A stretch of DNA of 64,000 bases from Gammaproteobacteria bacterium (GTDB taxonomy: Bacteria; Pseudomonadota; Gammaproteobacteria; Steroidobacterales; Steroidobacteraceae), in assembly GCA_021323735.1 (NCBI GenBank), contig JAJPKM010000036.1:186001-250000 (forward strand), read 5' to 3'. Shown in pieces: positions 1 to 64,000 of this stretch (positions are counted from its first letter, which is position 1; every line of letters begins with the position of its first letter). The notes below the pieces were generated by a model. The model searched no databases, was not told the DNA's origin, and saw only the letters and a program-made list of their open reading frames with translations. The translations under genes and the position numbers were made by a program.

Positions 1-537
1 GGGAGGCGCCAACAAGGTTTCCGCGAGCTGAGCGGGCTCCCACATGCGGCCGGCGCCAACCTCGCCGCAAGCCTGGTTCCCCGACGCGGGCCCCAGGATG
101 CGAATTCCGCGGCCAATCAGAGTGTCGACATTGGCTTGAGTTGCCTTGTTGGCCCACATGATGCGGTTCATCGCCGGCGCCAACATGATGGGTGCCTCGG
201 TCGCCACGCACAGAGTGCACAGCAGGTCGTCGGCGCGGCCGCCCGCCAACCGCGCTATGAAATCGGCGCTGGCCGGAGCGATCAGCACGATCTCCGCCCA
301 GCGCGCCAGTTCGATATGGCCCATCGCCGCTTCCGCGGTGCCATCCCACAAATCGCTACGGGTGGGGCGGCCTGATACGGCTTGAAACGTCATGGGTGAA
401 ACGAACCGCTGCGCGGCGGACGTCATCACCACCTGAACATCGGCGCCCCGTTCCATCAAACGTCTCACCAGATCCGGGCTCTTGTACGCGGCAATACCGC
501 CCGTCACTCCCAGCAGAACTCGCGTCTTCGGCGTCAT
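1..537 (-). CDS. coaBC: CoaBC (Dfp), N-terminal decarboxylase part, cut by window edge
   Basis: This is the first 179 residues of the bifunctional coenzyme A enzyme. CoaB joins cysteine to 4'-phosphopantothenate and CoaC decarboxylates the product with FMN, in the cytoplasm. Only the CoaC flavoprotein domain lies in the window; the CoaB half runs off the left edge. Visible motifs are GGIAAYK (residues 13-19), a His in the MGHIEL stretch (about 74), PAMN (121-124) and the active-site-lid Cys in [10 protein letters not shown] (about 157). These match His75, Asn125 and Cys158 of the E. coli enzyme. The start ATG overlaps the stop of the upstream DUF4124 gene as ATGA, so the two are translationally coupled. 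Confidence 0.95.
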
Positions 538-1175
538 TGAATGTGCTTCAGCTCTTTGAATCGATCGATGTCGCTCTCGAATTGAATGCCCATCGAGGAT
601 TCTTCGGCGCGTTTCTGCTGCAGGTTTTGCTGCTGAGTGCGCATGTCCATGGTGAGCCGCACCAAATCCTCGGCCATCTGGTCCGGCATGGACGGTGCCT
701 GGGGATCGCTGCTATACGGTTTGAAGCGCTGCGTGTCGGCACGCATTTTCTTCATCCGGCCATTGAGTGCTTCGAGAAAAGAACTGGTCACCTTGATCTG
801 GTCGGCGATCAGCTGGATACGCTGGTCGCGCAGGCGCTCGATTTCCTGCACCGAGGCGAAGGTATTCAACAGGTTGTGGTCGCGGTTCTGGCTCTGCTGC
901 GCGTCGAGCTTGCGGCGCTCGTCGGCAGCCACCTGTTCCGCGCTCTTCTGTGCTTCGAGATGTTCGATCTCATAACCTTTGGAGTTGAGAACATGTTGTT
1001 CCTGGGAGGCATATTCCGGCGGGACATGATCGCCGTAATGCGTCACGCCGTTGGCATCCACCCATTTATAGAGCACCCGGCCGTTGTTGCTGGGGCCCGA
1101 AGCCGGGGGTGCACCCAGCGCAGCCCCGAAAGCCAGCAGCGCGCATCCACAGAGCATCCAAGCGACATTCTTCAA
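534..1175 (-). CDS. DUF4124 domain exported protein
   Basis: A 213-residue protein with a Sec-type signal peptide of about 22 residues and then a DUF4124 domain (about 33-70, with [14 protein letters not shown]). The rest is a charged, Gln- and Arg-rich helical region (about 75-205) that looks like a coiled coil. DUF4124 proteins are small exported proteins of unknown function, common in gammaproteobacteria, with a short YxW-D-x-G-x-x-Y repeat. It lies between pyrE and coaBC on the same strand and overlaps coaBC by 4 bp, so all three probably share a transcript. No enzymatic motif is visible; a periplasmic role is inferred from the signal peptide. Confidence 0.85.
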
Positions 1176-1244
1176 GAATCTATCCTCAAGATGAAGCGGC
1201 CGCCATTGTGAGCGGAGCCGACGTGCTTTTCTAGGGGTAATTCC

Positions 1245-1895
1245 TCAGTCTGCGAGCCCATACCGCTCACGATACAGGCGCATGCTCGAAAGCTCGCCCG
1301 TTTGGCCCGTCTCCGCGACATGCTGCATGAGGTCCGCAAGATTGACCACCGAAATCACCGGCATGTTGTACCGGCTGCGCACTTCTTGCACCGCCGAAAA
1401 ATCGCTGTCCGGCGCGCGCTCCTGGCGATCCAGCGCGAGCAGCACCCCGGCCGGTGTCGCCCCGGCGGCCTGGATGACGTCGATGGACTCGCGGATGGCC
1501 GTCCCGGCCGTGATCACGTCGTCGACGATCAAAACGCGGCCTTTCAGCGGGGCGCCCACGATGGTGCCTCCCTCACCGTGGTCCTTGGCTTCCTTGCGAT
1601 TGAAGGCAAAGGGCACATTGCGTGCATGGCGTTCGGCCAAGGCCGCCGCCGTGATCGTCACCAGCGGAATGCCCTTGTAGGCGGGACCGAACAGCATGTC
1701 GAAGCGCAAATCCGAGCCGGCGAGTGCGGCCGCGTAGGCACGGCCCACGGCTCCGATGGCCATGCCGGTATTGAACAGCCCTGCATTGAAAAAGTATGGA
1801 CTTTCGCGGCCGGATTTGAGCGTAAAGCGGCCGAATCGCAGCACGCCCAGCTGCACACACAAGTCGATGAACTCACTTTGATACGCTTGGGTCAT
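1245..1895 (-). CDS. pyrE: Orotate phosphoribosyltransferase
   Basis: A 216-residue enzyme that transfers ribose phosphate from PRPP to orotate to form OMP, the fifth step of UMP synthesis. The catalytic loop reads [10 protein letters not shown] (residues 101-110), and the PRPP-binding signature [13 protein letters not shown] is at 121-133. Length matches the E. coli protein (213 residues). The ATG at 1895 (MTQAYQ) was chosen because the 21 residues upstream in the longer frame lie outside the usual N-terminus. It is divergent from the AmpG-like transporter across about 50 bp and is followed by the DUF4124 and coaBC genes. Confidence 0.96.
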
Positions 1896-1946
1896 GGGAC
1901 TGATATTATCGTGCGCGATGCGCATCGTCACGAATACCGCCTCCCT

Positions 1947-3221
1947 TTGACGGCACAACCCAAGCCCACACTCCGGCAGGCGCTGGGCGACAAACGCATC
2001 ATGGCCGTGCTCCTGATGAGCTTCGCTTCCGGGTTGCCCTTTAACTTGTCCGGATCCGGATTTGCTTTTCAGGCCTGGCTGGCGTCCGCGGGCGTCGACT
2101 TGAAATCCATAGGCTTCTACTCGCTGGTCGGTTTACCTTACATCTTCAAATTCCTATGGGCACCCTTGCTCGATCGCTACCTGCCGCCCCTTCTCGGCCG
2201 GCGTCGCGGTTGGATTTTGGTCTTCCAGGCTTGTCTTGCCGTGGCCATCGGCGTGATGGGTTTCAGTTCGCCGACAGAAGGCCCGTATTTCTTGGCCACC
2301 ATTGCGCTGCTGGTGGTGTTCCTCTCCTCCTCGCAGGATATCGTCATCGATGCTTATCGCGTAGACACCATTCCCGCGAGCGAACGCGGCCTCGCCGCCG
2401 CCGCCGCGGCCTTCGGCTACCGCACGGCATCGGTACTAGCCAGCACGGTGCTCGTGCTCATTGCCGCGCACACTAGTTGGCACGTCGCCTTTCTGGTCAT
2501 CGCCGTGATCATGGCTGCGACCATGCTGTCGACATTTTGGGCACCGGAGCCCCTGGTGCCGGGCCAGCCTCCGAAGACCTTGACCGATGCCGTATGGCAT
2601 CCACTGCGCAACTTGATCGGCCAGAAAGGCGCGTGGGGATTCCTCCTTCTGGTGCTGCTCTATAAGGCCGGCGATGCCTTCGCCCTGAGCCTGTACAGCG
2701 CCTTCATGATCAAGGGCATCGGCTTCTCCCTCGATGAGCTCAGCATCGCGGGCAAGGCCAACATGACGATCTCCACCATCACCGGCGTGACCTTGGGCGG
2801 CTGGATCTACATGCGCTGGGGCATGTTCCGCTCGCTGCTGGTGTTCGGCATCGGTCAGGCGCTCACGAATTTGCTGTACACCGTGCTGGCGTTATCCGGC
2901 AAGAAGCTCTGGCTCATGGCGCTCGCCACCACGCTCGACACCGGCGTAGGCGGCATGGGACAGGCCGCTTTCGTGGGATTTCTCATGACCCTGTGCAACT
3001 CGAACTTCAGCGCCACGCAGTACGCGCTGCTCTCTGCCTTGGCGACTCTTCCACGCGTCACCACCGGCGCCATTGCCGGCACGCTGGTCTCCGTAATCGG
3101 GTGGCCGAAGTTCTTTGTCGTGACCTGTCTTACGGCCGTGCCCGGCCTGATCTTGCTGGTGATTTTGCGCCGTCCGCTCCAGGAACTTGCGGCGCGCGAC
3201 AGCGGAGATGCGAAACGCTGA
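1947..3221 (+). CDS. AmpG-like MFS transporter
   Basis: A roughly 424-residue, 12-helix major facilitator protein. The N-terminal stretch [20 protein letters not shown] and the later [13 protein letters not shown] motif resemble AmpG muropeptide permeases, which import anhydro-muropeptides and acetyl-CoA-type substrates across the inner membrane. The open frame continues upstream to 1302, but that part is antisense to pyrE. Family alignment needs a start just before [11 protein letters not shown]. The TTG at 1947 is the best fit; a GTG at 1911 (with GGGA about 12 bp upstream) is the alternative, and neither has a strong Shine-Dalgarno. Substrate is inferred from family only. Confidence 0.85.
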
Positions 3222-3271
3222 GGCTGCGAATGGCTTAAGCGAACCGCGCGTGTTCTAGCGGCGCGGATTGC

Positions 3272-3574
3272 TCAGCGGCGCAACGATCGCTCGTGCGGAG
3301 TGGACCAGGCGGTTCTTGCGTTGTCCTCGAATTCGCGGCCCAGGTCTTCGGACTCGACGTCGACGGCGCCCGACCAATCTTCCGGCGCACCGGCAGCTTC
3401 GATGAGATCATCGCGTAGATGCTCATACCAAGAATCGAAATCCATTTCCTCGATGGTGCCGTCGAAATATTGGATTTCGATGGTCTCGTCTTGATGATCG
3501 ATGGCCACCACCTCAAAGAGCTCGTTGGTACCACCCCGATACCATTCGCCTACGATCGGCCTGATTACGTTCAT
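3272..3574 (-). CDS. Small conserved acidic protein, probably DUF6763
   Basis: A 100-residue acidic soluble protein without signal peptide. The core IVGEWYRGGTNELFEVVAID followed by IEIQYFDGTIEE and an EDWSG motif resembles a small gammaproteobacterial family that I recall as DUF6763. Its function is unknown. A GGAGA Shine-Dalgarno lies 5 bp before the ATG. It converges on the AmpG-like gene and diverges from marC. The acidic, beta-rich look suggests a small folded cytoplasmic protein; no catalytic motif can be seen. Confidence 0.75.
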   Translation of the reverse strand: MNVIRPIVGEWYRGGTNELFEVVAIDHQDETIEIQYFDGTIEEMDFDSWYEHLRDDLIEAAGAPEDWSGAVDVESEDLGREFEDNARTAWSTPHERSLRR

Positions 3575-3661
3575 CGGCGTCTCCGTCTGCTATGCTCGCC
3601 TCAATTCAACTCCCAATAAGCCATTCGCGCAATATGTAAATTTTGCGCGCAGCAACATTCC

Positions 3662-4288
3662 ATGGTCGAGCAGCTCATCAAGTTTTTCGTGGTGTTCTTC
3701 GTGGTGGTAGAGCCGATTTCATTGATTCCTTTGTTCGCGGGGCTCACGGCGGGAGCCAGCGCACACTACAAGAAAAAGATGGCTGGCAAGGCAGCGGCGA
3801 TCGCGCTGATCATTTGCGTCTTGTTTGCGCTGGTGGGCGCCAAGTTCTTGGACATCATGGGTATCTCGTTGAGCTCGTTTCGCATCGCCGGCGGCACGCT
3901 GCTGTTCTTGATCGCGCTGGAGATGGTGTTCGCCCGCGCTTCCGGATCGAAATCGACCGCGCCGGAAGAGCAAGAGGCCCGGACGCGCGACGACATCTCG
4001 GTGTTCCCGCTGGCGTTTCCGTTCATCGCAGGTCCCGGCGCGCTGGCCACCATTTTGCTCACCTCCGGCGAGCTGTGGGGAAAAGCACTGCAGTTCACCG
4101 CCTTCCTGGGCATTGTGTTCTTCGTGATGCTGATTTGCTGGGCGTTGATGCTGGCGACGCCGCGACTCATGCGGGTGTTCGGTGTCACGGGCGCCAATGT
4201 CATGAGCCGCCTATCCGGCGTCATCCTTGCCGCGCTGGCCGTCCAGTTCATCGTCGACGGGATTCGCGGCAGCTTCCTCGCCTCGTGA
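3662..4288 (+). CDS. MarC/YhgN-family integral membrane protein
   Basis: A 208-residue inner-membrane protein with about six hydrophobic helices (roughly 8-28, 42-62, 70-88, 115-135, 142-162, 183-203). The start MVEQLIKFFVVFFVVVEPISLIPLF and the central FPLAFPFIAGPGALATI are typical of the MarC family. Despite the name, MarC is no longer thought to cause multiple antibiotic resistance; some members are proposed amino-acid transporters or exporters. The last 78 bp overlap the 3' end of trmB on the other strand. The exact substrate cannot be told from the sequence. Confidence 0.9.
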   Translation: MVEQLIKFFVVFFVVVEPISLIPLFAGLTAGASAHYKKKMAGKAAAIALIICVLFALVGAKFLDIMGISLSSFRIAGGTLLFLIALEMVFARASGSKSTAPEEQEARTRDDISVFPLAFPFIAGPGALATILLTSGELWGKALQFTAFLGIVFFVMLICWALMLATPRLMRVFGVTGANVMSRLSGVILAALAVQFIVDGIRGSFLAS

Positions 4289-4954
4289 GTAGGCCAGATC
4301 CCACACGCCGTGACCCAGACGCGCGCCACGGCGCTCGAATCGGGTGGCGGGTCTGAATTCGGGGCGCGCCACGTAGGACAGGTCCCCGCTCAAGGATCGA
4401 AGCGCCGGGTCCCCGTTGCATACCGCCAGCATTTGTTCGGCGTAAGCCTGCCAGTCGGTTGCAAGCCGCAGTAGCCCTCCGACGCGCAGCTTGGCGGCAA
4501 CGAGGGACACGAACTCAGGTTCAATCAGGCGCCGCTTGTGATGGCGCTTCTTGTGCCAGGGGTCCGGAAAGAATACCAGTACTTCGTCCAGACTCTGATC
4601 CGCGATTCGATCGCGCAGGACTTCCACGGCGTCTTGGCAGATGAGCTTCAAGTTTTTCAATCGGCTGTGTTCGGCGCGAAGCAAGAGCCTGCCCACGCCC
4701 GCGCGGTGTACCTCGATGCCGAGATAGTCGATATGCGGATTGTTCTCGGCCAGGCTCCCAATCACTTCCCCGGCGCCGAATCCAATTTCCACGCAGCGCG
4801 GCGCGATGCGGCCGAAAACGGCCGCAAGGTCCAGCGTCGCCTCGCCGGTGTCGATGCCATAGATGGGCCATAGTTCGCCGAGTGCGCGTTCCTGCGCCGG
4901 CGTCGTGCGGCCGGCTCTCAAAACGAAGCTGCGAATGCGGCGCGGTGTCTGCAT
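4211..4954 (-). CDS. trmB: tRNA (guanine-N7)-methyltransferase TrmB
   Basis: A 247-residue SAM-dependent enzyme that methylates N7 of G46 in the tRNA variable loop. The SAM loop EIGFGAGE is at about 56-63, the TrmB signature PDPWHKKRHHKRR at 130-142, and the conserved C-terminal GHGVWDLAY at 214-222. The ATG at 4954 (MQTPRR) gives the normal N-terminus; the open frame runs further upstream but that part overlaps the divergent phospholipase D promoter. Some 25 residues follow the point where most family members end. This tail (acidic, ending GKDDAG) is encoded entirely opposite the 3' end of marC. Confidence 0.93.
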   Translation of the reverse strand: MQTPRRIRSFVLRAGRTTPAQERALGELWPIYGIDTGEATLDLAAVFGRIAPRCVEIGFGAGEVIGSLAENNPHIDYLGIEVHRAGVGRLLLRAEHSRLKNLKLICQDAVEVLRDRIADQSLDEVLVFFPDPWHKKRHHKRRLIEPEFVSLVAAKLRVGGLLRLATDWQAYAEQMLAVCNGDPALRSLSGDLSYVARPEFRPATRFERRGARLGHGVWDLAYSRGEEAAANPVDDELDGQRGKDDAG

Positions 4955-4985
4955 GGGTGCAAAGTCTGCCTGATATGATGCGCCC

Positions 4986-6488
4986 ATGCGCAAAAGATGC
5001 CTCTGGGCCGCCGCGATTTTAGTTCTTTCCGGCTGCGCCGGTCTGCCGCGGCACGTCGAGAAAACCCACTCCATCGCCTTTCAGAGCCCGGATACCACCA
5101 CGCTCGGCCGCATCGTCGCGGATGAGCAGGTCGGCAACAATCTTTCCGGCATCAGACTCCTGTCGTCGGGCGACGAGGCCTTGGCCAGCCTCATCGCGCT
5201 CGCCGATCATGCCGAGCGGACGCTTGACATTCAGTACTACATCATCCGCGAGGATGAGTCCACGCGGACCCTGCTGCATCATGTACGCCTGGCCGCGGAC
5301 CGCGGCGTGCGGGTGCGACTGCTGGTCGACGACCTGAACACCGCCGGTGAGGATCGCCGCTTTCTGCACTTGAGCTCGCATGCACATGTCGAGGTGCGCG
5401 TCTTCAATCCCTTTACCGCCGGCAGATTCGCGACATGGACCCGCTTCATCGCTTCGGCCCGGGACATCCACCGCATCAATCATCGGATGCACAATAAGTT
5501 GTTCGTCGCGGACAATGCACTTGCCATTACGGGCGGGCGCAATATCGGCGATGCGTATTTCGCCCTGGATCCGCGCAGCAATTTCGTCGATCTGGACGTG
5601 GTCGCGGCCGGAGCCATCGTGCCGGAGCTGTCCGCTTCCTTCGATGCGTTCTGGAACAGCAAGTACGCCATCCCGATCGGCTCGCTGGCGTCGGGGATGA
5701 ACAGCGACGATGCCTCGCCGATCATCGAGCCGGCGACCTCAGCGAATGCCAACTGGCTACAACAGGAGCTGGATACGCACCGGTTGCAGCTGACCTGGGT
5801 GCCCGCGACGGTGCTCGCGGACCAGCCGGCCAAGATCACCGACGAGAATTCTCCCGAAAACGAGGTCACCATCGCCAATGACATCAGGGCACTGATGCAG
5901 GCGGCGAAACAAGAACTCATCATCATCTCGCCTTACTTCGTCCCGGGAAAGCAGGGTTTGGCATCGATCGGTGAACTGGTTGCGCGCGGCGTGCGCGTTC
6001 GCATCCTGACCAATTCTCTGGCGTCGACGGACTCGCCGCTGGTGGATATCGGCTACGGCCGCTACCGGGTTGCACTGCTCGAGCTGGGCGTCGATCTTCG
6101 CGAGATGCGCCCGAAACTGGGGCAGAAACACGCGCGCTTTCATCCCTTTCGCAGCTCCAATGCCAGCCTGCATGCCAAGGCGCTGGTGATCGACCAGAAA
6201 ATCGTGTTCATCGGTTCGCTGAACATGGATGAGCGTTCGGCCAGGATCAACAGCGAGTTGGGTCTGGTGATCAGCAACACTGATATTGCCCGGCAAGTCA
6301 CGGGCTTGCTCGACGATCTGAGTGCGGACGGGAGCTACAAGCTGCAATTGGACTCCCACGGCCATGTTGAATGGGTGAGCGGCGATGCTGGTTCGCAAAA
6401 GATCTGGCACACCGACCCGGAAACCAGTCGAACCGAGCGGTTATGGTTGAAGCTGCTGTCGCCGCTGGCACCTGACGATCTGCTCTGA
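4986..6488 (+). CDS. Phospholipase D / cardiolipin synthase-like lipoprotein
   Basis: A 500-residue protein with two HKD motifs: H169-x-K171-(x4)-D176 in MHNKLFVADNALAITGGRN and H396-x-K398-(x4)-D403 in LHAKALVIDQKIVFIGSLN. These form the paired active site of the phospholipase D superfamily, which acts on phosphodiesters of phospholipids (ClsC-type cardiolipin synthesis) or nucleic acids. A lipobox LSGC (Cys17) after a short hydrophobic segment predicts membrane anchoring after lipidation. Length and motif spacing match the YmdC/ClsC group better than secreted nucleases. It is divergent from trmB across 31 bp and convergent with the LytTR regulator; its stop lies 2 bp from the regulator's stop. 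Confidence 0.9.
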   Translation: MRKRCLWAAAILVLSGCAGLPRHVEKTHSIAFQSPDTTTLGRIVADEQVGNNLSGIRLLSSGDEALASLIALADHAERTLDIQYYIIREDESTRTLLHHVRLAADRGVRVRLLVDDLNTAGEDRRFLHLSSHAHVEVRVFNPFTAGRFATWTRFIASARDIHRINHRMHNKLFVADNALAITGGRNIGDAYFALDPRSNFVDLDVVAAGAIVPELSASFDAFWNSKYAIPIGSLASGMNSDDASPIIEPATSANANWLQQELDTHRLQLTWVPATVLADQPAKITDENSPENEVTIANDIRALMQAAKQELIIISPYFVPGKQGLASIGELVARGVRVRILTNSLASTDSPLVDIGYGRYRVALLELGVDLREMRPKLGQKHARFHPFRSSNASLHAKALVIDQKIVFIGSLNMDERSARINSELGLVISNTDIARQVTGLLDDLSADGSYKLQLDSHGHVEWVSGDAGSQKIWHTDPETSRTERLWLKLLSPLAPDDLL

Positions 6489-6489
6489 G

Positions 6490-7269
6490 CTACGATATCT
6501 TCAGCGTGCTCAAATAGTCTTTTACCTTGCCGCGAAACCCTTCGCTGCTGGTCACCGTGGCACCCCCGGCCAGTGTCAAAATGAAATCGCCGCGCAAGGT
6601 GCGGTTCACCTCTTTGACGTAATTCAAGTTGACCAGGCAGGAGCGGCTGATGCGCAGCATGGGCTGCGTACGCAGTGCCAGCTCCGCCTGCTGCAGCGTA
6701 CTGCGGGCGTGGAAGCTGTTCTTGCCGATGCGGATGATGATGTAGTTGCGATCCGCTTCGATCATTTCCACCTGGGTGGCGTCCAGGACATGCAGGCGGC
6801 CGCCGTATTCGGCGAGCAGGCGTGGCTTTTCCTCCGCCGAGGTCCGCGCGCCGCGCTCCAACTGCGCGAGTAATCCGGCCAGCAGGGATTGACGGTCGAT
6901 ACCGGTGTCCAAATGCCGCGGCCGCACACGCGCCAGGGTCCTGCGAAAGCGGTCCTGGTCGAAGGGCTTGAGCAGATAGTCCACCGCACATACCTCGAAG
7001 GCCTCGAGTGCGTAGGTATCGTAGGCGGTGACGAACACCAACGACGGCAGATGCGACGGATCCAAGGCGCGCGCCAGTTCGATGCCGTTCAAGGGATCCA
7101 TGTGGATATCCAGGAACACGAGGTGCGGCTGAGTCTCACGAATGGCCGCCAGCGCGGCGTTCCCGTCACCGAATTCACCGACGACGTGTAGATCGCTCTC
7201 GGCATCGCAATATTCGTGCAGCGTACGGCGGCTGGCGGCCTCATCGTCCACGATGATGACGTTCATCAT
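6490..7269 (-). CDS. LytTR-family response regulator
   Basis: A 259-residue response regulator. Receiver domain residues 1-120 hold the acidic pocket (VDDE, 7-10) and the phosphoacceptor Asp54 in LVFLDIHMD. The C-terminal LytTR DNA-binding domain (about 155-255) includes EADRNYIIIRIGKNSFHAR and the SRSCLVNLNYVKEV segment. AlgR/LytR members bind direct repeats upstream of envelope, virulence or natural-competence genes. It overlaps its kinase by ATGA: the first of two consecutive Met codons (7269) starts before the kinase stop. The target genes are unknown. Confidence 0.93.
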   Translation of the reverse strand: MMNVIIVDDEAASRRTLHEYCDAESDLHVVGEFGDGNAALAAIRETQPHLVFLDIHMDPLNGIELARALDPSHLPSLVFVTAYDTYALEAFEVCAVDYLLKPFDQDRFRRTLARVRPRHLDTGIDRQSLLAGLLAQLERGARTSAEEKPRLLAEYGGRLHVLDATQVEMIEADRNYIIIRIGKNSFHARSTLQQAELALRTQPMLRISRSCLVNLNYVKEVNRTLRGDFILTLAGGATVTSSEGFRGKVKDYLSTLKIS

Positions 7270-8456
7270 GTGCCGAGGAGCGTCCTCGCCGGTAATTTCT
7301 CGCCGGGCGGCGCCTCACGGATGGCGGGCGGCGATTCGCGGATTGCCGGCATGCTGATTTCGCTGATCCATTCGCTGCCGTGGGCGCCGGCCGTGAGGCC
7401 GGCGCGACCTTCGAATTGGACGGCCATGCGCTCACGCACGTTCTTCAGGCCGATTCCGTGAGCGACTGCGGTCCGCTCCACGAACATCGAGTTCGTGACG
7501 CGCAGCATCAGCGTCTCATTGGCCATGCTCACGGCGACGCTCACGGTCACGATGCCCTGATGGCCCGCCATGCCGTGCACCACTGCGTTCTCGATCAGCG
7601 GCTGCAGGATCAAACTCGGTACCCACACCGCGGGCACTTCGTGCGGATTGGGCAGGTTCACCAGGAGCCGGTCCGCGAAGCGCCGCTGCTGCAGCTCCAA
7701 ATACAGCCTGGCGAATTGCAGCTCATCGGCGAGACGCGAAAAATCGCGCTCGCCGGCGTTGAGCAGGCGGCGCAGCAGGTCAGCCAGCTGGACCACCATG
7801 GATTGGGCAGCCTTCGGATCCCATTCGATGTGTCCGCGAATGGTGTGCAGTAGATTGAACAAGGTGTGCGGCGACAGCTGCATGCGCAATGCGGCCAGGC
7901 GGGCGGCGCTCCACTCGCGCTCCAGTGCGCCGAGCCGGACTTCGGAATCTCGAAACCGCGTATACAGTGCCAGTCCCGTGACCAGGGCAAGTCCGAAACC
8001 GTACGACGGCAGGAAACTCACAAAGCTGGCGAGCCACAGTGTGATCGAGAGGGGCTCGCTCGCCGTGTGCAGAGGCTCAGGCATGTGCGAGGGCTCTGCA
8101 TCCATGATGAGATGGGAAAGTATCATCACCGGATATGCCATCGCGGCAAATACCGCGCCGAGAATCAATTGCAACGGCAGGGCAACCAGAATCGGGCGCC
8201 ATTGCACTTTGAGCGAAGCCCAAAACGACACCAACAGCATGGGCAGCAGCAGGAGGTGCTGCAGGAGTCGCGTGTCCCAGGTGGCAAACACGATCACGCT
8301 GGTCATGCGAGCGAGTTCGGCGCCCATGCTGTAGCTGTACAAGAGATTCGAGAGGGTCACATAAACCCAGAACAGGCACACGATGGTCAGGAACTGCACC
8401 TGGGTCAGTCCCCCGGCGAAGCCATGCGACGATTGAGGCGAACCGGTTCCAATCAT
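7266..8456 (-). CDS. LytS/AlgZ-type sensor histidine kinase
   Basis: A 396-residue membrane kinase with four predicted helices (about 24-44, 65-85, 92-115, 140-165), then a His_kinase (PF06580-type) domain. The phosphoacceptor is His197 in LSPHTLFNLLHTI. An HATPase region follows with LILQPLIENAVVHG (N box) and the G box near GIGLKNVRERM. There is no periplasmic sensor domain, so it probably senses a membrane or intramembrane signal. The ATG at 8456 is preferred over an upstream start 35 codons earlier because the extra residues look like non-coding sequence. It forms an operon with the LytTR regulator downstream. Confidence 0.9.
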   Translation of the reverse strand: MIGTGSPQSSHGFAGGLTQVQFLTIVCLFWVYVTLSNLLYSYSMGAELARMTSVIVFATWDTRLLQHLLLLPMLLVSFWASLKVQWRPILVALPLQLILGAVFAAMAYPVMILSHLIMDAEPSHMPEPLHTASEPLSITLWLASFVSFLPSYGFGLALVTGLALYTRFRDSEVRLGALEREWSAARLAALRMQLSPHTLFNLLHTIRGHIEWDPKAAQSMVVQLADLLRRLLNAGERDFSRLADELQFARLYLELQQRRFADRLLVNLPNPHEVPAVWVPSLILQPLIENAVVHGMAGHQGIVTVSVAVSMANETLMLRVTNSMFVERTAVAHGIGLKNVRERMAVQFEGRAGLTAGAHGSEWISEISMPAIRESPPAIREAPPGEKLPARTLLGT

Positions 8457-8621
8457 GATCCCAAGCCTACCGCAAGTCGTCGTACTTTGCGGCTTGGGCC
8501 AGAGGCGTCGGGACGAAACCGTCGTCATGGGGGACGAACTCGACGACCGACGCGATACCAAAAGCCCTCTCGCGGCGTCTTATGGGGGTGTCGAATTCAC
8601 TTCACCCGTAGGAGAGATGTC

Positions 8622-8951
8622 ATGAGCCTATTAGCTACGAAGATGATGTTGCTGGGGGGCTTCGTGGGCCTCGCCGCCGCCGGCGCTGCCGCCGCCTCGC
8701 CGACGAATAACGATGTGCCCGCGCTCTCGGTGCGCTACCACGCCGACATGTTGGCCACCGACAGCGGTGCACGCGCTCTGTATCATCGCCTGGTCAAGGC
8801 CGCCGAGATCGTGTGCCCGAACGACCACTCGCGGCTGATAAGCTGGCAGACTCGGGAATGCCGCCAACAAGCGCTCGCCGCCGCCGTCGGCAAGATTCAC
8901 AATCAGCGCCTCGCGGCGGTGCACGCGACTGCCACGTCGAAATCCGGCTAA
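8622..8951 (+). CDS. UrcA-family exported small protein
   Basis: A 109-residue protein with a signal peptide (about 26 residues, ending GAAAASP). The mature part resembles the UrcA family: a VRYHADMLATDSGARALYHRL helix, one Cys in EIVCPND, a second in TRECRQQAL, and a final NQRLAAVHA stretch. UrcA proteins are small periplasmic proteins of unknown function, abundant in Alpha- and Gammaproteobacteria, with two conserved cysteines that may pair. AGGAGAG lies 7 bp before the ATG. The gene stands alone between the divergent kinase and the convergent M28 peptidase. Confidence 0.75.
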   Translation: MSLLATKMMLLGGFVGLAAAGAAAASPTNNDVPALSVRYHADMLATDSGARALYHRLVKAAEIVCPNDHSRLISWQTRECRQQALAAAVGKIHNQRLAAVHATATSKSG

Positions 8952-9009
8952 TCAAGAAGGTTCGGACTGAATTTCGAGTGGCGCGCGCGACCGATTTCCA
9001 GGCAAGCTG

Positions 9010-11361
9010 CTAGCGGCCGGCCGCAGGAACCAGCAGCACGGTGCGCTGCACCACCGTGACGTCGCCATCCTGCGAGCTGGTCGCATTTTTTGGCCGCGCC
9101 TGCTGCAGGGCCTTCCCTTGCGACAGCTCATCGGGAAGCCCGTGGCTCTGGTCGAAGACCATCACCGGGAGCGCCGTTGCGGTGGTATCGAATCCAAACT
9201 GCAGTCCCTCAGGGGGAAGACCCGAAATCGTCAAAACCGTATTGCCGCTGCGAAAAGCATGCAGCTTGGCGCGCAGAGGGCCTATGCGGGTGGCGACCAC
9301 GGCTTCCCGGACATTGGCGTGCGCCGGGAACACCACGAATCCGCTACGCGCGCCGCGCGGGGATTTCATCAGAAGTTCGAAGTGCGTCATGACGGGTGAG
9401 CTGCCGGGTGTCGCGGAGATGCCCGGCGTCGCGGAGAGTTGCGATAGTTCGGGCGCTGCCAAGGGTAGGCTGGGCGCGTCCGCGAAAAATCCCTGCCCGG
9501 GGTAGCCGGCGAAGCGTGCGCGAGGAAGCGGATCGAAGGGTGCAATGCCGGTCATGGCTTCAGGCAAGTCCCGCGACGCAGCCTGAATCCACCAATGTGC
9601 CGCGCCGCGATCGGCATCGATCCAGTATTCGACGTTCAGGCGCTGAGGCGACGCCGCAGAGTACGTCGGAAGGAGCAAGGTGATCCAAATGCCGGCGAAG
9701 GTCACGGCCGAGCCTGTCAGCAGGATGATCCGTGGTGCTTGCGGGGTCGCGTTGGCGAGTAGCGGCAGAAGAAAGCAACCCGTCAAACACAGCACCATGG
9801 TGGTGATGGGCCATGCCAACGCGCCGAGCGCAGAGTACATGAGCAGCAGCAGAGGCAGCAGGACGGCCAGCATGATGAAGCCGGGGGCCAAGGCGACAAA
9901 TTCCAACATTCCCTGAGTAGGCGCGCGGTCTTTGGCGAAGAACAGGCCGCGCAGAGGTGCAAGTGCCGCCGCCAGCGCCCCGAGCAGGAACACGTAACTG
10001 GCTCCCGGAGCCAAGACTGCGCAGGCCATCGAGATCAGTGCCAGGCACGAACTGCCACCCAGCCAAAAGCCCCAGAAGCCGGCGCGGCGAGCGAACCACA
10101 GCGCCACGGCGCCGGTACTCGCGACGGCGAGTGCTGCAAAGCCGATGTGCATCGCCTGGGGATGAGCAATCCAGGAGGGCGCATCGACCGGCGGCAATCT
10201 GCCGAGCACACGGAGCAGTGCGAGGACCGCAAGGCTGAGTGCACCACCCACCGCCACATTGGCCAGCACGCCAATGGCGCCGTATGCGGCCTGGGGCGCA
10301 CGCAGCAGGCCGCGACGAAATAACACGGCCGCCTCGGCCATCAGCAGCAGCCCCGCCAGCAGTGCTGCCGGCAATACCCATGTGGCCGGCCAGACGACGA
10401 CACCGCGTGCGAACACATCGAAGAAAACGGCATCTTGCGCCGGCGGATGCACGTCCGCGGAGTCGGCCAGCGCCAGTACCGCGCTCAAGGCATTGTCGCC
10501 TTGATGCTGCAGCGAGCTCGACGAGGTGTGCGCCAAGCTGTCGAGGGGCGTGTGGTAGTCGGCCACATCGCCGATGAATGCAAAGTTGAATCCTTGATAG
10601 GCGGCGGCCTTGAAGACGGTGAAGTCCGTGTTGTTCGGCAGGGTTTTGTAAACCACGTAGAACAGTGAGTTGCTGATGGGCGTGCGCATCGCCGCCGCAT
10701 AACGCTGCATCAGCCACAGATTGGCCTTCCCCGTTTCAAACATGAGGCTCGGGCCCGACACGCCGCGCGCTTCCATGTTGACCGCGGCCCAGACGTGGGC
10801 CGCCAGCCGGTGTTCGCGAGTGAAAAGCAGCGCGCCGAGCAAGCCTGCCTCCTCGCCGTCGGTGATCAAAAGCACGATCGGGTGGCGGCGGGCAGGCAGT
10901 ACGGTGAGTACCCGAGCGATCTCGAGCAGGCTGGCGACACCCGCGCCATCGTCGGAGGCACCCGGTCCCGCGGGCACAGAATCATAGTGCGCGGCGAGCA
11001 GCACGGCGTCCTTGACGCCTGTCTCGGCCCCATAGGTCGCCACGATGTTCGTGGGCGCGCCGCACCCCCCGAAGTCATTGCAGACGAGGCCGGTTTGCAG
11101 CTCGGCGGTGTATCCCAGTGCTCTCAGACGCAGAACGATGCGCTCGCGGACTTGCGCATTTTCCGCGCTGCCGATCGGATGCGGCACACCACCACCCACC
11201 AGATCATCGAGTATGGCCCGTGCTCTGGCGGCCGAAAAGATCGCCGGCGAAACGCCGGGCCCGAGCGCCGGCGGTATTCGATAGGCCAGCAGCGTGGCCG
11301 TCAGCAGTGCCGCGATGCCGGCGCCGGCCACCCACAGTCCCCGATTGTTGCCCATACCCAC
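9010..11361 (-). CDS. M28-family zinc aminopeptidase with C-terminal membrane domain
   Basis: A 783-residue protein. An N-terminal anchor (about 10-28) leads to a periplasmic M28 peptidase domain (about 45-300) with zinc-ligand motifs AAHYDS (His125), ASDDGAG (Asp137) and DGEEAG (Glu170-171). Then come about eight hydrophobic helices (330-580) and a soluble C-terminal beta-rich domain (600-783). The layout is that of Fxna/endoplasmic-reticulum metallopeptidase-like M28 proteins, which cleave N-terminal residues from peptides. It lies just upstream of nothing cotranscribed except the UrcA intergenic region; the beta-propeller gene ends 7 bp before its start on the same strand, so the two may be cotranscribed. 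Confidence 0.9.
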   Translation of the reverse strand: MGMGNNRGLWVAGAGIAALLTATLLAYRIPPALGPGVSPAIFSAARARAILDDLVGGGVPHPIGSAENAQVRERIVLRLRALGYTAELQTGLVCNDFGGCGAPTNIVATYGAETGVKDAVLLAAHYDSVPAGPGASDDGAGVASLLEIARVLTVLPARRHPIVLLITDGEEAGLLGALLFTREHRLAAHVWAAVNMEARGVSGPSLMFETGKANLWLMQRYAAAMRTPISNSLFYVVYKTLPNNTDFTVFKAAAYQGFNFAFIGDVADYHTPLDSLAHTSSSSLQHQGDNALSAVLALADSADVHPPAQDAVFFDVFARGVVVWPATWVLPAALLAGLLLMAEAAVLFRRGLLRAPQAAYGAIGVLANVAVGGALSLAVLALLRVLGRLPPVDAPSWIAHPQAMHIGFAALAVASTGAVALWFARRAGFWGFWLGGSSCLALISMACAVLAPGASYVFLLGALAAALAPLRGLFFAKDRAPTQGMLEFVALAPGFIMLAVLLPLLLLMYSALGALAWPITTMVLCLTGCFLLPLLANATPQAPRIILLTGSAVTFAGIWITLLLPTYSAASPQRLNVEYWIDADRGAAHWWIQAASRDLPEAMTGIAPFDPLPRARFAGYPGQGFFADAPSLPLAAPELSQLSATPGISATPGSSPVMTHFELLMKSPRGARSGFVVFPAHANVREAVVATRIGPLRAKLHAFRSGNTVLTISGLPPEGLQFGFDTTATALPVMVFDQSHGLPDELSQGKALQQARPKNATSSQDGDVTVVQRTVLLVPAAGR

Positions 11362-11368
11362 GAGGCTT

Positions 11369-12685
11369 CTAATCGATCACCACCGCGTGCGGTTCGCCGC
11401 CCGCGGCGAACGGTGAGCCCGTGATCGGAGTGAGCACCCCGGAAGGTGCGACGGTGTAGGCGGAGACGTCGTTGGAGTTGAAATTCACGGCGTAGAGAAA
11501 TTTACCGGAAGGATCGATCGCCATACCCACGGGCAAAGCCCCTGCGGGCGTCGTCGAGACCAAGATCAGTGCACCGCTGCTCGGCGTGATGGCATAAGTG
11601 GCGACTTGATCCGCGGCCTCGGCGTTGGCCGCGAACAGGTAGCGTCCCGCCGGATCGATGACCAAGGACTCTGGATTGGTGACGGCCGAGAAGGGCGAGC
11701 CGCCGATAGCCGTCAATGCGCCGGTCGTGGCGTTCACCGAATAAGCGGACAGGCTGTTGGCGGCCTCATTGGCAACGAAGGCCCAAGTGTCCGTCGGATC
11801 GATGGCAATCGACAATGGACCCGTTCCTGCGCCGACCGGGGACCCGGATACACCGCTCAAAATGCCGCTGGCCGGATCGATCAGCAATACGGTGACATTG
11901 CCGCCGTTGAAATTGGTGGCGTAGAGAAAATTGCCATTGGGGTCGATGGCCAAGGACACCGGTTCCTGGCCCACGCTGAAAGGAGACCCCGCGACTTGCG
12001 TCAGCGCGCCGTTATCAAGGGCGTAGGCCGACACCGTGTTGGCGGCCAAATTGGCCACATAGAGATAGCGGTCCGTCGGATCGACGACGAGGGCGCCGGG
12101 GCCGGCGCCGGTCGCGACGGGAAAGCCCACCGCCGTCAGAACTCCGGTGCTCGCCGCGATGGAAAATACCGAGACGGTATTCGATCCGTTGTTCGCGACG
12201 AAGAGAAATTGGCCGTCGGGATCGATGGTGAGCGCGGTGGGCGCCGTACCGTTGACCGCGACCGGCGAACCGATGGGCACCAGTGCGCCGCTGGAAGCGA
12301 TGGCATAGGCGGATACCGTGTTCGACTGACGGTCCGCCACATAGGCGAAGCGTCCGGTTTGGCTGCAGGAGACGATGACATGGGTAATGTCCCGCTTGTC
12401 GATGGTGCCGGAACCGTTACGGACCGTGCAAGTTTGCGCCGGATTGGCGGGCTGGGTCTTGACGGTAACGGCATAGGCGGCGTTGTTGTCGAGCCGAGTG
12501 CCGAAGACGAAGCCACCGTTGGCGTTGAAGCCCAGATCGTCGCTGCCGTTGATCTGCAACACGAGGCCGCCGCCGTTTAAGCCCGTCACGGTGCCGCCGA
12601 CGGTGTACTTGGCGCCCCCGCCGATGGGACACCCACACAGCGCGCATCCCAGCGCAGCCACCATCACGAGGTCTTGTATCTTCAT
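11369..12685 (-). CDS. YVTN-type beta-propeller lipoprotein
   Basis: A 438-residue lipoprotein (lipobox ALCGC, Cys at about 17) with a short Ig/CNA-like N-terminal part (25-110, YTVGGTVTGLNGGGLVLQ), then about seven repeats of the form FAYVAD-xx-SNTVSAYAI-x-GAL-x-PxGSPVA. This repeat is a seven-bladed lactonase/YVTN propeller. Related proteins include 6-phosphogluconolactonases, but most surface-lipoprotein versions have no proven enzyme activity. The ATG at 12685 was chosen because it starts the signal peptide. It is 7 bp upstream of the M28 peptidase gene on the same strand, and divergent from the aldo/keto reductase. Confidence 0.88.
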   Translation of the reverse strand: MKIQDLVMVAALGCALCGCPIGGGAKYTVGGTVTGLNGGGLVLQINGSDDLGFNANGGFVFGTRLDNNAAYAVTVKTQPANPAQTCTVRNGSGTIDKRDITHVIVSCSQTGRFAYVADRQSNTVSAYAIASSGALVPIGSPVAVNGTAPTALTIDPDGQFLFVANNGSNTVSVFSIAASTGVLTAVGFPVATGAGPGALVVDPTDRYLYVANLAANTVSAYALDNGALTQVAGSPFSVGQEPVSLAIDPNGNFLYATNFNGGNVTVLLIDPASGILSGVSGSPVGAGTGPLSIAIDPTDTWAFVANEAANSLSAYSVNATTGALTAIGGSPFSAVTNPESLVIDPAGRYLFAANAEAADQVATYAITPSSGALILVSTTPAGALPVGMAIDPSGKFLYAVNFNSNDVSAYTVAPSGVLTPITGSPFAAGGEPHAVVID

Positions 12686-12783
12686 GGGCGCTCCAGCAAC
12701 CGAAGATTCATTGTAAGCTTCGCGTTCGACTTTTTCGTCTGCATTTACCTGACCTTTGCATTTGGACAACCGGAGACTTGGCC

Positions 12784-13824
12784 ATGCGTTATCGCTTGTT
12801 GGGGCAGACTGGACTGTATGTCTCCGAATTGTGCCTGGGCACCATGACCTATGGCGGCGGCAAGGGAATCTGGGAATCCATCGGCAACTTGCAGCAGGAT
12901 GCCGTCGACGAGCAGGTGAAGTTCGCCGTTGATGCGGGTATCAATTTCATCGATACGGCCAATGTGTATTCCACGGGTAAGTCGGAAATCCTGCTCGGGC
13001 AGTCGCTGAAGTCGCTGGGGCTGGCGCGCGATCAACTCATCGTGGCCACGAAAGCCACCGGCTCCATGGATGACTCGCCCAACGGCCGCGGCCAATCGCG
13101 GCACCACTTGTTCAATCAGGTCGATGCCAGCCTCAAACGCCTGCAACTCGACTATATCGACCTGTATCAACTGCATGGGTTCGATCCGCTGACGCCGTTC
13201 GAGGAATCCTTGAGTGCGTTGAATGACCTGGTCCGCTCAGGGAGGGTGCGCTATATCGGTCTTTGCAACATGGCGGCCTGGCAGATCATGAAATCCCTGG
13301 GCGTGTCGGAGCGCTTGAACTTGGCCAAATTCGTCAGCGTGCAGGCCTACTACACCATCGCCGGCCGGGATTTGGAACGGGAATTGGTGCCGCTGATCCA
13401 GGATCAGAAGCTCGGTTTGATGGTCTGGAGTCCGCTGGCCGGCGGTCTGCTGAGCGGGAAATTCGGCAGCGCCGAGGACAAGGGCCCGGCCGGCGCGCGC
13501 CGCGGCGCCTTCGATTTCCCCCTGGTGGACAAGGCGAGGGCCTTCAAGTGCGTCGATGCCATGCGTCCCATGGCCGTTGCGCGGAACGTGTCGGTGGCGC
13601 AGATCGCGCTGGCGTGGCTCCTGGCCAAGCCATTCGTCACAACTGTGATCATAGGCGCAAAATCCATGGAACAATTGCGGGACAATGTCGACTCGACGCG
13701 TGTGCAACTCGACGATGCGGAGCGCCGGCAACTCGACGAAATCAGCGCCTTGCCCGCGGAGTATCCTGCCTGGATGCTGTCCTTCCAAGGCCAGGCCCGC
13801 GCCAAGGCACCCGTCAGGGAGTGA
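12784..13824 (+). CDS. Aldo/keto reductase
   Basis: A 346-residue NADPH-dependent TIM-barrel oxidoreductase of the AKR superfamily, close to the YajO/TAS and Kv-beta-like branch. Visible pieces are the GTMTYGGG start, IDTANVYSTGKSE (Asp and Tyr of the catalytic tetrad), the Lys in IVATKATG, and LYQLHGFDP (His). The NADPH-binding end contains IIGAKSMEQLRDN. It reduces aldehydes or ketones to alcohols in the cytosol; the natural substrate cannot be predicted. A TTG two codons upstream is possible, but the ATG at 12784 fits the family. Confidence 0.93.
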   Translation: MRYRLLGQTGLYVSELCLGTMTYGGGKGIWESIGNLQQDAVDEQVKFAVDAGINFIDTANVYSTGKSEILLGQSLKSLGLARDQLIVATKATGSMDDSPNGRGQSRHHLFNQVDASLKRLQLDYIDLYQLHGFDPLTPFEESLSALNDLVRSGRVRYIGLCNMAAWQIMKSLGVSERLNLAKFVSVQAYYTIAGRDLERELVPLIQDQKLGLMVWSPLAGGLLSGKFGSAEDKGPAGARRGAFDFPLVDKARAFKCVDAMRPMAVARNVSVAQIALAWLLAKPFVTTVIIGAKSMEQLRDNVDSTRVQLDDAERRQLDEISALPAEYPAWMLSFQGQARAKAPVRE

Positions 13825-13894
13825 TGTCGCCGATCTCCGACAACAAGCGGTGAACCAAATGGTGCCGCACCACTCATAAGTGCAAAGGATAACC

Positions 13895-14371
13895 ATGCCG
13901 CTATTTCGACCGAATGACATCAGAATTGCAGCGCACTTAAGTGCGCTGCTGGTTGCCGCGCTGGGGCCGCGCCTGGCCTGCGCCACCTTGGGCGAGCCGG
14001 AGATTACCGTGCAGAGCGATGTCGCGCAGCTTCGCGCATCCATCAAGTCCTCGGAGGATCGCGTTGGGTTTCGCGTGCACGAGATTCAATTGCCCGGAGG
14101 CACCTTGCTGCGCGAGTTCGTCGCGCCGGACGGCAATGTGTTTGCCGTGGCCTGGAACGGGCCCACCAAGCCGGATTTACGCCAAGCGCTGGGCAAGTAT
14201 TTCGACATCTATGCCTCCGCGCCGCGGGCAACTCCCAAGGATCGCCGGCACATGAATATTCAACAGGGGGATCTCATCGTACAGGGCAGCGGCCATATGC
14301 GTGCGCTCTCCGGTCGGGCGTACCTGGCCAGCGCCCTGCCCAGCGGTTTCAATCTCGGAGAATTGCACTGA
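13895..14371 (+). CDS. DUF2844 exported protein
   Basis: A 158-residue protein with a signal peptide (about 30 residues, to LACA) followed by a DUF2844-type sequence: VHEIQLPGGTLLREFVAPDG, VFAVAWNGPTKPDLRQALG and a C-terminal LSGRAYLASALPSGF. The domain has no known activity. The stop codon overlaps the ATG of the next gene by one base (TGATG), so it is translationally coupled to the DUF3443 protein. I recall the pairing of these two families from Burkholderia-type genomes, which suggests one exported complex or maturation pair. The ATG at 13895 is preferred to a GTG five codons upstream. Confidence 0.8.
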   Translation: MPLFRPNDIRIAAHLSALLVAALGPRLACATLGEPEITVQSDVAQLRASIKSSEDRVGFRVHEIQLPGGTLLREFVAPDGNVFAVAWNGPTKPDLRQALGKYFDIYASAPRATPKDRRHMNIQQGDLIVQGSGHMRALSGRAYLASALPSGFNLGELH

Positions 14372-15600
14372 TGGCCTTCATGCGCGCCTTGCGAGTCGGC
14401 CTTGGCGCCGCCATCTGCGTGTCGGCCATCTCCTGCGGTGGCGGGGGCGGTGGAGGCACTACCCCAATTCCGCCGCCGCCTGGGCCCACCGCCAACACGG
14501 CCAGCGTGGTCGTCGATCAAGGCCCCTCGGCCAACAGCGTCAACACGTTATTCACCTCGGTTAAGGTATGCGTGCCGGGCAGCACGACCAGTTGCCAGAC
14601 CATCGATCACATTCAGGTGGACACGGGTTCCTATGGACTGCGGCTCTTGGCCCCGGTGCTGACGCTAACCCTGCCGGTGGAAATGTTGTCGGGTGGCGGC
14701 TCACTGGCCGAGTGCACGCAGTTCGTCGATGGCTACAGCTGGGGACCCGTTGCCTTGGCCGATGTGCAGATGGCGGGCGAGACCGGGAAGTCGGTCCCGG
14801 TTCAAGTGATCGGCGACTCCCGGTTCACGTCGGTGCCTGCGCAATGTTCGAGCACGGGCGGTACCCAAGAGGATACCGTGGCGACCTTCGGTGCCAACGG
14901 AATCCTAGGGATAGGTCCCTTCGAAACGGACTGCGGTGATTGCGATAAGGTCGTGCGGAACATCTACTATGCGTGTGCCACTACCAGCAATTGCGTAGAG
15001 ACTTTGGTGCCGACCGCGATGCAAACAACGAACCCCGTCACGCGTTTCGCCGCCGATAACAACGGCATCATCATCGACCTGCCCACGGTTGCAAATGCCG
15101 GTGCGGTCACGCTCACAGGTTCGCTGATCTTCGGCATCGACACGCAGTCCGACAATAAGTCCGGTACCCAAACCGTGTTGACTGTCGATGGCACGGCGGA
15201 ATTGGCCATGACATTCAACGGTACGACCCTGGCCAACAGCTTCATCGACAGCGGCTCGAACGGCATTTTCTTCGCCGATAGCAACATCGTGACCTGCACC
15301 AACCCAAATATTAATACCTTCTACTGTCCCGCGAATACCCTGACTTTGGGGCTCAGTATCCAGGGCGCCAACGGGGTCATGGTCAACAACCTTACCTTCA
15401 ATGTGGGCGACGCTCAGACGATATTGTCGACGGCGCCGACGAATACGTACTTCGTCCTTCCGGAGCTGGCCGGCACGCTGCCGGCCGGTAACGCAGGCAC
15501 CTTTGACTATGGCTTGGCATTCTTCTATGGCAAGCGCGTCGCAGTCGCCGTAGAGGGCAACAAAACATCGGTGGGAACCGGACCGTACTTCGCGTTCTGA
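14371..15600 (+). CDS. DUF3443 lipoprotein, retropepsin-like
   Basis: A 409-residue lipoprotein (lipobox near AISC, Cys at about 24, then a Gly-rich linker). The body is a DUF3443 domain. It includes HIQVDTGSYGLRLL (about 84-97) and NSFIDSGSNGIFFAD (about 288-302), each with a D-S/T-G core like the two active-site loops of pepsin-type aspartyl proteases. This suggests a bilobal aspartyl-protease fold, although proteolysis has not been established for the family. It is cotranscribed with and coupled to the DUF2844 gene. Confidence 0.85.
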   Translation: MAFMRALRVGLGAAICVSAISCGGGGGGGTTPIPPPPGPTANTASVVVDQGPSANSVNTLFTSVKVCVPGSTTSCQTIDHIQVDTGSYGLRLLAPVLTLTLPVEMLSGGGSLAECTQFVDGYSWGPVALADVQMAGETGKSVPVQVIGDSRFTSVPAQCSSTGGTQEDTVATFGANGILGIGPFETDCGDCDKVVRNIYYACATTSNCVETLVPTAMQTTNPVTRFAADNNGIIIDLPTVANAGAVTLTGSLIFGIDTQSDNKSGTQTVLTVDGTAELAMTFNGTTLANSFIDSGSNGIFFADSNIVTCTNPNINTFYCPANTLTLGLSIQGANGVMVNNLTFNVGDAQTILSTAPTNTYFVLPELAGTLPAGNAGTFDYGLAFFYGKRVAVAVEGNKTSVGTGPYFAF

Positions 15601-15648
15601 GCCGCGCCGCCGCTACCCGCGTCCTGCGAGGCAGGATAGACTGCCTCT

Positions 15649-16695
15649 ATGAACACCACGGCGTATTCCACGGCGGCCGGCACGGGAATTCTGGAGCTCG
15701 AGGTGCAGTCTTCCCTCCAGCTCGCCTCGCAGCCCGCGTTCTGGTGGCAGAGCGTGTTGGGTGTGGTGGGATTCGAAGCGCCACCGCCGCTCGCCCAGGC
15801 GCGCATTCCCGTGACCGCGAGCATGACGCCGTCGCTGGGTGCGCACGATCTATGCGAGGTGTGGCGAGTGACGGCGCCGGGGACTCACTTGTCCAGCGGT
15901 GAATCGGCGCAGGGTCGCCTGCGATACCGCTGGTCGAAGGATCTGTTGTTCGGTTCCATGATCACCACCGAGCAGGCCGGCGCGCGCAGCGAAGCGGAAA
16001 CGCTGCTGCAAACCACTGAGGCTGCCTATCGGGAAATTTTCGACGTTCTCAACAAGACCGGACATGGGCACTTGATCCGCATTTGGAATTATCTGCCGCG
16101 AATCAACGGCCACGCCTGCGGCGATGAGCGCTATCGACATTTCAACTCGGCGCGCCAGACGGCGTTTCGCAAATCGGGGCGTGCCACCATGGGCACCGTG
16201 CCCGCCGCCAGCGCATTGGGCTCGCCCGACGGCAGCCCCATTTCCATTTATTTTCTGGCGGCGCGCGGCGCCCCGCGAATGATCGAAAATCCGCGCCAGA
16301 CCAGTGCCTATCACTACCCACGGAAGTTCGGCAGACACAGTCCGATATTTTCGCGCGCCTGCCTGTGGGGCGAAACGGGGGGCGGTACTTTGTTCGTCTC
16401 CGGCACCGCCAGTATCGTCGGGCACGAAACCATTCATCCGGGGGATGTCGTCGCACAGACGCGCGAAACTATGGTCAATATCACGGCCTTGCTGGCGGAA
16501 GCCAATCGCATCGTGGGTGAGCCCCGTTATTCTCCGCAGGGCCTGACTCTCAAGGTGTATGTGCGCAACCCGTCGGATTTGCCGGCCGTCGAAACCACCT
16601 TGTCGCAGCTGCTCTGCCGGCCGGCGGGCATCGTGTACCTGCAAGCCGACATCTGCCGCGAGGATTTGCTGGTCGAAATCGAAGCGGTCGGCTGA
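15649..16695 (+). CDS. Chorismatase (XanB2 / FkbO / Hyg5 family)
   Basis: A 348-residue cytosolic enzyme matching the length of Xanthomonas XanB2. The C-terminal half carries family motifs: RIWNYLPRINGHACGDERYRHFNSARQ split around residues 150-177, a GTASIVGHETIHPGDV motif at about 257-272, and Q-x-x-E-T-x-x-N. Family members split chorismate into hydroxybenzoate and pyruvate; XanB2 makes both 3- and 4-hydroxybenzoate for xanthomonadin and ubiquinone. No xanthomonadin genes lie nearby, so here it may serve only ubiquinone synthesis or an unlinked pigment pathway. It stands alone, convergent with the tricorn-like gene. Confidence 0.82.
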   Translation: MNTTAYSTAAGTGILELEVQSSLQLASQPAFWWQSVLGVVGFEAPPPLAQARIPVTASMTPSLGAHDLCEVWRVTAPGTHLSSGESAQGRLRYRWSKDLLFGSMITTEQAGARSEAETLLQTTEAAYREIFDVLNKTGHGHLIRIWNYLPRINGHACGDERYRHFNSARQTAFRKSGRATMGTVPAASALGSPDGSPISIYFLAARGAPRMIENPRQTSAYHYPRKFGRHSPIFSRACLWGETGGGTLFVSGTASIVGHETIHPGDVVAQTRETMVNITALLAEANRIVGEPRYSPQGLTLKVYVRNPSDLPAVETTLSQLLCRPAGIVYLQADICREDLLVEIEAVG

Positions 16696-16706
16696 GCGTC
16701 TCCGGC

Positions 16707-16733
16707 GTGTTGCTCGCGGCGGGCGAGCAACAC
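16707..16733. terminator. Bidirectional hairpin between convergent genes
   Basis: An 11-bp perfect stem GTGTTGCTCGC / GCGAGCAACAC with a 5-base loop lies between the chorismatase stop and the tricorn-like gene stop. No long T-run follows, so it may be a weak or Rho-assisted terminator used from both sides. Confidence 0.5.
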
Positions 16734-16774
16734 GGTGAGCTGCGGTGAGCAGTGGGCGCTTCGGGGTTGGCTCG

Positions 16775-19700
16775 CTATGGTGAGTAGGGAAACGCCTTGT
16801 TGGGGTAGGGCGGCGGTCCGGGCATGGGGCGCGGATCGTTGCGTATTTGTTCCTTCAATAGGTCCAGCGCAGCTTTGAGCTGCGCATCGGCGCCTGCAAA
16901 GGTGGCATGGGGAAGATTGTCGACTACGATGTCGGGGTCCACCCCATGGCCTTCGATCAGCCACTTGCCTTCCGGTCCGTAAACTCCGATTTCCGCCGCC
17001 GTGGCGATGCCGCCGTCGGCTTCGAAATTACTGCTGTTGAGCCAAATCTCACCTCCCCAGGTGCGCACGCCGATCGTCTTGCCCAACTTGAAGCGGTGGA
17101 AGCCCTCGGTGAACGCCTCGCCGTCTGATGCAGTGGCTTGATCGCACAATACGACCATGTGTCCGCGAAAAGCGTACTGCATGTTCCATTCGGCCTCGCC
17201 CGCCCGCGGTTGCCAGTAGAACCATGCCTGGCGCAGGAGCTTCTCCAGCAGCCAAGAGTCGATATTTCCGCCGCCGTTGTGGCGCACGTCGATGATGAGG
17301 CCCTGGCGCTTATAGACAGGATAGTATTCGCGCGCCCACTGCGCGATGTCGTTAGCTCCCATCGCGCGCAAATGAACGTAGCCGATCTGGCCGCCGGACT
17401 CCGCATCCACTTTCAGGCGCCGCGTGTATTCCCACTCCGCGTAACGAAGATTGCCCTCGTCGGATGCCTTGACGGGCGTGACGAGCACGTCGCGTGCCTC
17501 GCCCGAGGCGCTCTTGACCCGCAACAGCACCTGCGAACCGGCCTTACCCCGCAGCAGCGCGCGCTCATCGGTCACGCTCAAGGCGCTTTCGCCATTGATG
17601 CTGACGATGATTTCCCCGTCCGTGACGCGGGACTCCGGGCGATCCAGGGGCGGTGCGTTGTTCGGCAAGTCCGGATCGTGCAAATACACGTGCTCCACCA
17701 CGAAACCGCCTGCCTGTTCATCGCGTCTCAGGCGAGCGCCGAGTGCGGCCAGATCGATTTGATCGGCGGGCTTACGGACATCGCCGCCGCGTACGAAGAT
17801 ATGCAAGGCGGACAGCTCACCCACCATTTGCGCGATCACATCGTTCAACTCTTCGCGGTCGGACACCCGATCCACCAGCGGCAGATATCGAGCGCGCATG
17901 GCATTCCAGTCGACACCTTGCATATTGCGGTCATAGAAGTGATCTCTCTCCAGCCGCCACGCATCGGAGAAGATGCCGTGAAAGTCCGCGCGCGGATTGG
18001 TGAAGAAACTCCAAGCCGATAGGTTGATCGTCGCCTTGGCCATTACTTTCGGATCCGCGAAGGCAGCCGCCTTCACGTCGGAGTCGACGATGTAGAAACT
18101 GCGGTCCTTCTCGATCAGCATTTTCTTCCGATCGAGCGAAATTTCATAATGCTTGATGTCGCCGGCGAGGACTTCCAGCTCGTCGCCTTTATTCGCAATA
18201 TCCACGCATTTCAATGTGAGCTTGCGCGGGGCCTCGTCGGATCCGTCCAGCCAGCAAAGACGCTTGTCGGTGATTTGTAGACTGTCGTAGTTGCCCGCGG
18301 GTACCGGGATCTCGCTCAATCGCAGTGCCAGATCGGCGAAGTCGATCTTCACCTCTTTGCTTGGCTTAGGTGCTGAGGCCCCCGGCGGCTCGCCCCTCGC
18401 TTTGGAATTGGCGGTCTTGATGTCCGAGGACTTTGCAGCGAGTTTTGCGTCTGCGGATTTGTCCTCGTCCTTTACCGCTGAATCCGGCTTGGCAGGCGCG
18501 TCCGTCTTGGCAGGAGAATCAGGGTGTAGCTCGTCGGGTGGCAGGAAGGGCGAGCGCAGCCCCTGAGTCAGGGCGAGTTCGTAGATTCTTACCGGACGAT
18601 CGAAATGCGGTTCGGGTTGGCGCGCCCCCCAAGGCGACTCGACCGTGGTCTTGAGAGATCGGTCGGAGAGGAAGTACAGCCACTTGCCGTCGGTGCTCCA
18701 CGCGGGACTCATGCTGTTGTAGCGGTCGGAGGTGATGGCTCGAATCGCGCCCGACGCCACGTTGAAAACGCTGATCTGCAAGAATTGATTGGCAGCGGGT
18801 TGCACGAAGCTGAGCCAGCGGCTGTCCGGCGACCAAGTCAAACCGTTGAAATCGCCGAATCGGGATTGAGCAATGCGCTTATCCTGTTTCGTGCCGATGT
18901 CATAGAGCCACAGTTGCTGATCCTTGTCCGAATGCGCCAGCCAGCGGCCATCCGGCGACGGTACGCCATCCCGCCGCATGACTTTCGAATTGCGGGTCCA
19001 TTGCTGCGCGGCGCCCGTACCGTTCGCCGGGAATTTCCAGAATTCATTCTCGCCGCTCTCCGTCGAGATCGCGATGACATCCTTGCCGTCCGGCAGGAAT
19101 CTGGCTTCCCGATAGCGAACACCCGGATTGCCGGCGACCTTGATGATGCGTCCGTTTTTCGCAGGCAGCGTAAAGACCTCGCCGCGCGCGGTGAAAATGG
19201 CGCGTGCGCCATCCGGGGAGATGTGGACGCTGGTCAGGTAGTTGAGCGGTGCCTTGACCCAGTGCTCGCGCAGCTGATCGAAGTCCGACACAGTCGATAT
19301 GGGAATCATTTCCTCGCGACCGGTCTTCAAATCGAGCGACCACAGATCGGCGCCGCAGGCATAGACCACGCGCCCTTCCGACAGCGAGGCGCTGGCGATG
19401 TCGAAACCACGCTGGTGGCTTTCCTGCTTCAGATCGCGGCCTTCGGCGCCCATGGAGTAGACATTCATGACCCCGTCACGGTCCGACAGGAAGTACACGC
19501 GCCCGTTCCAGTACATCGGATTGCGCGACGTACCCGCCCAATCGGCCGTCAGCGGCGTAGCCTCGCCGCTGCCGTCGAAGCGCCAGAGCGTTTCATTGAG
19601 CCCGCCTTGGTAGCGTTTGGTGAAACTCGGCTGTTTTTTCCACCGGGTGAAGAAAAGCGAGTGGCCATCGGAGGAGTAGGCTGCCTCCGATCCTTCGGCC

Positions 19701-20170
19701 AAGGGTAGGATTTCGCGGCCGCCCTGCCTGTCGAGCAGTACCAACTTCGGGTCCGGAAGCGTCGAGAAGCGGTTGGTGCTCACCAGCAGGCGGCCGTCCG
19801 GAGCCCAGGCGGCAGGAATCGAATCGCCATCCCAAGTACGTCGTTCCGGAATTCCCCCGGCCAGCGGGACGGTGTACACCTCGCTCGGCCCTTCGTACTG
19901 CCCGACAAAGGCAACCGTCAGCCCGTCCGGGGAAATACGCGCCATCGATTCCACGCCGGAATTGGAGGTCAAACGCCGTGCGGTACCGCCGCGAATGCCG
20001 ACGGACCAAAGATCACCTTCCGAGGTGAACACCACAGTGTCACCGTGCACCGATGGATAACGGTAGTATCCGCTGCGCTGTGCCGTGGAGTCCCCGGCGG
20101 ACCACGCGGCACCGGCGATGCAGGCAGCGATGAGCGCAGCAGCCCCGGGGAAAAGGTATTTGAGCGCCAT
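16775..20170 (-). CDS. Tricorn-like protease (S41 family)
   Basis: A 1131-residue exported protein. Signal peptide 1-28; WD40/PD40-type propeller repeats about 30-560 (YPSVHGDTVVFTSEGDLWSV, then ARISPDGLTVAF and related blades); a Lys/Ala-rich linker about 570-620; a tricorn C1-type helical region; a PDZ domain about 745-870; and an S41 catalytic domain with GYVHLRAMG, IIDVRHNGGGN and CDQATASDGEAF, where the Ser is the expected nucleophile. Tricorn proteases degrade oligopeptides entering through the propeller pore. The ATG at 20170 begins the signal peptide. No other peptidase is cotranscribed. A periplasmic site is inferred from the signal peptide, unlike the cytosolic archaeal enzyme. Confidence 0.92.
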   Translation of the reverse strand: MALKYLFPGAAALIAACIAGAAWSAGDSTAQRSGYYRYPSVHGDTVVFTSEGDLWSVGIRGGTARRLTSNSGVESMARISPDGLTVAFVGQYEGPSEVYTVPLAGGIPERRTWDGDSIPAAWAPDGRLLVSTNRFSTLPDPKLVLLDRQGGREILPLAEGSEAAYSSDGHSLFFTRWKKQPSFTKRYQGGLNETLWRFDGSGEATPLTADWAGTSRNPMYWNGRVYFLSDRDGVMNVYSMGAEGRDLKQESHQRGFDIASASLSEGRVVYACGADLWSLDLKTGREEMIPISTVSDFDQLREHWVKAPLNYLTSVHISPDGARAIFTARGEVFTLPAKNGRIIKVAGNPGVRYREARFLPDGKDVIAISTESGENEFWKFPANGTGAAQQWTRNSKVMRRDGVPSPDGRWLAHSDKDQQLWLYDIGTKQDKRIAQSRFGDFNGLTWSPDSRWLSFVQPAANQFLQISVFNVASGAIRAITSDRYNSMSPAWSTDGKWLYFLSDRSLKTTVESPWGARQPEPHFDRPVRIYELALTQGLRSPFLPPDELHPDSPAKTDAPAKPDSAVKDEDKSADAKLAAKSSDIKTANSKARGEPPGASAPKPSKEVKIDFADLALRLSEIPVPAGNYDSLQITDKRLCWLDGSDEAPRKLTLKCVDIANKGDELEVLAGDIKHYEISLDRKKMLIEKDRSFYIVDSDVKAAAFADPKVMAKATINLSAWSFFTNPRADFHGIFSDAWRLERDHFYDRNMQGVDWNAMRARYLPLVDRVSDREELNDVIAQMVGELSALHIFVRGGDVRKPADQIDLAALGARLRRDEQAGGFVVEHVYLHDPDLPNNAPPLDRPESRVTDGEIIVSINGESALSVTDERALLRGKAGSQVLLRVKSASGEARDVLVTPVKASDEGNLRYAEWEYTRRLKVDAESGGQIGYVHLRAMGANDIAQWAREYYPVYKRQGLIIDVRHNGGGNIDSWLLEKLLRQAWFYWQPRAGEAEWNMQYAFRGHMVVLCDQATASDGEAFTEGFHRFKLGKTIGVRTWGGEIWLNSSNFEADGGIATAAEIGVYGPEGKWLIEGHGVDPDIVVDNLPHATFAGADAQLKAALDLLKEQIRNDPRPMPGPPPYPNKAFPYSP

Positions 20171-20382
20171 ATATATTGATGTCCGCCTATGTCCGCTGAT
20201 ATTCATTCGTAATAATTGCACAGTGCCCTGGCCTGCGATAGCTTGGGGTCACGGACCCGTCCGCCGTCCGGTGCAACGCACGAGACGGATCGGGGCGATC
20301 GGAGAGCGCCCACGTTGGGTGCTCCTGGCGTTGATCGAATCGGCGAGACCTGGTTTTTAATGGGAACTTAGGGATTGAATAT

Positions 20383-20760
20383 ATGAACGATACGCAAGCA
20401 GGCGCCAAGCACTATCGCTGGGCCGATCTACCGGTCGAGCCGATGAGAGGCGGCATCACGCGCGCGCTCATCACCGGCGATCGCATGATGATTGCTCATG
20501 TGCGTCTGAAAAAGGGCGATGAGGTGCCGCAGCACGCGCATGAGAATGAGCAGATTACCTACATCCTCGAGGGTGCGCTGCATTTCTGGCTGGGCCCGAA
20601 GGGCGAGCGCGAGCAGATCGTGCGTGCGGGAGAAGTATTGGTCATTCCCTCGAATCTCGAGCATCGCGCCATGGCGCTCGAGGACACGCTGGACGTGGAT
20701 GTATTCAATCCGCCGCGGCAGGATTGGCTGAACGGCACCGACGCCTACTTGCGCCGGTGA
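20383..20760 (+). CDS. Cupin-domain protein
   Basis: A 125-residue single-domain cupin. The first cupin motif reads DEVPQHAHENEQITYILEGAL (two His and a Glu as metal ligands) and the second LVIPSNLEHRA. The full set of metal-binding residues (H, H, E, H) is present, so it should bind a divalent metal. Cupins of this type range from small dioxygenases to pectin-degradation (KdgF-like) proteins; the substrate is not predictable. Its stop abuts the amidase stop with no gap, in a tail-to-tail arrangement. Confidence 0.85.
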   Translation: MNDTQAGAKHYRWADLPVEPMRGGITRALITGDRMMIAHVRLKKGDEVPQHAHENEQITYILEGALHFWLGPKGEREQIVRAGEVLVIPSNLEHRAMALEDTLDVDVFNPPRQDWLNGTDAYLRR

Positions 20761-22311
20761 CTAGCTCAGCAGATGCGGCGGCACGCGCGCATTGGCCGCG
20801 CGTTCGTAAGCTCGGGCAACCTGCAGCAGCAACCCGTCCTGGTTGCGGCCCGTGACCAGAGTAACACCCACCGGAAGCCCATTGACGAGGCCTGCAGGCA
20901 CGGTGAGGCTGGGATAGCCCGCGATGGCGGCAGCGCTCGCAATCTGCGAGGATCCACCGCCACGCCGATCACCCCAGACAGGGTCGATCAGATCGGCCGG
21001 GCCATTGCTGGGCCCCATCAGCAGCTCCACTCCCTGTTGGCCGAGCAGGGTCGCGAGGCCTTCGACATCCGCGGTGCGATTCAAGCCGGCGAGCGCCTTC
21101 TGGTAGGCGGCATCGCTCAAGGGTCCTTTGGCGTCGGCCATTTCGAAGATTTCCTGGCCGAAGACGATCAGTTCCTGGTCCGCGTGTGCCCGATTGAAGG
21201 CGATCAGGTCGGTGAGGGTCTTGCAGTCGACCTGTGAGGGATCGAGCGTCGCCAGGTAGGCGTTGATGGCGTCCTTGAACTCATAGAGCAAGCCGTCGAG
21301 CTGATATTCACCGCTCTCATCGAAGGCCTTCGGCGGCTTGAGGTCCACCGTTACCGCGCCCTCGTGCTCGAGCACCGCGCGTGCATTGGCAAAAAGCTGC
21401 GTAGTGTCCGGGTGCGCGCCCTGCGGCACGGGCATGACGCCGATGCGCACGCCGCGCAAGCGAAACGCTTCAATGTCGGTGCCGTGCGAGCCGAAGCCCA
21501 GCGGCCGCTCGGCAATCACCGAGGCGAGGATCGCCGCATCCCCCACCGTGCGGCACATCGGGCCGGCGGTGTCTTGGCGCGGCGAGATGGGAACCACGCC
21601 CTTGCCGCTGACGACGCCGACGGTGGGTTTGTAGCCCACGAGCCCGTTTACCGAGGCCGGCGACAGGATCGAGCCGTTGGTCTCCGTGCCGATGGCCCCG
21701 GCGCAGAAACTTGCCGCGGCGGCAACGCCGGAGCCGGCGCTCGACCCGGAAGGGTTGCGGGCAGGGTCGTAGGCATTGCGTACCTGGCCACCCAAACCGC
21801 TCCATCCACTGCACGAACGCGTCGAACGAAAGTTGGCCCACTCGCTCAGGTTCGTTTTACCTAGGAAAATGGCGCCGGCGGCGCGCAGGCGCGCCGCGAG
21901 AGGCGCATCCGCGGGACGCAGCGAGCGGGCGAGGGCATGGGATCCTGCGGTGGTCGCGACCGGATCGCGGGTTTCGATGTTGTCCTTGAGCAGGATCGGA
22001 ATGCCGTGCAGAGGTCCTCGCAGCTTCCCTGATTTTCTTTCCGAGTCAAGGGCCCGTGCCATGCCGAGTGCATTTGGATTGAGCGCCAGCACCGAGCGAT
22101 ATTCCCGACCATGCTGATCGAAACGAGCGATGCGGCGAAGGTAGGCAGCAGTCAGCGCCTCCGAGGTCACGGTTCCCGCGGCCAAGGCGCGCTGCAAGGA
22201 GCCGATGGACTGCTCCGTCGGGTCGTAATCACGGTCGGCGGCCCGTAAGTCGCCCACGGCGGCGGCAAGCGATAAGGCACCTGCCGTTGTAATGAAGCCT
22301 CTGCGATCCAT
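20761..22311 (-). CDS. Exported amidase (amidase-signature family)
   Basis: A 516-residue amidase with an N-terminal Tat/Sec-like signal (MDRRGFITTAGALSLAAAVG). The amidase signature region has the catalytic Lys in ILLKDNIET (about 107) and the Ser-cisSer-Lys triad in SGSSAGSGVAAAASF and GTETNGSILSPAS (about 180-213). Family enzymes hydrolyse a wide set of amides. A second, more Tat-like amidase lies at 46497. It converges without gap on the cupin gene; its upstream region faces the tRNA-Gly promoter. Confidence 0.92.
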   Translation of the reverse strand: MDRRGFITTAGALSLAAAVGDLRAADRDYDPTEQSIGSLQRALAAGTVTSEALTAAYLRRIARFDQHGREYRSVLALNPNALGMARALDSERKSGKLRGPLHGIPILLKDNIETRDPVATTAGSHALARSLRPADAPLAARLRAAGAIFLGKTNLSEWANFRSTRSCSGWSGLGGQVRNAYDPARNPSGSSAGSGVAAAASFCAGAIGTETNGSILSPASVNGLVGYKPTVGVVSGKGVVPISPRQDTAGPMCRTVGDAAILASVIAERPLGFGSHGTDIEAFRLRGVRIGVMPVPQGAHPDTTQLFANARAVLEHEGAVTVDLKPPKAFDESGEYQLDGLLYEFKDAINAYLATLDPSQVDCKTLTDLIAFNRAHADQELIVFGQEIFEMADAKGPLSDAAYQKALAGLNRTADVEGLATLLGQQGVELLMGPSNGPADLIDPVWGDRRGGGSSQIASAAAIAGYPSLTVPAGLVNGLPVGVTLVTGRNQDGLLLQVARAYERAANARVPPHLLS

Positions 22312-22719
22312 GAATTCTTCCTTTGTAAGAGTGCCGAGTGGATTGTGCTGCGCACCCCGCCATGCTGCGCGGGCTGGCGACGTGATTTTTTTCGGTGATT
22401 TCTTTACGCCGCTCTGTGGATTTGCTCAGTATCAACATACCCCCTAGTGATATATGTCTTGGGGTAAGAGTCCAAATATAACGCCGCAGGGAGGTGCAGT
22501 TCAAAGGCAACAAGACGAAGTCTATTCGAGTCGAACGTCGTCAATGCGACCGCCATCGGCTCGACCTCGGGTACCCAGAATCTTCAGAGCGAGGTGGCAT
22601 TTTCGAAGACTTTCGGCGTCGTTCTGCGGCAAGGCGCCCTTCCTGCATCCGGCGCCGGGGTTTGCCTGCGCGCTCGAAAGGCGACTAGAATCCCCCTTGC
22701 CGAGAATCAGTCGCCTCGA
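22312..22719. other. Intergenic region before tRNA-Gly
   Basis: About 400 bp between the amidase start and the tRNA. I see no convincing gene: the frames here are short, and the reverse frame through the tRNA is a well-known false annotation type. The left part is AT-richer (around 22380-22460) and probably holds the amidase promoter. The right end contains the tRNA promoter listed separately. Confidence 0.5.
22662..22691 (+). promoter_or_regulatory. Likely sigma-70 promoter of tRNA-Gly
   Basis: TTGCCT (22662-22667) and TAGAAT (22686-22691) are separated by 18 bp, and the tRNA begins 28 bp beyond the -10 box. The nuclease-like gene starts 87 bp past the tRNA on the same strand, so read-through from this promoter could also express the first cassette. 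Confidence 0.5.
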
Positions 22720-22793
22720 GCGGGCGTCGTATAATGGTAATACCCAAGCTTCCCAAGCTTGAGCCGTGGGTTCGATTCCCATCGCCCGCTCCA
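22720..22793 (+). tRNA. tRNA-Gly (CCC)
   Basis: A 74-nt cloverleaf. The acceptor arm is GCGGGCG paired with CGCCCGC, the D stem GTAT/ATAC, and the anticodon stem CAAGC/GCTTG around the loop TTCCCAA, giving anticodon CCC, which reads GGG. The T arm GTGGG-TTCGATT-CCCAT carries one G-T pair, the discriminator is T, and the CCA is encoded. The last 23 bp (22771-22793) are the sequence repeated three times downstream, so this gene is the attachment site of the array. Confidence 0.97.
22771..22793 (+). repeat. att core inside tRNA-Gly (array site 0)
   Basis: The 23-bp 3' part of the tRNA, from the T loop to CCA. The same sequence recurs at 25984, 27707 and 29671 on the same strand. In the usual mechanism, an integrating element brings a copy of the tRNA end, so the gene stays intact and the older end is displaced downstream. 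Confidence 0.85.
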
Positions 22794-22879
22794 AAACACC
22801 CCTTTAAGATCCGACCGCAAAGTCTACTTACTTGCGCAGGCAAGCACGGGTGCGCAAACATCGGCAGTGAGGTGCTGCC

Positions 22880-24628
22880 ATGTGGAAACGCAAACTTCCT
22901 GGTATTCCCCGGGTCCGCAAGTTGATGACCCGTAGTTTCAGGGGGTCGAAAACCCATCTTGGGGCCGATAAGCGAGACACAAATAGGGCGTGGGAAGTCG
23001 AAGCGATTCGAACAGTGCGGCATAAGATCTCGCGGATGCCGGTAGATCAGATAGCCCACACGTTGTTCGTCAGCCGTCTCCAGCCCCTCGCCGCAATGCT
23101 CGAAGATTCGGGCTGGCGTTCACCTTATAAGGCGCGCCATTACCTCATCAGTCTTGCAATGCAGACTCCCGTTCCAAAACGACCGCGAATCCTGTCGATC
23201 GAGGGTTGGATCTCCCCAGCAGCCACGGTCGGGAAAGTCATTGAGGCTTATGCCTCGCGGCTGGCGAGTTCCGACCAGAATGCCTGGCTCGCGTCGAGGG
23301 TATTCCATGACAGGGCGCTCAACCCACGCTTCATCGACATCGAGCAAGTGCAAGAGATCTGTCGGAAGTTCTTTGCTCAAATGTCAGCTGCCGAAAATGA
23401 TATTGGGCTTCCACTCAAAGTTGTTATGGAGGTATTTGATCACCTTGACAAGGTGATTGATCAACAGCTTAACGATCTTCAACAAGGACGCGGGCCGCCA
23501 CTGAATCGCGGCCAGGATCCGCTGCAGCACACGGCAGAGGCCCTCGCCTTGCGGATCTCCGAACTCGGCGTCCGGTTCGGTGGCGAAAATATTGCTACAT
23601 TGCTAAAGACTTTCGGATTAGTTCGAAAACAGCGCGATGATCGACTCTTTTTCTCAGATGAAGTCGGACATCCGACGCTAACTGAGGAGTATCCCCTGAT
23701 TGTGTCAGGCGACCACGTTTATGTTGGCGATATCAACGCGCTTTGGCTCGCATTGTACGGTCGACTCTTGCGCGCCTCTCGCGAGGAAGGGTGGAGCAAA
23801 CGGCGAGGCGAGTATGTCGAAGACAAGACCGCAGATATCCTTCGGAGACTATTTGGCGACGACGCTGTTCACCAACATGTTTGGGTGAAAAAAGGTGGCC
23901 CGGAGCACGATGCTATCGTCGTCATCGATGATGCGCTTGTCGTCGTGGAAACCAAGGGGGCTGCTGCCGTTCCTCCGATCACCTCCGATCATGCTATGAA
24001 CTTGCAGCGAATCCAGTCCCACGCCAAGACCTCGCAAAGCCCATTTAAGGGCATTGAGCAGGCTCAGAAATTGCTGCGGTATTTGGTGGCGAGTTCCAAG
24101 CCAATCACAGTGCGAGTCGGTGGTAAGGAGTGGAAGGACGGAGTACCACTTGAGCTTGATCCCCGAACCTTCAAACGCTATTTTGCGATCGTGGTTTCGC
24201 TGGAAGAATATGGTTCCCTGCTCACGGACTGGAGCATGTTGAACCTCGTTGACACTTCGTTCGGGAATCCGTGGGGCGTCAACCTGCATTCATTCGAGCA
24301 ATTTGCATGGGGAATCGAACGTCGCCGGTGGGACGGGCGCGATCTTCTCATTTACCTCGAGGATAGGTTGTTTTGCCACGGAGGCATGATCACGGGCGAC
24401 GAGTTAGACTATGCTGGTTACTGGCTCAACCAGGGAGATCTGGGCCCATTTTCCTGTCCTGGGATGTCATTTCAAGGGCGTAACTGGGCAAAAATATTTG
24501 ATGACCTTTGGTTGGAACGTCGCGGACTTGCTTGCGTCGAGTTTGAGTCAGCTGCCCGACCGAGCGCTGCACCTAAACGCGATCGAGCCGACGCTATGCG
24601 TGCCTTTATCAATCGGATTGTTTCCTGA
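22880..24628 (+). CDS. Predicted PD-(D/E)XK nuclease-like protein of cassette 1
   Basis: A 582-residue soluble protein that I do not recognise as a named family. Residues about 300-355 hold RRGEYVEDKTADILRRLFG, then DAIVVIDDALVVVETKG. The E...D...ExK pattern after two beta strands is the active-site layout of PD-(D/E)XK nucleases (NERD / restriction-like). The N-terminal 280 residues look helical, without obvious motifs, and could bind nucleic acid or a partner. GAGG lies 8 bp before the ATG at 22880. The gene follows the tRNA by 86 bp and is the only rightward gene of the cassette. A defence or element-maintenance role is inferred from context only. No methylase or helicase is adjacent. Confidence 0.6.
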   Translation: MWKRKLPGIPRVRKLMTRSFRGSKTHLGADKRDTNRAWEVEAIRTVRHKISRMPVDQIAHTLFVSRLQPLAAMLEDSGWRSPYKARHYLISLAMQTPVPKRPRILSIEGWISPAATVGKVIEAYASRLASSDQNAWLASRVFHDRALNPRFIDIEQVQEICRKFFAQMSAAENDIGLPLKVVMEVFDHLDKVIDQQLNDLQQGRGPPLNRGQDPLQHTAEALALRISELGVRFGGENIATLLKTFGLVRKQRDDRLFFSDEVGHPTLTEEYPLIVSGDHVYVGDINALWLALYGRLLRASREEGWSKRRGEYVEDKTADILRRLFGDDAVHQHVWVKKGGPEHDAIVVIDDALVVVETKGAAAVPPITSDHAMNLQRIQSHAKTSQSPFKGIEQAQKLLRYLVASSKPITVRVGGKEWKDGVPLELDPRTFKRYFAIVVSLEEYGSLLTDWSMLNLVDTSFGNPWGVNLHSFEQFAWGIERRRWDGRDLLIYLEDRLFCHGGMITGDELDYAGYWLNQGDLGPFSCPGMSFQGRNWAKIFDDLWLERRGLACVEFESAARPSAAPKRDRADAMRAFINRIVS

Positions 24629-24700
24629 GAGCCGTGGCTTGGTCGCATAAGCCATTTTTGTAAAGATGGCCCTGTGAGAAAAGTGCTCAGCCATTCGGGT

Positions 24701-25186
24701 TTAGCGCTTAACTTTTCTCCTGTCCGAAAGCTCGACTGCATATAATCGCATATCGAGCGTGACCGGCTCCTTAGATACCAGGCGCACGTCTTTGAATCGA
24801 TCATGTGCGGGATTCAGCATCAGGTTCCTCTCTTCCGAAGCGATCACGGAAGGAACGAGTATGCCGAGGCTCGATTTCGATGCCACCCAGGCATCGCCGA
24901 AGCGTTTGCTGGACGGGCCGGGGGGTAGCTTATTCCAGCCGCGCGGCAGGTCGTTCATCGTTACTTCTACGATGGAGTCATCCGGAATTTCAATGACGAA
25001 CTTCAATCGTGTGCGCGGGTAAGGATGCGGAGAATGAACCCGCAGTTCTAGCATGCCGAGGGACTCGTTCGTAGCGCAATACAGCACGGGAATTCCTTTG
25101 GTGTTCCAGCGCCCCCCGTTTCTACGAGCTCCTTCGGCCGACAGCCCGTCAGCAAATCTCGTCTTCGTGAATCGGTAGACCTTCAC
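24701..25186 (-). CDS. RES-domain toxin (NAD-degrading type)
   Basis: A 161-residue RES-domain protein. It shows the conserved Arg near the start (VYRFTKTRFADGLSAEGA), the GGRWNTKG motif (24-31), the Glu in LGMLELRVH (43-51) and a late SSLGILVPS (104-112). These contain the Arg, Arg/Glu and Ser residues of the ART-like active site. RES toxins (ParT, MbcT) break down NAD+ by phosphorolysis or hydrolysis, or ADP-ribosylate targets, and are silenced by Xre/MbcA/ParS antitoxins. The antitoxin gene ends 15 bp upstream, in the usual antitoxin-first order. Confidence 0.92.
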   Translation of the reverse strand: MKVYRFTKTRFADGLSAEGARRNGGRWNTKGIPVLYCATNESLGMLELRVHSPHPYPRTRLKFVIEIPDDSIVEVTMNDLPRGWNKLPPGPSSKRFGDAWVASKSSLGILVPSVIASEERNLMLNPAHDRFKDVRLVSKEPVTLDMRLYAVELSDRRKVKR

Positions 25187-25201
25187 AAAGGCGGCCGCAG
25201 A

Positions 25202-25735
25202 TCAAACAGGCAGCCCGTGTTCGATTGTGCCTAGTTCAGCGTGAACTACTTCATCGCCCTCTATCGTCGCCAATAGGTTAAGTGGCCGCGCTCCTCCCAA
25301 TGCTTCATTGGGTTCTTTGAGCCACTGGACTGCGTAACCAGTATCCTCGAACACGCTCACCGCGTGCACCAAGGCACGCGATACTCGATATAGAAGGTCG
25401 CTGTCCGCGCGTGAGAGCCGCTGTCGTTGAAGTAGTTCATTGAGAGTCTTTCTCGTACGTCCTAAGATGTCGCTGAACTCCTCTTTCGTTACGTCAAGAG
25501 CAGTCAGCAATGTCGGAATGGCTCTTCCCGGAATTCCGGCCTCGATTTCTCGATGAAGTTCGATGCCGCTCATTTCCTTTGCGCCACCAACATCAGCCAG
25601 TTGTCTCTCGATCCATCTCCGTACTGCAAACGGGTCGCCGCCGCTCCAACGCTTAGAGCCTCGATTGCGAAGCAAACCCAAGGCAACCCCGCTCACATTT
25701 GGCGGATCCATTATTTGAACTGCTGCCATTTTCAT
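25202..25735 (-). CDS. Xre/MbcA/ParS-family antitoxin
   Basis: A 177-residue antitoxin. The N-terminal half carries a helix-turn-helix-like stretch (about 75-115, TALDVTKEEFSDILGRTRKTL), and the C-terminal half is the MbcA/ParS/Xre toxin-binding domain, with SRALVHAVSVFED and AVQWLKEPNEALGGARPLNLL. The start at 25735 is fixed by GGAGG 5 bp before ATG-AAA-ATG; longer frames lack such a signal. It sits immediately upstream of the RES toxin and probably represses the pair through the inverted repeat at 25756-25780. The gene is the last in cassette 1. Confidence 0.9.
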   Translation of the reverse strand: MKMAAVQIMDPPNVSGVALGLLRNRGSKRWSGGDPFAVRRWIERQLADVGGAKEMSGIELHREIEAGIPGRAIPTLLTALDVTKEEFSDILGRTRKTLNELLQRQRLSRADSDLLYRVSRALVHAVSVFEDTGYAVQWLKEPNEALGGARPLNLLATIEGDEVVHAELGTIEHGLPV

Positions 25736-25755
25736 TACGTCCTCCAAGTGGCGTA

Positions 25756-25780
25756 ATTGTAACATATGACCCATTACAAT
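25756..25780. promoter_or_regulatory. Candidate ParS operator
   Basis: A perfect 7-bp inverted repeat ATTGTAA-N11-TTACAAT lies 21 bp upstream of the antitoxin start. On the minus strand the left arm includes TACAAT, a plausible -10 box, so binding there would block the promoter, as expected for an autoregulated pair. Confidence 0.6.
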
Positions 25781-25854
25781 GGGTAGATCTTCCCCGAATG
25801 ACACGCCACGAATAACAGAAACACTCGAAAGAGTACAGATCCGACCATCTCGTC

Positions 25855-26006
25855 GGTCCCCAATGGCCGCATTGGCTGGCATTGGTTCGTGTGGCGCCGT
25901 TTTTCGCACAAAATTCGCACGCAGCGCTCATCCGCACCTGTAACGCCATGATTCGAGAAGATTCGTAGCGCCCGAGCGATATATTCGATTCCCATCGCCC
26001 GCTCCA
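25855..26006 (+). repeat. Cassette end repeat, copy 1
   Basis: About 150 bp that starts with CCAATG-GCCG-CATTGG (25860-25875), a perfect 6-bp inverted repeat, and ends with the 23-bp tRNA core. It matches copies 2 and 3 in the first about 70 bp (GGCTGGC, TTGG, GTTTTTC, CACA, CGCACGCAG) and in the last 45 bp, but is the most diverged. It forms the right end of cassette 1, directly beside the ParS operator. Confidence 0.85.
25984..26006 (+). repeat. att core copy 1
   Basis: An exact 23-bp copy of the tRNA-Gly 3' end (TTCGATTCCC...GCTCCA). It is the boundary between cassettes 1 and 2, 3213 bp from the core in the tRNA. Confidence 0.9.
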
Positions 26007-26018
26007 CTTCCGGCCATC

Positions 26019-26034
26019 GCTGGCGAATGCCAGC
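26019..26034. repeat. Hairpin just after att copy 1
   Basis: GCTGGC-GAAT-GCCAGC is a perfect 6-bp stem with a GAAT loop, 12 bp after the core. A near-copy (GCCGGC-GAAT-GCCAGC, one mismatch) occupies the same place after att copy 3 (29706-29721). Copy 2 lacks it. Confidence 0.6.
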
Positions 26035-26078
26035 CAATGGGGCTCCTCTCGCTGGGGCACACAATCGTTGGCCCGCGT

Positions 26079-26112
26079 TCGCTGGCGTTGGCTGTGGTTT
26101 CACACGCAGTCT
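26079..26112 (+). repeat. Degenerate fragment of the end repeat
   Basis: CGCTGGCGTTGGCTGTGG followed by TTTCACACGCAGT parallels the GGCTGGCGTTGGCTCG ... TTTTTCACACA ... CGCACGCAG of copies 2 and 3, with an internal deletion. It lacks the CCAATG palindrome and the tRNA core, so it looks like the remains of an older junction. Confidence 0.4.
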
Positions 26113-26174
26113 TGCCCGTCTAACCGGGTTCGACCCTAACAGGCGGTCGCGACTGTCGGCTTTTCGGACCCAAA

Positions 26175-26822
26175 TTACCCGGGCCGCGGTCCTGATTGCT
26201 GTGGCAGTATCAAGATCTCGATCAATGTCGCAGTTGCTACGAGTTTGGGTCCCTCTTGAATGCGCCAGGACCGTCCAGATCGCAGTGCATCCATCAAACC
26301 TGGCCCGTTTAAAAACTCAATGTCCACTTCCTTGGACTCCCCCGGCAGTATCGACTCGCTTCTCGCGAACGTGATCGGAATGGCGCGGCCGGGGTCCCAG
26401 GGCACGTAATCGGGCTCTGGTCTTTTCTCCGTCCTAACAGGGTTACCGTTCGCATCCCGATCAAGGAAGTCCGGGCCATAAAACATATCTTTGCATTCTG
26501 GTGTGATCAAGACTTGGATCGCTGGTTGCCGGGCAACGTAATCAGCCGCTAATAGTTTACTTGGCCGGCAGACAAATTCGAGACCGTAAGGGTGCTTTGT
26601 CGAGCGGTCAAGCGTTGTGCCGCCGGAGGCCGTGATGAAATGTCCCGCCGCGCAAGTTTTCGCTATCTCGGCGTTGCAAGCGATTTCGGTGCGACAGCTC
26701 ACGCGATACACAGTGCTGCCCGCTCTTATCCCAATGGGTCGTGTTACGGCTGGGGGAGTACAGGCGGTCACCGTCAAGGAGCTAACGATTGCCACCACCC
26801 GAGCGAGTCCGACGAATCTCAT
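26175..26822 (-). CDS. Unknown lipoprotein of cassette 2
   Basis: A 215-residue protein with a lipobox (TVTAC, Cys at about 20) after a hydrophobic segment. The N-terminal mature part is Cys-rich, with YRVSCRTEIACNAEIAKTC, and the rest is beta-rich with several Pro/Asp segments. I recognise no domain. The ATG at 26822 is preferred because it begins the signal peptide; the longer frame adds nine residues. It is transcribed leftward, towards the first junction, like the toxin-antitoxin genes of cassettes 1 and 3. Function is unknown. Confidence 0.65.
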   Translation of the reverse strand: MRFVGLARVVAIVSSLTVTACTPPAVTRPIGIRAGSTVYRVSCRTEIACNAEIAKTCAAGHFITASGGTTLDRSTKHPYGLEFVCRPSKLLAADYVARQPAIQVLITPECKDMFYGPDFLDRDANGNPVRTEKRPEPDYVPWDPGRAIPITFARSESILPGESKEVDIEFLNGPGLMDALRSGRSWRIQEGPKLVATATLIEILILPQQSGPRPG

Positions 26823-27036
26823 ATGCGCTGCCTTCCGGTCGCAAGGCATATTAATTTAGCAGTTAACACAACCGAGCGGTGGGGTTCGCGTCCGTCGTCC
26901 TGAGGCTGGGACCGGCTAGCTTCTTCGTCGGACTCTGAACGGCTGCCATGGAGGGAGCAATTAGAACCTCGGACTGGCAGCCGTTGGCCGGGTGGGGACA
27001 GCGGTCGGCATTTCTGTGCAAATAGGCGACTATCCG

Positions 27037-27432
27037 ATGGGACGGCTCGCTTTTCTATTCGAGCTCACAACTGAGGAGTTTGCGAACTTGAAGTCGCGTT
27101 TTGCGACATCAAGTTGGGGTGGTCGCCGCAAACGCCCGATCGCCTTTACCGAGCACGGCGCGATCCAAGCCGCGACCATCCTTAACAGTCCTCGCGCGGT
27201 CGAAATGAGCGTCTACGTGGTCCGTGCTTTCGTGAAGCTACGTGAGGTGCTCAGTTCCAACCGAGAACTCGCTCGGCGCTTCGAACAGCTTGAGTCACGC
27301 CTGGATAGCAAGCTCACGGAGCATGACGAAGCCATCGCCGCGATCCTCTCGGCAATCCGCGAACTCATGCGGCCACGAGACCCGCCGCGTCGTGGCATCG
27401 GTTTCACCGCCAAGCTGGCCGACGATAGCTAG
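27037..27432 (+). pseudogene. ORF6N-domain protein, 5'-truncated
   Basis: About 130 residues are readable. They start in the middle of the ORF6N DNA-binding domain (FELTTEEFANLKSRFATSSWGGRR, then the conserved PIAFTEHGAIQAATILNS and AVEMSVYVVRAFVKLREVL) and continue through a charged coiled coil to GIGFTAK. Family members have about 45-60 more N-terminal residues (the strand with an ADLAALYGV-type motif) that are missing here. No frame upstream supplies them, so the gene appears beheaded, not frameshifted. ORF6N proteins occur on phages and mobile elements, as expected in cassette 2. Confidence 0.7.
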
Positions 27433-27567
27433 TAACTACTCAGTCGATCGCACGCCCGTTCTCAAGAAGCCTGTTGGCGAGAACGACCATGGTGATGGAC
27501 TCGCGGGATTCGCAATATTCTTGAGTCACACGCCAATCACGTGCCGTCGAGTACGCTTGCTATGACC

Positions 27568-27728
27568 GCTTGGGCAGGGTCTCCCAATGGCCGCATTGGC
27601 TGGCGTTGGCTCGCATGGCATCGTTTTTCACACAAAAATCGCACGCAGCTCCCGTTGCGTTTGCAACTTCGTGATTCCAAAAGGCGAGTGCGCGCCAGCG
27701 ATATTCTCGATTCCCATCGCCCGCTCCA
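27568..27728 (+). repeat. Cassette end repeat, copy 2
   Basis: About 161 bp ending in the tRNA core, including CCAATG-GCCG-CATTGG (27583-27598). By eye it differs from copy 3 at about 12 positions. The section CTTGCAACTTCGTGATTCC (as TTTGCAAC... here) and GCGAGTGCGCGCCAGCG is shared with copy 3 and absent or changed in copy 1. Confidence 0.88.
27707..27728 (+). repeat. att core copy 2
   Basis: Twenty-two of the 23 core bases are exact; the first T is replaced by C. It separates cassette 2 (1722 bp) from cassette 3. Confidence 0.9.
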
Positions 27729-27752
27729 CTCACCGCTTGTGGGCCACAAGCC

Positions 27753-29132
27753 TCAATTGAGGAGCTTTTCGGCCCCGCGCAAGAACTCCTCGGCCTTCTT
27801 CGCGAACCCGTCCGTCACGCTGGTCCACACTGATTCTTTCAAGTCCGGCGGCAATCGCCTTTCTACTGATGCTATCGCCTCCGGCACTGACCTGGCAGTG
27901 TCGAGCATCTTCGACCAGAGGTCGGGGTCCGGCAGGGATTGCGCAAGTACCTTGAAATGGCGGGGCTGAATCTCGTTCCACCTGTAATGGGGTCGGTTTC
28001 CGGTGCGCATCGCCATTGCCATTTTGACTTTCTGCGGCTGTAGCTGGCGGGCCTTTTTTCCAATAACCGGCCACGCGGATAGTAGATCGTAGAGGGGCGT
28101 CATCCCATAGCCCTTACGACGCAGGAAGATGGAGAAATTCTTCGCATGCCCGTCCGTGGCCGCGAGGAACCAGAACATGAGCTGCGAGAGAGCAAAGAGG
28201 CTGCTGTCACGCTCAGGTGTTTCGCTGCGGGCAAGAATTCTCAGGATCTGCGTCATGCCAGGACCGCCGTCCTTCTCATACTTTGCATCTGAGGGCTGGC
28301 CGGTTGCCTGGCAGAAATCCTCCTGCGGAAGTCGCGTGATCCAGGCATCCGAGGGCGGCTTGAATCGCGCCGCGTTCGGATCAAGAGTGCCGATATTGCT
28401 CCAGCGACGATCGAAGCGCTCGACTACGAGCACGCGCTGATCGCCGAACGTCGCGATCTGGGTATGAGCGACGGGTAACTGTATGGCTTCGAACAACGCC
28501 GCACACAGCCACTCGTTATCTACTGAGTCGGACAAATCCAGCTGCAGCCCGCCACCGACGATGCCAAGCGGGAGCTTCAGAATATGAGTCGTGGGCGTAG
28601 CCCCAAGCGGGCGATGCCAAGCGTTGCCGATGCGAAGCAGCGCTGTCTTCTCCTGCGCCCCGGCAATTGAGATGCGAAAGTCCTCATCGTCCTCGAATTG
28701 GGTGCCGAGCGGGCTGGCCGTCGTCGGGACCGCGCGCAGGACCGCCTCGACGTCTTGTGCTTTGAGCAATTTCGATTCGATCCGGTCCCACCCGATCGGA
28801 GTCCGTCCCGGCGGCATCAACTGCACCGCACCCACGCAGTCGCGCCCTATTGCCTCCAGAAGGTCGAAAGTTTCGGTAGATCGAAGGTGGTACCGGCTGC
28901 GCATTCTTTCCCGGATTTGCGAATTGTCCGGCAGCAGGTTGTCGAAGTAATTGCGGACGAGGGGAGATGTGATTTCCCGCGATGCTGTAACTGGCAGCGA
29001 TAGGGACAGCGGTCGAAACTGCGGATCCTCCAGCCAGGCTTGTTCGTAGACAAACTGATCGCGGTCGCCGCGGACTTTCCGCCACACCCCGACGTGACGA
29101 CCGTTCATCCAGACATCAAGTGCATTCACCAC
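27753..29132 (-). CDS. hipA: HipA-family serine/threonine kinase toxin
   Basis: A 459-residue protein with the HipA layout. An N-terminal subdomain (LDVWMNGRHVGVWRKV, SLPVT) comes first, then the region around GAQEKTALLRI with the Ser/Thr-rich loop TPTTHILKLP, the catalytic DGHAKNFSIF segment (Asp about 325), and the Mg-binding YDLLSAWP. HipA kinases phosphorylate aminoacyl-tRNA synthetases such as GltX and induce dormancy. The start is GTG at 29132, which overlaps the 3' end of hipB by 7 bp. It is the main gene of cassette 3. Confidence 0.93.
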   Translation of the reverse strand: MVNALDVWMNGRHVGVWRKVRGDRDQFVYEQAWLEDPQFRPLSLSLPVTASREITSPLVRNYFDNLLPDNSQIRERMRSRYHLRSTETFDLLEAIGRDCVGAVQLMPPGRTPIGWDRIESKLLKAQDVEAVLRAVPTTASPLGTQFEDDEDFRISIAGAQEKTALLRIGNAWHRPLGATPTTHILKLPLGIVGGGLQLDLSDSVDNEWLCAALFEAIQLPVAHTQIATFGDQRVLVVERFDRRWSNIGTLDPNAARFKPPSDAWITRLPQEDFCQATGQPSDAKYEKDGGPGMTQILRILARSETPERDSSLFALSQLMFWFLAATDGHAKNFSIFLRRKGYGMTPLYDLLSAWPVIGKKARQLQPQKVKMAMAMRTGNRPHYRWNEIQPRHFKVLAQSLPDPDLWSKMLDTARSVPEAIASVERRLPPDLKESVWTSVTDGFAKKAEEFLRGAEKLLN

Positions 29133-29386
29133 TCACCTCGAGGGTGGTTTTCAATTTCGTGTGGCGTCGGCTTAAGGTGTAATAGCACTTCCACACCCAG
29201 CGCAGCGAAAAGGTTCAGGAGCTGAGCAGTGGAGACCGTCTCGGGATGCCTTTCGATATCTGCGAGGCGTGACTGGCCAATTCCCAATCGTCTGGCGAGC
29301 TGAGCTTGGGTAAGCCCTCGCGTCTTACGTAAGGACTTCAAATGCGCCGGAAGTTGCGTTGGCGAATGCAATAATAGGGTGTTCAT
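29126..29386 (-). CDS. hipB: HipB-like Xre antitoxin
   Basis: An 86-residue protein with a single Xre helix-turn-helix (about 18-70, LRKTRGLTQAQLARRLGIGQSRLADIE), as in HipB. It silences HipA and represses the operon. GGAGG lies 7 bp before the ATG at 29386, and the gene overlaps hipA. It is preceded by two TATC/TATG-N10-GATA sites (29411-29455) and then by cassette end repeat copy 3. Confidence 0.9.
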   Translation of the reverse strand: MNTLLLHSPTQLPAHLKSLRKTRGLTQAQLARRLGIGQSRLADIERHPETVSTAQLLNLFAALGVEVLLHLKPTPHEIENHPRGEW

Positions 29387-29410
29387 GATGAACCCTCCTT
29401 GTATCAACTT

Positions 29411-29455
29411 TATCGCCTAAAGCAGATATTTTCAATATATGGCTTATAACAGATA
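29411..29455. promoter_or_regulatory. HipB-type tandem operators
   Basis: TATC-N10-GATA (29411-29428) and TATG-N10-GATA (29438-29455) share the spacing of the known HipB operator TATCC-N8-GGATA. They lie 25-70 bp upstream of the hipB start. On the minus strand, TTGAAA and TAAAGT (17 bp apart) could be the promoter, with the first site covering the -10 box. Confidence 0.55.
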
Positions 29456-29531
29456 AATGTCAAAAATCACCTTTGAGCGATAGAAGCAGCCTATAACCCC
29501 GCTTACCGATCGGAGAAAATGACTTGATCCG

Positions 29532-29693
29532 GCTTGGGCAGCGTCTCCCAATGGCCGCATTGGCTGGCGTTGGCTCGTATTGCATCGTTTTTCACACAAT
29601 AATCGCACGCAGCGCCTGTCGCGCTTGCAACTTCGTGATTCCAAAAAGCGAGTGCGCGCCAGCGGTATTTTTCGATTCCCATCGCCCGCTCCA
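29532..29693 (+). repeat. Cassette end repeat, copy 3
   Basis: About 162 bp, nearly the same as copy 2, including CCAATG-GCCG-CATTGG (29548-29563) and the tRNA core at its right end. It is the right end of cassette 3, beyond the hip promoter. Confidence 0.88.
29671..29693 (+). repeat. att core copy 3
   Basis: An exact 23-bp copy of the tRNA-Gly 3' end, 1965 bp after copy 2. It is the last intact core in the window. Confidence 0.9.
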
Positions 29694-29792
29694 CTTTCCG
29701 CCATCGCCGGCGAATGCCAGCCAACTCGATCTGCGTGCACACAGGATATTGATGTCCTGAATAACCTGGTTGGGGTTGGCTGGGCGCGTCAG

Positions 29793-30440
29793 CTATCGCC
29801 ACTCATTGCCTGGCATTACGCGCTTCATGAACTCATCAAACATGGGAGCTGTAAATGCGGTGTCGCCATGATTGGGACTCCACACCATACCCTTTGCGAT
29901 AAGCGAACTACGCGTCGGTGCAAGCGATGAAACAACAGCATCGAATGACTCAGCAATGTCGCCCGATCGGTGTGGCCCCGCCCCGAGTTCCGCCATTGCG
30001 CGCAGATATTTTTTCTCTTTAGGCGTGAGTCTATCGAATCGTACCCGAAAGAAGCTTTCGTCCAGCGCCGCTATGGCCGTAACCGACGCCTGGCGTACGA
30101 CGCTTGGCAATATTGGTGATTGCGTGGCAGCCAGCCACGTATGACTTCCCCATTCTTGCAGGAAATATGCGTAGCCCTGAGTGAGTTGAAGAATGAGGTC
30201 CATTGACTCAGTCGTGATGCTGACGCCTTCGCTGGAAAGAGGTTTCTCGATTGCCAATCTGGCAGCATCCGGAGGCAGGGCGCCGACGACGGGGAAGTCA
30301 AACAGCCTTTCGGCGTAAGATTTCGCGTTCCCCATCTGCCCTCGCAACTGCGGGAGCCCGGCACCGACCAACACGACGGGAAGCCGTCGTTGTTCGGTGC
30401 GATGCATCGCGGTTATCAGGACAGCCAGTTGGGGCTCCTC
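29793..30440 (-). pseudogene. AAA-family ATP-binding protein, 5'-truncated
   Basis: The readable part (about 205-215 residues) is the C-terminal half of a common bacterial AAA/ORC-like ATPase family: LEEPQLAVLITAMHR, LPVVLVGAGLPQLRGQ, AKSYAERLFDFP, GYAYFLQEWGSHTW and AALDESFFRVRFDRLTPKE are all family hallmarks. The Walker A and B parts that should precede them are missing. Upstream in frame only a short stretch without family similarity precedes a stop. The first ATG (30407) lies inside the domain. It is therefore a fragment left by a recombination event at about 30440, beside the ECF sigma operon. Confidence 0.7.
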
Positions 30441-30631
30441 TAAATGTATAAATGCGGCAGTGCCGTGACTCGTCTGCTTCGCACCAGCACGATCGCGGAT
30501 GGTATGTTTTACATATTCAAGTCCGCCTTGAGATCAGGCCAACAGCGCCGTGTGGATGGTCCAAATGGGCCGCCCTTCTCTTTTCACGGCCCATGTGTGA
30601 GATTGGGGTGGTCACTGGCGAATAACGCAGC

Positions 30632-31159
30632 ATGAGGCCTACGGACGAAACCCGCTTCCTCGCGCTGCTCCAGGAGCATCGCGCCATCCTCTACAAGGTG
30701 GCATTCGGTTATTGCCGCAACCGTGAGGATCGCGACGACCTGGTCCAGGAGATGGCGATCCAGCTGTGGCGCTCGTTTTGCCGCTACGACGGCCGCGTGA
30801 AGTTCTCGACCTGGGCCTACCGCGTCGCGATGAATGTAGCAATCTCTCACTTCCGCGGGGAAGGCCGGCGCATTCGCGACACATTGCCATTCGACGAGGT
30901 TGCTTACGAGCTTGCGGCCGATGACTCGCCGGCAGAAAAGGCGGGCGACAACATGCGCGCGCTCCGTCGGTTGATCGACGGTCTCGACGAGCTGAACCGC
31001 GCGCTGGTTCTGCTCTACCTCGAAGGATACACCTCCGATGAGATCGCCGAGATCGTCGGTATCTCGCCCGGCAATGTCACCACTCGCATAAATCGCGTGA
31101 AGAACGAATTGCAACGCGAATTTGCGCGCCACGAAAAGTCCCTTGAGACCACCCCATGA
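30632..31159 (+). CDS. ECF-type RNA polymerase sigma factor
   Basis: A 175-residue sigma-70 family factor without regions 1 and 3. Region 2 spans about 10-75 (ILYKVAFGYCRNREDRDDLVQEMAIQLW, then FSTWAYRVAMNVAISHFR), and region 4 about 110-160 (LNRALVLLYLEGYTSDEIAEIVGISPGNVTTRINRVK). ECF factors direct RNA polymerase to envelope or stress promoters. It overlaps the next gene by ATGA. The partner is not a recognisable anti-sigma factor with a ZAS motif, so control may differ from the standard pattern. Confidence 0.9.
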   Translation: MRPTDETRFLALLQEHRAILYKVAFGYCRNREDRDDLVQEMAIQLWRSFCRYDGRVKFSTWAYRVAMNVAISHFRGEGRRIRDTLPFDEVAYELAADDSPAEKAGDNMRALRRLIDGLDELNRALVLLYLEGYTSDEIAEIVGISPGNVTTRINRVKNELQREFARHEKSLETTP

Positions 31160-31839
31160 GCATCACCCTCGAAGAGCTTCGCAACGAATGGTCCGACCAT
31201 AGCCGGCGCATTGATGAGCGCCTACGGTTGAGCGCGCACCTATTTCGCGACGATTGGATCGAACGGCAGCGCGAACGCGTGTGGAAGCTCGGTCCGTTCG
31301 GCAAGTTCAGCATGACCGTATGGATCGCGACGATGGCGTTGCTGGGGCATTTTCTAGGCACGCACGCGAATCAGCCCGCACTCTTCGCTACCGCACTCCT
31401 CCTCGACGTTTGGGTTGTCGTGACCGGTATCGCGGGGCTGCGCGAGCAGCAGGCGTTGCGCAACCTGGATTTCGGCTTGCCGATCCTGGAGTTGCAGGCT
31501 CGAGTCGAGTCGCTTCGCATCGCGCGCATCCGCTCGTTCAATCGTGCATTCCTCACAGGCCAGATCGTGTGGTGGATCCCGTTCGTGGTGGTTGTTTTCG
31601 CTGGCGCGTTCGGCTTGAACCTCTATTTGTTGCCCCAGTTCAGGTCCTTCGCCGCATGGAACATCGCAGGCGGCGTCGCCTTCATTCCTCTCGCGATGTG
31701 GGTATCGCGCCGCTACGGCGAGCGGCTTTCCCGCTCGTCGATCGTGCGGCACATCGCCGACTCGATCGCCGGTCGCGACATCGCGGCTGCCCGCGAATAC
31801 CTGGAAAAGCTGCGGCGCTTTGCAGGCAACGCGACCTAG
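31156..31839 (+). CDS. Membrane protein paired with ECF sigma factor
   Basis: A 227-residue protein with a charged N-terminal part of about 50 residues (LRNEWSDHSRRIDERLRLSA), then four hydrophobic helices (about 54-72, 77-95, 135-155, 168-187) and a short charged tail. It is translationally coupled to the sigma factor. The cytosolic N-terminus before the helices is where an anti-sigma segment could sit, but no HxxxCxxC zinc motif is present. The role as sigma regulator is inferred from position only. Confidence 0.7.
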   Translation: MSITLEELRNEWSDHSRRIDERLRLSAHLFRDDWIERQRERVWKLGPFGKFSMTVWIATMALLGHFLGTHANQPALFATALLLDVWVVVTGIAGLREQQALRNLDFGLPILELQARVESLRIARIRSFNRAFLTGQIVWWIPFVVVVFAGAFGLNLYLLPQFRSFAAWNIAGGVAFIPLAMWVSRRYGERLSRSSIVRHIADSIAGRDIAAAREYLEKLRRFAGNAT

Positions 31840-31842
31840 AGA

Positions 31843-31890
31843 CCAATGGCCGCATTGGCCGGCGTTGGGTTGGCGGCAGTTTCTTGCTTA
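31843..31890 (+). repeat. Degenerate fourth copy of the end repeat
   Basis: CCAATG-GCCG-CATTGG (31843-31858), followed by CCGGCGTTGGG and a TTTCTTGC stretch, parallels the first half of the end repeat. No tRNA core follows. It begins 3 bp after the stop of the sigma-partner gene. Confidence 0.55.
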
Positions 31891-32209
31891 CCAAGCACAG
31901 CAGGGCTACCCCGTGACGCCTGTGTTTCCGGACCAACCGGCTCGCGCGGTAGGGTGGTGCCGCTATTGGAATACTACCAGCCATGCACACACGAGTCCTC
32001 TCGACCCGGAGCCACCTGGGGTCAGTTTCGGCTTTGCGGCGCAGTAGTGGGCGACTGCCGGGCCGCGCACCGTGCCTGTCACCCTCCACTCCAAGAACCG
32101 CCAGCGCCCAGGTCGTGTGTTGCCTCTCGACATGAGCTTCGTCGACTGTGCAGCCTGCAACTACGGGATAGATGGGTTGCACATCTCAGAGGATATCTGG
32201 AAGTCTGAT
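31859..32209. other. Intergenic region at the end of the patchwork
   Basis: About 350 bp. After the repeat remnant I see no gene, no tRNA-derived core and no clear hairpin. Short frames in it have no recognisable similarity. Confidence 0.5.
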
Positions 32210-32950
32210 CTACGGATGGCCCTGGGTCTCGAGATTGCCAACCACGTTGCCTGCCCCGTCAAACATCTGTAGTGACGGGGCGCCATCGGAGGCGACCTTC
32301 ATGACGATACGGGGGCGTCCTTGCGCGTCATTGAGTCCCAGCATCACACTGTTGTCGCCCTTGTCCTTGCCCATGCCTCGCCCCAACACCAGGCGCGTCG
32401 TGGGACGTCCGCGTTCCGCAAAGAACGCGTTCATCTTCTCCTTTTGTCGTGCATCGGGCAGCTGCTTGATGGAAGACATCAAATTCAAGAGCTCGAGAAT
32501 CGAGTATTCAGGATAGTCGGTGATTTGAAATCTGGTAAAGCGCTCGCTGCCATCCTGGATTGAATCCAGTGCCATGGTTTGATCTTGTTCGTAGGCGTCG
32601 AATGACAAATGCCCGGAAGAGTGTTTCGTTCCGTCCCGGCTCCGTTCGCCCCCGAATACCAATCCGCCGTTCTCGGTCCCTTCATCGTTGTAGAAGATCA
32701 TGCCCGCCGAACTGCGATCGGGATGCGGGTACTCCTTGCCCTTGACGATAAAACCCGGCGCCTTGGATTTGTCAGAGATGGTCAGGCGCAGTGTGCCATC
32801 GGGTTCTCGGAGGTTGATCCGTTGTACATCGAGATCCTCAAGCGTCATTTTTTGAGGGGTTCGGGCGAATCCGTAGAGCGCCGAAAAAGCGAATACCGCC
32901 GTTAGCACGCCGGAATAGACTATTAGAAAACGTTGGCCGACCGGGGTCAT
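32210..32950 (-). CDS. Unknown single-pass membrane protein
   Basis: A 246-residue protein with one N-terminal hydrophobic segment (about 7-28) and a periplasmic or exposed beta-rich domain. It repeats stretches of the form INLREPDGTLRLTISDKSKAPG, MIFYNDEGTENGGLVFGG and VMLGLNDAQGRPRIVMKV. The repeats recall small beta-hairpin repeats in proteins of unknown function. AAGGAG lies 6 bp before the ATG at 32950. It precedes no cotranscribed gene; the MerR gene is on the same strand 55 bp upstream. Confidence 0.7.
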   Translation of the reverse strand: MTPVGQRFLIVYSGVLTAVFAFSALYGFARTPQKMTLEDLDVQRINLREPDGTLRLTISDKSKAPGFIVKGKEYPHPDRSSAGMIFYNDEGTENGGLVFGGERSRDGTKHSSGHLSFDAYEQDQTMALDSIQDGSERFTRFQITDYPEYSILELLNLMSSIKQLPDARQKEKMNAFFAERGRPTTRLVLGRGMGKDKGDNSVMLGLNDAQGRPRIVMKVASDGAPSLQMFDGAGNVVGNLETQGHP

Positions 32951-33005
32951 TTCAAGCTCCTTCGTGGGAGGAAAGCGCTGCGAACCGAGCGAAAGCGTGG
33001 TGTAT

Positions 33006-33404
33006 TCAGCAATGATCGAACGCCGCAATGATCGGACAAGGGCCTCTCGAAGCCACCGCGCATTCTCTCGATAAACGCACAAGCGCACCACGCGCTCGCA
33101 TGAGTTCGGTGATTTTGGCGTCAAGGGCGATGATGCGCTTCCTTGCCAACGCGCGAGCGCGGGCACGATCTGCGGTTGCATCGAGCGCCAAAAGCTCAGC
33201 GATCTGCTCCAAAGTAAAACCCGCAGCCTTGGCCTTGCGAATGAAACGCAGCCGGCGTAGGTCCTGCTCTCCGTAGCGACGAACGCCGCCACCGGCTCGT
33301 ACCGGCGTATTCAAGAGGCCGCGGCGCTGGTAGTAGCGGATCGTTTCCACGCCCACGCCGCCTTTGCGGGCAAACCCTGCAATCGTCACTTGACTCCGTA
33401 CCAT
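33006..33404 (-). CDS. MerR-family regulator, mercury-type
   Basis: A 132-residue MerR-type activator. The winged helix (VTIAGFARKGGVGVETIRYYQRRGLL) covers about 6-31, and the dimerising coiled coil about 85-112. C-terminal Cys115 and Cys123 (ECAVASRGPC) and Cys132 remain. In Tn501 MerR, Hg(II) is bound by Cys82 of one subunit and Cys117 and Cys126 of the other; the Cys82 position here is not Cys (ATADRARAR), and the loop between the other two is one residue shorter. The ligand may therefore differ. The ATG at 33404 lies inside the operator; a GTG at 33389 is an alternative. Confidence 0.85.
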   Translation of the reverse strand: MVRSQVTIAGFARKGGVGVETIRYYQRRGLLNTPVRAGGGVRRYGEQDLRRLRFIRKAKAAGFTLEQIAELLALDATADRARARALARKRIIALDAKITELMRARGALVRLSRECAVASRGPCPIIAAFDHC

Positions 33405-33420
33405 AGTACGGATGTTACAA
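33390..33420 (+). promoter_or_regulatory. mer-type promoter and MerR operator
   Basis: TTGACT (33390-33395) and TTACAA (33415-33420) are spaced by 19 bp. The spacer contains the dyad CCGTAC-CATA-GTACGG (33396-33411). This 19-bp spacing and the CCGTAC/GTACGG arms match the mercury operons of Tn21/Tn501, where MerR twists the DNA to activate the promoter. The promoter faces the glutaredoxin-MauE gene. Confidence 0.85.
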
Positions 33421-33471
33421 GATGAATGCATCATTTGTGAACGCGCGCTGAAGAACGAAGGAACTGCTCCG

Positions 33472-34236
33472 ATGAATACCGTATCTCTACCCCGCCGAGC
33501 CAAGCTCTACCGGATGGTGACGGACGACCATGTCTGCCCCTATGGCCTCAAGGCTAAAGATCTGCTGCGACGCGAGGGCTTCACCGTCGATGATCATTGG
33601 CTTCGCAGCCGCAAGGAGGCGGATGCGTTCAAGGCTGAGCACAACGTCAAAACGACTCCACAGACCTTTATCGACGGCCAACGGGTGGGTGGCTACGACG
33701 ACTTGCGGCGGCATCTAGGCAGAAAGGTCGCAGACCCCAATGCGGTCACTTACAAACCCGTCGTTGCGGTGTTTGCGGTCGCTTCGCTCATGGCCTCGGC
33801 GAGCAGCTACGCAGCCTTCGGTAATCCGCTCACCATCCGCGCGGTCGAATGGTTCATCGCCTTCAGCATGTGTGCGCTGGCAATTCTAAAGCTGCAAAAC
33901 ATCGACAAATTTTCCAGCACATTTATCGGCTACGACCTCCTTGCAAAACGTTGGGTTCCCTACTCCTACATTTATCCATTTGCCGAAGCGCTGGCCGGCG
34001 TCCTCATGATCGCCGGTTGGCTCCCCTGGCTATCAATTCCGCTTGCCTGTTTCATTGGCAGCATTGGAAGCGTGTCGGTTTTCAAGGCAGTCTATATCGA
34101 TAACCGCGAACTCAAATGTGCTTGCGTCGGGGGTGGCAGCAATGTGCCGCTTGGTTTTCTATCGTTGACCGAGAACGTGATGATGGTCGGCATGGCGGTC
34201 TGGACGCTGGCAATGACGCTGCACTCGCCGGGCTGA
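33472..34236 (+). CDS. Glutaredoxin-MauE fusion membrane protein
   Basis: A 254-residue protein. Residues about 8-85 form a glutaredoxin domain with a monothiol site VCPYGLKAKDLL and TTPQTFIDG. Four helices follow (about 95-112, 122-140, 165-185, 192-210), plus a late one (225-245) as in MauE/DoxX-type redox membrane proteins. A CACVGGG motif lies near 217-223. Such fusions probably handle thiols or metals at the inner membrane. It is the only gene after a mer promoter, in the place where merT, merP and merA would stand. AAGGA lies before the ATG at 33472. Mercury or another soft metal is the likely inducer, by inference. Confidence 0.8.
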   Translation: MNTVSLPRRAKLYRMVTDDHVCPYGLKAKDLLRREGFTVDDHWLRSRKEADAFKAEHNVKTTPQTFIDGQRVGGYDDLRRHLGRKVADPNAVTYKPVVAVFAVASLMASASSYAAFGNPLTIRAVEWFIAFSMCALAILKLQNIDKFSSTFIGYDLLAKRWVPYSYIYPFAEALAGVLMIAGWLPWLSIPLACFIGSIGSVSVFKAVYIDNRELKCACVGGGSNVPLGFLSLTENVMMVGMAVWTLAMTLHSPG

Positions 34237-34349
34237 GGATTCAGTCGGCTCCGATGCTTTCGATCCCGCCAATTCGTCCAAAGCGGCATGAGGCGCGGCA
34301 ATAGGTGCCCAAGCGCCGCTCGTAGCCGCGTTGCGGTGTCCTGGAAACG

Positions 34350-34377
34350 AACGGCGGTGGCCTGCGCCACCGCCGTT
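34350..34377. terminator. Bidirectional terminator hairpin
   Basis: A 12-bp perfect stem AACGGCGGTGGC / GCCACCGCCGTT with loop CTGC lies between the convergent glutaredoxin-MauE and katG genes. A short T-rich stretch follows on the plus strand (GCGTTTCGG). Confidence 0.75.
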
Positions 34378-34420
34378 GCGTTTCGGGCCTGGCCTTGGGG
34401 GCAGACCCGTCCTCGGTTGC

Positions 34421-36892
<2,472 letters not shown>

Positions 36893-37063
36893 TCAGACGC
36901 TGTCGCATCGCGGAGACATGGCGGCGCACTCTTTCCGGCGGGATAATCCCTGCGATTCCAAATCATGTCGCATCGCGTTTTGTGCGCTGTCAAACGCCAA
37001 TGGCAGACCGACTCCGCCGGGACGCTGTTTGGTCATGTGGGATATGAAATGAAGGGGAGCAGC

Positions 37064-38332
37064 ATGTTTCAGAAAATGAGCTTTCTTGCACAAACATCAT
37101 TGCTCGCAGCGGCCGCGCTTGGCGTTGCTGCCTGCGGTGGCACCAACGGGACGATGCCTGCGACGAGTCAGGCTCAGAATCAGATGACTCAGATGAAGTT
37201 GTCCGTGGCGGACGCCCCGCCGGCCGACAACGCTACGCATGTCGTTGTCGTCTTCACTGGCGTCGAGCTGACGGGCAACAGCGGAAATCCGGTGACCATC
37301 ACGTTTCCCACCCCGAAGAGCATTGATCTTTTGACGCAAAGCGGCACCGCATCTGCCGTTCTGTTCGACCAACCCATCCCTGCGGGCTCATACGGCCAAG
37401 TTCGGCTGATGGTGACGGCGGACGGCAGTGCCAACAATTCCTATATCGATTTCGCCGACGGTTCGAGGATGGGACTGCAGGTGCCAAGCGGCTCCGAAAC
37501 CGGCTTCAAGTTGGTCTCCGGGTTTACCGTTCCGAGCAGCGGCGTTGTCGACTATACAATCGACTTCGATCTGCGCAAGGCAATCACATGCCCTCCGGGG
37601 CAGGCCCCCGCGTGCATCCTCAAGCCGGTGGAACGCCTCGTCGACAACACCTCGGTCGGCAATATTCAGGGACAGATCACCAGCGCGCTGCCGAGGGGAT
37701 GTACGCCCGGCGTCTATCTGTACAGCGGCGTCGTGACGAAGCTTGAAGACCTCAATAGCACCGCACCGTCCACCGATACCAATCAGCCGCTGGCCTCGAA
37801 AGTGCCGGTCGCAACCTCGGCCCCGCCTTACTATTATCAGTTCACGTTCCTCCCGCCCGGCATGTACACCGTGGCGTTCACGTGTCAGGCCGCGCTGGAT
37901 AACCCCGATCAGGCAGATCCGTCGGTCATACTCGCGACCGTCGCGACCGCCGCCGTAAGTGCCGGCCAAACTGCGACGGTCGACGTCGCTCTCGGCAGCA
38001 TCCAGGGGCAAGTCACCGGCAACCTGCCGACGGGATGCACGCCCGGCGTCTATTTGTATAGCGGCAACGTGACGGCGCCGGAAGACTGGAACAGCGCGGC
38101 ACCGTCCACCGACACCAATCAGCCCCTTAACTCGACCCTGCCCACCGCGACGTCGGTGCCGCCCTATAGTTATCAGTTCACGGCACTGCCCCCTGGTACC
38201 TACACAGTGGCGTTCACTTGCCAGGCCGCACTGGACAATAGGGCGCAGGCGGATGCCGCCGTGACCTTCAGTCCGATCACGACCGGCATCGTCGTGACCG
38301 CCGACAATACGACGACGGTCAACATTACCTAG
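37064..38332 (+). CDS. DUF4382 lipoprotein with tandem domain repeat
   Basis: A 422-residue lipoprotein (lipobox LGVAAC, then GGTNGT). Residues about 35-195 form a DUF4382 domain (MKLSVADAPPADNATHVVVVFTGVEL, YTIDFDLRKAI). Two tandem 112-residue beta-rich units follow, at 37658-37993 and 37994-38329. Both carry GCTPGVYLYSG, PSTDTNQPL and TYTVAFTCQAALDN-type signatures and four matching Cys. They resemble carboxypeptidase-regulatory-like folds. The close identity and exact 336-bp period suggest a recent in-frame duplication. GGGGAGC precedes the ATG at 37064. Function is unknown. Confidence 0.8.
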   Translation: MFQKMSFLAQTSLLAAAALGVAACGGTNGTMPATSQAQNQMTQMKLSVADAPPADNATHVVVVFTGVELTGNSGNPVTITFPTPKSIDLLTQSGTASAVLFDQPIPAGSYGQVRLMVTADGSANNSYIDFADGSRMGLQVPSGSETGFKLVSGFTVPSSGVVDYTIDFDLRKAITCPPGQAPACILKPVERLVDNTSVGNIQGQITSALPRGCTPGVYLYSGVVTKLEDLNSTAPSTDTNQPLASKVPVATSAPPYYYQFTFLPPGMYTVAFTCQAALDNPDQADPSVILATVATAAVSAGQTATVDVALGSIQGQVTGNLPTGCTPGVYLYSGNVTAPEDWNSAAPSTDTNQPLNSTLPTATSVPPYSYQFTALPPGTYTVAFTCQAALDNRAQADAAVTFSPITTGIVVTADNTTTVNIT

Positions 38333-38720
38333 CCTGGGCGGGATCGGTCGCGCCCCTCAGGCCGGGTGGTGGTTCACTGCTTCCCGGCGAACTGGAACGT
38401 TCCGTTGGGTTGTCCCGTTCCTGGGGTATGTGGCGAACTGGACGAGTCAACTGATGCCGCTAACGCGGCAGAGAACACGCGAGCGGCACTTTCCAGAAGG
38501 CACGAACTCTGCGCTCAAGATCTTTCCAAAATGATTGCGCCCTGCCGGGCGCACGAAAAGACGGGAGCGCTGCGCGCATTCCGTTCAGGAACGAGCGATT
38601 GCGCGCCGATCGCAGCCTTCACGGGGAGCGCGTACCTTAAGTTCAGGCAGCGAAGTTGCATTAATGTGTGACAACGGGTAACGTTATGATACGTAACATA
38701 AACGCACTAGTCATATTAAA
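38333..38720. other. Intergenic region
   Basis: About 390 bp without a supported gene. A 101-residue frame (38366-38671) has no recognisable similarity and many Cys and Arg codons. The last 60 bp are AT-rich (around GTTATGATACGTAACATAAAC) and probably contain the promoter of the next gene. Confidence 0.5.
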
Positions 38721-39755
38721 ATGAACATCCGCAGCGTCGCACCGGTAGCCATTTTTTGCCTGAGCTATATCCTGGCATCGCACGCTTCGGATTCGCAACG
38801 CCTGCTGGTAAAAATCGATGCAAGCGAAGCAGAACAGGTTCTTGCAATTCTGAGTAAGCGCAAGCACGCCCAGTCGGTCACCGACGACGACTGGCGTGTA
38901 CTATTCGACACGGAGCCGTATCGTCGTCTCCAAGCGCGCGAAGCCGCCATGCATCGTCCCTTCACCGACGAGGGGTTCAAGAAGTTTGTGCTCTCCGACG
39001 AGCTCACCGCCGCATATGACCAGTTGAGACAAACCGTCGATGCCTGGAAGAAGGCCGACTTGAATGCTAGCGCACGGCGAGTTCTGCAGTATCTGCCTGC
39101 GGAGGCTGTAATTCACGTCAAGGTATTTCCGGAAATCAAACCCCAACATAATAGTTTTGTATTCGACACCGACACGGACCCGGCAATCTTCCTCTATGTA
39201 GATTCGAAAGTTCCACGTGAGCAATTTGAGAACACCGTCGCGCATGAAATGCATCACATCGGCCTGTCGAGTACCGATGCGCTCTATGCGAAGAAAATCG
39301 CGGTCTTGCCGGCCAGCGTGCAAAAAGCGTCCGAGTGGATGGGAGCGTTCGGTGAAGGACTGGCCGTCCTGGCGGCGGCCGGTGGGCCCGATATACCTCC
39401 CAATCAATACAGTCGGCCGGACGTGCAGCAAAATTGGGAGCGAGGCGTGGGCCGCTTCAACCAAGACTTAGCCACTTTGAACGAGTTCTTCCTCGAAGTG
39501 CTCGACGGGCGTTTGCAAGGCCCTGCCGCCGATCAGAAGGCGTACACCTTCTTCGGCGAGATCCAGGGCCCCTGGTATACGGTCGGCTACAAGATGGCGA
39601 CTCTGGTGGAAAGGCGCTATGGGCGGCCGGCACTAATTCAATGCATGCTGGATCGACGGCTACTGTTGGAGCGTTACAACAGCGCAGCTGAGGAACTGAA
39701 TGCGTCGAACACGGATCAGTTGGCGCTGTGGTCCGCGAAGGTGCTCGCTCAATGA
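38721..39755 (+). CDS. Exported putative zinc peptidase with HEMHH motif
   Basis: A 344-residue protein with a signal peptide (about 22 residues). The middle contains TVAHEMHHIGLS, an HExxH zinc site (about residues 176-180), and a later GEGLAVLAAAGG. The layout resembles DUF5700/DUF2268-type putative metallopeptidases. The last 7 bp overlap the 3' end of the CadC-type gene on the other strand. Activity is inferred from the motif only. Confidence 0.75.
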   Translation: MNIRSVAPVAIFCLSYILASHASDSQRLLVKIDASEAEQVLAILSKRKHAQSVTDDDWRVLFDTEPYRRLQAREAAMHRPFTDEGFKKFVLSDELTAAYDQLRQTVDAWKKADLNASARRVLQYLPAEAVIHVKVFPEIKPQHNSFVFDTDTDPAIFLYVDSKVPREQFENTVAHEMHHIGLSSTDALYAKKIAVLPASVQKASEWMGAFGEGLAVLAAAGGPDIPPNQYSRPDVQQNWERGVGRFNQDLATLNEFFLEVLDGRLQGPAADQKAYTFFGEIQGPWYTVGYKMATLVERRYGRPALIQCMLDRRLLLERYNSAAEELNASNTDQLALWSAKVLAQ

Positions 39756-41686
39756 GTAAGTTTCATCCGGTTGAGGAATGCGTGGTATCGAGCGTCGGCG
39801 CGGATATTCTTGAGCAGCGGATCGATCTTGACATACATGCAACTCGAATCGCGTTGTAGGGCAGCGCGGTCGAGCCACTCGAACGCCTGATCGATCTCTC
39901 CACGATAGGCATGAAGTTCGGCAATTCTGAAGGCGGAGTCATTCGCGTGGCGACTCTTGAGACTAGTCAGCTCTCGATCCGCATCTTCCTTTTGACCCAA
40001 TGCGAAATGCACCAAAGCCAGGCCGGACGTTCGAGCAGAATCATCGGTCTCGCGCTGTATCGTTTCCAAGGATGCAGTGAATTGACCTTCGGCGAGCTGA
40101 ACCTCGCTGATTGGGCCGGCTAGGTGCGCTGTGGGGCTGAGCTCCTGCGCTTTGCGATAATTATTCTTCGCCTCGGAAAATCTACCGAGCGAGTAATCCA
40201 GGAATCCGATCCACCCATAGTTTCGTGCATCGAGAGGATCGAGACTTATCGACCGGAGAATCAGTGTTCGAGCTTCTTCGAGGTTGCCTTCGGACATTTT
40301 CACGGTGCCGAGAAACCAGTAGACGTCTGCAAATCCCGGTTCGAGTTCCATCACTCTGCGGTATTCTCTTTCGGCCCCCATCCAGTCCCACCCCAGATAT
40401 TGCTCCACGATACCCATGGCAAGGTGCGCTGCCGGAAGATTCGGGTCCAACCGCAGCGCCGTACCTGCGGCACTTTGCGCTTCGTCGCGGATGTTCTCGG
40501 CCAAGACAAACTGACTATCGGATTGGTGAACAAGAGCTCTGGCCAGCTCGGCCCATGCGGGGGCGTACCCCGGATCCAAACCGATTGACTGATGCAAATA
40601 GTCGACGATGGCCTGTTGCTGCGCCATGGTCGCCCCGGTCTCGGCGCCCCGACCCATGGCGCGAGCTTGAAAGTAGGCTGCGTAAGCCGGAGTGTTCTCG
40701 GCAGGCGGCGTCGCGCCGCGAATATCGTCGAGGGACGCCTGCAGTGACGTCGTCACCTCGGCGGCAATATCGTTCTGGACCATCAAAATATTGTCTACGG
40801 GACGATCGTAGGTCTTCGACCAAACATGATATCCCGTGTCGCTACGGATCAATTGTGCGGTAATCCGCAGGGTATCCTTGGATTTGCGTACGCTGCCTTC
40901 CAGTACGTAGGCAACACCGAGTGCGTCGGCTATTTCCCTAATGGTTGCCTGCTTACCCTTGAAATAAAATGATGATGTTCGGGCCGGTACGCGCAGGCTC
41001 GGGATCTTGGTCAATGCGGCAATCAGTTCTTCGGTCATGCCGTCGGCGAAGTACTGCTGTTGCATTTCTTCGGTGAGATCGATGAACGGCAGCACGGCGA
41101 TGGATTTTTCAGGTCGCGGGGCCAAGCTGGCGGACCTAAAACGCCCGCTGACTTCGAATCGAGCATGGTTCAAGTTGGCGATGATCAAGTAGGCGACCAC
41201 CGACACGAGTAGGGCGGCGGCAGCGATGCCCGCCAATCCGATCTTTCGTCGAGGTGGCGCGACATCTGGCACCCTGTGGGAGTCCAGTTCGGTTCCCCCA
41301 TGGTCCGATGCTGTCGGCGGACCTAGCAACCGATCGGCCGAGATCGTTGGGTCATCGGCGCAAGGGGCGACCGCTGCCACCATGCGATAGCCGAGTCGTG
41401 GCACCGTCGCTATGTACGTAGGATTTCGGCGGTCGTCCCCGAGGACACGGCGCAGCGACGCAACTGCCTGGTAGACCGAGTCCGGAGTGACGATGACACC
41501 CGACCAGACCTCTTCGAGCAACTGATCGATGCTGACGACCTGCCCGGCATGCTCGGCCAAGCAGAGCAATAGGCGCATGGTCCGTTCCTCCAGCCGAAGA
41601 TTCTCTCCAGGTCGTGAAATCTGGCCTGTGGTGGGATTGACATCCCAATCTCCGATGCGAAGAGCGGTGACGGCGGCGCGTTGCAT
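39749..41686 (-). CDS. CadC-type transmembrane regulator with TPR domain
   Basis: A 645-residue protein. A winged-helix OmpR-type DNA-binding domain spans about 8-105 (DWDVNPTTGQISRPGENLRLEERTMRLL, then NPTYIATVPRLGYRM). One transmembrane helix lies near 165-185 (IGLAGIAAAALLVSVVAYLII). A FlgO-like domain (about 205-320, KSIAVLPFIDLTEEMQQQYFADGMTEELI) and TPR repeats (about 350-640) follow. Such one-component regulators sense a periplasmic signal and bind DNA directly. It is probably involved in stress or envelope control. No cotranscribed gene follows. Confidence 0.9.
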   Translation of the reverse strand: MQRAAVTALRIGDWDVNPTTGQISRPGENLRLEERTMRLLLCLAEHAGQVVSIDQLLEEVWSGVIVTPDSVYQAVASLRRVLGDDRRNPTYIATVPRLGYRMVAAVAPCADDPTISADRLLGPPTASDHGGTELDSHRVPDVAPPRRKIGLAGIAAAALLVSVVAYLIIANLNHARFEVSGRFRSASLAPRPEKSIAVLPFIDLTEEMQQQYFADGMTEELIAALTKIPSLRVPARTSSFYFKGKQATIREIADALGVAYVLEGSVRKSKDTLRITAQLIRSDTGYHVWSKTYDRPVDNILMVQNDIAAEVTTSLQASLDDIRGATPPAENTPAYAAYFQARAMGRGAETGATMAQQQAIVDYLHQSIGLDPGYAPAWAELARALVHQSDSQFVLAENIRDEAQSAAGTALRLDPNLPAAHLAMGIVEQYLGWDWMGAEREYRRVMELEPGFADVYWFLGTVKMSEGNLEEARTLILRSISLDPLDARNYGWIGFLDYSLGRFSEAKNNYRKAQELSPTAHLAGPISEVQLAEGQFTASLETIQRETDDSARTSGLALVHFALGQKEDADRELTSLKSRHANDSAFRIAELHAYRGEIDQAFEWLDRAALQRDSSCMYVKIDPLLKNIRADARYHAFLNRMKLTH

Positions 41687-41949
41687 CGTGATTGGTGGCT
41701 ATGTTCCTGTTTATAAAAAAGAAAGATCGTCTTTGATTGTACCAAACCAGTGAGCCGTCCCCAGAGGTCTGGGGTGAGCGACTGGCGGATCTGCGGTACC
41801 GGTGTTGGATTCAGAACTTCTCAGAGAGTTTCGGCCGAATTTCAGGACTCCCGGCGGCGATTGCGGGCATCGTTCAGCCCACACCGAGTATCGGGGCCTA
41901 AGTACCCCTTCTCGCTCATCGTCGATGAAATAACACAGAAGGATTTCCA

Positions 41950-43206
41950 ATGACCCTGTGGTCGATTCGAAGAATGACTCGAGCCGCGTTCTTGGCCGCA
42001 ATCCTCATGGAACCAGCGATGGCCGGCGCCACGGCCGATACCTGGCTCGATACTTGGGGAGCCTCGCCCGATTCCGTGGGACCTGCACTCAAGGCGCAAT
42101 CCATTCGTCAGATCATACGCACCAGCACCGACGGATCGGCGCTACGCCTGCGCTTCTCCAATCTCCTCGGCACTACTCCGTTGACCATAGGCCCGGTGCA
42201 CGTCGCCGCCAGTGAGAGTGGATCCGCGATTCGGCCGCAGACCGACCATGCAGTGACTTTTGGCGGCCATTCGAGCGTGACCATTGCGAAGGGTAAGGAT
42301 GTGCTCAGCGATGCGGTCGGATTTCCGGTGCAAGCGCTTGAAGACCTCGCGGTGACCCTATATCTGCCGGCAGGCGCCACCGCCCCGACCATTCACGCAG
42401 CCGGCATGGAAACGGCATTCTTCGTGGCCGGCGACGCCACGGCCGCGACGAGCTTCCCTTCTCGGGCGCAGACCGATGACAGCCGCTATTTTTTGACCGA
42501 TGTGGAGGTGAACGCCGCCACCCGTGCCGAGGTGATGGTAGTAGTCGGGGATTCCATTACCGATGGCATCGGTTCGACGGAAGATAAAAATTCACGCTGG
42601 ACGGACATTCTCGCGGCAAGGCTTCACGCAAGTCCGGTAGTGGCATCGATTGGGGTCGTGAACTCCGGAATCGCCGGCAATCGAATTCTGAACGACGGGG
42701 CGCGTCCCTTTGTCGGACCCAGTGCTCTGTCGCGTTTCGACCGCGACGCGCTCGACAAGCCCGGTGCGCGCTGGGTCATGTTGTTCGAGGGAATCGGCGA
42801 CATCATCGCCGACGATGTGCTCACGAGCCCCTCCCAGCATGTGTCCACTTCGCAAATCATCGAAGGTATGAAGACTCTCGTTGCGCGCGCTCATGCGCGG
42901 AACATCAAGGTTTGGGGCGCCACGTTGATGCCTTATGAAGGTGCGGTGCTACCATCCAGAGACGGTACCGCACGACCGCTATATACCGGTTCGGGCGAGG
43001 CCAAACGCCAGCTCGTCAACGCATGGATCCGCGACTCTGGCACGTTCGACGCGGTCGTCGATTTCGATCTTGTCACCCGGGATCCGACTCATCCGAGCCA
43101 ATTGTTACCCGCCTTCGACAGTGGCGATCATTTGCACCCGAACGATACCGGGTATGAGGCGATTGCAACCTCGATCGATCCGCGTTGGCTTGCGGCCGGT
43201 AAATGA
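41950..43206 (+). CDS. SGNH/GDSL hydrolase
   Basis: A 418-residue exported protein (signal peptide to about 28, AMAGATA). The esterase blocks are visible: VVVGDSITDG (nucleophile Ser202), the NSGIAGNR block II Gly, a GIGDII (block III-like) stretch, and GDHLHPNDTGY (Asp-His). Similar enzymes hydrolyse esters of lipids, rhamnogalacturonans or acetylated sugars; the substrate is open. AAGGA precedes the ATG at 41950. The stop overlaps the next gene's ATG (ATGATG). Confidence 0.9.
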   Translation: MTLWSIRRMTRAAFLAAILMEPAMAGATADTWLDTWGASPDSVGPALKAQSIRQIIRTSTDGSALRLRFSNLLGTTPLTIGPVHVAASESGSAIRPQTDHAVTFGGHSSVTIAKGKDVLSDAVGFPVQALEDLAVTLYLPAGATAPTIHAAGMETAFFVAGDATAATSFPSRAQTDDSRYFLTDVEVNAATRAEVMVVVGDSITDGIGSTEDKNSRWTDILAARLHASPVVASIGVVNSGIAGNRILNDGARPFVGPSALSRFDRDALDKPGARWVMLFEGIGDIIADDVLTSPSQHVSTSQIIEGMKTLVARAHARNIKVWGATLMPYEGAVLPSRDGTARPLYTGSGEAKRQLVNAWIRDSGTFDAVVDFDLVTRDPTHPSQLLPAFDSGDHLHPNDTGYEAIATSIDPRWLAAGK

Positions 43207-45260
43207 TGACGTCGGATTACCGGACCCCACCGGCAATAAATGACGAGAAAAATTTGATTTGCACTCTCTACCGGTCGGCGGCGAGCCTCCTGTTGGTGCT
43301 GTGTGCGACGCACCCGCTGGCCCAGGAGGCAGCGCCTGTTCGCCGAACGCTCAGCGTGGATGATTTTTACCGCGTCCATGACGTGAGCGACCCCCAAGCG
43401 TCGCCCGACGGTCAATGGGTAGCCTATGTCGTGGCCACCAACGACCGCGATGCCGATGAGGCGCGCAGCGCCATCTGGATGGTGAGCTGGGATGGCAGTC
43501 GGCGGCTGGCGCTGACCGGAGCGGCGCAGGGCAATGGCAAACCACGCTGGAGTCCTGACGATCGCTATCTCGCCTTTCTCGCAGCAGACAAAGGTTCTGG
43601 CCAAACGCAAATCATGTTGCTCGACCGCCGCGGCGGCGAGCCTCGTCGGCTGACCAGCACCGCCGGCACTGTCGGCGACTATTCCTGGTCGCCGGACGGC
43701 AGGCGCGTGGTGTTCACGGTGGAGCAAGGCGACGCGGCTACTCCACCCAAACCCATCGTGATCGACGCACTACACTTCAAGCAGGATGAGGACGGCTATC
43801 TCAGCACCGGCCGCAAGCGACATCTGTATCTCATCGATGTCGACGACCTGCACAGCGAGCAGCTGACGGACGATCCGCAATACAACGAAGATCTTCCCGT
43901 TTGGTCGCCCGACGGCCGGTGGGTAGCCTTTGTCCGCACACGAGGGCTGTGGCTGGACCAAGACGGACGGGAAGACATCGATATCGTCGAACCCCGGGCG
44001 GGCGCGACTCCGCACCATGTCGTGCGCCCGTTCGCGCCGAACACGCAGCAGCTTGCATGGAGCCCGAATGGTGCGCAGATTGCCTATCTGCAGGGACAGG
44101 AGCCGAAATTCAGCGCCTATCTCCAGGACCGGCTCATGATCGTGCCGGCCGCAGGCGGCGCGGCGCGCGCGGTGACGGAGAAGCTCGATCGTACGGTGAA
44201 GTCCTTCGCGTTCGCCGCCGACTCGGCATCGATCACCATCGCCGTGGAGGACGACGGTACCGTCTACCCGGCGCGGGTGGACCTCGCCAGCGGATCGATC
44301 AACCGCGAGACGGCTGCAGGACCGTTTGTCGTCTCGGCGCTGTCCTCGGCGGGCGGGCACACGGTGCTGCTCGAGTCGAGCGACGCTGCACCGGCTGAAG
44401 TCCATGCACTCGAGGGTGGGCATCTGCGCAAATTGACGGCCCACAATGATGCATTGCTTGCGCAACTTGAACTCGGCGCCGTGCAAAACCTGCGCTTCAA
44501 GAGCCGGGACGGCACAGAAATCCACGCGCTCGTAGTCACGCCGCCCGGATTTGTCGCCGGCCGTCGATACCCGACGGTTTTGTGGGTTCACGGTGGGCCG
44601 AACGGGCAGAGCAAACATTCGTTGGTCCTCGACGCGGGCCAATCCGAGCCGCAGATGTTTGCGGCGAAAGGCTACGTCGTCCTGCTCATCAACTACCGCG
44701 GCAGCGCCGGCCGAGGCATCGCCTTCGCAAAAGCCATTTTTGCCGATTGGGGCCACAAGGAGGTGGAGGACCTCCTGGCCGGGGTGAACTATCTGGTCGC
44801 TCAGGGAATTGCGGACCCCGATAGGCTGGCCATTGGCGGCTGGAGCTACGGCGGCATACTCACGGATTACACCATTGCGAATGATCGGCGCTTCAAGGCC
44901 GCCATCAGCGGCGCGGGAAGTGCCGATCAGTTAGCCATGTACGGCAGCGATGAATACTTTCTCCAATACAACAATGAACTCGGGCCGCCGTGGAAGAACA
45001 CGGCGCTGTGGCTCAAGGTCTCGTATCCGTTCCTCCATGCGGATCGAATTCATACCCCGACCCTGTTCATGGGCGGAGACAAGGACTTCAACGTCCCGAT
45101 TGCCGGCGGAGAGCAGATGTATCAGGCGCTGCGCACCCTGGGCGTTCCGACGCGACTCGTCGTGTATCCCGATCAGCATCACGTGCTCACGCGCCCGAGC
45201 TTCGTCGAAGACTTGATCGAGCGGATGTCGGACTGGCTCGGGCGTTATGTCGGACACTAA
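43203..45260 (+). CDS. S9-family prolyl oligopeptidase-like peptidase
   Basis: A 685-residue exported peptidase. A hydrophobic stretch (about 20-40) ends in a probable signal-cleavage site (THPLAQEA), preceded by an unusually long polar N-terminus, so the true start may be further in. A PD40-type beta-propeller spans about 60-400. The alpha/beta-hydrolase domain (430-685) has GGWSYGG with the nucleophile Ser (about 554) and catalytic His in PDQHHVLT. Family members cleave dipeptides or oligopeptides, often after Pro or Ala. It is coupled to the SGNH gene. Confidence 0.92.
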   Translation: MMTSDYRTPPAINDEKNLICTLYRSAASLLLVLCATHPLAQEAAPVRRTLSVDDFYRVHDVSDPQASPDGQWVAYVVATNDRDADEARSAIWMVSWDGSRRLALTGAAQGNGKPRWSPDDRYLAFLAADKGSGQTQIMLLDRRGGEPRRLTSTAGTVGDYSWSPDGRRVVFTVEQGDAATPPKPIVIDALHFKQDEDGYLSTGRKRHLYLIDVDDLHSEQLTDDPQYNEDLPVWSPDGRWVAFVRTRGLWLDQDGREDIDIVEPRAGATPHHVVRPFAPNTQQLAWSPNGAQIAYLQGQEPKFSAYLQDRLMIVPAAGGAARAVTEKLDRTVKSFAFAADSASITIAVEDDGTVYPARVDLASGSINRETAAGPFVVSALSSAGGHTVLLESSDAAPAEVHALEGGHLRKLTAHNDALLAQLELGAVQNLRFKSRDGTEIHALVVTPPGFVAGRRYPTVLWVHGGPNGQSKHSLVLDAGQSEPQMFAAKGYVVLLINYRGSAGRGIAFAKAIFADWGHKEVEDLLAGVNYLVAQGIADPDRLAIGGWSYGGILTDYTIANDRRFKAAISGAGSADQLAMYGSDEYFLQYNNELGPPWKNTALWLKVSYPFLHADRIHTPTLFMGGDKDFNVPIAGGEQMYQALRTLGVPTRLVVYPDQHHVLTRPSFVEDLIERMSDWLGRYVGH

Positions 45261-45265
45261 AAACC

Positions 45266-45952
45266 ATGTCGCTATTCAATCGCAGATTCTATTTCCTGAT
45301 GTCGCTGATCGTTGCCGCGCTAGTTGTCGACGGCTTCGGTCCAAGACTCGGCGCGCGGCTCATTCATCCTCCGGTTCCGCCTGGCACGATCTTGTACATC
45401 CACGCCGTCGTATTCTCCAGTTGGGTGATTTTCTTCATCGTTCAAACGGCATTGGTCGGTGTTAGAAAGGTAAAAATTCACCGAACCTTGGGGTGGTGGG
45501 GAGGTGTACTCGGAGCGTCGATTCCCATTCTGGGCACGGCGACTGCCATCGTGGTGGGACGATCGGATGCGCATCCCACGGATGCCGACGCGGCATTCCT
45601 CGTGTTTTCGTTCTACGACATGGCGGCGTTCGCCGTTGCGTTCGCCCTGGCATTGCATTGGCGACATAGACCTGAGTTTCATCGCCGACTCATGTTCATC
45701 GCCACTTGCGGGCTGCAGTCGGCGGCCGTTGCCCGAATCTTACCGCGGGGGTCGCCGCACGAGTGGATCTACGTAGGCGTGGATGTGCTGATTTTCAGCG
45801 GCGTGATGCGCGATTGGATCTTTGCGAGGCGTATCCACCCGGTATATGTCCGGGGTTGGATTCCTCTGCTGCTCTGTCAGGTGCTGGTTCTGTACATCGA
45901 AATCAGTCGGCCACAATGGTGGCTGACGATTGCCCACGGCATAGTCGGCTAG
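45266..45952 (+). CDS. Unknown polytopic membrane protein
   Basis: A 228-residue protein with about six hydrophobic helices (10-28, 40-62, 72-92, 105-127, 150-170, 185-215). Conserved-looking pieces such as HAVVFSSWVIFFIVQTALV and HRTLGWWGG resemble a family of bacterial membrane proteins of unknown function. It begins 5 bp after the S9 peptidase stop, so it is likely in the same operon. The stop overlaps the VOC gene on the other strand. Confidence 0.7.
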   Translation: MSLFNRRFYFLMSLIVAALVVDGFGPRLGARLIHPPVPPGTILYIHAVVFSSWVIFFIVQTALVGVRKVKIHRTLGWWGGVLGASIPILGTATAIVVGRSDAHPTDADAAFLVFSFYDMAAFAVAFALALHWRHRPEFHRRLMFIATCGLQSAAVARILPRGSPHEWIYVGVDVLIFSGVMRDWIFARRIHPVYVRGWIPLLLCQVLVLYIEISRPQWWLTIAHGIVG

Positions 45953-46401
45953 GGGTTCGCCCGTTCCCAGAGCTCAATCGGGTTGCCTTCCGGATCATGC
46001 AGTCGGGCGAATCGGCCGTAGGGGGATTTCTCGGGATCCACCTTGACCTCAATGTTGGACTGCTGCAGCTGAGCGACCATGGCATCCAAATTTCGCACTC
46101 GAAAGTTCACCATCCACCCTTGCTGCTGCGATCCGAAATAATCGGTATCCATCGCAAACGGAGTGAACGAAGTCGGGCCGGCGGCTTGTTGCCACACACG
46201 ATGGTCAATCCCGAGATTGAGCTCATACCACTGCGCCAATTTTTTCGGGTCGCGGCTGCGGAAGAATAGTCCGCCGATGCCCAGGACCCGCTCAGTCGGC
46301 ATATTCATCTGCAACTCCCCCGTGCCCGGCGCGGCACTCTCAGCAGTTCCGGCGGTGGCCAAGGCGGCTCCGACGATGAAGGTTCTACGGTCGATCAGCA
46401 T
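45949..46401 (-). CDS. Exported VOC (glyoxalase-fold) protein
   Basis: A 150-residue protein with a twin-arginine-like signal (LIDRRTFIVGAALATAG) and one VOC fold (about 40-148). The fold carries GIGGLFFRSRDPKKLAQWYELNLG and RFARLHDPEGNPIELWE, the last with the metal-binding Glu. VOC enzymes include glyoxalases, dioxygenases and antibiotic-binding proteins. A secreted version is uncommon. Function is unknown. Confidence 0.8.
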   Translation of the reverse strand: MLIDRRTFIVGAALATAGTAESAAPGTGELQMNMPTERVLGIGGLFFRSRDPKKLAQWYELNLGIDHRVWQQAAGPTSFTPFAMDTDYFGSQQQGWMVNFRVRNLDAMVAQLQQSNIEVKVDPEKSPYGRFARLHDPEGNPIELWERANP

Positions 46402-46496
46402 GTCTTAGTATGCACGATGATGCCGCCGCTGGCTTGCCGTGTATAAGAGATCTTTTTGACGAATCTGCGGCGGATCGATGGCATTCATTTACAATA

Positions 46497-48317
46497 ATGA
46501 AGAAATCGGGAGACCCTTTGAAAAACTCACGTAGACGGTTCTTGACCAATGCCTCCCTGGGCGTCGTCGGCGCCACCATCGGCGCGTATGAGCCGGCCTC
46601 CGCGCAGAGCAGCGCGCCGCCCCCTCCCGGCGCACCCTCGGCATTCGCCACCTCGCCTCCCGTGGGGCCCGAAGTCTCCGCGGTCACTTTTGGCGAAGCC
46701 CAGAAGCTCATGCAGATTGAATTGAGCCATCAGCAAGCTCTCGAAGCCGCCGGCAGTTGGCGAGAGGCTATGGCGCCGCTGTACGAGCGGCGCACGGGGC
46801 CGAAGAAATTGCAGCTGGAAGCCGCACTGGCGCCGGCTACGCGCTGGGAACCGAGCCAATACGCACCAAAAACGCGTCACGGCGCAGATCGTTTCGTTCG
46901 TAGCCAGATCGAAGCCCGAGCGTTGCCGGCCGCCGATGCCGACATCGCCTTTGCGCCGGTGACCCAGCTTGCGCACTGGATCGAGACGCGGCAACTCTCC
47001 TCGGAGCGGCTCACGCAGATCTACCTGAAACGGCTGGCGCAATTCGATCCTAAGCTGCGCTGTGTCATCACGCCCACGCCGAAGCTGGCACTTGAACAGG
47101 CGAAACGCGCGGATGCGGAGATTGCAGCCGGCAAATACCGGGGGCCGCTGCACGGCATCCCGTGGGGGGCGAAGGACCTGCTGGACACCGCGGGAATCGC
47201 GACCACGTATGGCGCAGAACCCTTCAAAGGCCGCATACCGACCGCGGACGCCACCGTGGTTCGGCGGCTGCATGCAGCGGGCGCCGTGCTCGTGGCCAAG
47301 CTGAGTCTTGGCGCCCTGGCGCTCAACGATATCTGGTTCGGCGGCCAAACCATGAATCCGTGGCTCCTCGAGGAGGGCTCTTCCGGGTCCAGTGCCGGTC
47401 CGGGGGCTGCCACCGCAGCCGGTCTGGTCGGGTTTTCCGTGGGCAGCGAAACCGGCGGCAGTATTGTGGCCCCCAGCATGCGCTGCGGCGTAACCGGATT
47501 GCGGCCCACGTATGGCCGCGTACCGCGCAGCGGGGCGATGACCCTGTGTTGGTCGCTCGACAAGCTTGGTCCCATGGCACGCAGTGTCGAAGACACCTTG
47601 CTGGTCTTGCGTGCCATTTCAGGGCCGGACAATCTGGACGTCGCCTGCGTGCCGAGCACGCTCGAATATGATTCCGCAGTGCCCATCACGGGCCTGCGCG
47701 TCGGCTATTTCCCGGAGTGGATGAAGGAGGCCACGGAGGTCGACCGTGCCGCTATCGATACCCTTCGCAAGCTCGGCGCGACGCCCGCGGAAGTCTCGAT
47801 ACCGGACTGGCCGTATGACTCGCTGAACGTGATTCTTTTCGCCGAGGCGGCTGCGGCCTTCGAGGAGCTGACTTTAAGCGGCGGTCTGAATCAGTTGAAG
47901 ATGCAGGTGCCCGACGCATGGCCCAACATTTTCCGACAATCGCGATTCCTGTCCGCGGTAGATCTGGTCCAGGCCGACCGTATGCGCCGCAAGGTCGCGA
48001 TGGAAATGGCGCGTGTCTTCTCTGAAGTGGACTTGCTGCTGGTACCCTCATTGCGGGACGAAATCCTGGTCATTACCAACGCCACGGGACATCCGTCTTT
48101 GACGCTGCGCGCAGGATTCGTCGAAGTTGCCGAGGCGCGCAGCGATTGGGCGCCCGATCCGGCGGCGCCGCTGCCGAAATTCAATCCGCCGCGCCGAGTA
48201 CCGCACGGGGTGACCCTGATCGGGCGTCTTTTCGATGAGGGTACGATCGGGCGGGTGGGCATGGCGCTGGAGCGTGAACTGCGCGTGGCAGCCGAGAGAC
48301 CGGCGGGGTTTGGATAG
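46497..48317 (+). CDS. Tat-exported amidase
   Basis: A 606-residue amidase. The N-terminus has a twin-arginine signal (NSRRRFLTNASLGVVGATIG). The active-site Lys lies in GIPWGAKDLLDT, and the Ser-Ser-Lys signature in EEGSSGSSAGPGAATAAG and GSETGGSIVAPS. It is longer than the amidase at 20761 by a Pro/Ala-rich linker (45-70) and an added N-terminal helix. The ATG at 46497 begins the signal. It leads a rightward run of exported peptidases. Confidence 0.9.
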   Translation: MKKSGDPLKNSRRRFLTNASLGVVGATIGAYEPASAQSSAPPPPGAPSAFATSPPVGPEVSAVTFGEAQKLMQIELSHQQALEAAGSWREAMAPLYERRTGPKKLQLEAALAPATRWEPSQYAPKTRHGADRFVRSQIEARALPAADADIAFAPVTQLAHWIETRQLSSERLTQIYLKRLAQFDPKLRCVITPTPKLALEQAKRADAEIAAGKYRGPLHGIPWGAKDLLDTAGIATTYGAEPFKGRIPTADATVVRRLHAAGAVLVAKLSLGALALNDIWFGGQTMNPWLLEEGSSGSSAGPGAATAAGLVGFSVGSETGGSIVAPSMRCGVTGLRPTYGRVPRSGAMTLCWSLDKLGPMARSVEDTLLVLRAISGPDNLDVACVPSTLEYDSAVPITGLRVGYFPEWMKEATEVDRAAIDTLRKLGATPAEVSIPDWPYDSLNVILFAEAAAAFEELTLSGGLNQLKMQVPDAWPNIFRQSRFLSAVDLVQADRMRRKVAMEMARVFSEVDLLLVPSLRDEILVITNATGHPSLTLRAGFVEVAEARSDWAPDPAAPLPKFNPPRRVPHGVTLIGRLFDEGTIGRVGMALERELRVAAERPAGFG

Positions 48318-48416
48318 GAAATCCTACGCGGTACCCGAGCCTTGGAACCAAGCCAAAATCAAGATCAACGTCGAAACCAAAGCCAAGTCAACAAAAGCCA
48401 AATCAAGAGGAATGAG

Positions 48417-50480
48417 ATGAATAAACTGCTGCTGGGCGCGGCGTGCGCCTGTCTTGTCTCGGGCTGCAACCAGGCGCCGCCGGTTTCACAACAGGGCGCC
48501 GCGCCGGCGGCACCGGCACCGATTTCCGGTATCGACGTGCAATACGTAGACGACAGTGTTCGTGCGCAGGATGACTTTTTCAAACACCTCAATGGCAAGT
48601 GGCTCTCGGCCACCGAGATTCCCGCGGATAAGGCCAGCTACGGATCGTTCACCAAACTGTACGACGACTCCCAGGACCAGTTGCGAAGTATTGTCGAGGG
48701 TTTACAGGCCTCGACCGCCGCAAAGGACGCAGATCAGCAGAAAATCGCCGACCTGTATGCCAGTTACATGGACGAGCCCGCCTTGGAAGGATTGGGCTTA
48801 GGTCCGCTGGACAAAGAGTTCGCCCGGATCGATGCGCTCAAGGACAAAAAGGAGATTGCCGGGCTGATCGCCCATTTCAACCGGATCGGGATTACCGCAC
48901 CTTACACCCCGGGTGTCCACCAGGATGCCAAGGACTCCACCAAGTACGTATTCGACTTAGGCCAGGACGGGTTGGGGATGCCCGATCGCGACTACTATCT
49001 CCAGCACGAAGAGAAGATGGAGCAGGCACGCAAGCAGTATGGCCTGTATGTCGAGAAAATGCTGGGTTTGGCCGGCGACAAGAACGCGGCGAAGGACAGC
49101 AAGGACATCGTAGCGCTGGAAACCGATCTGGCAAAAATCCAGTGGACCAAGGTCGCGAACCGCGATCCGGTGAAAACCTATAACAAGGTGATGGTCGCGA
49201 AGCTTGACGGTCTTGCCGCCGACTATGACTGGAAGGCGTACCTGATCGACTCCGGGGTGGAGGGCAAGACGGACTATGTGATCGTCAGCCAGCCGAGTTA
49301 CATCAGCGGTTTCGGCAAGCTGCTGCAGAAGACACCATTGCCGGTATGGAAGGCTTACTTCCGCTGGCAAGTGCTGAACGATCTCGCACCCTACTTGAGC
49401 AAGAGTTTCGTCGATGAGCGGTTTGCCTTCTACGGTACCGTGCTGCAAGGCATTCCGCAGAACCGTCCGCGTTGGAAGCGGGGGATCACGCTGGTCGAGG
49501 GATCCGTGGGCGAGAGCCTGGGCAAGCTCTACGTGGCGCAATACTTTCCGCCCGCCGCGAAGGCACGAATGGACCAATTGGTGCAGAACCTGCTCGCCGC
49601 CTACAAGGCAGACATCGATACCCTCGATTGGATGAGCCCGCAGACCAAGCTAAAAGCGCAGGAGAAGCTGGCAAAGTTCACCACGAAAATCGGCTACCCG
49701 GCGAAATGGCGCGACTACGGCGCGTTGCAAGTCGCCAAGAATGATCTGGTCGGCAATGTGATCCGCGCCCGCGCCTTTGAGTACAACCGCAATCTTGACA
49801 AACTGGGTAAGCCGATCGATCGCGATGAGTGGGGCATGACACCGCAGACCGTCAATGCCTACTACAACCCGGAGTTGAACGAGATCGTGTTCCCGGCCGC
49901 CATCCTGCAGCCGCCGTTCTTCAACCCGAAAGCCGATGATGCCGTGAACTACGGCGGCATCGGCGGTGTCATCGGCCATGAGATCAGCCATGGTTTCGAC
50001 GACCAAGGCAGTCAATACGACGGCGACGGCAATCTGCTGAGCGCTCCGGGTTGGTTCACCCAGCAGGACCTCGACAAGTTCAAGGCCAAGACCCATGCCT
50101 TGGTGGAACAGTATGCCGCCTATGAGCCGGTACCTGGGTATCATGTCAACGGCGAACTCACCTTGGGCGAGAACATTGCCGATAACTCCGGGCTCGCCAT
50201 CGCTTACAAGGCCTATCGGCTGTCCTTGGGGGGCAAGGAGGCGCCGACGATCGACGGTCTGTCGGGCGATCAGCGCTTCTACGGCGGCTGGGCGCAGGTG
50301 TGGCGGGGCAAATCGCGTGACAACGCGCTCATCGTCCGCATCAAGACCGATCCGCACTCGCCGGAATCGATTCGCGGCACCGCACCCGAGATGAATCAGG
50401 CGCCGTTCTACGAGGCATTCGGCGTGAAGGAAGGCGACAAGATGTACCTGCCGCCGGAAAAACGCGTGAACCTCTGGTAG
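48417..50480 (+). CDS. M13-family (neprilysin-like) metallopeptidase
   Basis: A 687-residue lipoprotein (lipobox LVSGC, Cys17). The M13 signature has HEISHGFDDQG (HExxH, zinc ligands) and the third ligand in GENIADNSG, with NAYYNPELNEIVFPAAIL before it. The N-terminal domain (about 50-420) is the family's substrate-size-limiting lobe. M13 enzymes cleave peptides before hydrophobic residues. The ATG at 48417 begins the signal. It follows the amidase and precedes M61 in the same direction. Confidence 0.95.
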   Translation: MNKLLLGAACACLVSGCNQAPPVSQQGAAPAAPAPISGIDVQYVDDSVRAQDDFFKHLNGKWLSATEIPADKASYGSFTKLYDDSQDQLRSIVEGLQASTAAKDADQQKIADLYASYMDEPALEGLGLGPLDKEFARIDALKDKKEIAGLIAHFNRIGITAPYTPGVHQDAKDSTKYVFDLGQDGLGMPDRDYYLQHEEKMEQARKQYGLYVEKMLGLAGDKNAAKDSKDIVALETDLAKIQWTKVANRDPVKTYNKVMVAKLDGLAADYDWKAYLIDSGVEGKTDYVIVSQPSYISGFGKLLQKTPLPVWKAYFRWQVLNDLAPYLSKSFVDERFAFYGTVLQGIPQNRPRWKRGITLVEGSVGESLGKLYVAQYFPPAAKARMDQLVQNLLAAYKADIDTLDWMSPQTKLKAQEKLAKFTTKIGYPAKWRDYGALQVAKNDLVGNVIRARAFEYNRNLDKLGKPIDRDEWGMTPQTVNAYYNPELNEIVFPAAILQPPFFNPKADDAVNYGGIGGVIGHEISHGFDDQGSQYDGDGNLLSAPGWFTQQDLDKFKAKTHALVEQYAAYEPVPGYHVNGELTLGENIADNSGLAIAYKAYRLSLGGKEAPTIDGLSGDQRFYGGWAQVWRGKSRDNALIVRIKTDPHSPESIRGTAPEMNQAPFYEAFGVKEGDKMYLPPEKRVNLW

Positions 50481-50521
50481 GCGATCGATCCAATCAAATG
50501 CAACTCATAAAAGGTAACTCG

Positions 50522-52447
50522 ATGAAGCAGATTCTGATCTCCATGGCGATCGGTTGTGTCCTGTCCGCCGGCGCAGCTCAGGCAAGCCCCGGCCCAACCC
50601 CGATCGCGCCCGGAGCATCGATCGTGGCGCCCAAGGATCGGGCCTATGCCGGCGAAATCCGCCTCAAGGTAGATGCTTCCGATTTGGAACGGCGTATCGT
50701 GCACGTTCACGAGACTTTGAGCGGCGTGGGGAGCGATCTCGTGCTGCTGTATCCGAAGTGGTTGCCGGGTACTCATGCCCCGGAGGGTCCCATCGATCGG
50801 CTGGCGGGCATCAGGATAGCCGCGAACGGCGCACCGGTACCCTGGTCTCGCGATACGGTCGATGTCTACGCATTTCACGTTCATCTAAGCCCCGGGGTGA
50901 AGTCGATCGACATCGATTTCGACTATCTATCGCCGACCAGCCCGAAAGTCGGCGCCATCGAGATCTCGCGCGACATCCTGCTCCTGGAGTGGAATGAGCT
51001 TGTGCTGTACCCGGCGGGTTATTTCACCCGGCAGATTCCGGTCGAGGCAAGCCTCACGTTGCCGGCCGACTGGAAATTCGCGTCGGCGCTGGAAACCGTG
51101 ACGACCGGCGGCAAGGAAACCCAGTTCAAACGCGTCAACTTGGCGACCTTCGTCGACAGCCCGGTATATGCCGGTCGGTATGCATCGCGGCTCGACCTCG
51201 ATCCCAGCGGTGCGACAGCGGTTCATCTGAACCTGTTCGCCGACCGGCCGGAACTGCTGGCGATCAAGCCGGAACAACTCGAGGCGCACCGCAATCTCGT
51301 GCGGCAGGCCTACCAGGTTTTCGGCTCTCATCACTATGCGCACTATGACTTCCTGTACTCGCTGAGCGACCAGATTCAGCAGAACGGGCTCGAGCACCAC
51401 CAGTCGAGCGAAGATGGCAGCGATCCGAATTCCATTACGGATTGGGACAAGACCGCGTATGGCCGGGATCTGCTGGCGCACGAATTCACCCATTCCTGGA
51501 ACGGCAAGTTCAGGCGTCCCGCGGATCTTTGGACGCCGAATTTCAACGTACCCATGCAGGACAGCCTCTTGTGGGTGTACGAAGGCCAGACACAGTACTG
51601 GGGCCAGGTGCTGACGGCACGCTCGGGCCTGTGGACTCCGCAGCAGGCACGCGATCAGCTCGCTCTCACGGCAGCGTCCTATGTCATTCAAGCGGGGCGC
51701 CGATGGCGCGCCTTGCAGGACACCACCAACGACGAGATCATCAATCCGCGCCGCCCCATGTCGTGGCTGAGCTGGCAGCGTTTCGAGGACTATTACTCGG
51801 AGAGCCAATTGATCTGGCTCGACGCCGACACACTGATTCGCGAGCGCTCGCAAGGCAAGCGGTCGCTGGACGACTTCGCGCGGAGCTTCTTCGGCATCGA
51901 CGACGGCGGCTTTGTCACTGTCACGTATACCTTCGAGGACGTGGTCAAGGCACTGAATGCCGTGGAGCCGTATGACTGGTCGGGATTCTTGCGCGCGCGG
52001 CTCGATTCGATCGGTAAGCCGGCGCCGCTCGACGGGCTGCAGCGCGGCGGCTACAAGTTGGTCTATTCGGATACGCCGAGCGAGCTGCTCAAGACGCATG
52101 AGGATCAAGCCAAGCGCGTGAACTTGTTGTATTCCATCGGCGTGGAACTGGACGACAAGGATGGCACCGTCCTGGAGGTGATCTGGGATAGCGCCGCTTT
52201 CAAGGCGAAGATGACGGAAGGCAGTGTTTTGCTGGCCATCAACGGTGCCGCCTACAGCGCCGATGTCCTCAAAGATGCGATTCGAGCGGCGAAATCGACG
52301 ACGCTTCCCATCGAGCTCATCGTCAAGACGGGCGACCGGTACCGGGTATTGTCGCTCGACTATCATGATGGCTTACGCTACCCGCGCTTGGAACGCGATC
52401 AATCCGTGCCGGCGCGGCTCGACGATATCCTGGCCGCGCGGAAGTAG
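50522..52447 (+). CDS. M61-family glycyl aminopeptidase-like metallopeptidase
   Basis: A 641-residue exported protein (signal about 1-22). An N-terminal Ig-like domain is followed by the M61 catalytic domain with LLAHEFTHSWNGKFRRP (HExxH), and a C-terminal PDZ domain (about 550-640). M61 enzymes are aminopeptidases active on glycyl or alanyl peptides. It begins 41 bp after the M13 stop. Its stop codon overlaps the GTG of the amidohydrolase. Confidence 0.92.
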   Translation: MKQILISMAIGCVLSAGAAQASPGPTPIAPGASIVAPKDRAYAGEIRLKVDASDLERRIVHVHETLSGVGSDLVLLYPKWLPGTHAPEGPIDRLAGIRIAANGAPVPWSRDTVDVYAFHVHLSPGVKSIDIDFDYLSPTSPKVGAIEISRDILLLEWNELVLYPAGYFTRQIPVEASLTLPADWKFASALETVTTGGKETQFKRVNLATFVDSPVYAGRYASRLDLDPSGATAVHLNLFADRPELLAIKPEQLEAHRNLVRQAYQVFGSHHYAHYDFLYSLSDQIQQNGLEHHQSSEDGSDPNSITDWDKTAYGRDLLAHEFTHSWNGKFRRPADLWTPNFNVPMQDSLLWVYEGQTQYWGQVLTARSGLWTPQQARDQLALTAASYVIQAGRRWRALQDTTNDEIINPRRPMSWLSWQRFEDYYSESQLIWLDADTLIRERSQGKRSLDDFARSFFGIDDGGFVTVTYTFEDVVKALNAVEPYDWSGFLRARLDSIGKPAPLDGLQRGGYKLVYSDTPSELLKTHEDQAKRVNLLYSIGVELDDKDGTVLEVIWDSAAFKAKMTEGSVLLAINGAAYSADVLKDAIRAAKSTTLPIELIVKTGDRYRVLSLDYHDGLRYPRLERDQSVPARLDDILAARK

Positions 52448-53772
52448 TGGCGGCAACCGGCAAAGTCATCTGGCTGGCCGCGGCAGCGGTGCTGGCGGCC
52501 AGCCAGTGTTTTGCCGAGAGGATCGATCCGCAAATCGGCCGCGAGATTGCAGCGGTTCAAGCGATCGACAATCACGCGCACCCGGTGCTGGCGCCGCCGC
52601 TCGACGTCTCGGACAGGGAGTTCGATGCTCTACCGGTCGCTTCCTTGGAGCCGCAGTCGGACCCCGTCGCCCTGCGGCCCGACTTTCCGCTGCTCGGCAG
52701 CGCCTGGAAGGCGCTATATGGCTTCGAAGTGCCGCCCCCGCTGGATGCGCAAGGGCTCGATCGCCTCAAGGATGCGCGCCGAAAAATGGCCACGCGGCAG
52801 GGCGAGCACTTTCCGGCGTGGGTGCTTGCGCAAGCCGGTATCGGCACCATGCTGGCCAATCGCGTTGCGATGGGCCGGGGCGTACAGCCGCCGCAATTTC
52901 GCTGGGTGCCCTATATCGATGCCTTGCTCTTTCCGCTGGACAACGGCGCCCTTGCAGCCGTGTCGCCGGATCGTACCGAGTTCTTTGCCCTCGAGAGTAT
53001 CGTCCGCAGCCGGTTTCTGCAGGAAGCCGCGCTGAGCGCTCCTCCGGCGACTCTCGACAACTACCTGCGGCAAGTGGTCACGCCCACCCTCGAGCGGCAC
53101 AAACTCGGCGGAGCCGTCGCCGAGAAATTTGAGGTGGCGTATCTGCGCTCGTTCGATTTCTCCGACCCTTCGCGCGCCGAGGTGGAATCCATCTATGCGC
53201 GGTGGATAGGCGGTGGCCAACCTGACGCCGCCGCGTACAAGCGGCTGCAGGATTTTCTGTTTCGATATATCGCGATGGAGTGCGGGCGGTTGGGCCTCGC
53301 CGTGCATTTACATGCGTTCGGCGGCTTCGGCGGCTATTACGCCATCAACGGCGGAAATCCCCTGCTGCTCGAGCCGCTGTTCAATGACCCGCGGTTGCGC
53401 AAGACGAACTTCGTCTTGCTGCATGGCGGATGGCCCTTCGTGCGAGAAATGGCAGCCCTGCTGCAAAAGCCGAATGTGTATGCCGACATTTCGTCCCAGT
53501 CGCTCATCATGGCGCCGCATACCCAGGCGCAGTGGTTACGGGAGTGGCTGGAGATCGTGCCGGAGAAAGTCCTGTTCGGCACCGATGGATATCCTAACTC
53601 GGAGGAATTGGGATGGCCCGAGGCGACGTGGATCGCGAGCCACAACGCGCGGCAGGCGTTGGGCATTGCGCTGACCGGGATGCTCGACGACGGCGAGATC
53701 ACCAGATCCCATGCTCGCGACCTGGCGCGCATGGTTCTGCGCGGAAATGCCGAGACGCTTTATAAATTCTGA
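52447..53772 (+). CDS. Exported amidohydrolase
   Basis: A 441-residue protein with a signal peptide (about 24 residues, SQCFA). A TIM-barrel amidohydrolase fold: the HxH metal motif is in AIDNHAHPVL (41-43), and further His residues lie at about 280-285 (LAVHLHAFGG) and 316-320 (LLHGGWP). The GTDGYPNS stretch supplies the metal-binding Asp. The family includes deacetylases and dipeptidases; the substrate is unknown. GTG start overlaps the M61 stop (TAGTG). Confidence 0.85.
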   Translation: MAATGKVIWLAAAAVLAASQCFAERIDPQIGREIAAVQAIDNHAHPVLAPPLDVSDREFDALPVASLEPQSDPVALRPDFPLLGSAWKALYGFEVPPPLDAQGLDRLKDARRKMATRQGEHFPAWVLAQAGIGTMLANRVAMGRGVQPPQFRWVPYIDALLFPLDNGALAAVSPDRTEFFALESIVRSRFLQEAALSAPPATLDNYLRQVVTPTLERHKLGGAVAEKFEVAYLRSFDFSDPSRAEVESIYARWIGGGQPDAAAYKRLQDFLFRYIAMECGRLGLAVHLHAFGGFGGYYAINGGNPLLLEPLFNDPRLRKTNFVLLHGGWPFVREMAALLQKPNVYADISSQSLIMAPHTQAQWLREWLEIVPEKVLFGTDGYPNSEELGWPEATWIASHNARQALGIALTGMLDDGEITRSHARDLARMVLRGNAETLYKF

Positions 53773-53774
53773 AA

Positions 53775-53804
53775 GCGGCGCGACATGAATTCCAAGCGCG
53801 CCGC
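53775..53804. terminator. Hairpin between convergent genes
   Basis: An 8-bp stem GCGGCGCG / CGCGCCGC around a 14-base loop follows the amidohydrolase stop by 3 bp. There is no clear T-run; the terminator function is weakly supported. Confidence 0.4.
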
Positions 53805-53883
53805 GAAATAAATTCCGCGCGCGACGCAAAACGGAGCTACCGAACATGCCATCTCTGCGTCGCCAGGCCTGCGTCATGCGGCA

Positions 53884-55878
53884 TCAGAAGAAGTTGCTCG
53901 CCTGCACCTGTCGCACGGCGCCGTCCTTCATGGTGAAGGTGAAACGGCTTCCTAAGTCCGCAAAGCGTAAGTTCATGATGGCCAGATCCGGGTAGAACGC
54001 GACGGGCTTGCCATCGATCGCGGCGATCTCATCTCCCGTCACGAACCCGGCGGCTTCCGCCGGGCTACCGGGTGCGACGAAGGTCACGCCGAGTCCGTCG
54101 CCCTGCGGGGCCACGACAAGACCAAGCCGATCCTTCACGAAGGGGATCTGGGCCGCGCCGGCGTTGGGGACTGCAAAGAGCCGGTGATGCGAATAGTCGA
54201 TCACAAGACGGAAGTGCGAGAGGAGCGGCAGACCGACTCCGCCCGCGATGGAAGCCGGGGGCAAGACGGCATCCGGCACGAGCGCAATCGGCGCGCCGGG
54301 AAAATCGACGCCGGCGAAGGCGAGGTGGTCCAGCGTTACCACGGGTTCGATGAACTTGCCGGATAGCCTTGTCGAGGTGCGCCGTCCCTCCATCAGCTTG
54401 TGCTCTTGGACGTAGGACGGGATCACCAACAGAGGTCCGCTCATATTGCCGAGTTCCAGCTCGAACTGGACCGGCGGCGCGCCGTTGATCGACAGCGGTA
54501 CGGTGTGCTCGCCGTCGAGTTCCAGCACCGGAACCTCGCGCGCACCCGTGGGCTTCACCAGCCGGTTAGGATCGCGAAAGGCCAGACGATGATGCGCGTA
54601 GTCGATGTCCACCGCCACGCGATTGAAGACTTCCTCGCCCAGATGAAAGGGTACGAGACGACCGGTGACGCGGGCGAACTGGGGCGGCGCGTCGAACGTC
54701 GCGGCCTTAAGATCCGACAGCTTCATTGCGCCGATCTGCACTGTCACGGCAGCCGACTCCGGTGCCTCGCCGCCGGCGCCCGGTGTCAGCAGTCCCACCG
54801 AGGCTGCGAAGCTCTTGTCGACATGCGTGGGCCCGCCGTAGAGGAACACCATGACATCCTGTCCGCTCACCCTGGCCGGAAAGAAAATACCTGACCCTTT
54901 GTAGGGCTTGAAGTCGATCCAGCCGGATGACGAGGCGCCATTCTTGAACACCAGCTTAGCTGAGTTAGCCAAGGAGTCGGTGTGGCTCGCACCACCCGGC
55001 AGCCAAGATGTCAGTGAGAGACTCCAGATATGCGAAGCGCCCGTGAAGTATACGGTGCGATGGTCGGCGCTGAGATGCGAGCCCCACGGGATATCGCGAT
55101 TGATGTCGTCACCGAGATCCAACGGTTTGCTCCAATGGTCGCCCTCACGGAAGGCGATGCAGAGGCGGCCGAGGCCATTCTTGACCTTGCCGTAGTCGAA
55201 AACGATGAATGATTCATCTGGGGCCACCGCCGGATCGTGGGTGGTTTCCGCCGGATCGCCCAGCGAAACGCGCTGCGGCGGGAGGTACTTTCCGCCCGCA
55301 TATTGCGAGCGGAAGATGTGTGTCGCTCCCTCATCCCTGCGCAGGAAGTACAAGCTGCCGTCGCTCACGATGCTCGGAAAATCGATGAAGGCACTGTCAT
55401 TGAGGGTGGCGCCCAGCCATACGGGTTCACCCCAGCCGCCAGCCTTGCGATCGACTCTCCACAGATGGCTGCCCGGTTGCGGCTTTCCGAAAAAGGTATG
55501 CACCAGCGGCTTGTCGGTTCCGGGGATCGGGCGGTCGGAATTGAAGATCAAGAATGAGCCGTCGGGCGATATGACCGGATTCTGGTCGTACCAGCGTCCG
55601 GAGAATGGGGCCGTTTCAGGCGCTCCCCAGCGTCCGTTGACCCGGTGCGCGATCATGACGAACTTGGTGGAGTCGGTGGAGCGGTCGAAAAATACCGTGT
55701 TGCCGTCCGGCGTGAACGCCGGTGTGTCGTCGGACGCGGCAGTGAGGATGCCGCCCAAGTCAACGACGGTAGGCACCACCGGTGCGGCCATCGTTCGGGC
55801 GGGATTCGCCGCCGCCATCCAGCATCCGATGACGGCAAGCAGGCAGCGAATCGCGCGCGTGTTCGAACCAATACTCAT
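53884..55878 (-). CDS. Propeller, retropepsin-like and PDZ protein
   Basis: A 664-residue exported protein with three domains. About 40-340 is a PD40-type propeller (TFTPDGNTVFFDRSTD with later blades), about 385-580 is a retropepsin-like aspartyl-protease fold, and about 585-650 is a PDZ domain (GLGVTFVAPGSPAEAAGFVTGDEIAAIDG). The catalytic loop that should read D-T/S-G is ELGNMSG (in QFELELGNMSG), so the active Asp is apparently missing and the fold may only bind. The late motif PLLSHFRLVIDYSHHRLF is typical of the family. The PDZ suggests peptide binding. Confidence 0.75.
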   Translation of the reverse strand: MSIGSNTRAIRCLLAVIGCWMAAANPARTMAAPVVPTVVDLGGILTAASDDTPAFTPDGNTVFFDRSTDSTKFVMIAHRVNGRWGAPETAPFSGRWYDQNPVISPDGSFLIFNSDRPIPGTDKPLVHTFFGKPQPGSHLWRVDRKAGGWGEPVWLGATLNDSAFIDFPSIVSDGSLYFLRRDEGATHIFRSQYAGGKYLPPQRVSLGDPAETTHDPAVAPDESFIVFDYGKVKNGLGRLCIAFREGDHWSKPLDLGDDINRDIPWGSHLSADHRTVYFTGASHIWSLSLTSWLPGGASHTDSLANSAKLVFKNGASSSGWIDFKPYKGSGIFFPARVSGQDVMVFLYGGPTHVDKSFAASVGLLTPGAGGEAPESAAVTVQIGAMKLSDLKAATFDAPPQFARVTGRLVPFHLGEEVFNRVAVDIDYAHHRLAFRDPNRLVKPTGAREVPVLELDGEHTVPLSINGAPPVQFELELGNMSGPLLVIPSYVQEHKLMEGRRTSTRLSGKFIEPVVTLDHLAFAGVDFPGAPIALVPDAVLPPASIAGGVGLPLLSHFRLVIDYSHHRLFAVPNAGAAQIPFVKDRLGLVVAPQGDGLGVTFVAPGSPAEAAGFVTGDEIAAIDGKPVAFYPDLAIMNLRFADLGSRFTFTMKDGAVRQVQASNFF

Positions 55879-56218
55879 TGTCGTTTACTCAGTTTGCGGG
55901 GAACCATATGAATTGTCGCATGCCGGGGGTGGCCGGCAAGAGGGTCAAGAGGAAGGCACGAAATATGGGATGTCTCCATCATACGGACGTTCTCAACGGC
56001 GCTCCCTTAAAGATCCCGCTCAGCGGCTGCGATATTCCCTGCATTGCACCGCAGGACGGAACATTCGCAAGACATTTTTAGGGTTGACCGGAAATGCGGG
56101 AATAAAGCACGCCTGATGCCGGTCTTCCATTGAGGAACTCCCAAGCAAGTTCCATGTCACTAATTCAGCGGTGACGAATTATTTGGCCGCAACGCCACAA
56201 TCGCCGCAAGAGGTAGTT
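55879..56218. other. Intergenic region between divergent genes
   Basis: About 340 bp. Short frames, including a 67-residue one at 55878-56081 with no similarity I can name, are not supported. I see no clear hairpin or dyad; both flanking promoters presumably lie here. Confidence 0.45.
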
Positions 56219-56797
56219 ATGAGCAATCTAGCGCTCAGCGCAATCGCGAATACCCGACTCAAAATTCCGGGTGCCGACCCTTGGCATGCGGACCCAAACG
56301 ATCCTGCCGTCTCCGTGATGACGGACTTTCGCGAACACGCCTCGGTCACGGTAACGGAGACCGCCAAGATCGATGACGCGCTCGAGCATATGAAGCACGC
56401 CGGTGTACGCTCTGCGTTCGCCATCGATGATCGGAACCGGGTCGTCGTCGGCCTCATCACGGCCTACGATATTACCGGCGAGAAACCGATGCAGTATATG
56501 CAGTCCGCGGCAATACCACGCCGCGAAGTGCTGGTGTGCGACATCATGCGCACACTCTCGGAGTTACGCGTTGTGGATATCAAACAGATCGAGCGCGCCA
56601 CCGTTGCCGATGTGTCCAAGCTTTTCAGTGAGTGGCCATTGACCCACATACCGGTCGTGGAAACGAACGAAGGCGGCGAGCGACGGCTGCGCGGCTTGCT
56701 GTCGGCGGCAAAGATCAAACGTTTGTTGTCGGCGCCCGGCAAGCTGCACGGTCACAAGGCAAGGTCTAGTCCGGAGGTTGCAGCGAGCCTGTCTTGA
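56219..56797 (+). CDS. CBS-domain protein
   Basis: A 192-residue soluble protein with a pair of CBS domains (about 30-90 and 105-180): VTVTETAKIDDALEHMKHAGVRSAFAIDD and VADVSKLFSEWPLTHIPVVETNEGG. CBS pairs bind adenosyl compounds such as AMP or SAM and regulate enzymes or channels. No catalytic domain is attached. The ATG at 56219 follows AGAGG by 5 bp; a GTG 16 codons upstream is less likely. It stands alone. Confidence 0.85.
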   Translation: MSNLALSAIANTRLKIPGADPWHADPNDPAVSVMTDFREHASVTVTETAKIDDALEHMKHAGVRSAFAIDDRNRVVVGLITAYDITGEKPMQYMQSAAIPRREVLVCDIMRTLSELRVVDIKQIERATVADVSKLFSEWPLTHIPVVETNEGGERRLRGLLSAAKIKRLLSAPGKLHGHKARSSPEVAASLS

Positions 56798-56854
56798 CAT
56801 TCCGCAGCCGCGTCGGCGAACGAGCGGATGCGGCGGCAGCGTCCAGGACAACTG

Positions 56855-57301
56855 CTATTTGCTGTTCCAACGGACGATGAGATTCAAGTGGTCCTTCTCG
56901 CGCCGCAGCCCGAGCGGACTCCAGGAAATGACCAGGTCCTTGACCGCAAACGCGAACACCATGGTTCCCGCTACGCCTAACACGAAATACCAACGCCCGA
57001 TGGCTACCTGGATGGATAGCCCCAGCGCGGCTAGAACCACCCCCACAACGACGCCTGTTGCACCGATGGTCGATTCCAAGCAGAAGCAATGAGCCTCTCG
57101 GCGATGCCCGGTCGATTCCGACATCCGGCTGCGCAGAAGAATGGCGGTGTCGCGTACCAGACTATGCGCGAGCAGCAGCGCCGAGAGGCTTAAGGCAAGC
57201 TGCCAAAGGGGCATGGTGGGGGCAAAGTAGGGCCAGGCCAGCCAACTGGCTGGCGCCAGCACTGCAATCACCGATACTTCAATCCATTCCGCTCGCGTCA
57301 T
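56855..57301 (-). CDS. Small four-helix membrane protein
   Basis: A 148-residue protein with about four hydrophobic helices (6-25, 30-50, 78-98, 104-122) and a charged end (SPLGLRREKDHLNLIVRWNSK). A GATGVVVGVVLAALGLSIQ stretch lies in the third. I recognise no family. It converges on the CBS-domain gene with 57 bp between. Confidence 0.65.
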   Translation of the reverse strand: MTRAEWIEVSVIAVLAPASWLAWPYFAPTMPLWQLALSLSALLLAHSLVRDTAILLRSRMSESTGHRREAHCFCLESTIGATGVVVGVVLAALGLSIQVAIGRWYFVLGVAGTMVFAFAVKDLVISWSPLGLRREKDHLNLIVRWNSK

Positions 57302-57603
57302 TTCGACTCAGTGGGCCGGGGATTAATCGCACATCGTGTACGCCATATTACTCAAGAGGCGTGATGTTGGATGCGAAGGAGGTCATGTCTCGCAACCAAC
57401 CGGTCCATGGCGTAATGGCCATAGATTAAGTCAATCGGCAAGTGCTGTTTGGGCGTGTACCGGATGCCGATGGAAGAGATGTGATCCAGCGCACACCGCG
57501 CGCATGTGATGAGCCAGTGCGTCACTTTTGTGCGACCGGTCTTCAGTCCGAGGGTCACTAACCCAGGTATCTTCTGACACCAAATGGACCTCAATAGACA
57601 CGT
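57302..57603. other. Intergenic region, possibly a small reverse gene
   Basis: About 300 bp. A reverse frame (57352-57639) of 95 residues contains one CxxC (LITCARCALDH) and some regular-looking sequence, but overlaps the following gene's start and has no recognisable family. A real small gene is possible but not supported. Confidence 0.35.
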
Positions 57604-58251
57604 ATGACACAACAGCGGCGCGCTTCGAATTGGTCGCAACGGCGGGGCTACATAGTGTCCGCGTTGATTGCACTGGTTGCGCTCATATTGGTGTGCGGTA
57701 CCACCTGGGCGGTGCTCAGCCTGCCCAAGGCACCGAGCGTTGCGATGGAGGCGGCCGACGACCCCGAGGTTGCCGCCAGCTCGCCCTCGGTCGAGAGCAT
57801 GATCGCCGACGCGGTGCGGGATGATCCTGACCCGCCCACGGTCCCCGATGCATCAAAGCTCGGGAGTAAGAGCCGAACTGTGTCCGCCCAGGGCGCGGCG
57901 CAGCACATCGACCGGACGGAAAGGATCAGCGTGGCGTCGGCGTCATACGCGATTCGCGCAGGCGAGAAATTTGCGGAAATTCGCGTTCACCGCTCCACCG
58001 GATCCAAGCGCGGCACGAGCTTCGACTGGTGGACCGAACCGGGATCCGCCCTCGAGGGCACCGACTTCGTACCCCAGACGCGAGCGACGATGTTCTTCCC
58101 GTCCGGCGTGCATGAGGTCAGTCTGTTCATCAAGCTCGTTCCCAATGCCCCTCGAAAGCGGACCGCCGTGTTTTACGCCGTCCTCGGCAATCCCAGCACC
58201 GGCAGTGCATTGGGTGCCCCATCGAAGGCCGCGGTGTCGCTGCATCCGTGA
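57604..58251 (+). CDS. Membrane-anchored protein with Calx-beta-like domain
   Basis: A 215-residue protein with one transmembrane helix (about 16-38) and a Pro/Asp-rich linker (45-100). A C-terminal Calx-beta-like domain (about 110-205) contains SFDWWTEPGSALEGTDFVPQTRA, FFPSGVHEVSLFIKLVPN and RTAVFYAVL. Calx-beta domains bind Ca2+ through acidic loops and occur in adhesins and surface proteins. Function unknown; it is likely exposed to the periplasm. Confidence 0.75.
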   Translation: MTQQRRASNWSQRRGYIVSALIALVALILVCGTTWAVLSLPKAPSVAMEAADDPEVAASSPSVESMIADAVRDDPDPPTVPDASKLGSKSRTVSAQGAAQHIDRTERISVASASYAIRAGEKFAEIRVHRSTGSKRGTSFDWWTEPGSALEGTDFVPQTRATMFFPSGVHEVSLFIKLVPNAPRKRTAVFYAVLGNPSTGSALGAPSKAAVSLHP

Positions 58252-58307
58252 CGCCTCATGGTTTTGAGTGCCGCGACTGAGCACCGGATACTCGCCGCGT
58301 TGTAGGA

Positions 58308-59066
58308 TCAATGCCCCACGCTGTTCGGTGCCACCACCCCGAGAATGGGCCCCATGTCGTATCCGCGATCTTCACGGCTCAATCGGGGCGCGTATAGGCT
58401 CGATATCGACCCATCCAGGTAAAGCGCTTCGCGGCAATGTACGTGATCGCGGAAGTAGCCGGCGAACGCGTAGAAGGTCACCGGTGAGTCGCTGATCGCG
58501 AAGACGACAATCTCGGGGGAGGGTGCGCAAACACCGTTTCTGATCTTCCGCCATGGCGAACCGGGAGCCATCACGGCCGAAGTGGTGATCTCCCCGTCGT
58601 GGACCAGCATGGGGCCGGATTGTGTCGCGAGCTGCGGCTTGGGCTTCTCATCCCAGTACGCACTCGTCGTGATCACCCGCGCGGATTCGCCTTCCACCAG
58701 AAAAACACCGTTGGGTTGCTGGGAGAAATTGCCGGAACCGGTGTGTCGGTTCAGCGGGAACAGTTCGACTCCCTCGGCCACGAACAATCCCACCGGTGAG
58801 AAATTCGGCTGGTACATGCCGCCGTTCATGGCAAACACCAGGTTCTTGCCGTGGTGCTCCAAGTCCTCACGCAGCGCGGAGAATTGACGATACGGCTGGC
58901 CTGCGCCGTCACGCCAGAATAGGTCGAGGTGTTCGCGGCGTAAATCTACTCGACACGCGGTGAAGGATGCCTCGCCGACGCTTTCCCGTGCACACTCGAC
59001 GGCGTGAACTGTTCCGCAGCCGATGAGCAATGCGCCGAGAACAGCCAGCAGCTTTGTACGGCGCAT
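58308..59066 (-). CDS. Phosphodiester glycosidase family (NAGPA-type) exported protein
   Basis: A 252-residue protein with a signal peptide (about 23 residues) and the NAGPA/phosphodiester glycosidase fold: VFAMNGGMYQPNFSPVGLFVAEG is the family hallmark, followed by NGVFLVEGESARVI and PGSPWRKIRNGVC. Such enzymes remove GlcNAc or related sugars from phosphodiesters, and bacterial members are linked to cell-wall or exopolysaccharide metabolism. Its ATG overlaps the L,D-transpeptidase stop by one base (TGATG), so the two are coupled. Confidence 0.85.
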   Translation of the reverse strand: MRRTKLLAVLGALLIGCGTVHAVECARESVGEASFTACRVDLRREHLDLFWRDGAGQPYRQFSALREDLEHHGKNLVFAMNGGMYQPNFSPVGLFVAEGVELFPLNRHTGSGNFSQQPNGVFLVEGESARVITTSAYWDEKPKPQLATQSGPMLVHDGEITTSAVMAPGSPWRKIRNGVCAPSPEIVVFAISDSPVTFYAFAGYFRDHVHCREALYLDGSISSLYAPRLSREDRGYDMGPILGVVAPNSVGH

Positions 59067-60109
59067 CAGCCACCCGCGGGCGGGGTAGCCGACGCGGTCG
59101 ATGCCGGCTCTGCCTCCGGCGGCGTGGGTAGATCTGCCTCCAGGCCCACGGTGGCAATGACGCCGTCGGCCTTTTGCAGGACCTCACGGGCATAGTCCCA
59201 ATGGATGGCGACGGTGGTGTCGCCGACTGCGGCCTTCAACATGTCGGAAAACTGATCGATGTCGGGTTCAAAGCTCTGACCCTCGGCATCGACCGGTGGA
59301 TGCGCCTCGAGCAACAACTCTCCGTCGACCCATGCCACCTTCACCGGATCGTTGATCAGATGCACCGGGGTACCGACGGGAATCAAAGGAAACAGCGCCG
59401 CAACGTCGGTGGGGTACATGCGAATGCAGCCATGAGTCACCGCCAGTCCGACCGCAATGGGATTGTTGGTGCCATGAATGAGATAGGTCCCGTTGCCGGC
59501 TGCCAAGCGCATGGCAAAGGCTCCGAGCGGATTGTCCGGTCCCGGACCCACCTTGGGTGGCAGCGGATCGCCGGCTGCGGCGTGTTCCTTGCGCACAGAT
59601 TCCGGTGGATACCAGGTCGGATCCTTCTGCTTCTGAATGACATGGGTGGTACCCAGCGGCGTGCGCCAATCCATCTTTCCGATGCTCACCGGATAAGTGA
59701 TGACTTGAATCGGACCGCCGCGTTTAGGCTTCGGATAATAGTAGAGTCGATGCTCCGGAAGGTTGACGACGATTCCCTCATGCGGACCCGATGGCAGGAT
59801 ATGCCGCCCAGGGACCACGAGCAGCTTGCCGGCTCCCGGTAGCCAGGGATCGACGCCGGGATTGACCCGGATCAGCTCCTCGGAACCGAGACTGTACGCT
59901 CGTGCCAGATCATAAAGTGTGTCTGAATAAGCCGTGATGATGGTCTGGTCTTCGCCAACCACCAGGTCATCAGATTTGGACAGCGTATAGGTCGTCGCGT
60001 TCGCTTCAAGAGAGGCGGTCACGGCAAGCAGGGCGAACAAAACCACCGGCACCGCGGTTTCCGCGATCCGGCGATGCGCGAGTTTGGTATTTAAATTCAA
60101 ATCATCCAC
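59066..60109 (-). CDS. L,D-transpeptidase (ErfK/YbiS family)
   Basis: A 347-residue periplasmic enzyme. A signal peptide (about 36 residues) and a LysM-like segment (about 55-100, TIITAYSDTLYDLARAYSLG) precede the YkuD domain (about 115-245). The active site reads HGTNNPIAVGLAVTHGCIRM, with the catalytic Cys in the HGCIRM motif. It makes 3-3 cross-links or attaches lipoprotein to peptidoglycan. The C-terminal 90 residues are Pro/Ala/Thr-rich. It is cotranscribed with the phosphodiester glycosidase. Confidence 0.92.
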   Translation of the reverse strand: MDDLNLNTKLAHRRIAETAVPVVLFALLAVTASLEANATTYTLSKSDDLVVGEDQTIITAYSDTLYDLARAYSLGSEELIRVNPGVDPWLPGAGKLLVVPGRHILPSGPHEGIVVNLPEHRLYYYPKPKRGGPIQVITYPVSIGKMDWRTPLGTTHVIQKQKDPTWYPPESVRKEHAAAGDPLPPKVGPGPDNPLGAFAMRLAAGNGTYLIHGTNNPIAVGLAVTHGCIRMYPTDVAALFPLIPVGTPVHLINDPVKVAWVDGELLLEAHPPVDAEGQSFEPDIDQFSDMLKAAVGDTTVAIHWDYAREVLQKADGVIATVGLEADLPTPPEAEPASTASATPPAGG

Positions 60110-60182
60110 CTGATAAGCCTAGCACGTGCCGGGCTCCTTTGACTCGCGGTATGCTTGTTGGCTTTCATCAGGGGTGAACGCA

Positions 60183-61055
60183 ATGACTCGAGTACGTTTC
60201 AGCCGATGGATGACTTTGGGGCTTTTGCTACTAGCCGCTTCCCCGCTCAGCGCGCAGATCAATCGTGATTGGACCGCGCCAATCGCCCCATTCCGAGTTG
60301 CCGGCAATTTGTACTATGTGGGCAGCAAGGATCTGGCCTCATATCTCATCGTCACCCCCGAGGGCGGGATTCTCATCAATTCGAGTTTGGAGGTCTCCGT
60401 TCCCCTGATACGCAGCAGCGTGGAGCAGCTCGGATTCAAGTTCAACGACATCAAGGTCCTTTTGATCAGCCATGCACATTTTGATCACGACGCCGGCAGT
60501 GCCGAGTTGATACGGCAGACCGGCGCCAAGTACATGGTGATGGATGGCGATGTGCCCGTGGTCGAGAGCGGGGGCGCCACCGATTTCGCGTATGCCAAGG
60601 ACACTTACCCGGCGGCAAAGGTCAATCGCGTGCTGCATGATGGAGATGAAGTGAAGCTCGGCGGTACGGTTCTGGTGGCGCACAAGACGGCAGGTCACAC
60701 CCGCGGGTGCACAACCTGGACGATGCAAGTGAAGGAGGGTGGGCGATTGCTGAACGTCGTCATCGTCGGCAGCTGGAATGTGAATCCGGGCTGGCGGCTC
60801 GTGGACCACCCGGGTCAGCCGGCGTCGTATCCGGGAATCGCGGCCGACTATCGACGCACATTCGCCACCTTGAAGGGTCTGCCCTGCGATGTTTTTCTGG
60901 GAGCGCACGGCGCTTACTTCGGGATGCTGGCCAAATTAAACCGAATAGAAGCCGGCGCGAAGGAGAACGTGTGGATTGACCCCCAGGGTTATCAGGCCGC
61001 GGTCGCGGAGCGTGAAGGTGCATTCGAGCAGGAACTGAAGCGCCAGGAAAACTAG
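60183..61055 (+). CDS. Metallo-beta-lactamase, subclass B3-like
   Basis: A 290-residue periplasmic enzyme with a signal (SPLSAQ). The zinc sites match subclass B3: HAHFDHDAG (two His, Asp, His), GHTRGCT (third His) and GAHGAYFGM (late His). B3 enzymes hydrolyse penicillins, cephalosporins and carbapenems, but environmental members may have other substrates. The ATG at 60183 begins the signal peptide. It is divergent from the L,D-transpeptidase, which gives a plausible cell-wall context. Confidence 0.88.
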   Translation: MTRVRFSRWMTLGLLLLAASPLSAQINRDWTAPIAPFRVAGNLYYVGSKDLASYLIVTPEGGILINSSLEVSVPLIRSSVEQLGFKFNDIKVLLISHAHFDHDAGSAELIRQTGAKYMVMDGDVPVVESGGATDFAYAKDTYPAAKVNRVLHDGDEVKLGGTVLVAHKTAGHTRGCTTWTMQVKEGGRLLNVVIVGSWNVNPGWRLVDHPGQPASYPGIAADYRRTFATLKGLPCDVFLGAHGAYFGMLAKLNRIEAGAKENVWIDPQGYQAAVAEREGAFEQELKRQEN

Positions 61056-61071
61056 GTTTCTGCAATACTTC

Positions 61072-61872
61072 ATGCCGAATCCTGTGCCGCAACTGCTGGC
61101 CGCCGACGAACCGCCCGCCTTCCAGGAATGGCAGGCTCGAGGCCGGTCGGCCTTCATCATCGTGGTGGATCATGCCGGCGCGCGCATTCCGCGCTGCCTT
61201 GGGAGTCTTGGCCTCGCACCCGTCGACCTCGAGCGGCACATCGCCTGGGACATCGGTGCACTCGGTGTGGCGCGAGGCGTGGCGGCCGCGCTCGATGCGC
61301 CGTTGATCGCGCAGAACTATTCACGTCTGGTGATCGATTGCAATCGCGATCCGCAAGTCGCGACTTCGATACCCCATGTCAGCGAAACCAGTGAGATTCC
61401 CGGCAACATGAATTTGAGCGCTGAGCAGATCGCGCTGCGGCGTGCCGAGATCTTCGAGCCCTATCATCGTAGGATTCGCGAAATCATCGATGAACGCCGG
61501 GCTGCAAAGCGGCCTGCCATCTTGGTGGCGCAGCACACCATGACCGATGTGTACCACGGCGTGCGCCGCAGCATGCACGCCGCCATTCTGTACAATCGGG
61601 ACCGACGTTTTGCCGGTATGGTGCTGGATCAACTGCGGCGCAACACCGATGTGATCGTCGCGGACAATGAGCCCTACTTCGTCAGCGACCAAACCGACTA
61701 CACGGTGCCGCACCACGCCGAGGCACGTTCTTTGCCCTATGTGGAAATCGAAATTCGCCAGGACTTGGTCCGCGATCGGCCGGGCCAAGCCGCATGGGCT
61801 AAGCGCATCGCCGGCGCGCTGCAAGATGCCGAAGCAGAATTCAACGCAACCCACTATGGAGAAAAACCGTGA
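61072..61872 (+). CDS. N-formylglutamate amidohydrolase
   Basis: A 266-residue cytosolic hydrolase of the N-formylglutamate amidohydrolase family (VDHAGARIPRCLGSLGL, DIGALGVARGVAAALDAPLI, YSRLVIDCNRDP, PAILVAQHTMTD, YVEIEIRQDLV). In histidine catabolism the enzyme (HutG) releases formate and glutamate. No other hut gene is nearby, so another N-acyl amino acid may be the substrate. The stop overlaps the next gene's GTG by 4 bp. Confidence 0.9.
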   Translation: MPNPVPQLLAADEPPAFQEWQARGRSAFIIVVDHAGARIPRCLGSLGLAPVDLERHIAWDIGALGVARGVAAALDAPLIAQNYSRLVIDCNRDPQVATSIPHVSETSEIPGNMNLSAEQIALRRAEIFEPYHRRIREIIDERRAAKRPAILVAQHTMTDVYHGVRRSMHAAILYNRDRRFAGMVLDQLRRNTDVIVADNEPYFVSDQTDYTVPHHAEARSLPYVEIEIRQDLVRDRPGQAAWAKRIAGALQDAEAEFNATHYGEKP

Positions 61873-62666
61873 ATCGCCCATCCACGGCGCCGGCGCTCTT
61901 CGTGTCCCATGGCGCTCCGACATTTGCCCTCGAGCCGGGGTTGCTCGGACCGAAACTGAAGCGCCTGGGTGAGCAGTTGAGCCGGCTGACCGCCGTGGCC
62001 GTCGTATCGGCACACTGGCAAACGGCCAGCGTTCAGGTGATGCGCACGGCAGCGCCGGGGACCATCCATGACTTCGGCGGCTTTCCTCCGGCCCTGTACC
62101 GAATGCAATACCCTGCGCCTGGCGCGCCGGCGTTGGCCGATGAGACCGGAGCGCTGCTCGAGGCGGCAGGATTCGAAGTGACTTTCGATGAGCGCCGCGG
62201 ACTGGATCATGGCGTGTGGGTGCCTCTGTTATACCTGCTGCCGGCGGCGCAGGTTCCCGTCTTTCAGGTGTCCTTGCCGTTCGCGAGCGACGCGGAACAG
62301 GCCCTCGAACTCGGCCAGGCACTCAAACCGCTGCGTCAGCGCGGCATACTGGTGATGGGTTCCGGCAGCCTTACGCACAATCTGCGCGAGATGGGGCAGA
62401 GCGATCCCGGCCACACGTCCTATGCGCTGGAATTCACCGCCTGGGTGCGTCGACAGGTACAGGAAAGGAATATCGAGGCGCTGACCGACTATCGGCGGCG
62501 CGCCCCGCATGCCCTGCGTGCGCATCCCACCGAGGAGCATTTTCTGCCCCTGCTGGTGGCGGTCGGCGCCGGCGGTGATGAGAATGTCGACGTCATCGAT
62601 GGCGGCATGACCTATGGGGTGCTGTCCATGGAATCCTATGTGTTCGGCGGTCCGGCGGCGGGTTGA
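61869..62666 (+). CDS. DODA-type extradiol aromatic-ring dioxygenase
   Basis: A 265-residue protein of the LigB / YgiD (4,5-DOPA dioxygenase) type: SHGAPTFALEPG at the start, SAHWQTASVQV, a YPAPGAPALAD helix, DHGVWVPLLYLLP, LVMGSGSLTHNLREM and HPTEEHFLPLLVAVGA. The His and Glu residues are the Fe(II) or Zn ligands. It opens aromatic rings. GTG start (61869) overlaps the amidohydrolase stop; the two form an operon. Confidence 0.9.
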   Translation: MNRPSTAPALFVSHGAPTFALEPGLLGPKLKRLGEQLSRLTAVAVVSAHWQTASVQVMRTAAPGTIHDFGGFPPALYRMQYPAPGAPALADETGALLEAAGFEVTFDERRGLDHGVWVPLLYLLPAAQVPVFQVSLPFASDAEQALELGQALKPLRQRGILVMGSGSLTHNLREMGQSDPGHTSYALEFTAWVRRQVQERNIEALTDYRRRAPHALRAHPTEEHFLPLLVAVGAGGDENVDVIDGGMTYGVLSMESYVFGGPAAG

Positions 62667-62795
62667 GCCACGGATCGCTGTTGCCTAGCAGGCAGTCAGT
62701 TCGCGCGCTCGGGCCGCGAGGCATGTGAAGCTGCATTGACCTGGATGGCACGGTAAGCTTTAGGTTGCGTTACGACAAAAGGCAGGAGTCCCGCA

Positions 62796-63437
62796 TTGGA
62801 TGTTCATCCGCCTCATGAACGGATCCGCTCGTGGAAGGATTTTGTCCTCCACTTGCTGACGATCACCATCGGTCTGTTGATCGCGCTCGCACTCGAAGCG
62901 GCCGTCCAATCGATGCATCATCGCCACATGGTCCGGGACGCACGCGCGAATCTGCGGCGTGAGTTCGTGGTGAACCAGAAGTTGTACGCCGAGAATTTGC
63001 GCAGCGTGCAAACCAAATTGGTGGAACTCCGGGAAAACATCGATCAATTAAGAACGCTGCGCGCCGGCAAGACACCGGAGCACTTCGATCTGCGGTGGAG
63101 CTTCGCCTTCAATGGGTTCGTCGATTCTGCCTGGACGAGCGCGCGCGATATCGGCGCCGTCAGCTACATGCAACCCGAAGTTATCGAGAAGTATTCGGAG
63201 CTTTACCGCCAGCAGACCTTTGTGAACGCGGCCGGTGTCAGCATTTTGCTCGACGAGGCCAAGGCGGCAGCGCCATTGATCTTTGCCAAGGGCGGCAAGG
63301 ATCCCAAGGATCTCTCACCGAGCGATATTCAGGCCATGCTGCTGTCGGCGGCCGAATTCGAGGGGCGTGTCGAGATATTGCAGCAGATCATGAAACCCCT
63401 GGATGAGGATTATACGGAGCTATTGCGGCAGCCTTAG
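62796..63437 (+). CDS. Single-pass membrane protein of unknown function
   Basis: A 213-residue protein with one membrane segment (about 18-38, VLHLLTITIGLLIALALEAAV), then a helical, partly coiled-coil region (about 40-100) and a C-terminal helical domain. It starts with TTG at 62796, preceded by GGAG at 7 bp. The segments resemble the group of small bacterial membrane proteins of the DUF6090 type, but I am not sure. Function unknown. Confidence 0.65.
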   Translation: MDVHPPHERIRSWKDFVLHLLTITIGLLIALALEAAVQSMHHRHMVRDARANLRREFVVNQKLYAENLRSVQTKLVELRENIDQLRTLRAGKTPEHFDLRWSFAFNGFVDSAWTSARDIGAVSYMQPEVIEKYSELYRQQTFVNAAGVSILLDEAKAAAPLIFAKGGKDPKDLSPSDIQAMLLSAAEFEGRVEILQQIMKPLDEDYTELLRQP

Positions 63438-63513
63438 CCAATGGGAAAAACGGGCCACGCCATGTCGATGCGATAGAAGTACGACATGTTGCCGGCGGTA
63501 GCTGCAGTCACCG

Positions 63514-64000
63514 CTACGGCGTCGCCGGCGTCTCGCCTCGTAGTACTTGGAGATAGCGAGCCCGCTCGATATTTCCGCCGCTCAACACCAGCGCGACATT
63601 GCTATCCTTCATGCGCGGTCCGTCCTGCAGCAGTGCGGCCAGCGGCGCGGCGGCCGCGCCTTCGACCACCTGATGGGTGTCGTCGAAATAAATCCGCATG
63701 GCTTCGGCGATCTCGTCCTCGCTGACTCGAACCCAGCGCGAAACTCCGCGGCAAATGGTGGCGATGGCCTGCGCATTCGGCTCTCGGGTGGCGAGCCCGT
63801 CGGCAAAGGTGCTGGCGGAGGGGTGCATCACGGGCGTGCCTGCTGCGTAGGACAACGCGGTGGCCGGTGCTTTGGACGGACTGACCCCGATGATTTCCGT
63901 CGACAGCCCGAGCAAGTCGCGGACCGCAATCAATCCGCAGATTCCCGAGCCCATTCCCACCCCGACATACACCGCGTCCAATTTGCCGCCGCCCCGGAAC
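63514..64000 (-). CDS. Threonine dehydratase-like PLP enzyme, C-terminal part, cut by window edge
   Basis: The readable 162 residues are the C-terminal part of a fold-type II PLP enzyme: the glycine-rich phosphate-binding loop YVGVGMGSGICGL, EIIGVSP, FADGLATREP, VEGAAAAPLAALL and VALVLSGGNIE. This matches threonine/serine dehydratases and relatives such as EutB-type enzymes. The PLP-binding Lys lies outside the window. Substrate cannot be told. Confidence 0.9.
   Translation of the reverse strand, partial: FRGGGKLDAVYVGVGMGSGICGLIAVRDLLGLSTEIIGVSPSKAPATALSYAAGTPVMHPSASTFADGLATREPNAQAIATICRGVSRWVRVSEDEIAEAMRIYFDDTHQVVEGAAAAPLAALLQDGPRMKDSNVALVLSGGNIERARYLQVLRGETPATP

Follow-up and report, generated by a model that had tools for sequence, protein, structure and literature searches.

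CIMEs (cis-mobilizable elements) are known as tandem, integrase-less units bounded by att sites (PMC5704250). In Dehalococcoides, 15 tandem islands without integration modules are found at ssrA (PMC3146451). The available passages of the reports on fGI-2 of Methylophilaceae (PMC10872708) and fGI1 of Alteromonas (PMC4119200) describe islands of tRNA-targeted cassettes that contain repeated copies of the final 20 nt of tRNA-Lys. While tRNA-delimited cassette islands and CIMEs are thus known, integrase-free, integron-like arrays with a conserved site architecture look like a new form of them. Here we describe such an array within a window of 64,000 nt from a Gammaproteobacterium of the family Steroidobacteraceae (assembly GCA_021323735.1, contig JAJPKM010000036.1, positions 186,001 to 250,000). 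Its genome is termed G000, other G numbers denote relatives from the same family, and the assemblies compared are drafts.

The window harbours a tRNA-Gly(CCC) gene whose last 23 bp (22771-22793) recur downstream as three cores, each of them the exact end of one copy of a ~160 bp repeat (Table 1). The core of the second copy has 1 mismatch, and in 100 shuffled sequences no core match occurred. All three copies lie where an earlier note on this DNA had placed them in front of the tRNA ends. Repeats of 140-160 bp are improbable by chance (E between 1e-28 and 1e-79). Aligned over 162 columns, copies 2 and 3 show 11 mismatches and 1 gap, close to the about 12 of 161 positions counted by eye in that note, whereas copy 1, described there as more diverged, is ~75-80% identical to both. 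The word CCAATGGCCGCATTGG is present exactly in 3/3 copies and once more at 31843, where no core follows; on its own a word this short could well arise by chance, as ~1.2 near matches are expected per window. Two minus-strand ORFs crossing the cores (27537-27749 and 29503-29802) are spurious, their false peptide 'ERAMGIE..' being antisense to the tRNA ends.

Table 1. Features of the tRNA-Gly array in the window and of related loci in other genomes of the family. IHF sites are predictions.
Feature	Position	Strand	Content or basis
tRNA-Gly(CCC), anchor (attB)	22720..22793	+	ARAGORN, Rfam, core scan
Cassette 1	22794..25983		582-aa ORF, RES toxin and Xre antitoxin (Pfam)
582-aa ORF, cassette 1	22880-24628	+	matches nothing in Pfam, PADLOC, PHROGs or NCBIfam
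RES toxin, cassette 1	24701-25186	-	Pfam
Xre antitoxin, cassette 1	25202-25909	-	Pfam
Right end 1 (attR-like)	25855..26006	+	arm repeats 25865-25895; CACACG-type pair 25900-25926
Right end 1, predicted IHF site	25941-25953	-	consensus with 1 mismatch; core then 25984-26006
Left end, cassette 2	26007..26130	+	inverted arm sites ~26013-26039; distal arm and CACACG 26080-26109
Cassette 2	26007..27705		lipoprotein-like ORF 26175-26849 (-); ORF6N-domain ORF 26992-27432 (+) (Pfam)
Right end 2	27568..27728	+	arm repeats 27589-27619; CACACG pair 27624-27649; core 27706-27728
Right end 2, predicted IHF site	27664-27676	-	consensus
Cassette 3	27729..29670		HipA 27753-29132 (-); HipB 29126-29407 (-) (Pfam)
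Right end 3	29532..29693	+	arm repeats 29553-29583; CACACG pair 29588-29613; core 29671-29693
Right end 3, predicted IHF site	29628-29640	-	consensus
Left end of fourth, decayed cassette	29694..29790	+	inverted arm sites 29700-29724; distal arm ~29767-29790
Arm-only remnant CCAATGGCCGCATTGGCCGGCGTTGG, no core	31843..31868	+	probable right end of cassette 4, decayed
VapBC cassette	G161:C69 (L160:9349-10077); G164:C188 (L154/L155)		
Different end class at tRNA-Gly	G012:C3 (L164), G078:C7 (L165), G100, G179		e.g. 874-bp acetyltransferase cassette

The anatomy of the right end was derived from 47 right ends of all genera, read towards the core, whereby not every end shows all features. It starts with arm-type direct repeats spaced by ~10 bp, which come in two types, TTGGCTGGCGTTGGCT or the unrelated CCCTACGTAGCCC. 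Class A, to which the window belongs, reads GCATTGGCTG GCGTTGGCTG GTGTGGC and class B, as in G164, ATCCCTACGT AGCCCTACGT GGCCCCACAT; at a lag of 10 the arms show 14/21 and 19/25 matches. The two classes are unrelated in their arm sequences and share the positions of all that follows: a CACACG-n5-CACACG pair at about -79 and -68 from the core and, on the minus strand, a sequence fitting the IHF consensus WATCARNNNNTTR. With at most 1 mismatch, this consensus lies exactly at -43 in 21/47 right ends, compared with no more than 2 at any offset in shuffled sequences. It falls within -42 to -47 in 25 of the 47 and at -52 in one further end. Behind the IHF match follows the core, which, like the identity with the tRNA, begins at the TTCGATT of the T-loop.

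In left ends, these arm words recur in inverted orientation within ~35 bp of the core, and a second arm and CACACG lie further in. Their conservation extends over 125-190 bp, and that of cassette 2 is shared over 125 bp with left ends of related genomes. In the scorable subset of both classes, inverted arm-type repeats flank the core on both sides. Some cores have no recognisable arms and others are degenerate (3-4 mismatches). With many cassettes unscorable for the pairing of their left and right classes, one B/A mismatch was seen.

The order of these elements is the one of lambda attR/attL, namely arms, Xis sites, IHF H2 and core. The repeat very probably represents the element-side (P-arm) half of a tyrosine-integrase attachment site that ends each tRNA-Gly cassette. 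Integrase arm sites had been among the explanations considered for the long shared end, and the spaced direct arm repeats, the IHF consensus fixed relative to the core and the inverted arms opposite fit this reading. Judged by consensus and position, the arm, IHF and Xis sites are putative; taking CACACG for an excisionase site is a guess from its place in the order. Three IHF/HU-type genes are present in the own genome.

Searches with DNA and models in the family's 217 genomes detected end plus core in up to 16, with strong matches in G061, G164, G153 and G161 and weaker ones in G033, G124, G088, G001, G039, G019, G081, G137, G187, G176 and G083. Full matches in family genomes all end in the tRNA-Gly core. 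Moreover, the strict pattern CACACG..CACACG..TTCGA occurs nine times in the 217 genomes, 9/9 at tRNA-Gly cores, and reversed-pattern controls yielded none. No match was obtained in 396 genomes of the order outside the family or in class samples of 321-369 genomes.

Core to core, ~41 cassettes could be delimited across 18 arrays, with a median length of ~1.8 kb; three of them stem from a genus whose ends are of another type, and 3-4 mismatches are present in a few cores. Each cassette is bounded on both sides by 23-bp tRNA-Gly cores, i.e. by att repeats of the target gene, and the cassettes are stacked in tandem. G164 has a stretch of 61 kb behind its tRNA-Gly in which 14 further cores occur at intervals of 0.7-10.5 kb. 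Many cassettes are only 0.8-2 kb long and consist of a single gene or a toxin-antitoxin pair, with the conserved ends lying close to the genes. Among the matches listed, which cover the 25 commonest families in the scan of cassette ORFs, the cargo comprises PIN/VapC, HipAB, RES/Xre, BrnT, alpha/beta hydrolases, acetyltransferases and single metabolic genes. An enolase gene is located within the G164 array (G164:C188, L154:2672-3988), and one long cassette of that array contains a transposase and AAA ATPase module (G164:C188, L154:14864-17217). IS21-family transposases were also found among the cassette ORFs (NCBIfam).

The conserved tRNA is a repeated insertion target, and the cassettes differ between species. 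One cassette has moved between species: in G161 and G164, the copies of a VapBC cassette share 99.0% identity over 729 bp, whereas the homologous chromosomal flanks reach 68-83%. It holds position 1 in G161, adjoining the tRNA, and position 9 in G164. G061 possesses a cassette homologous to HipAB of the window (80% over 1681 bp).

A tyrosine recombinase (PF00589), intact or broken, was found in none of the cassettes with these ends, using a profile iterated on local integrases. Since the cassettes encode no integrase, we infer recombination in trans. This agrees with the earlier suggestion of a recombination signal used in trans. Most probably the units are non-autonomous (CIME-like or additive-island) cassettes that are recombined in trans by a putative integrase of the Int/IHF type.

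The following scheme would account for the array. A tyrosine-integrase system would insert DNA into the T-loop and 3' end of tRNA-Gly(CCC). One half-site of the element would present the direct arm repeats for the integrase, the CACACG pair in the place of lambda Xis, the IHF bend at -43 and the crossover core, and the other half-site with its inverted arms would form the start of the following cassette. In circular form (P arm - core - P' arm), a cassette could recombine with the tRNA core or with a core already present, whereby the 3' end of the tRNA would be regenerated and cassettes would stack head to tail. A helper in trans, be it an ICE, a phage, a plasmid or a chromosomal integrase, would recognise the shared ends. 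This helper, the proteins binding each site and any current activity are inferred. In addition, we tentatively consider a family-specific, tRNA-anchored and integron-like mode of capture, with Int/Xis/IHF-ended cassettes, at least two arm classes and dedicated integrases that would act only in trans to insert cassettes at tRNA-Gly(CCC) and to excise them.

Alternatively, the cassettes could be decayed islands that were inserted serially, each once equipped with its own related integrase, which was lost later (classical CIME decay plus accretion). CIMEs are indeed decayed ICEs or IMEs that have retained their att sites (PMC5704250), and the degenerate cores and ends noted above would suit such a history. 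A relative from genus g12 moreover offers an example of an integrase-bearing island at the same tRNA, though with another end type: in G012 the integrase lies inside an island of 11.7 kb. Its sister species G078, G100 and G179 possess cassettes of 0.9-3.2 kb with ends similar to those of G012 and no integrase. Island and sister cassettes could plausibly serve as a local model in which one partner is autonomous and the others are not. However, not even a remnant of an integrase was detected in the ~41 cassettes from some 18 genomes, and many cassettes are single-gene or toxin-antitoxin units of 0.8-2 kb in which both ends are conserved close to the genes. Serial decay therefore seems unlikely.

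A chromosomal, family-specific integrase running the array as an integron platform appears rather improbable, too. The restriction of the architecture to one family would speak for it, and so would a 338-aa recombinase that is at least 85% identical in G000, G164, G161 and G061, which are 4/5 of the genomes with strong class A ends. Yet G153 does not have this protein, G033 has only Xer-like genes and one weak match, and apart from Xer types no recombinase is shared by all array genomes. Furthermore, Pfam detects no arm-binding domain in the 338-aa recombinase, and its genomic contexts are unrelated. It offers a lead at most. We also scanned ~40-50 integrase loci of the own genome and four relatives for arms of class A or B, CACACG pairs and cores. 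None of these loci combines an integrase with matching arms, so the enzyme is unproven. The own genome contains three tandem tyrosine recombinase genes (G000:C8:57784-60172; L008, L010, L014), and a similar set of at least three exists in G153:C53. It also encodes an integron integrase on another contig (G000:C41:66145-66741, L009:1453-2439; TIGR02249, 445 bits). This gene was rejected as the enzyme of the array, being unlinked to it and having no counterpart of IntI length in G164, which has the largest array.

The earlier note had named the palindrome CCAATG-GCCG-CATTGG in describing the repeat and listed a folded RNA among the possible explanations. A folded RNA or a single-stranded, attC-like recombination hairpin on this palindrome is very improbable. 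The palindrome is perfect in all three window copies, including the diverged copy 1, but it decays in relatives: in ten other copies 39/60 pairs of the stem are retained, compared with 37.7 for shuffled arms (P 0.30). No covariation was seen with RNAalifold (covariation term 0.08), folding is no better than that of shuffled sequences (z-scores -1.8 to +1.3), and Rfam matches nothing except the tRNA. An integron integrase is encoded in G000, but no IntI-type match of ~600 nt exists in G164. The right half of the palindrome is part of the arm repeat, and the palindrome is incidental. Of the explanations first offered, arm sites and a signal used in trans fit, and the folded RNA is not supported.

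That the repeat is a common dispersed element unrelated to tRNA ends, for which the single arm-only copy at 31843 might speak, can practically be dismissed: in the own genome (4.19 Mb) the three window copies are the only full-length ones and the two other matches are this remnant and the tRNA end itself, while the exact 17-mer CCAATGGCCGCATTGGC, found in 108 stretches of 84,980 GTDB species genomes, in no case continues into the repeat or shares flanking similarity. The GTDB hits are thus chance words, and phages, plasmids and viral contigs led to the same rejection. The genome-wide search proposed in the earlier note places the repeat at tRNA ends, so the outcome named there as a refutation did not arise, and the repeat is confirmed with one correction, namely that the palindrome is not what is conserved.

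Stacking of cassettes at tRNA genes is usually spotted via the repeated tRNA ends alone, whereas here the full attachment site is legible across genera. Its architecture can serve as a search tool for integrase-free cassettes and leads to the concrete prediction of a trans-acting integrase. The arrays would represent a second route, besides integrons, to gather cargo of small size, for instance toxin-antitoxin pairs, in a single place.

Like CIMEs and the ssrA islands, the cassettes of the window are integrase-less, att-bounded and arranged in tandem. Compared with CIMEs, they are much smaller and occur in far larger numbers (up to 14), have no integrase-bearing neighbour that we could see, and show a conserved arm/IHF architecture at both ends; a parent ICE or IME was not found for the tRNA-Gly cassettes. 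With additive fGIs, as far as the passages at hand describe them, they share a conserved tRNA as insertion target, and those passages on Methylophilaceae and Alteromonas do not mention shared cassette ends of 140-190 bp as present here. The succession of arms, X-like sites, H2-like IHF site and core with inverted arms on the far side resembles lambda, but the target is the T-loop of a tRNA, the arm sequences differ and the integrase would reside outside the element. As in integrons, small gene and toxin-antitoxin cassettes form a recombinase-free array at one anchor; unlike in integrons, there is no intI at the array, the anchor is a tRNA and the sites are seemingly double-stranded and of the Int/IHF type instead of attC. 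Taken together, the new aspects of this system appear to be the high number of units and their small size, the consistent absence of integrases across genera and the conserved ends of the Int/IHF type in two arm classes.
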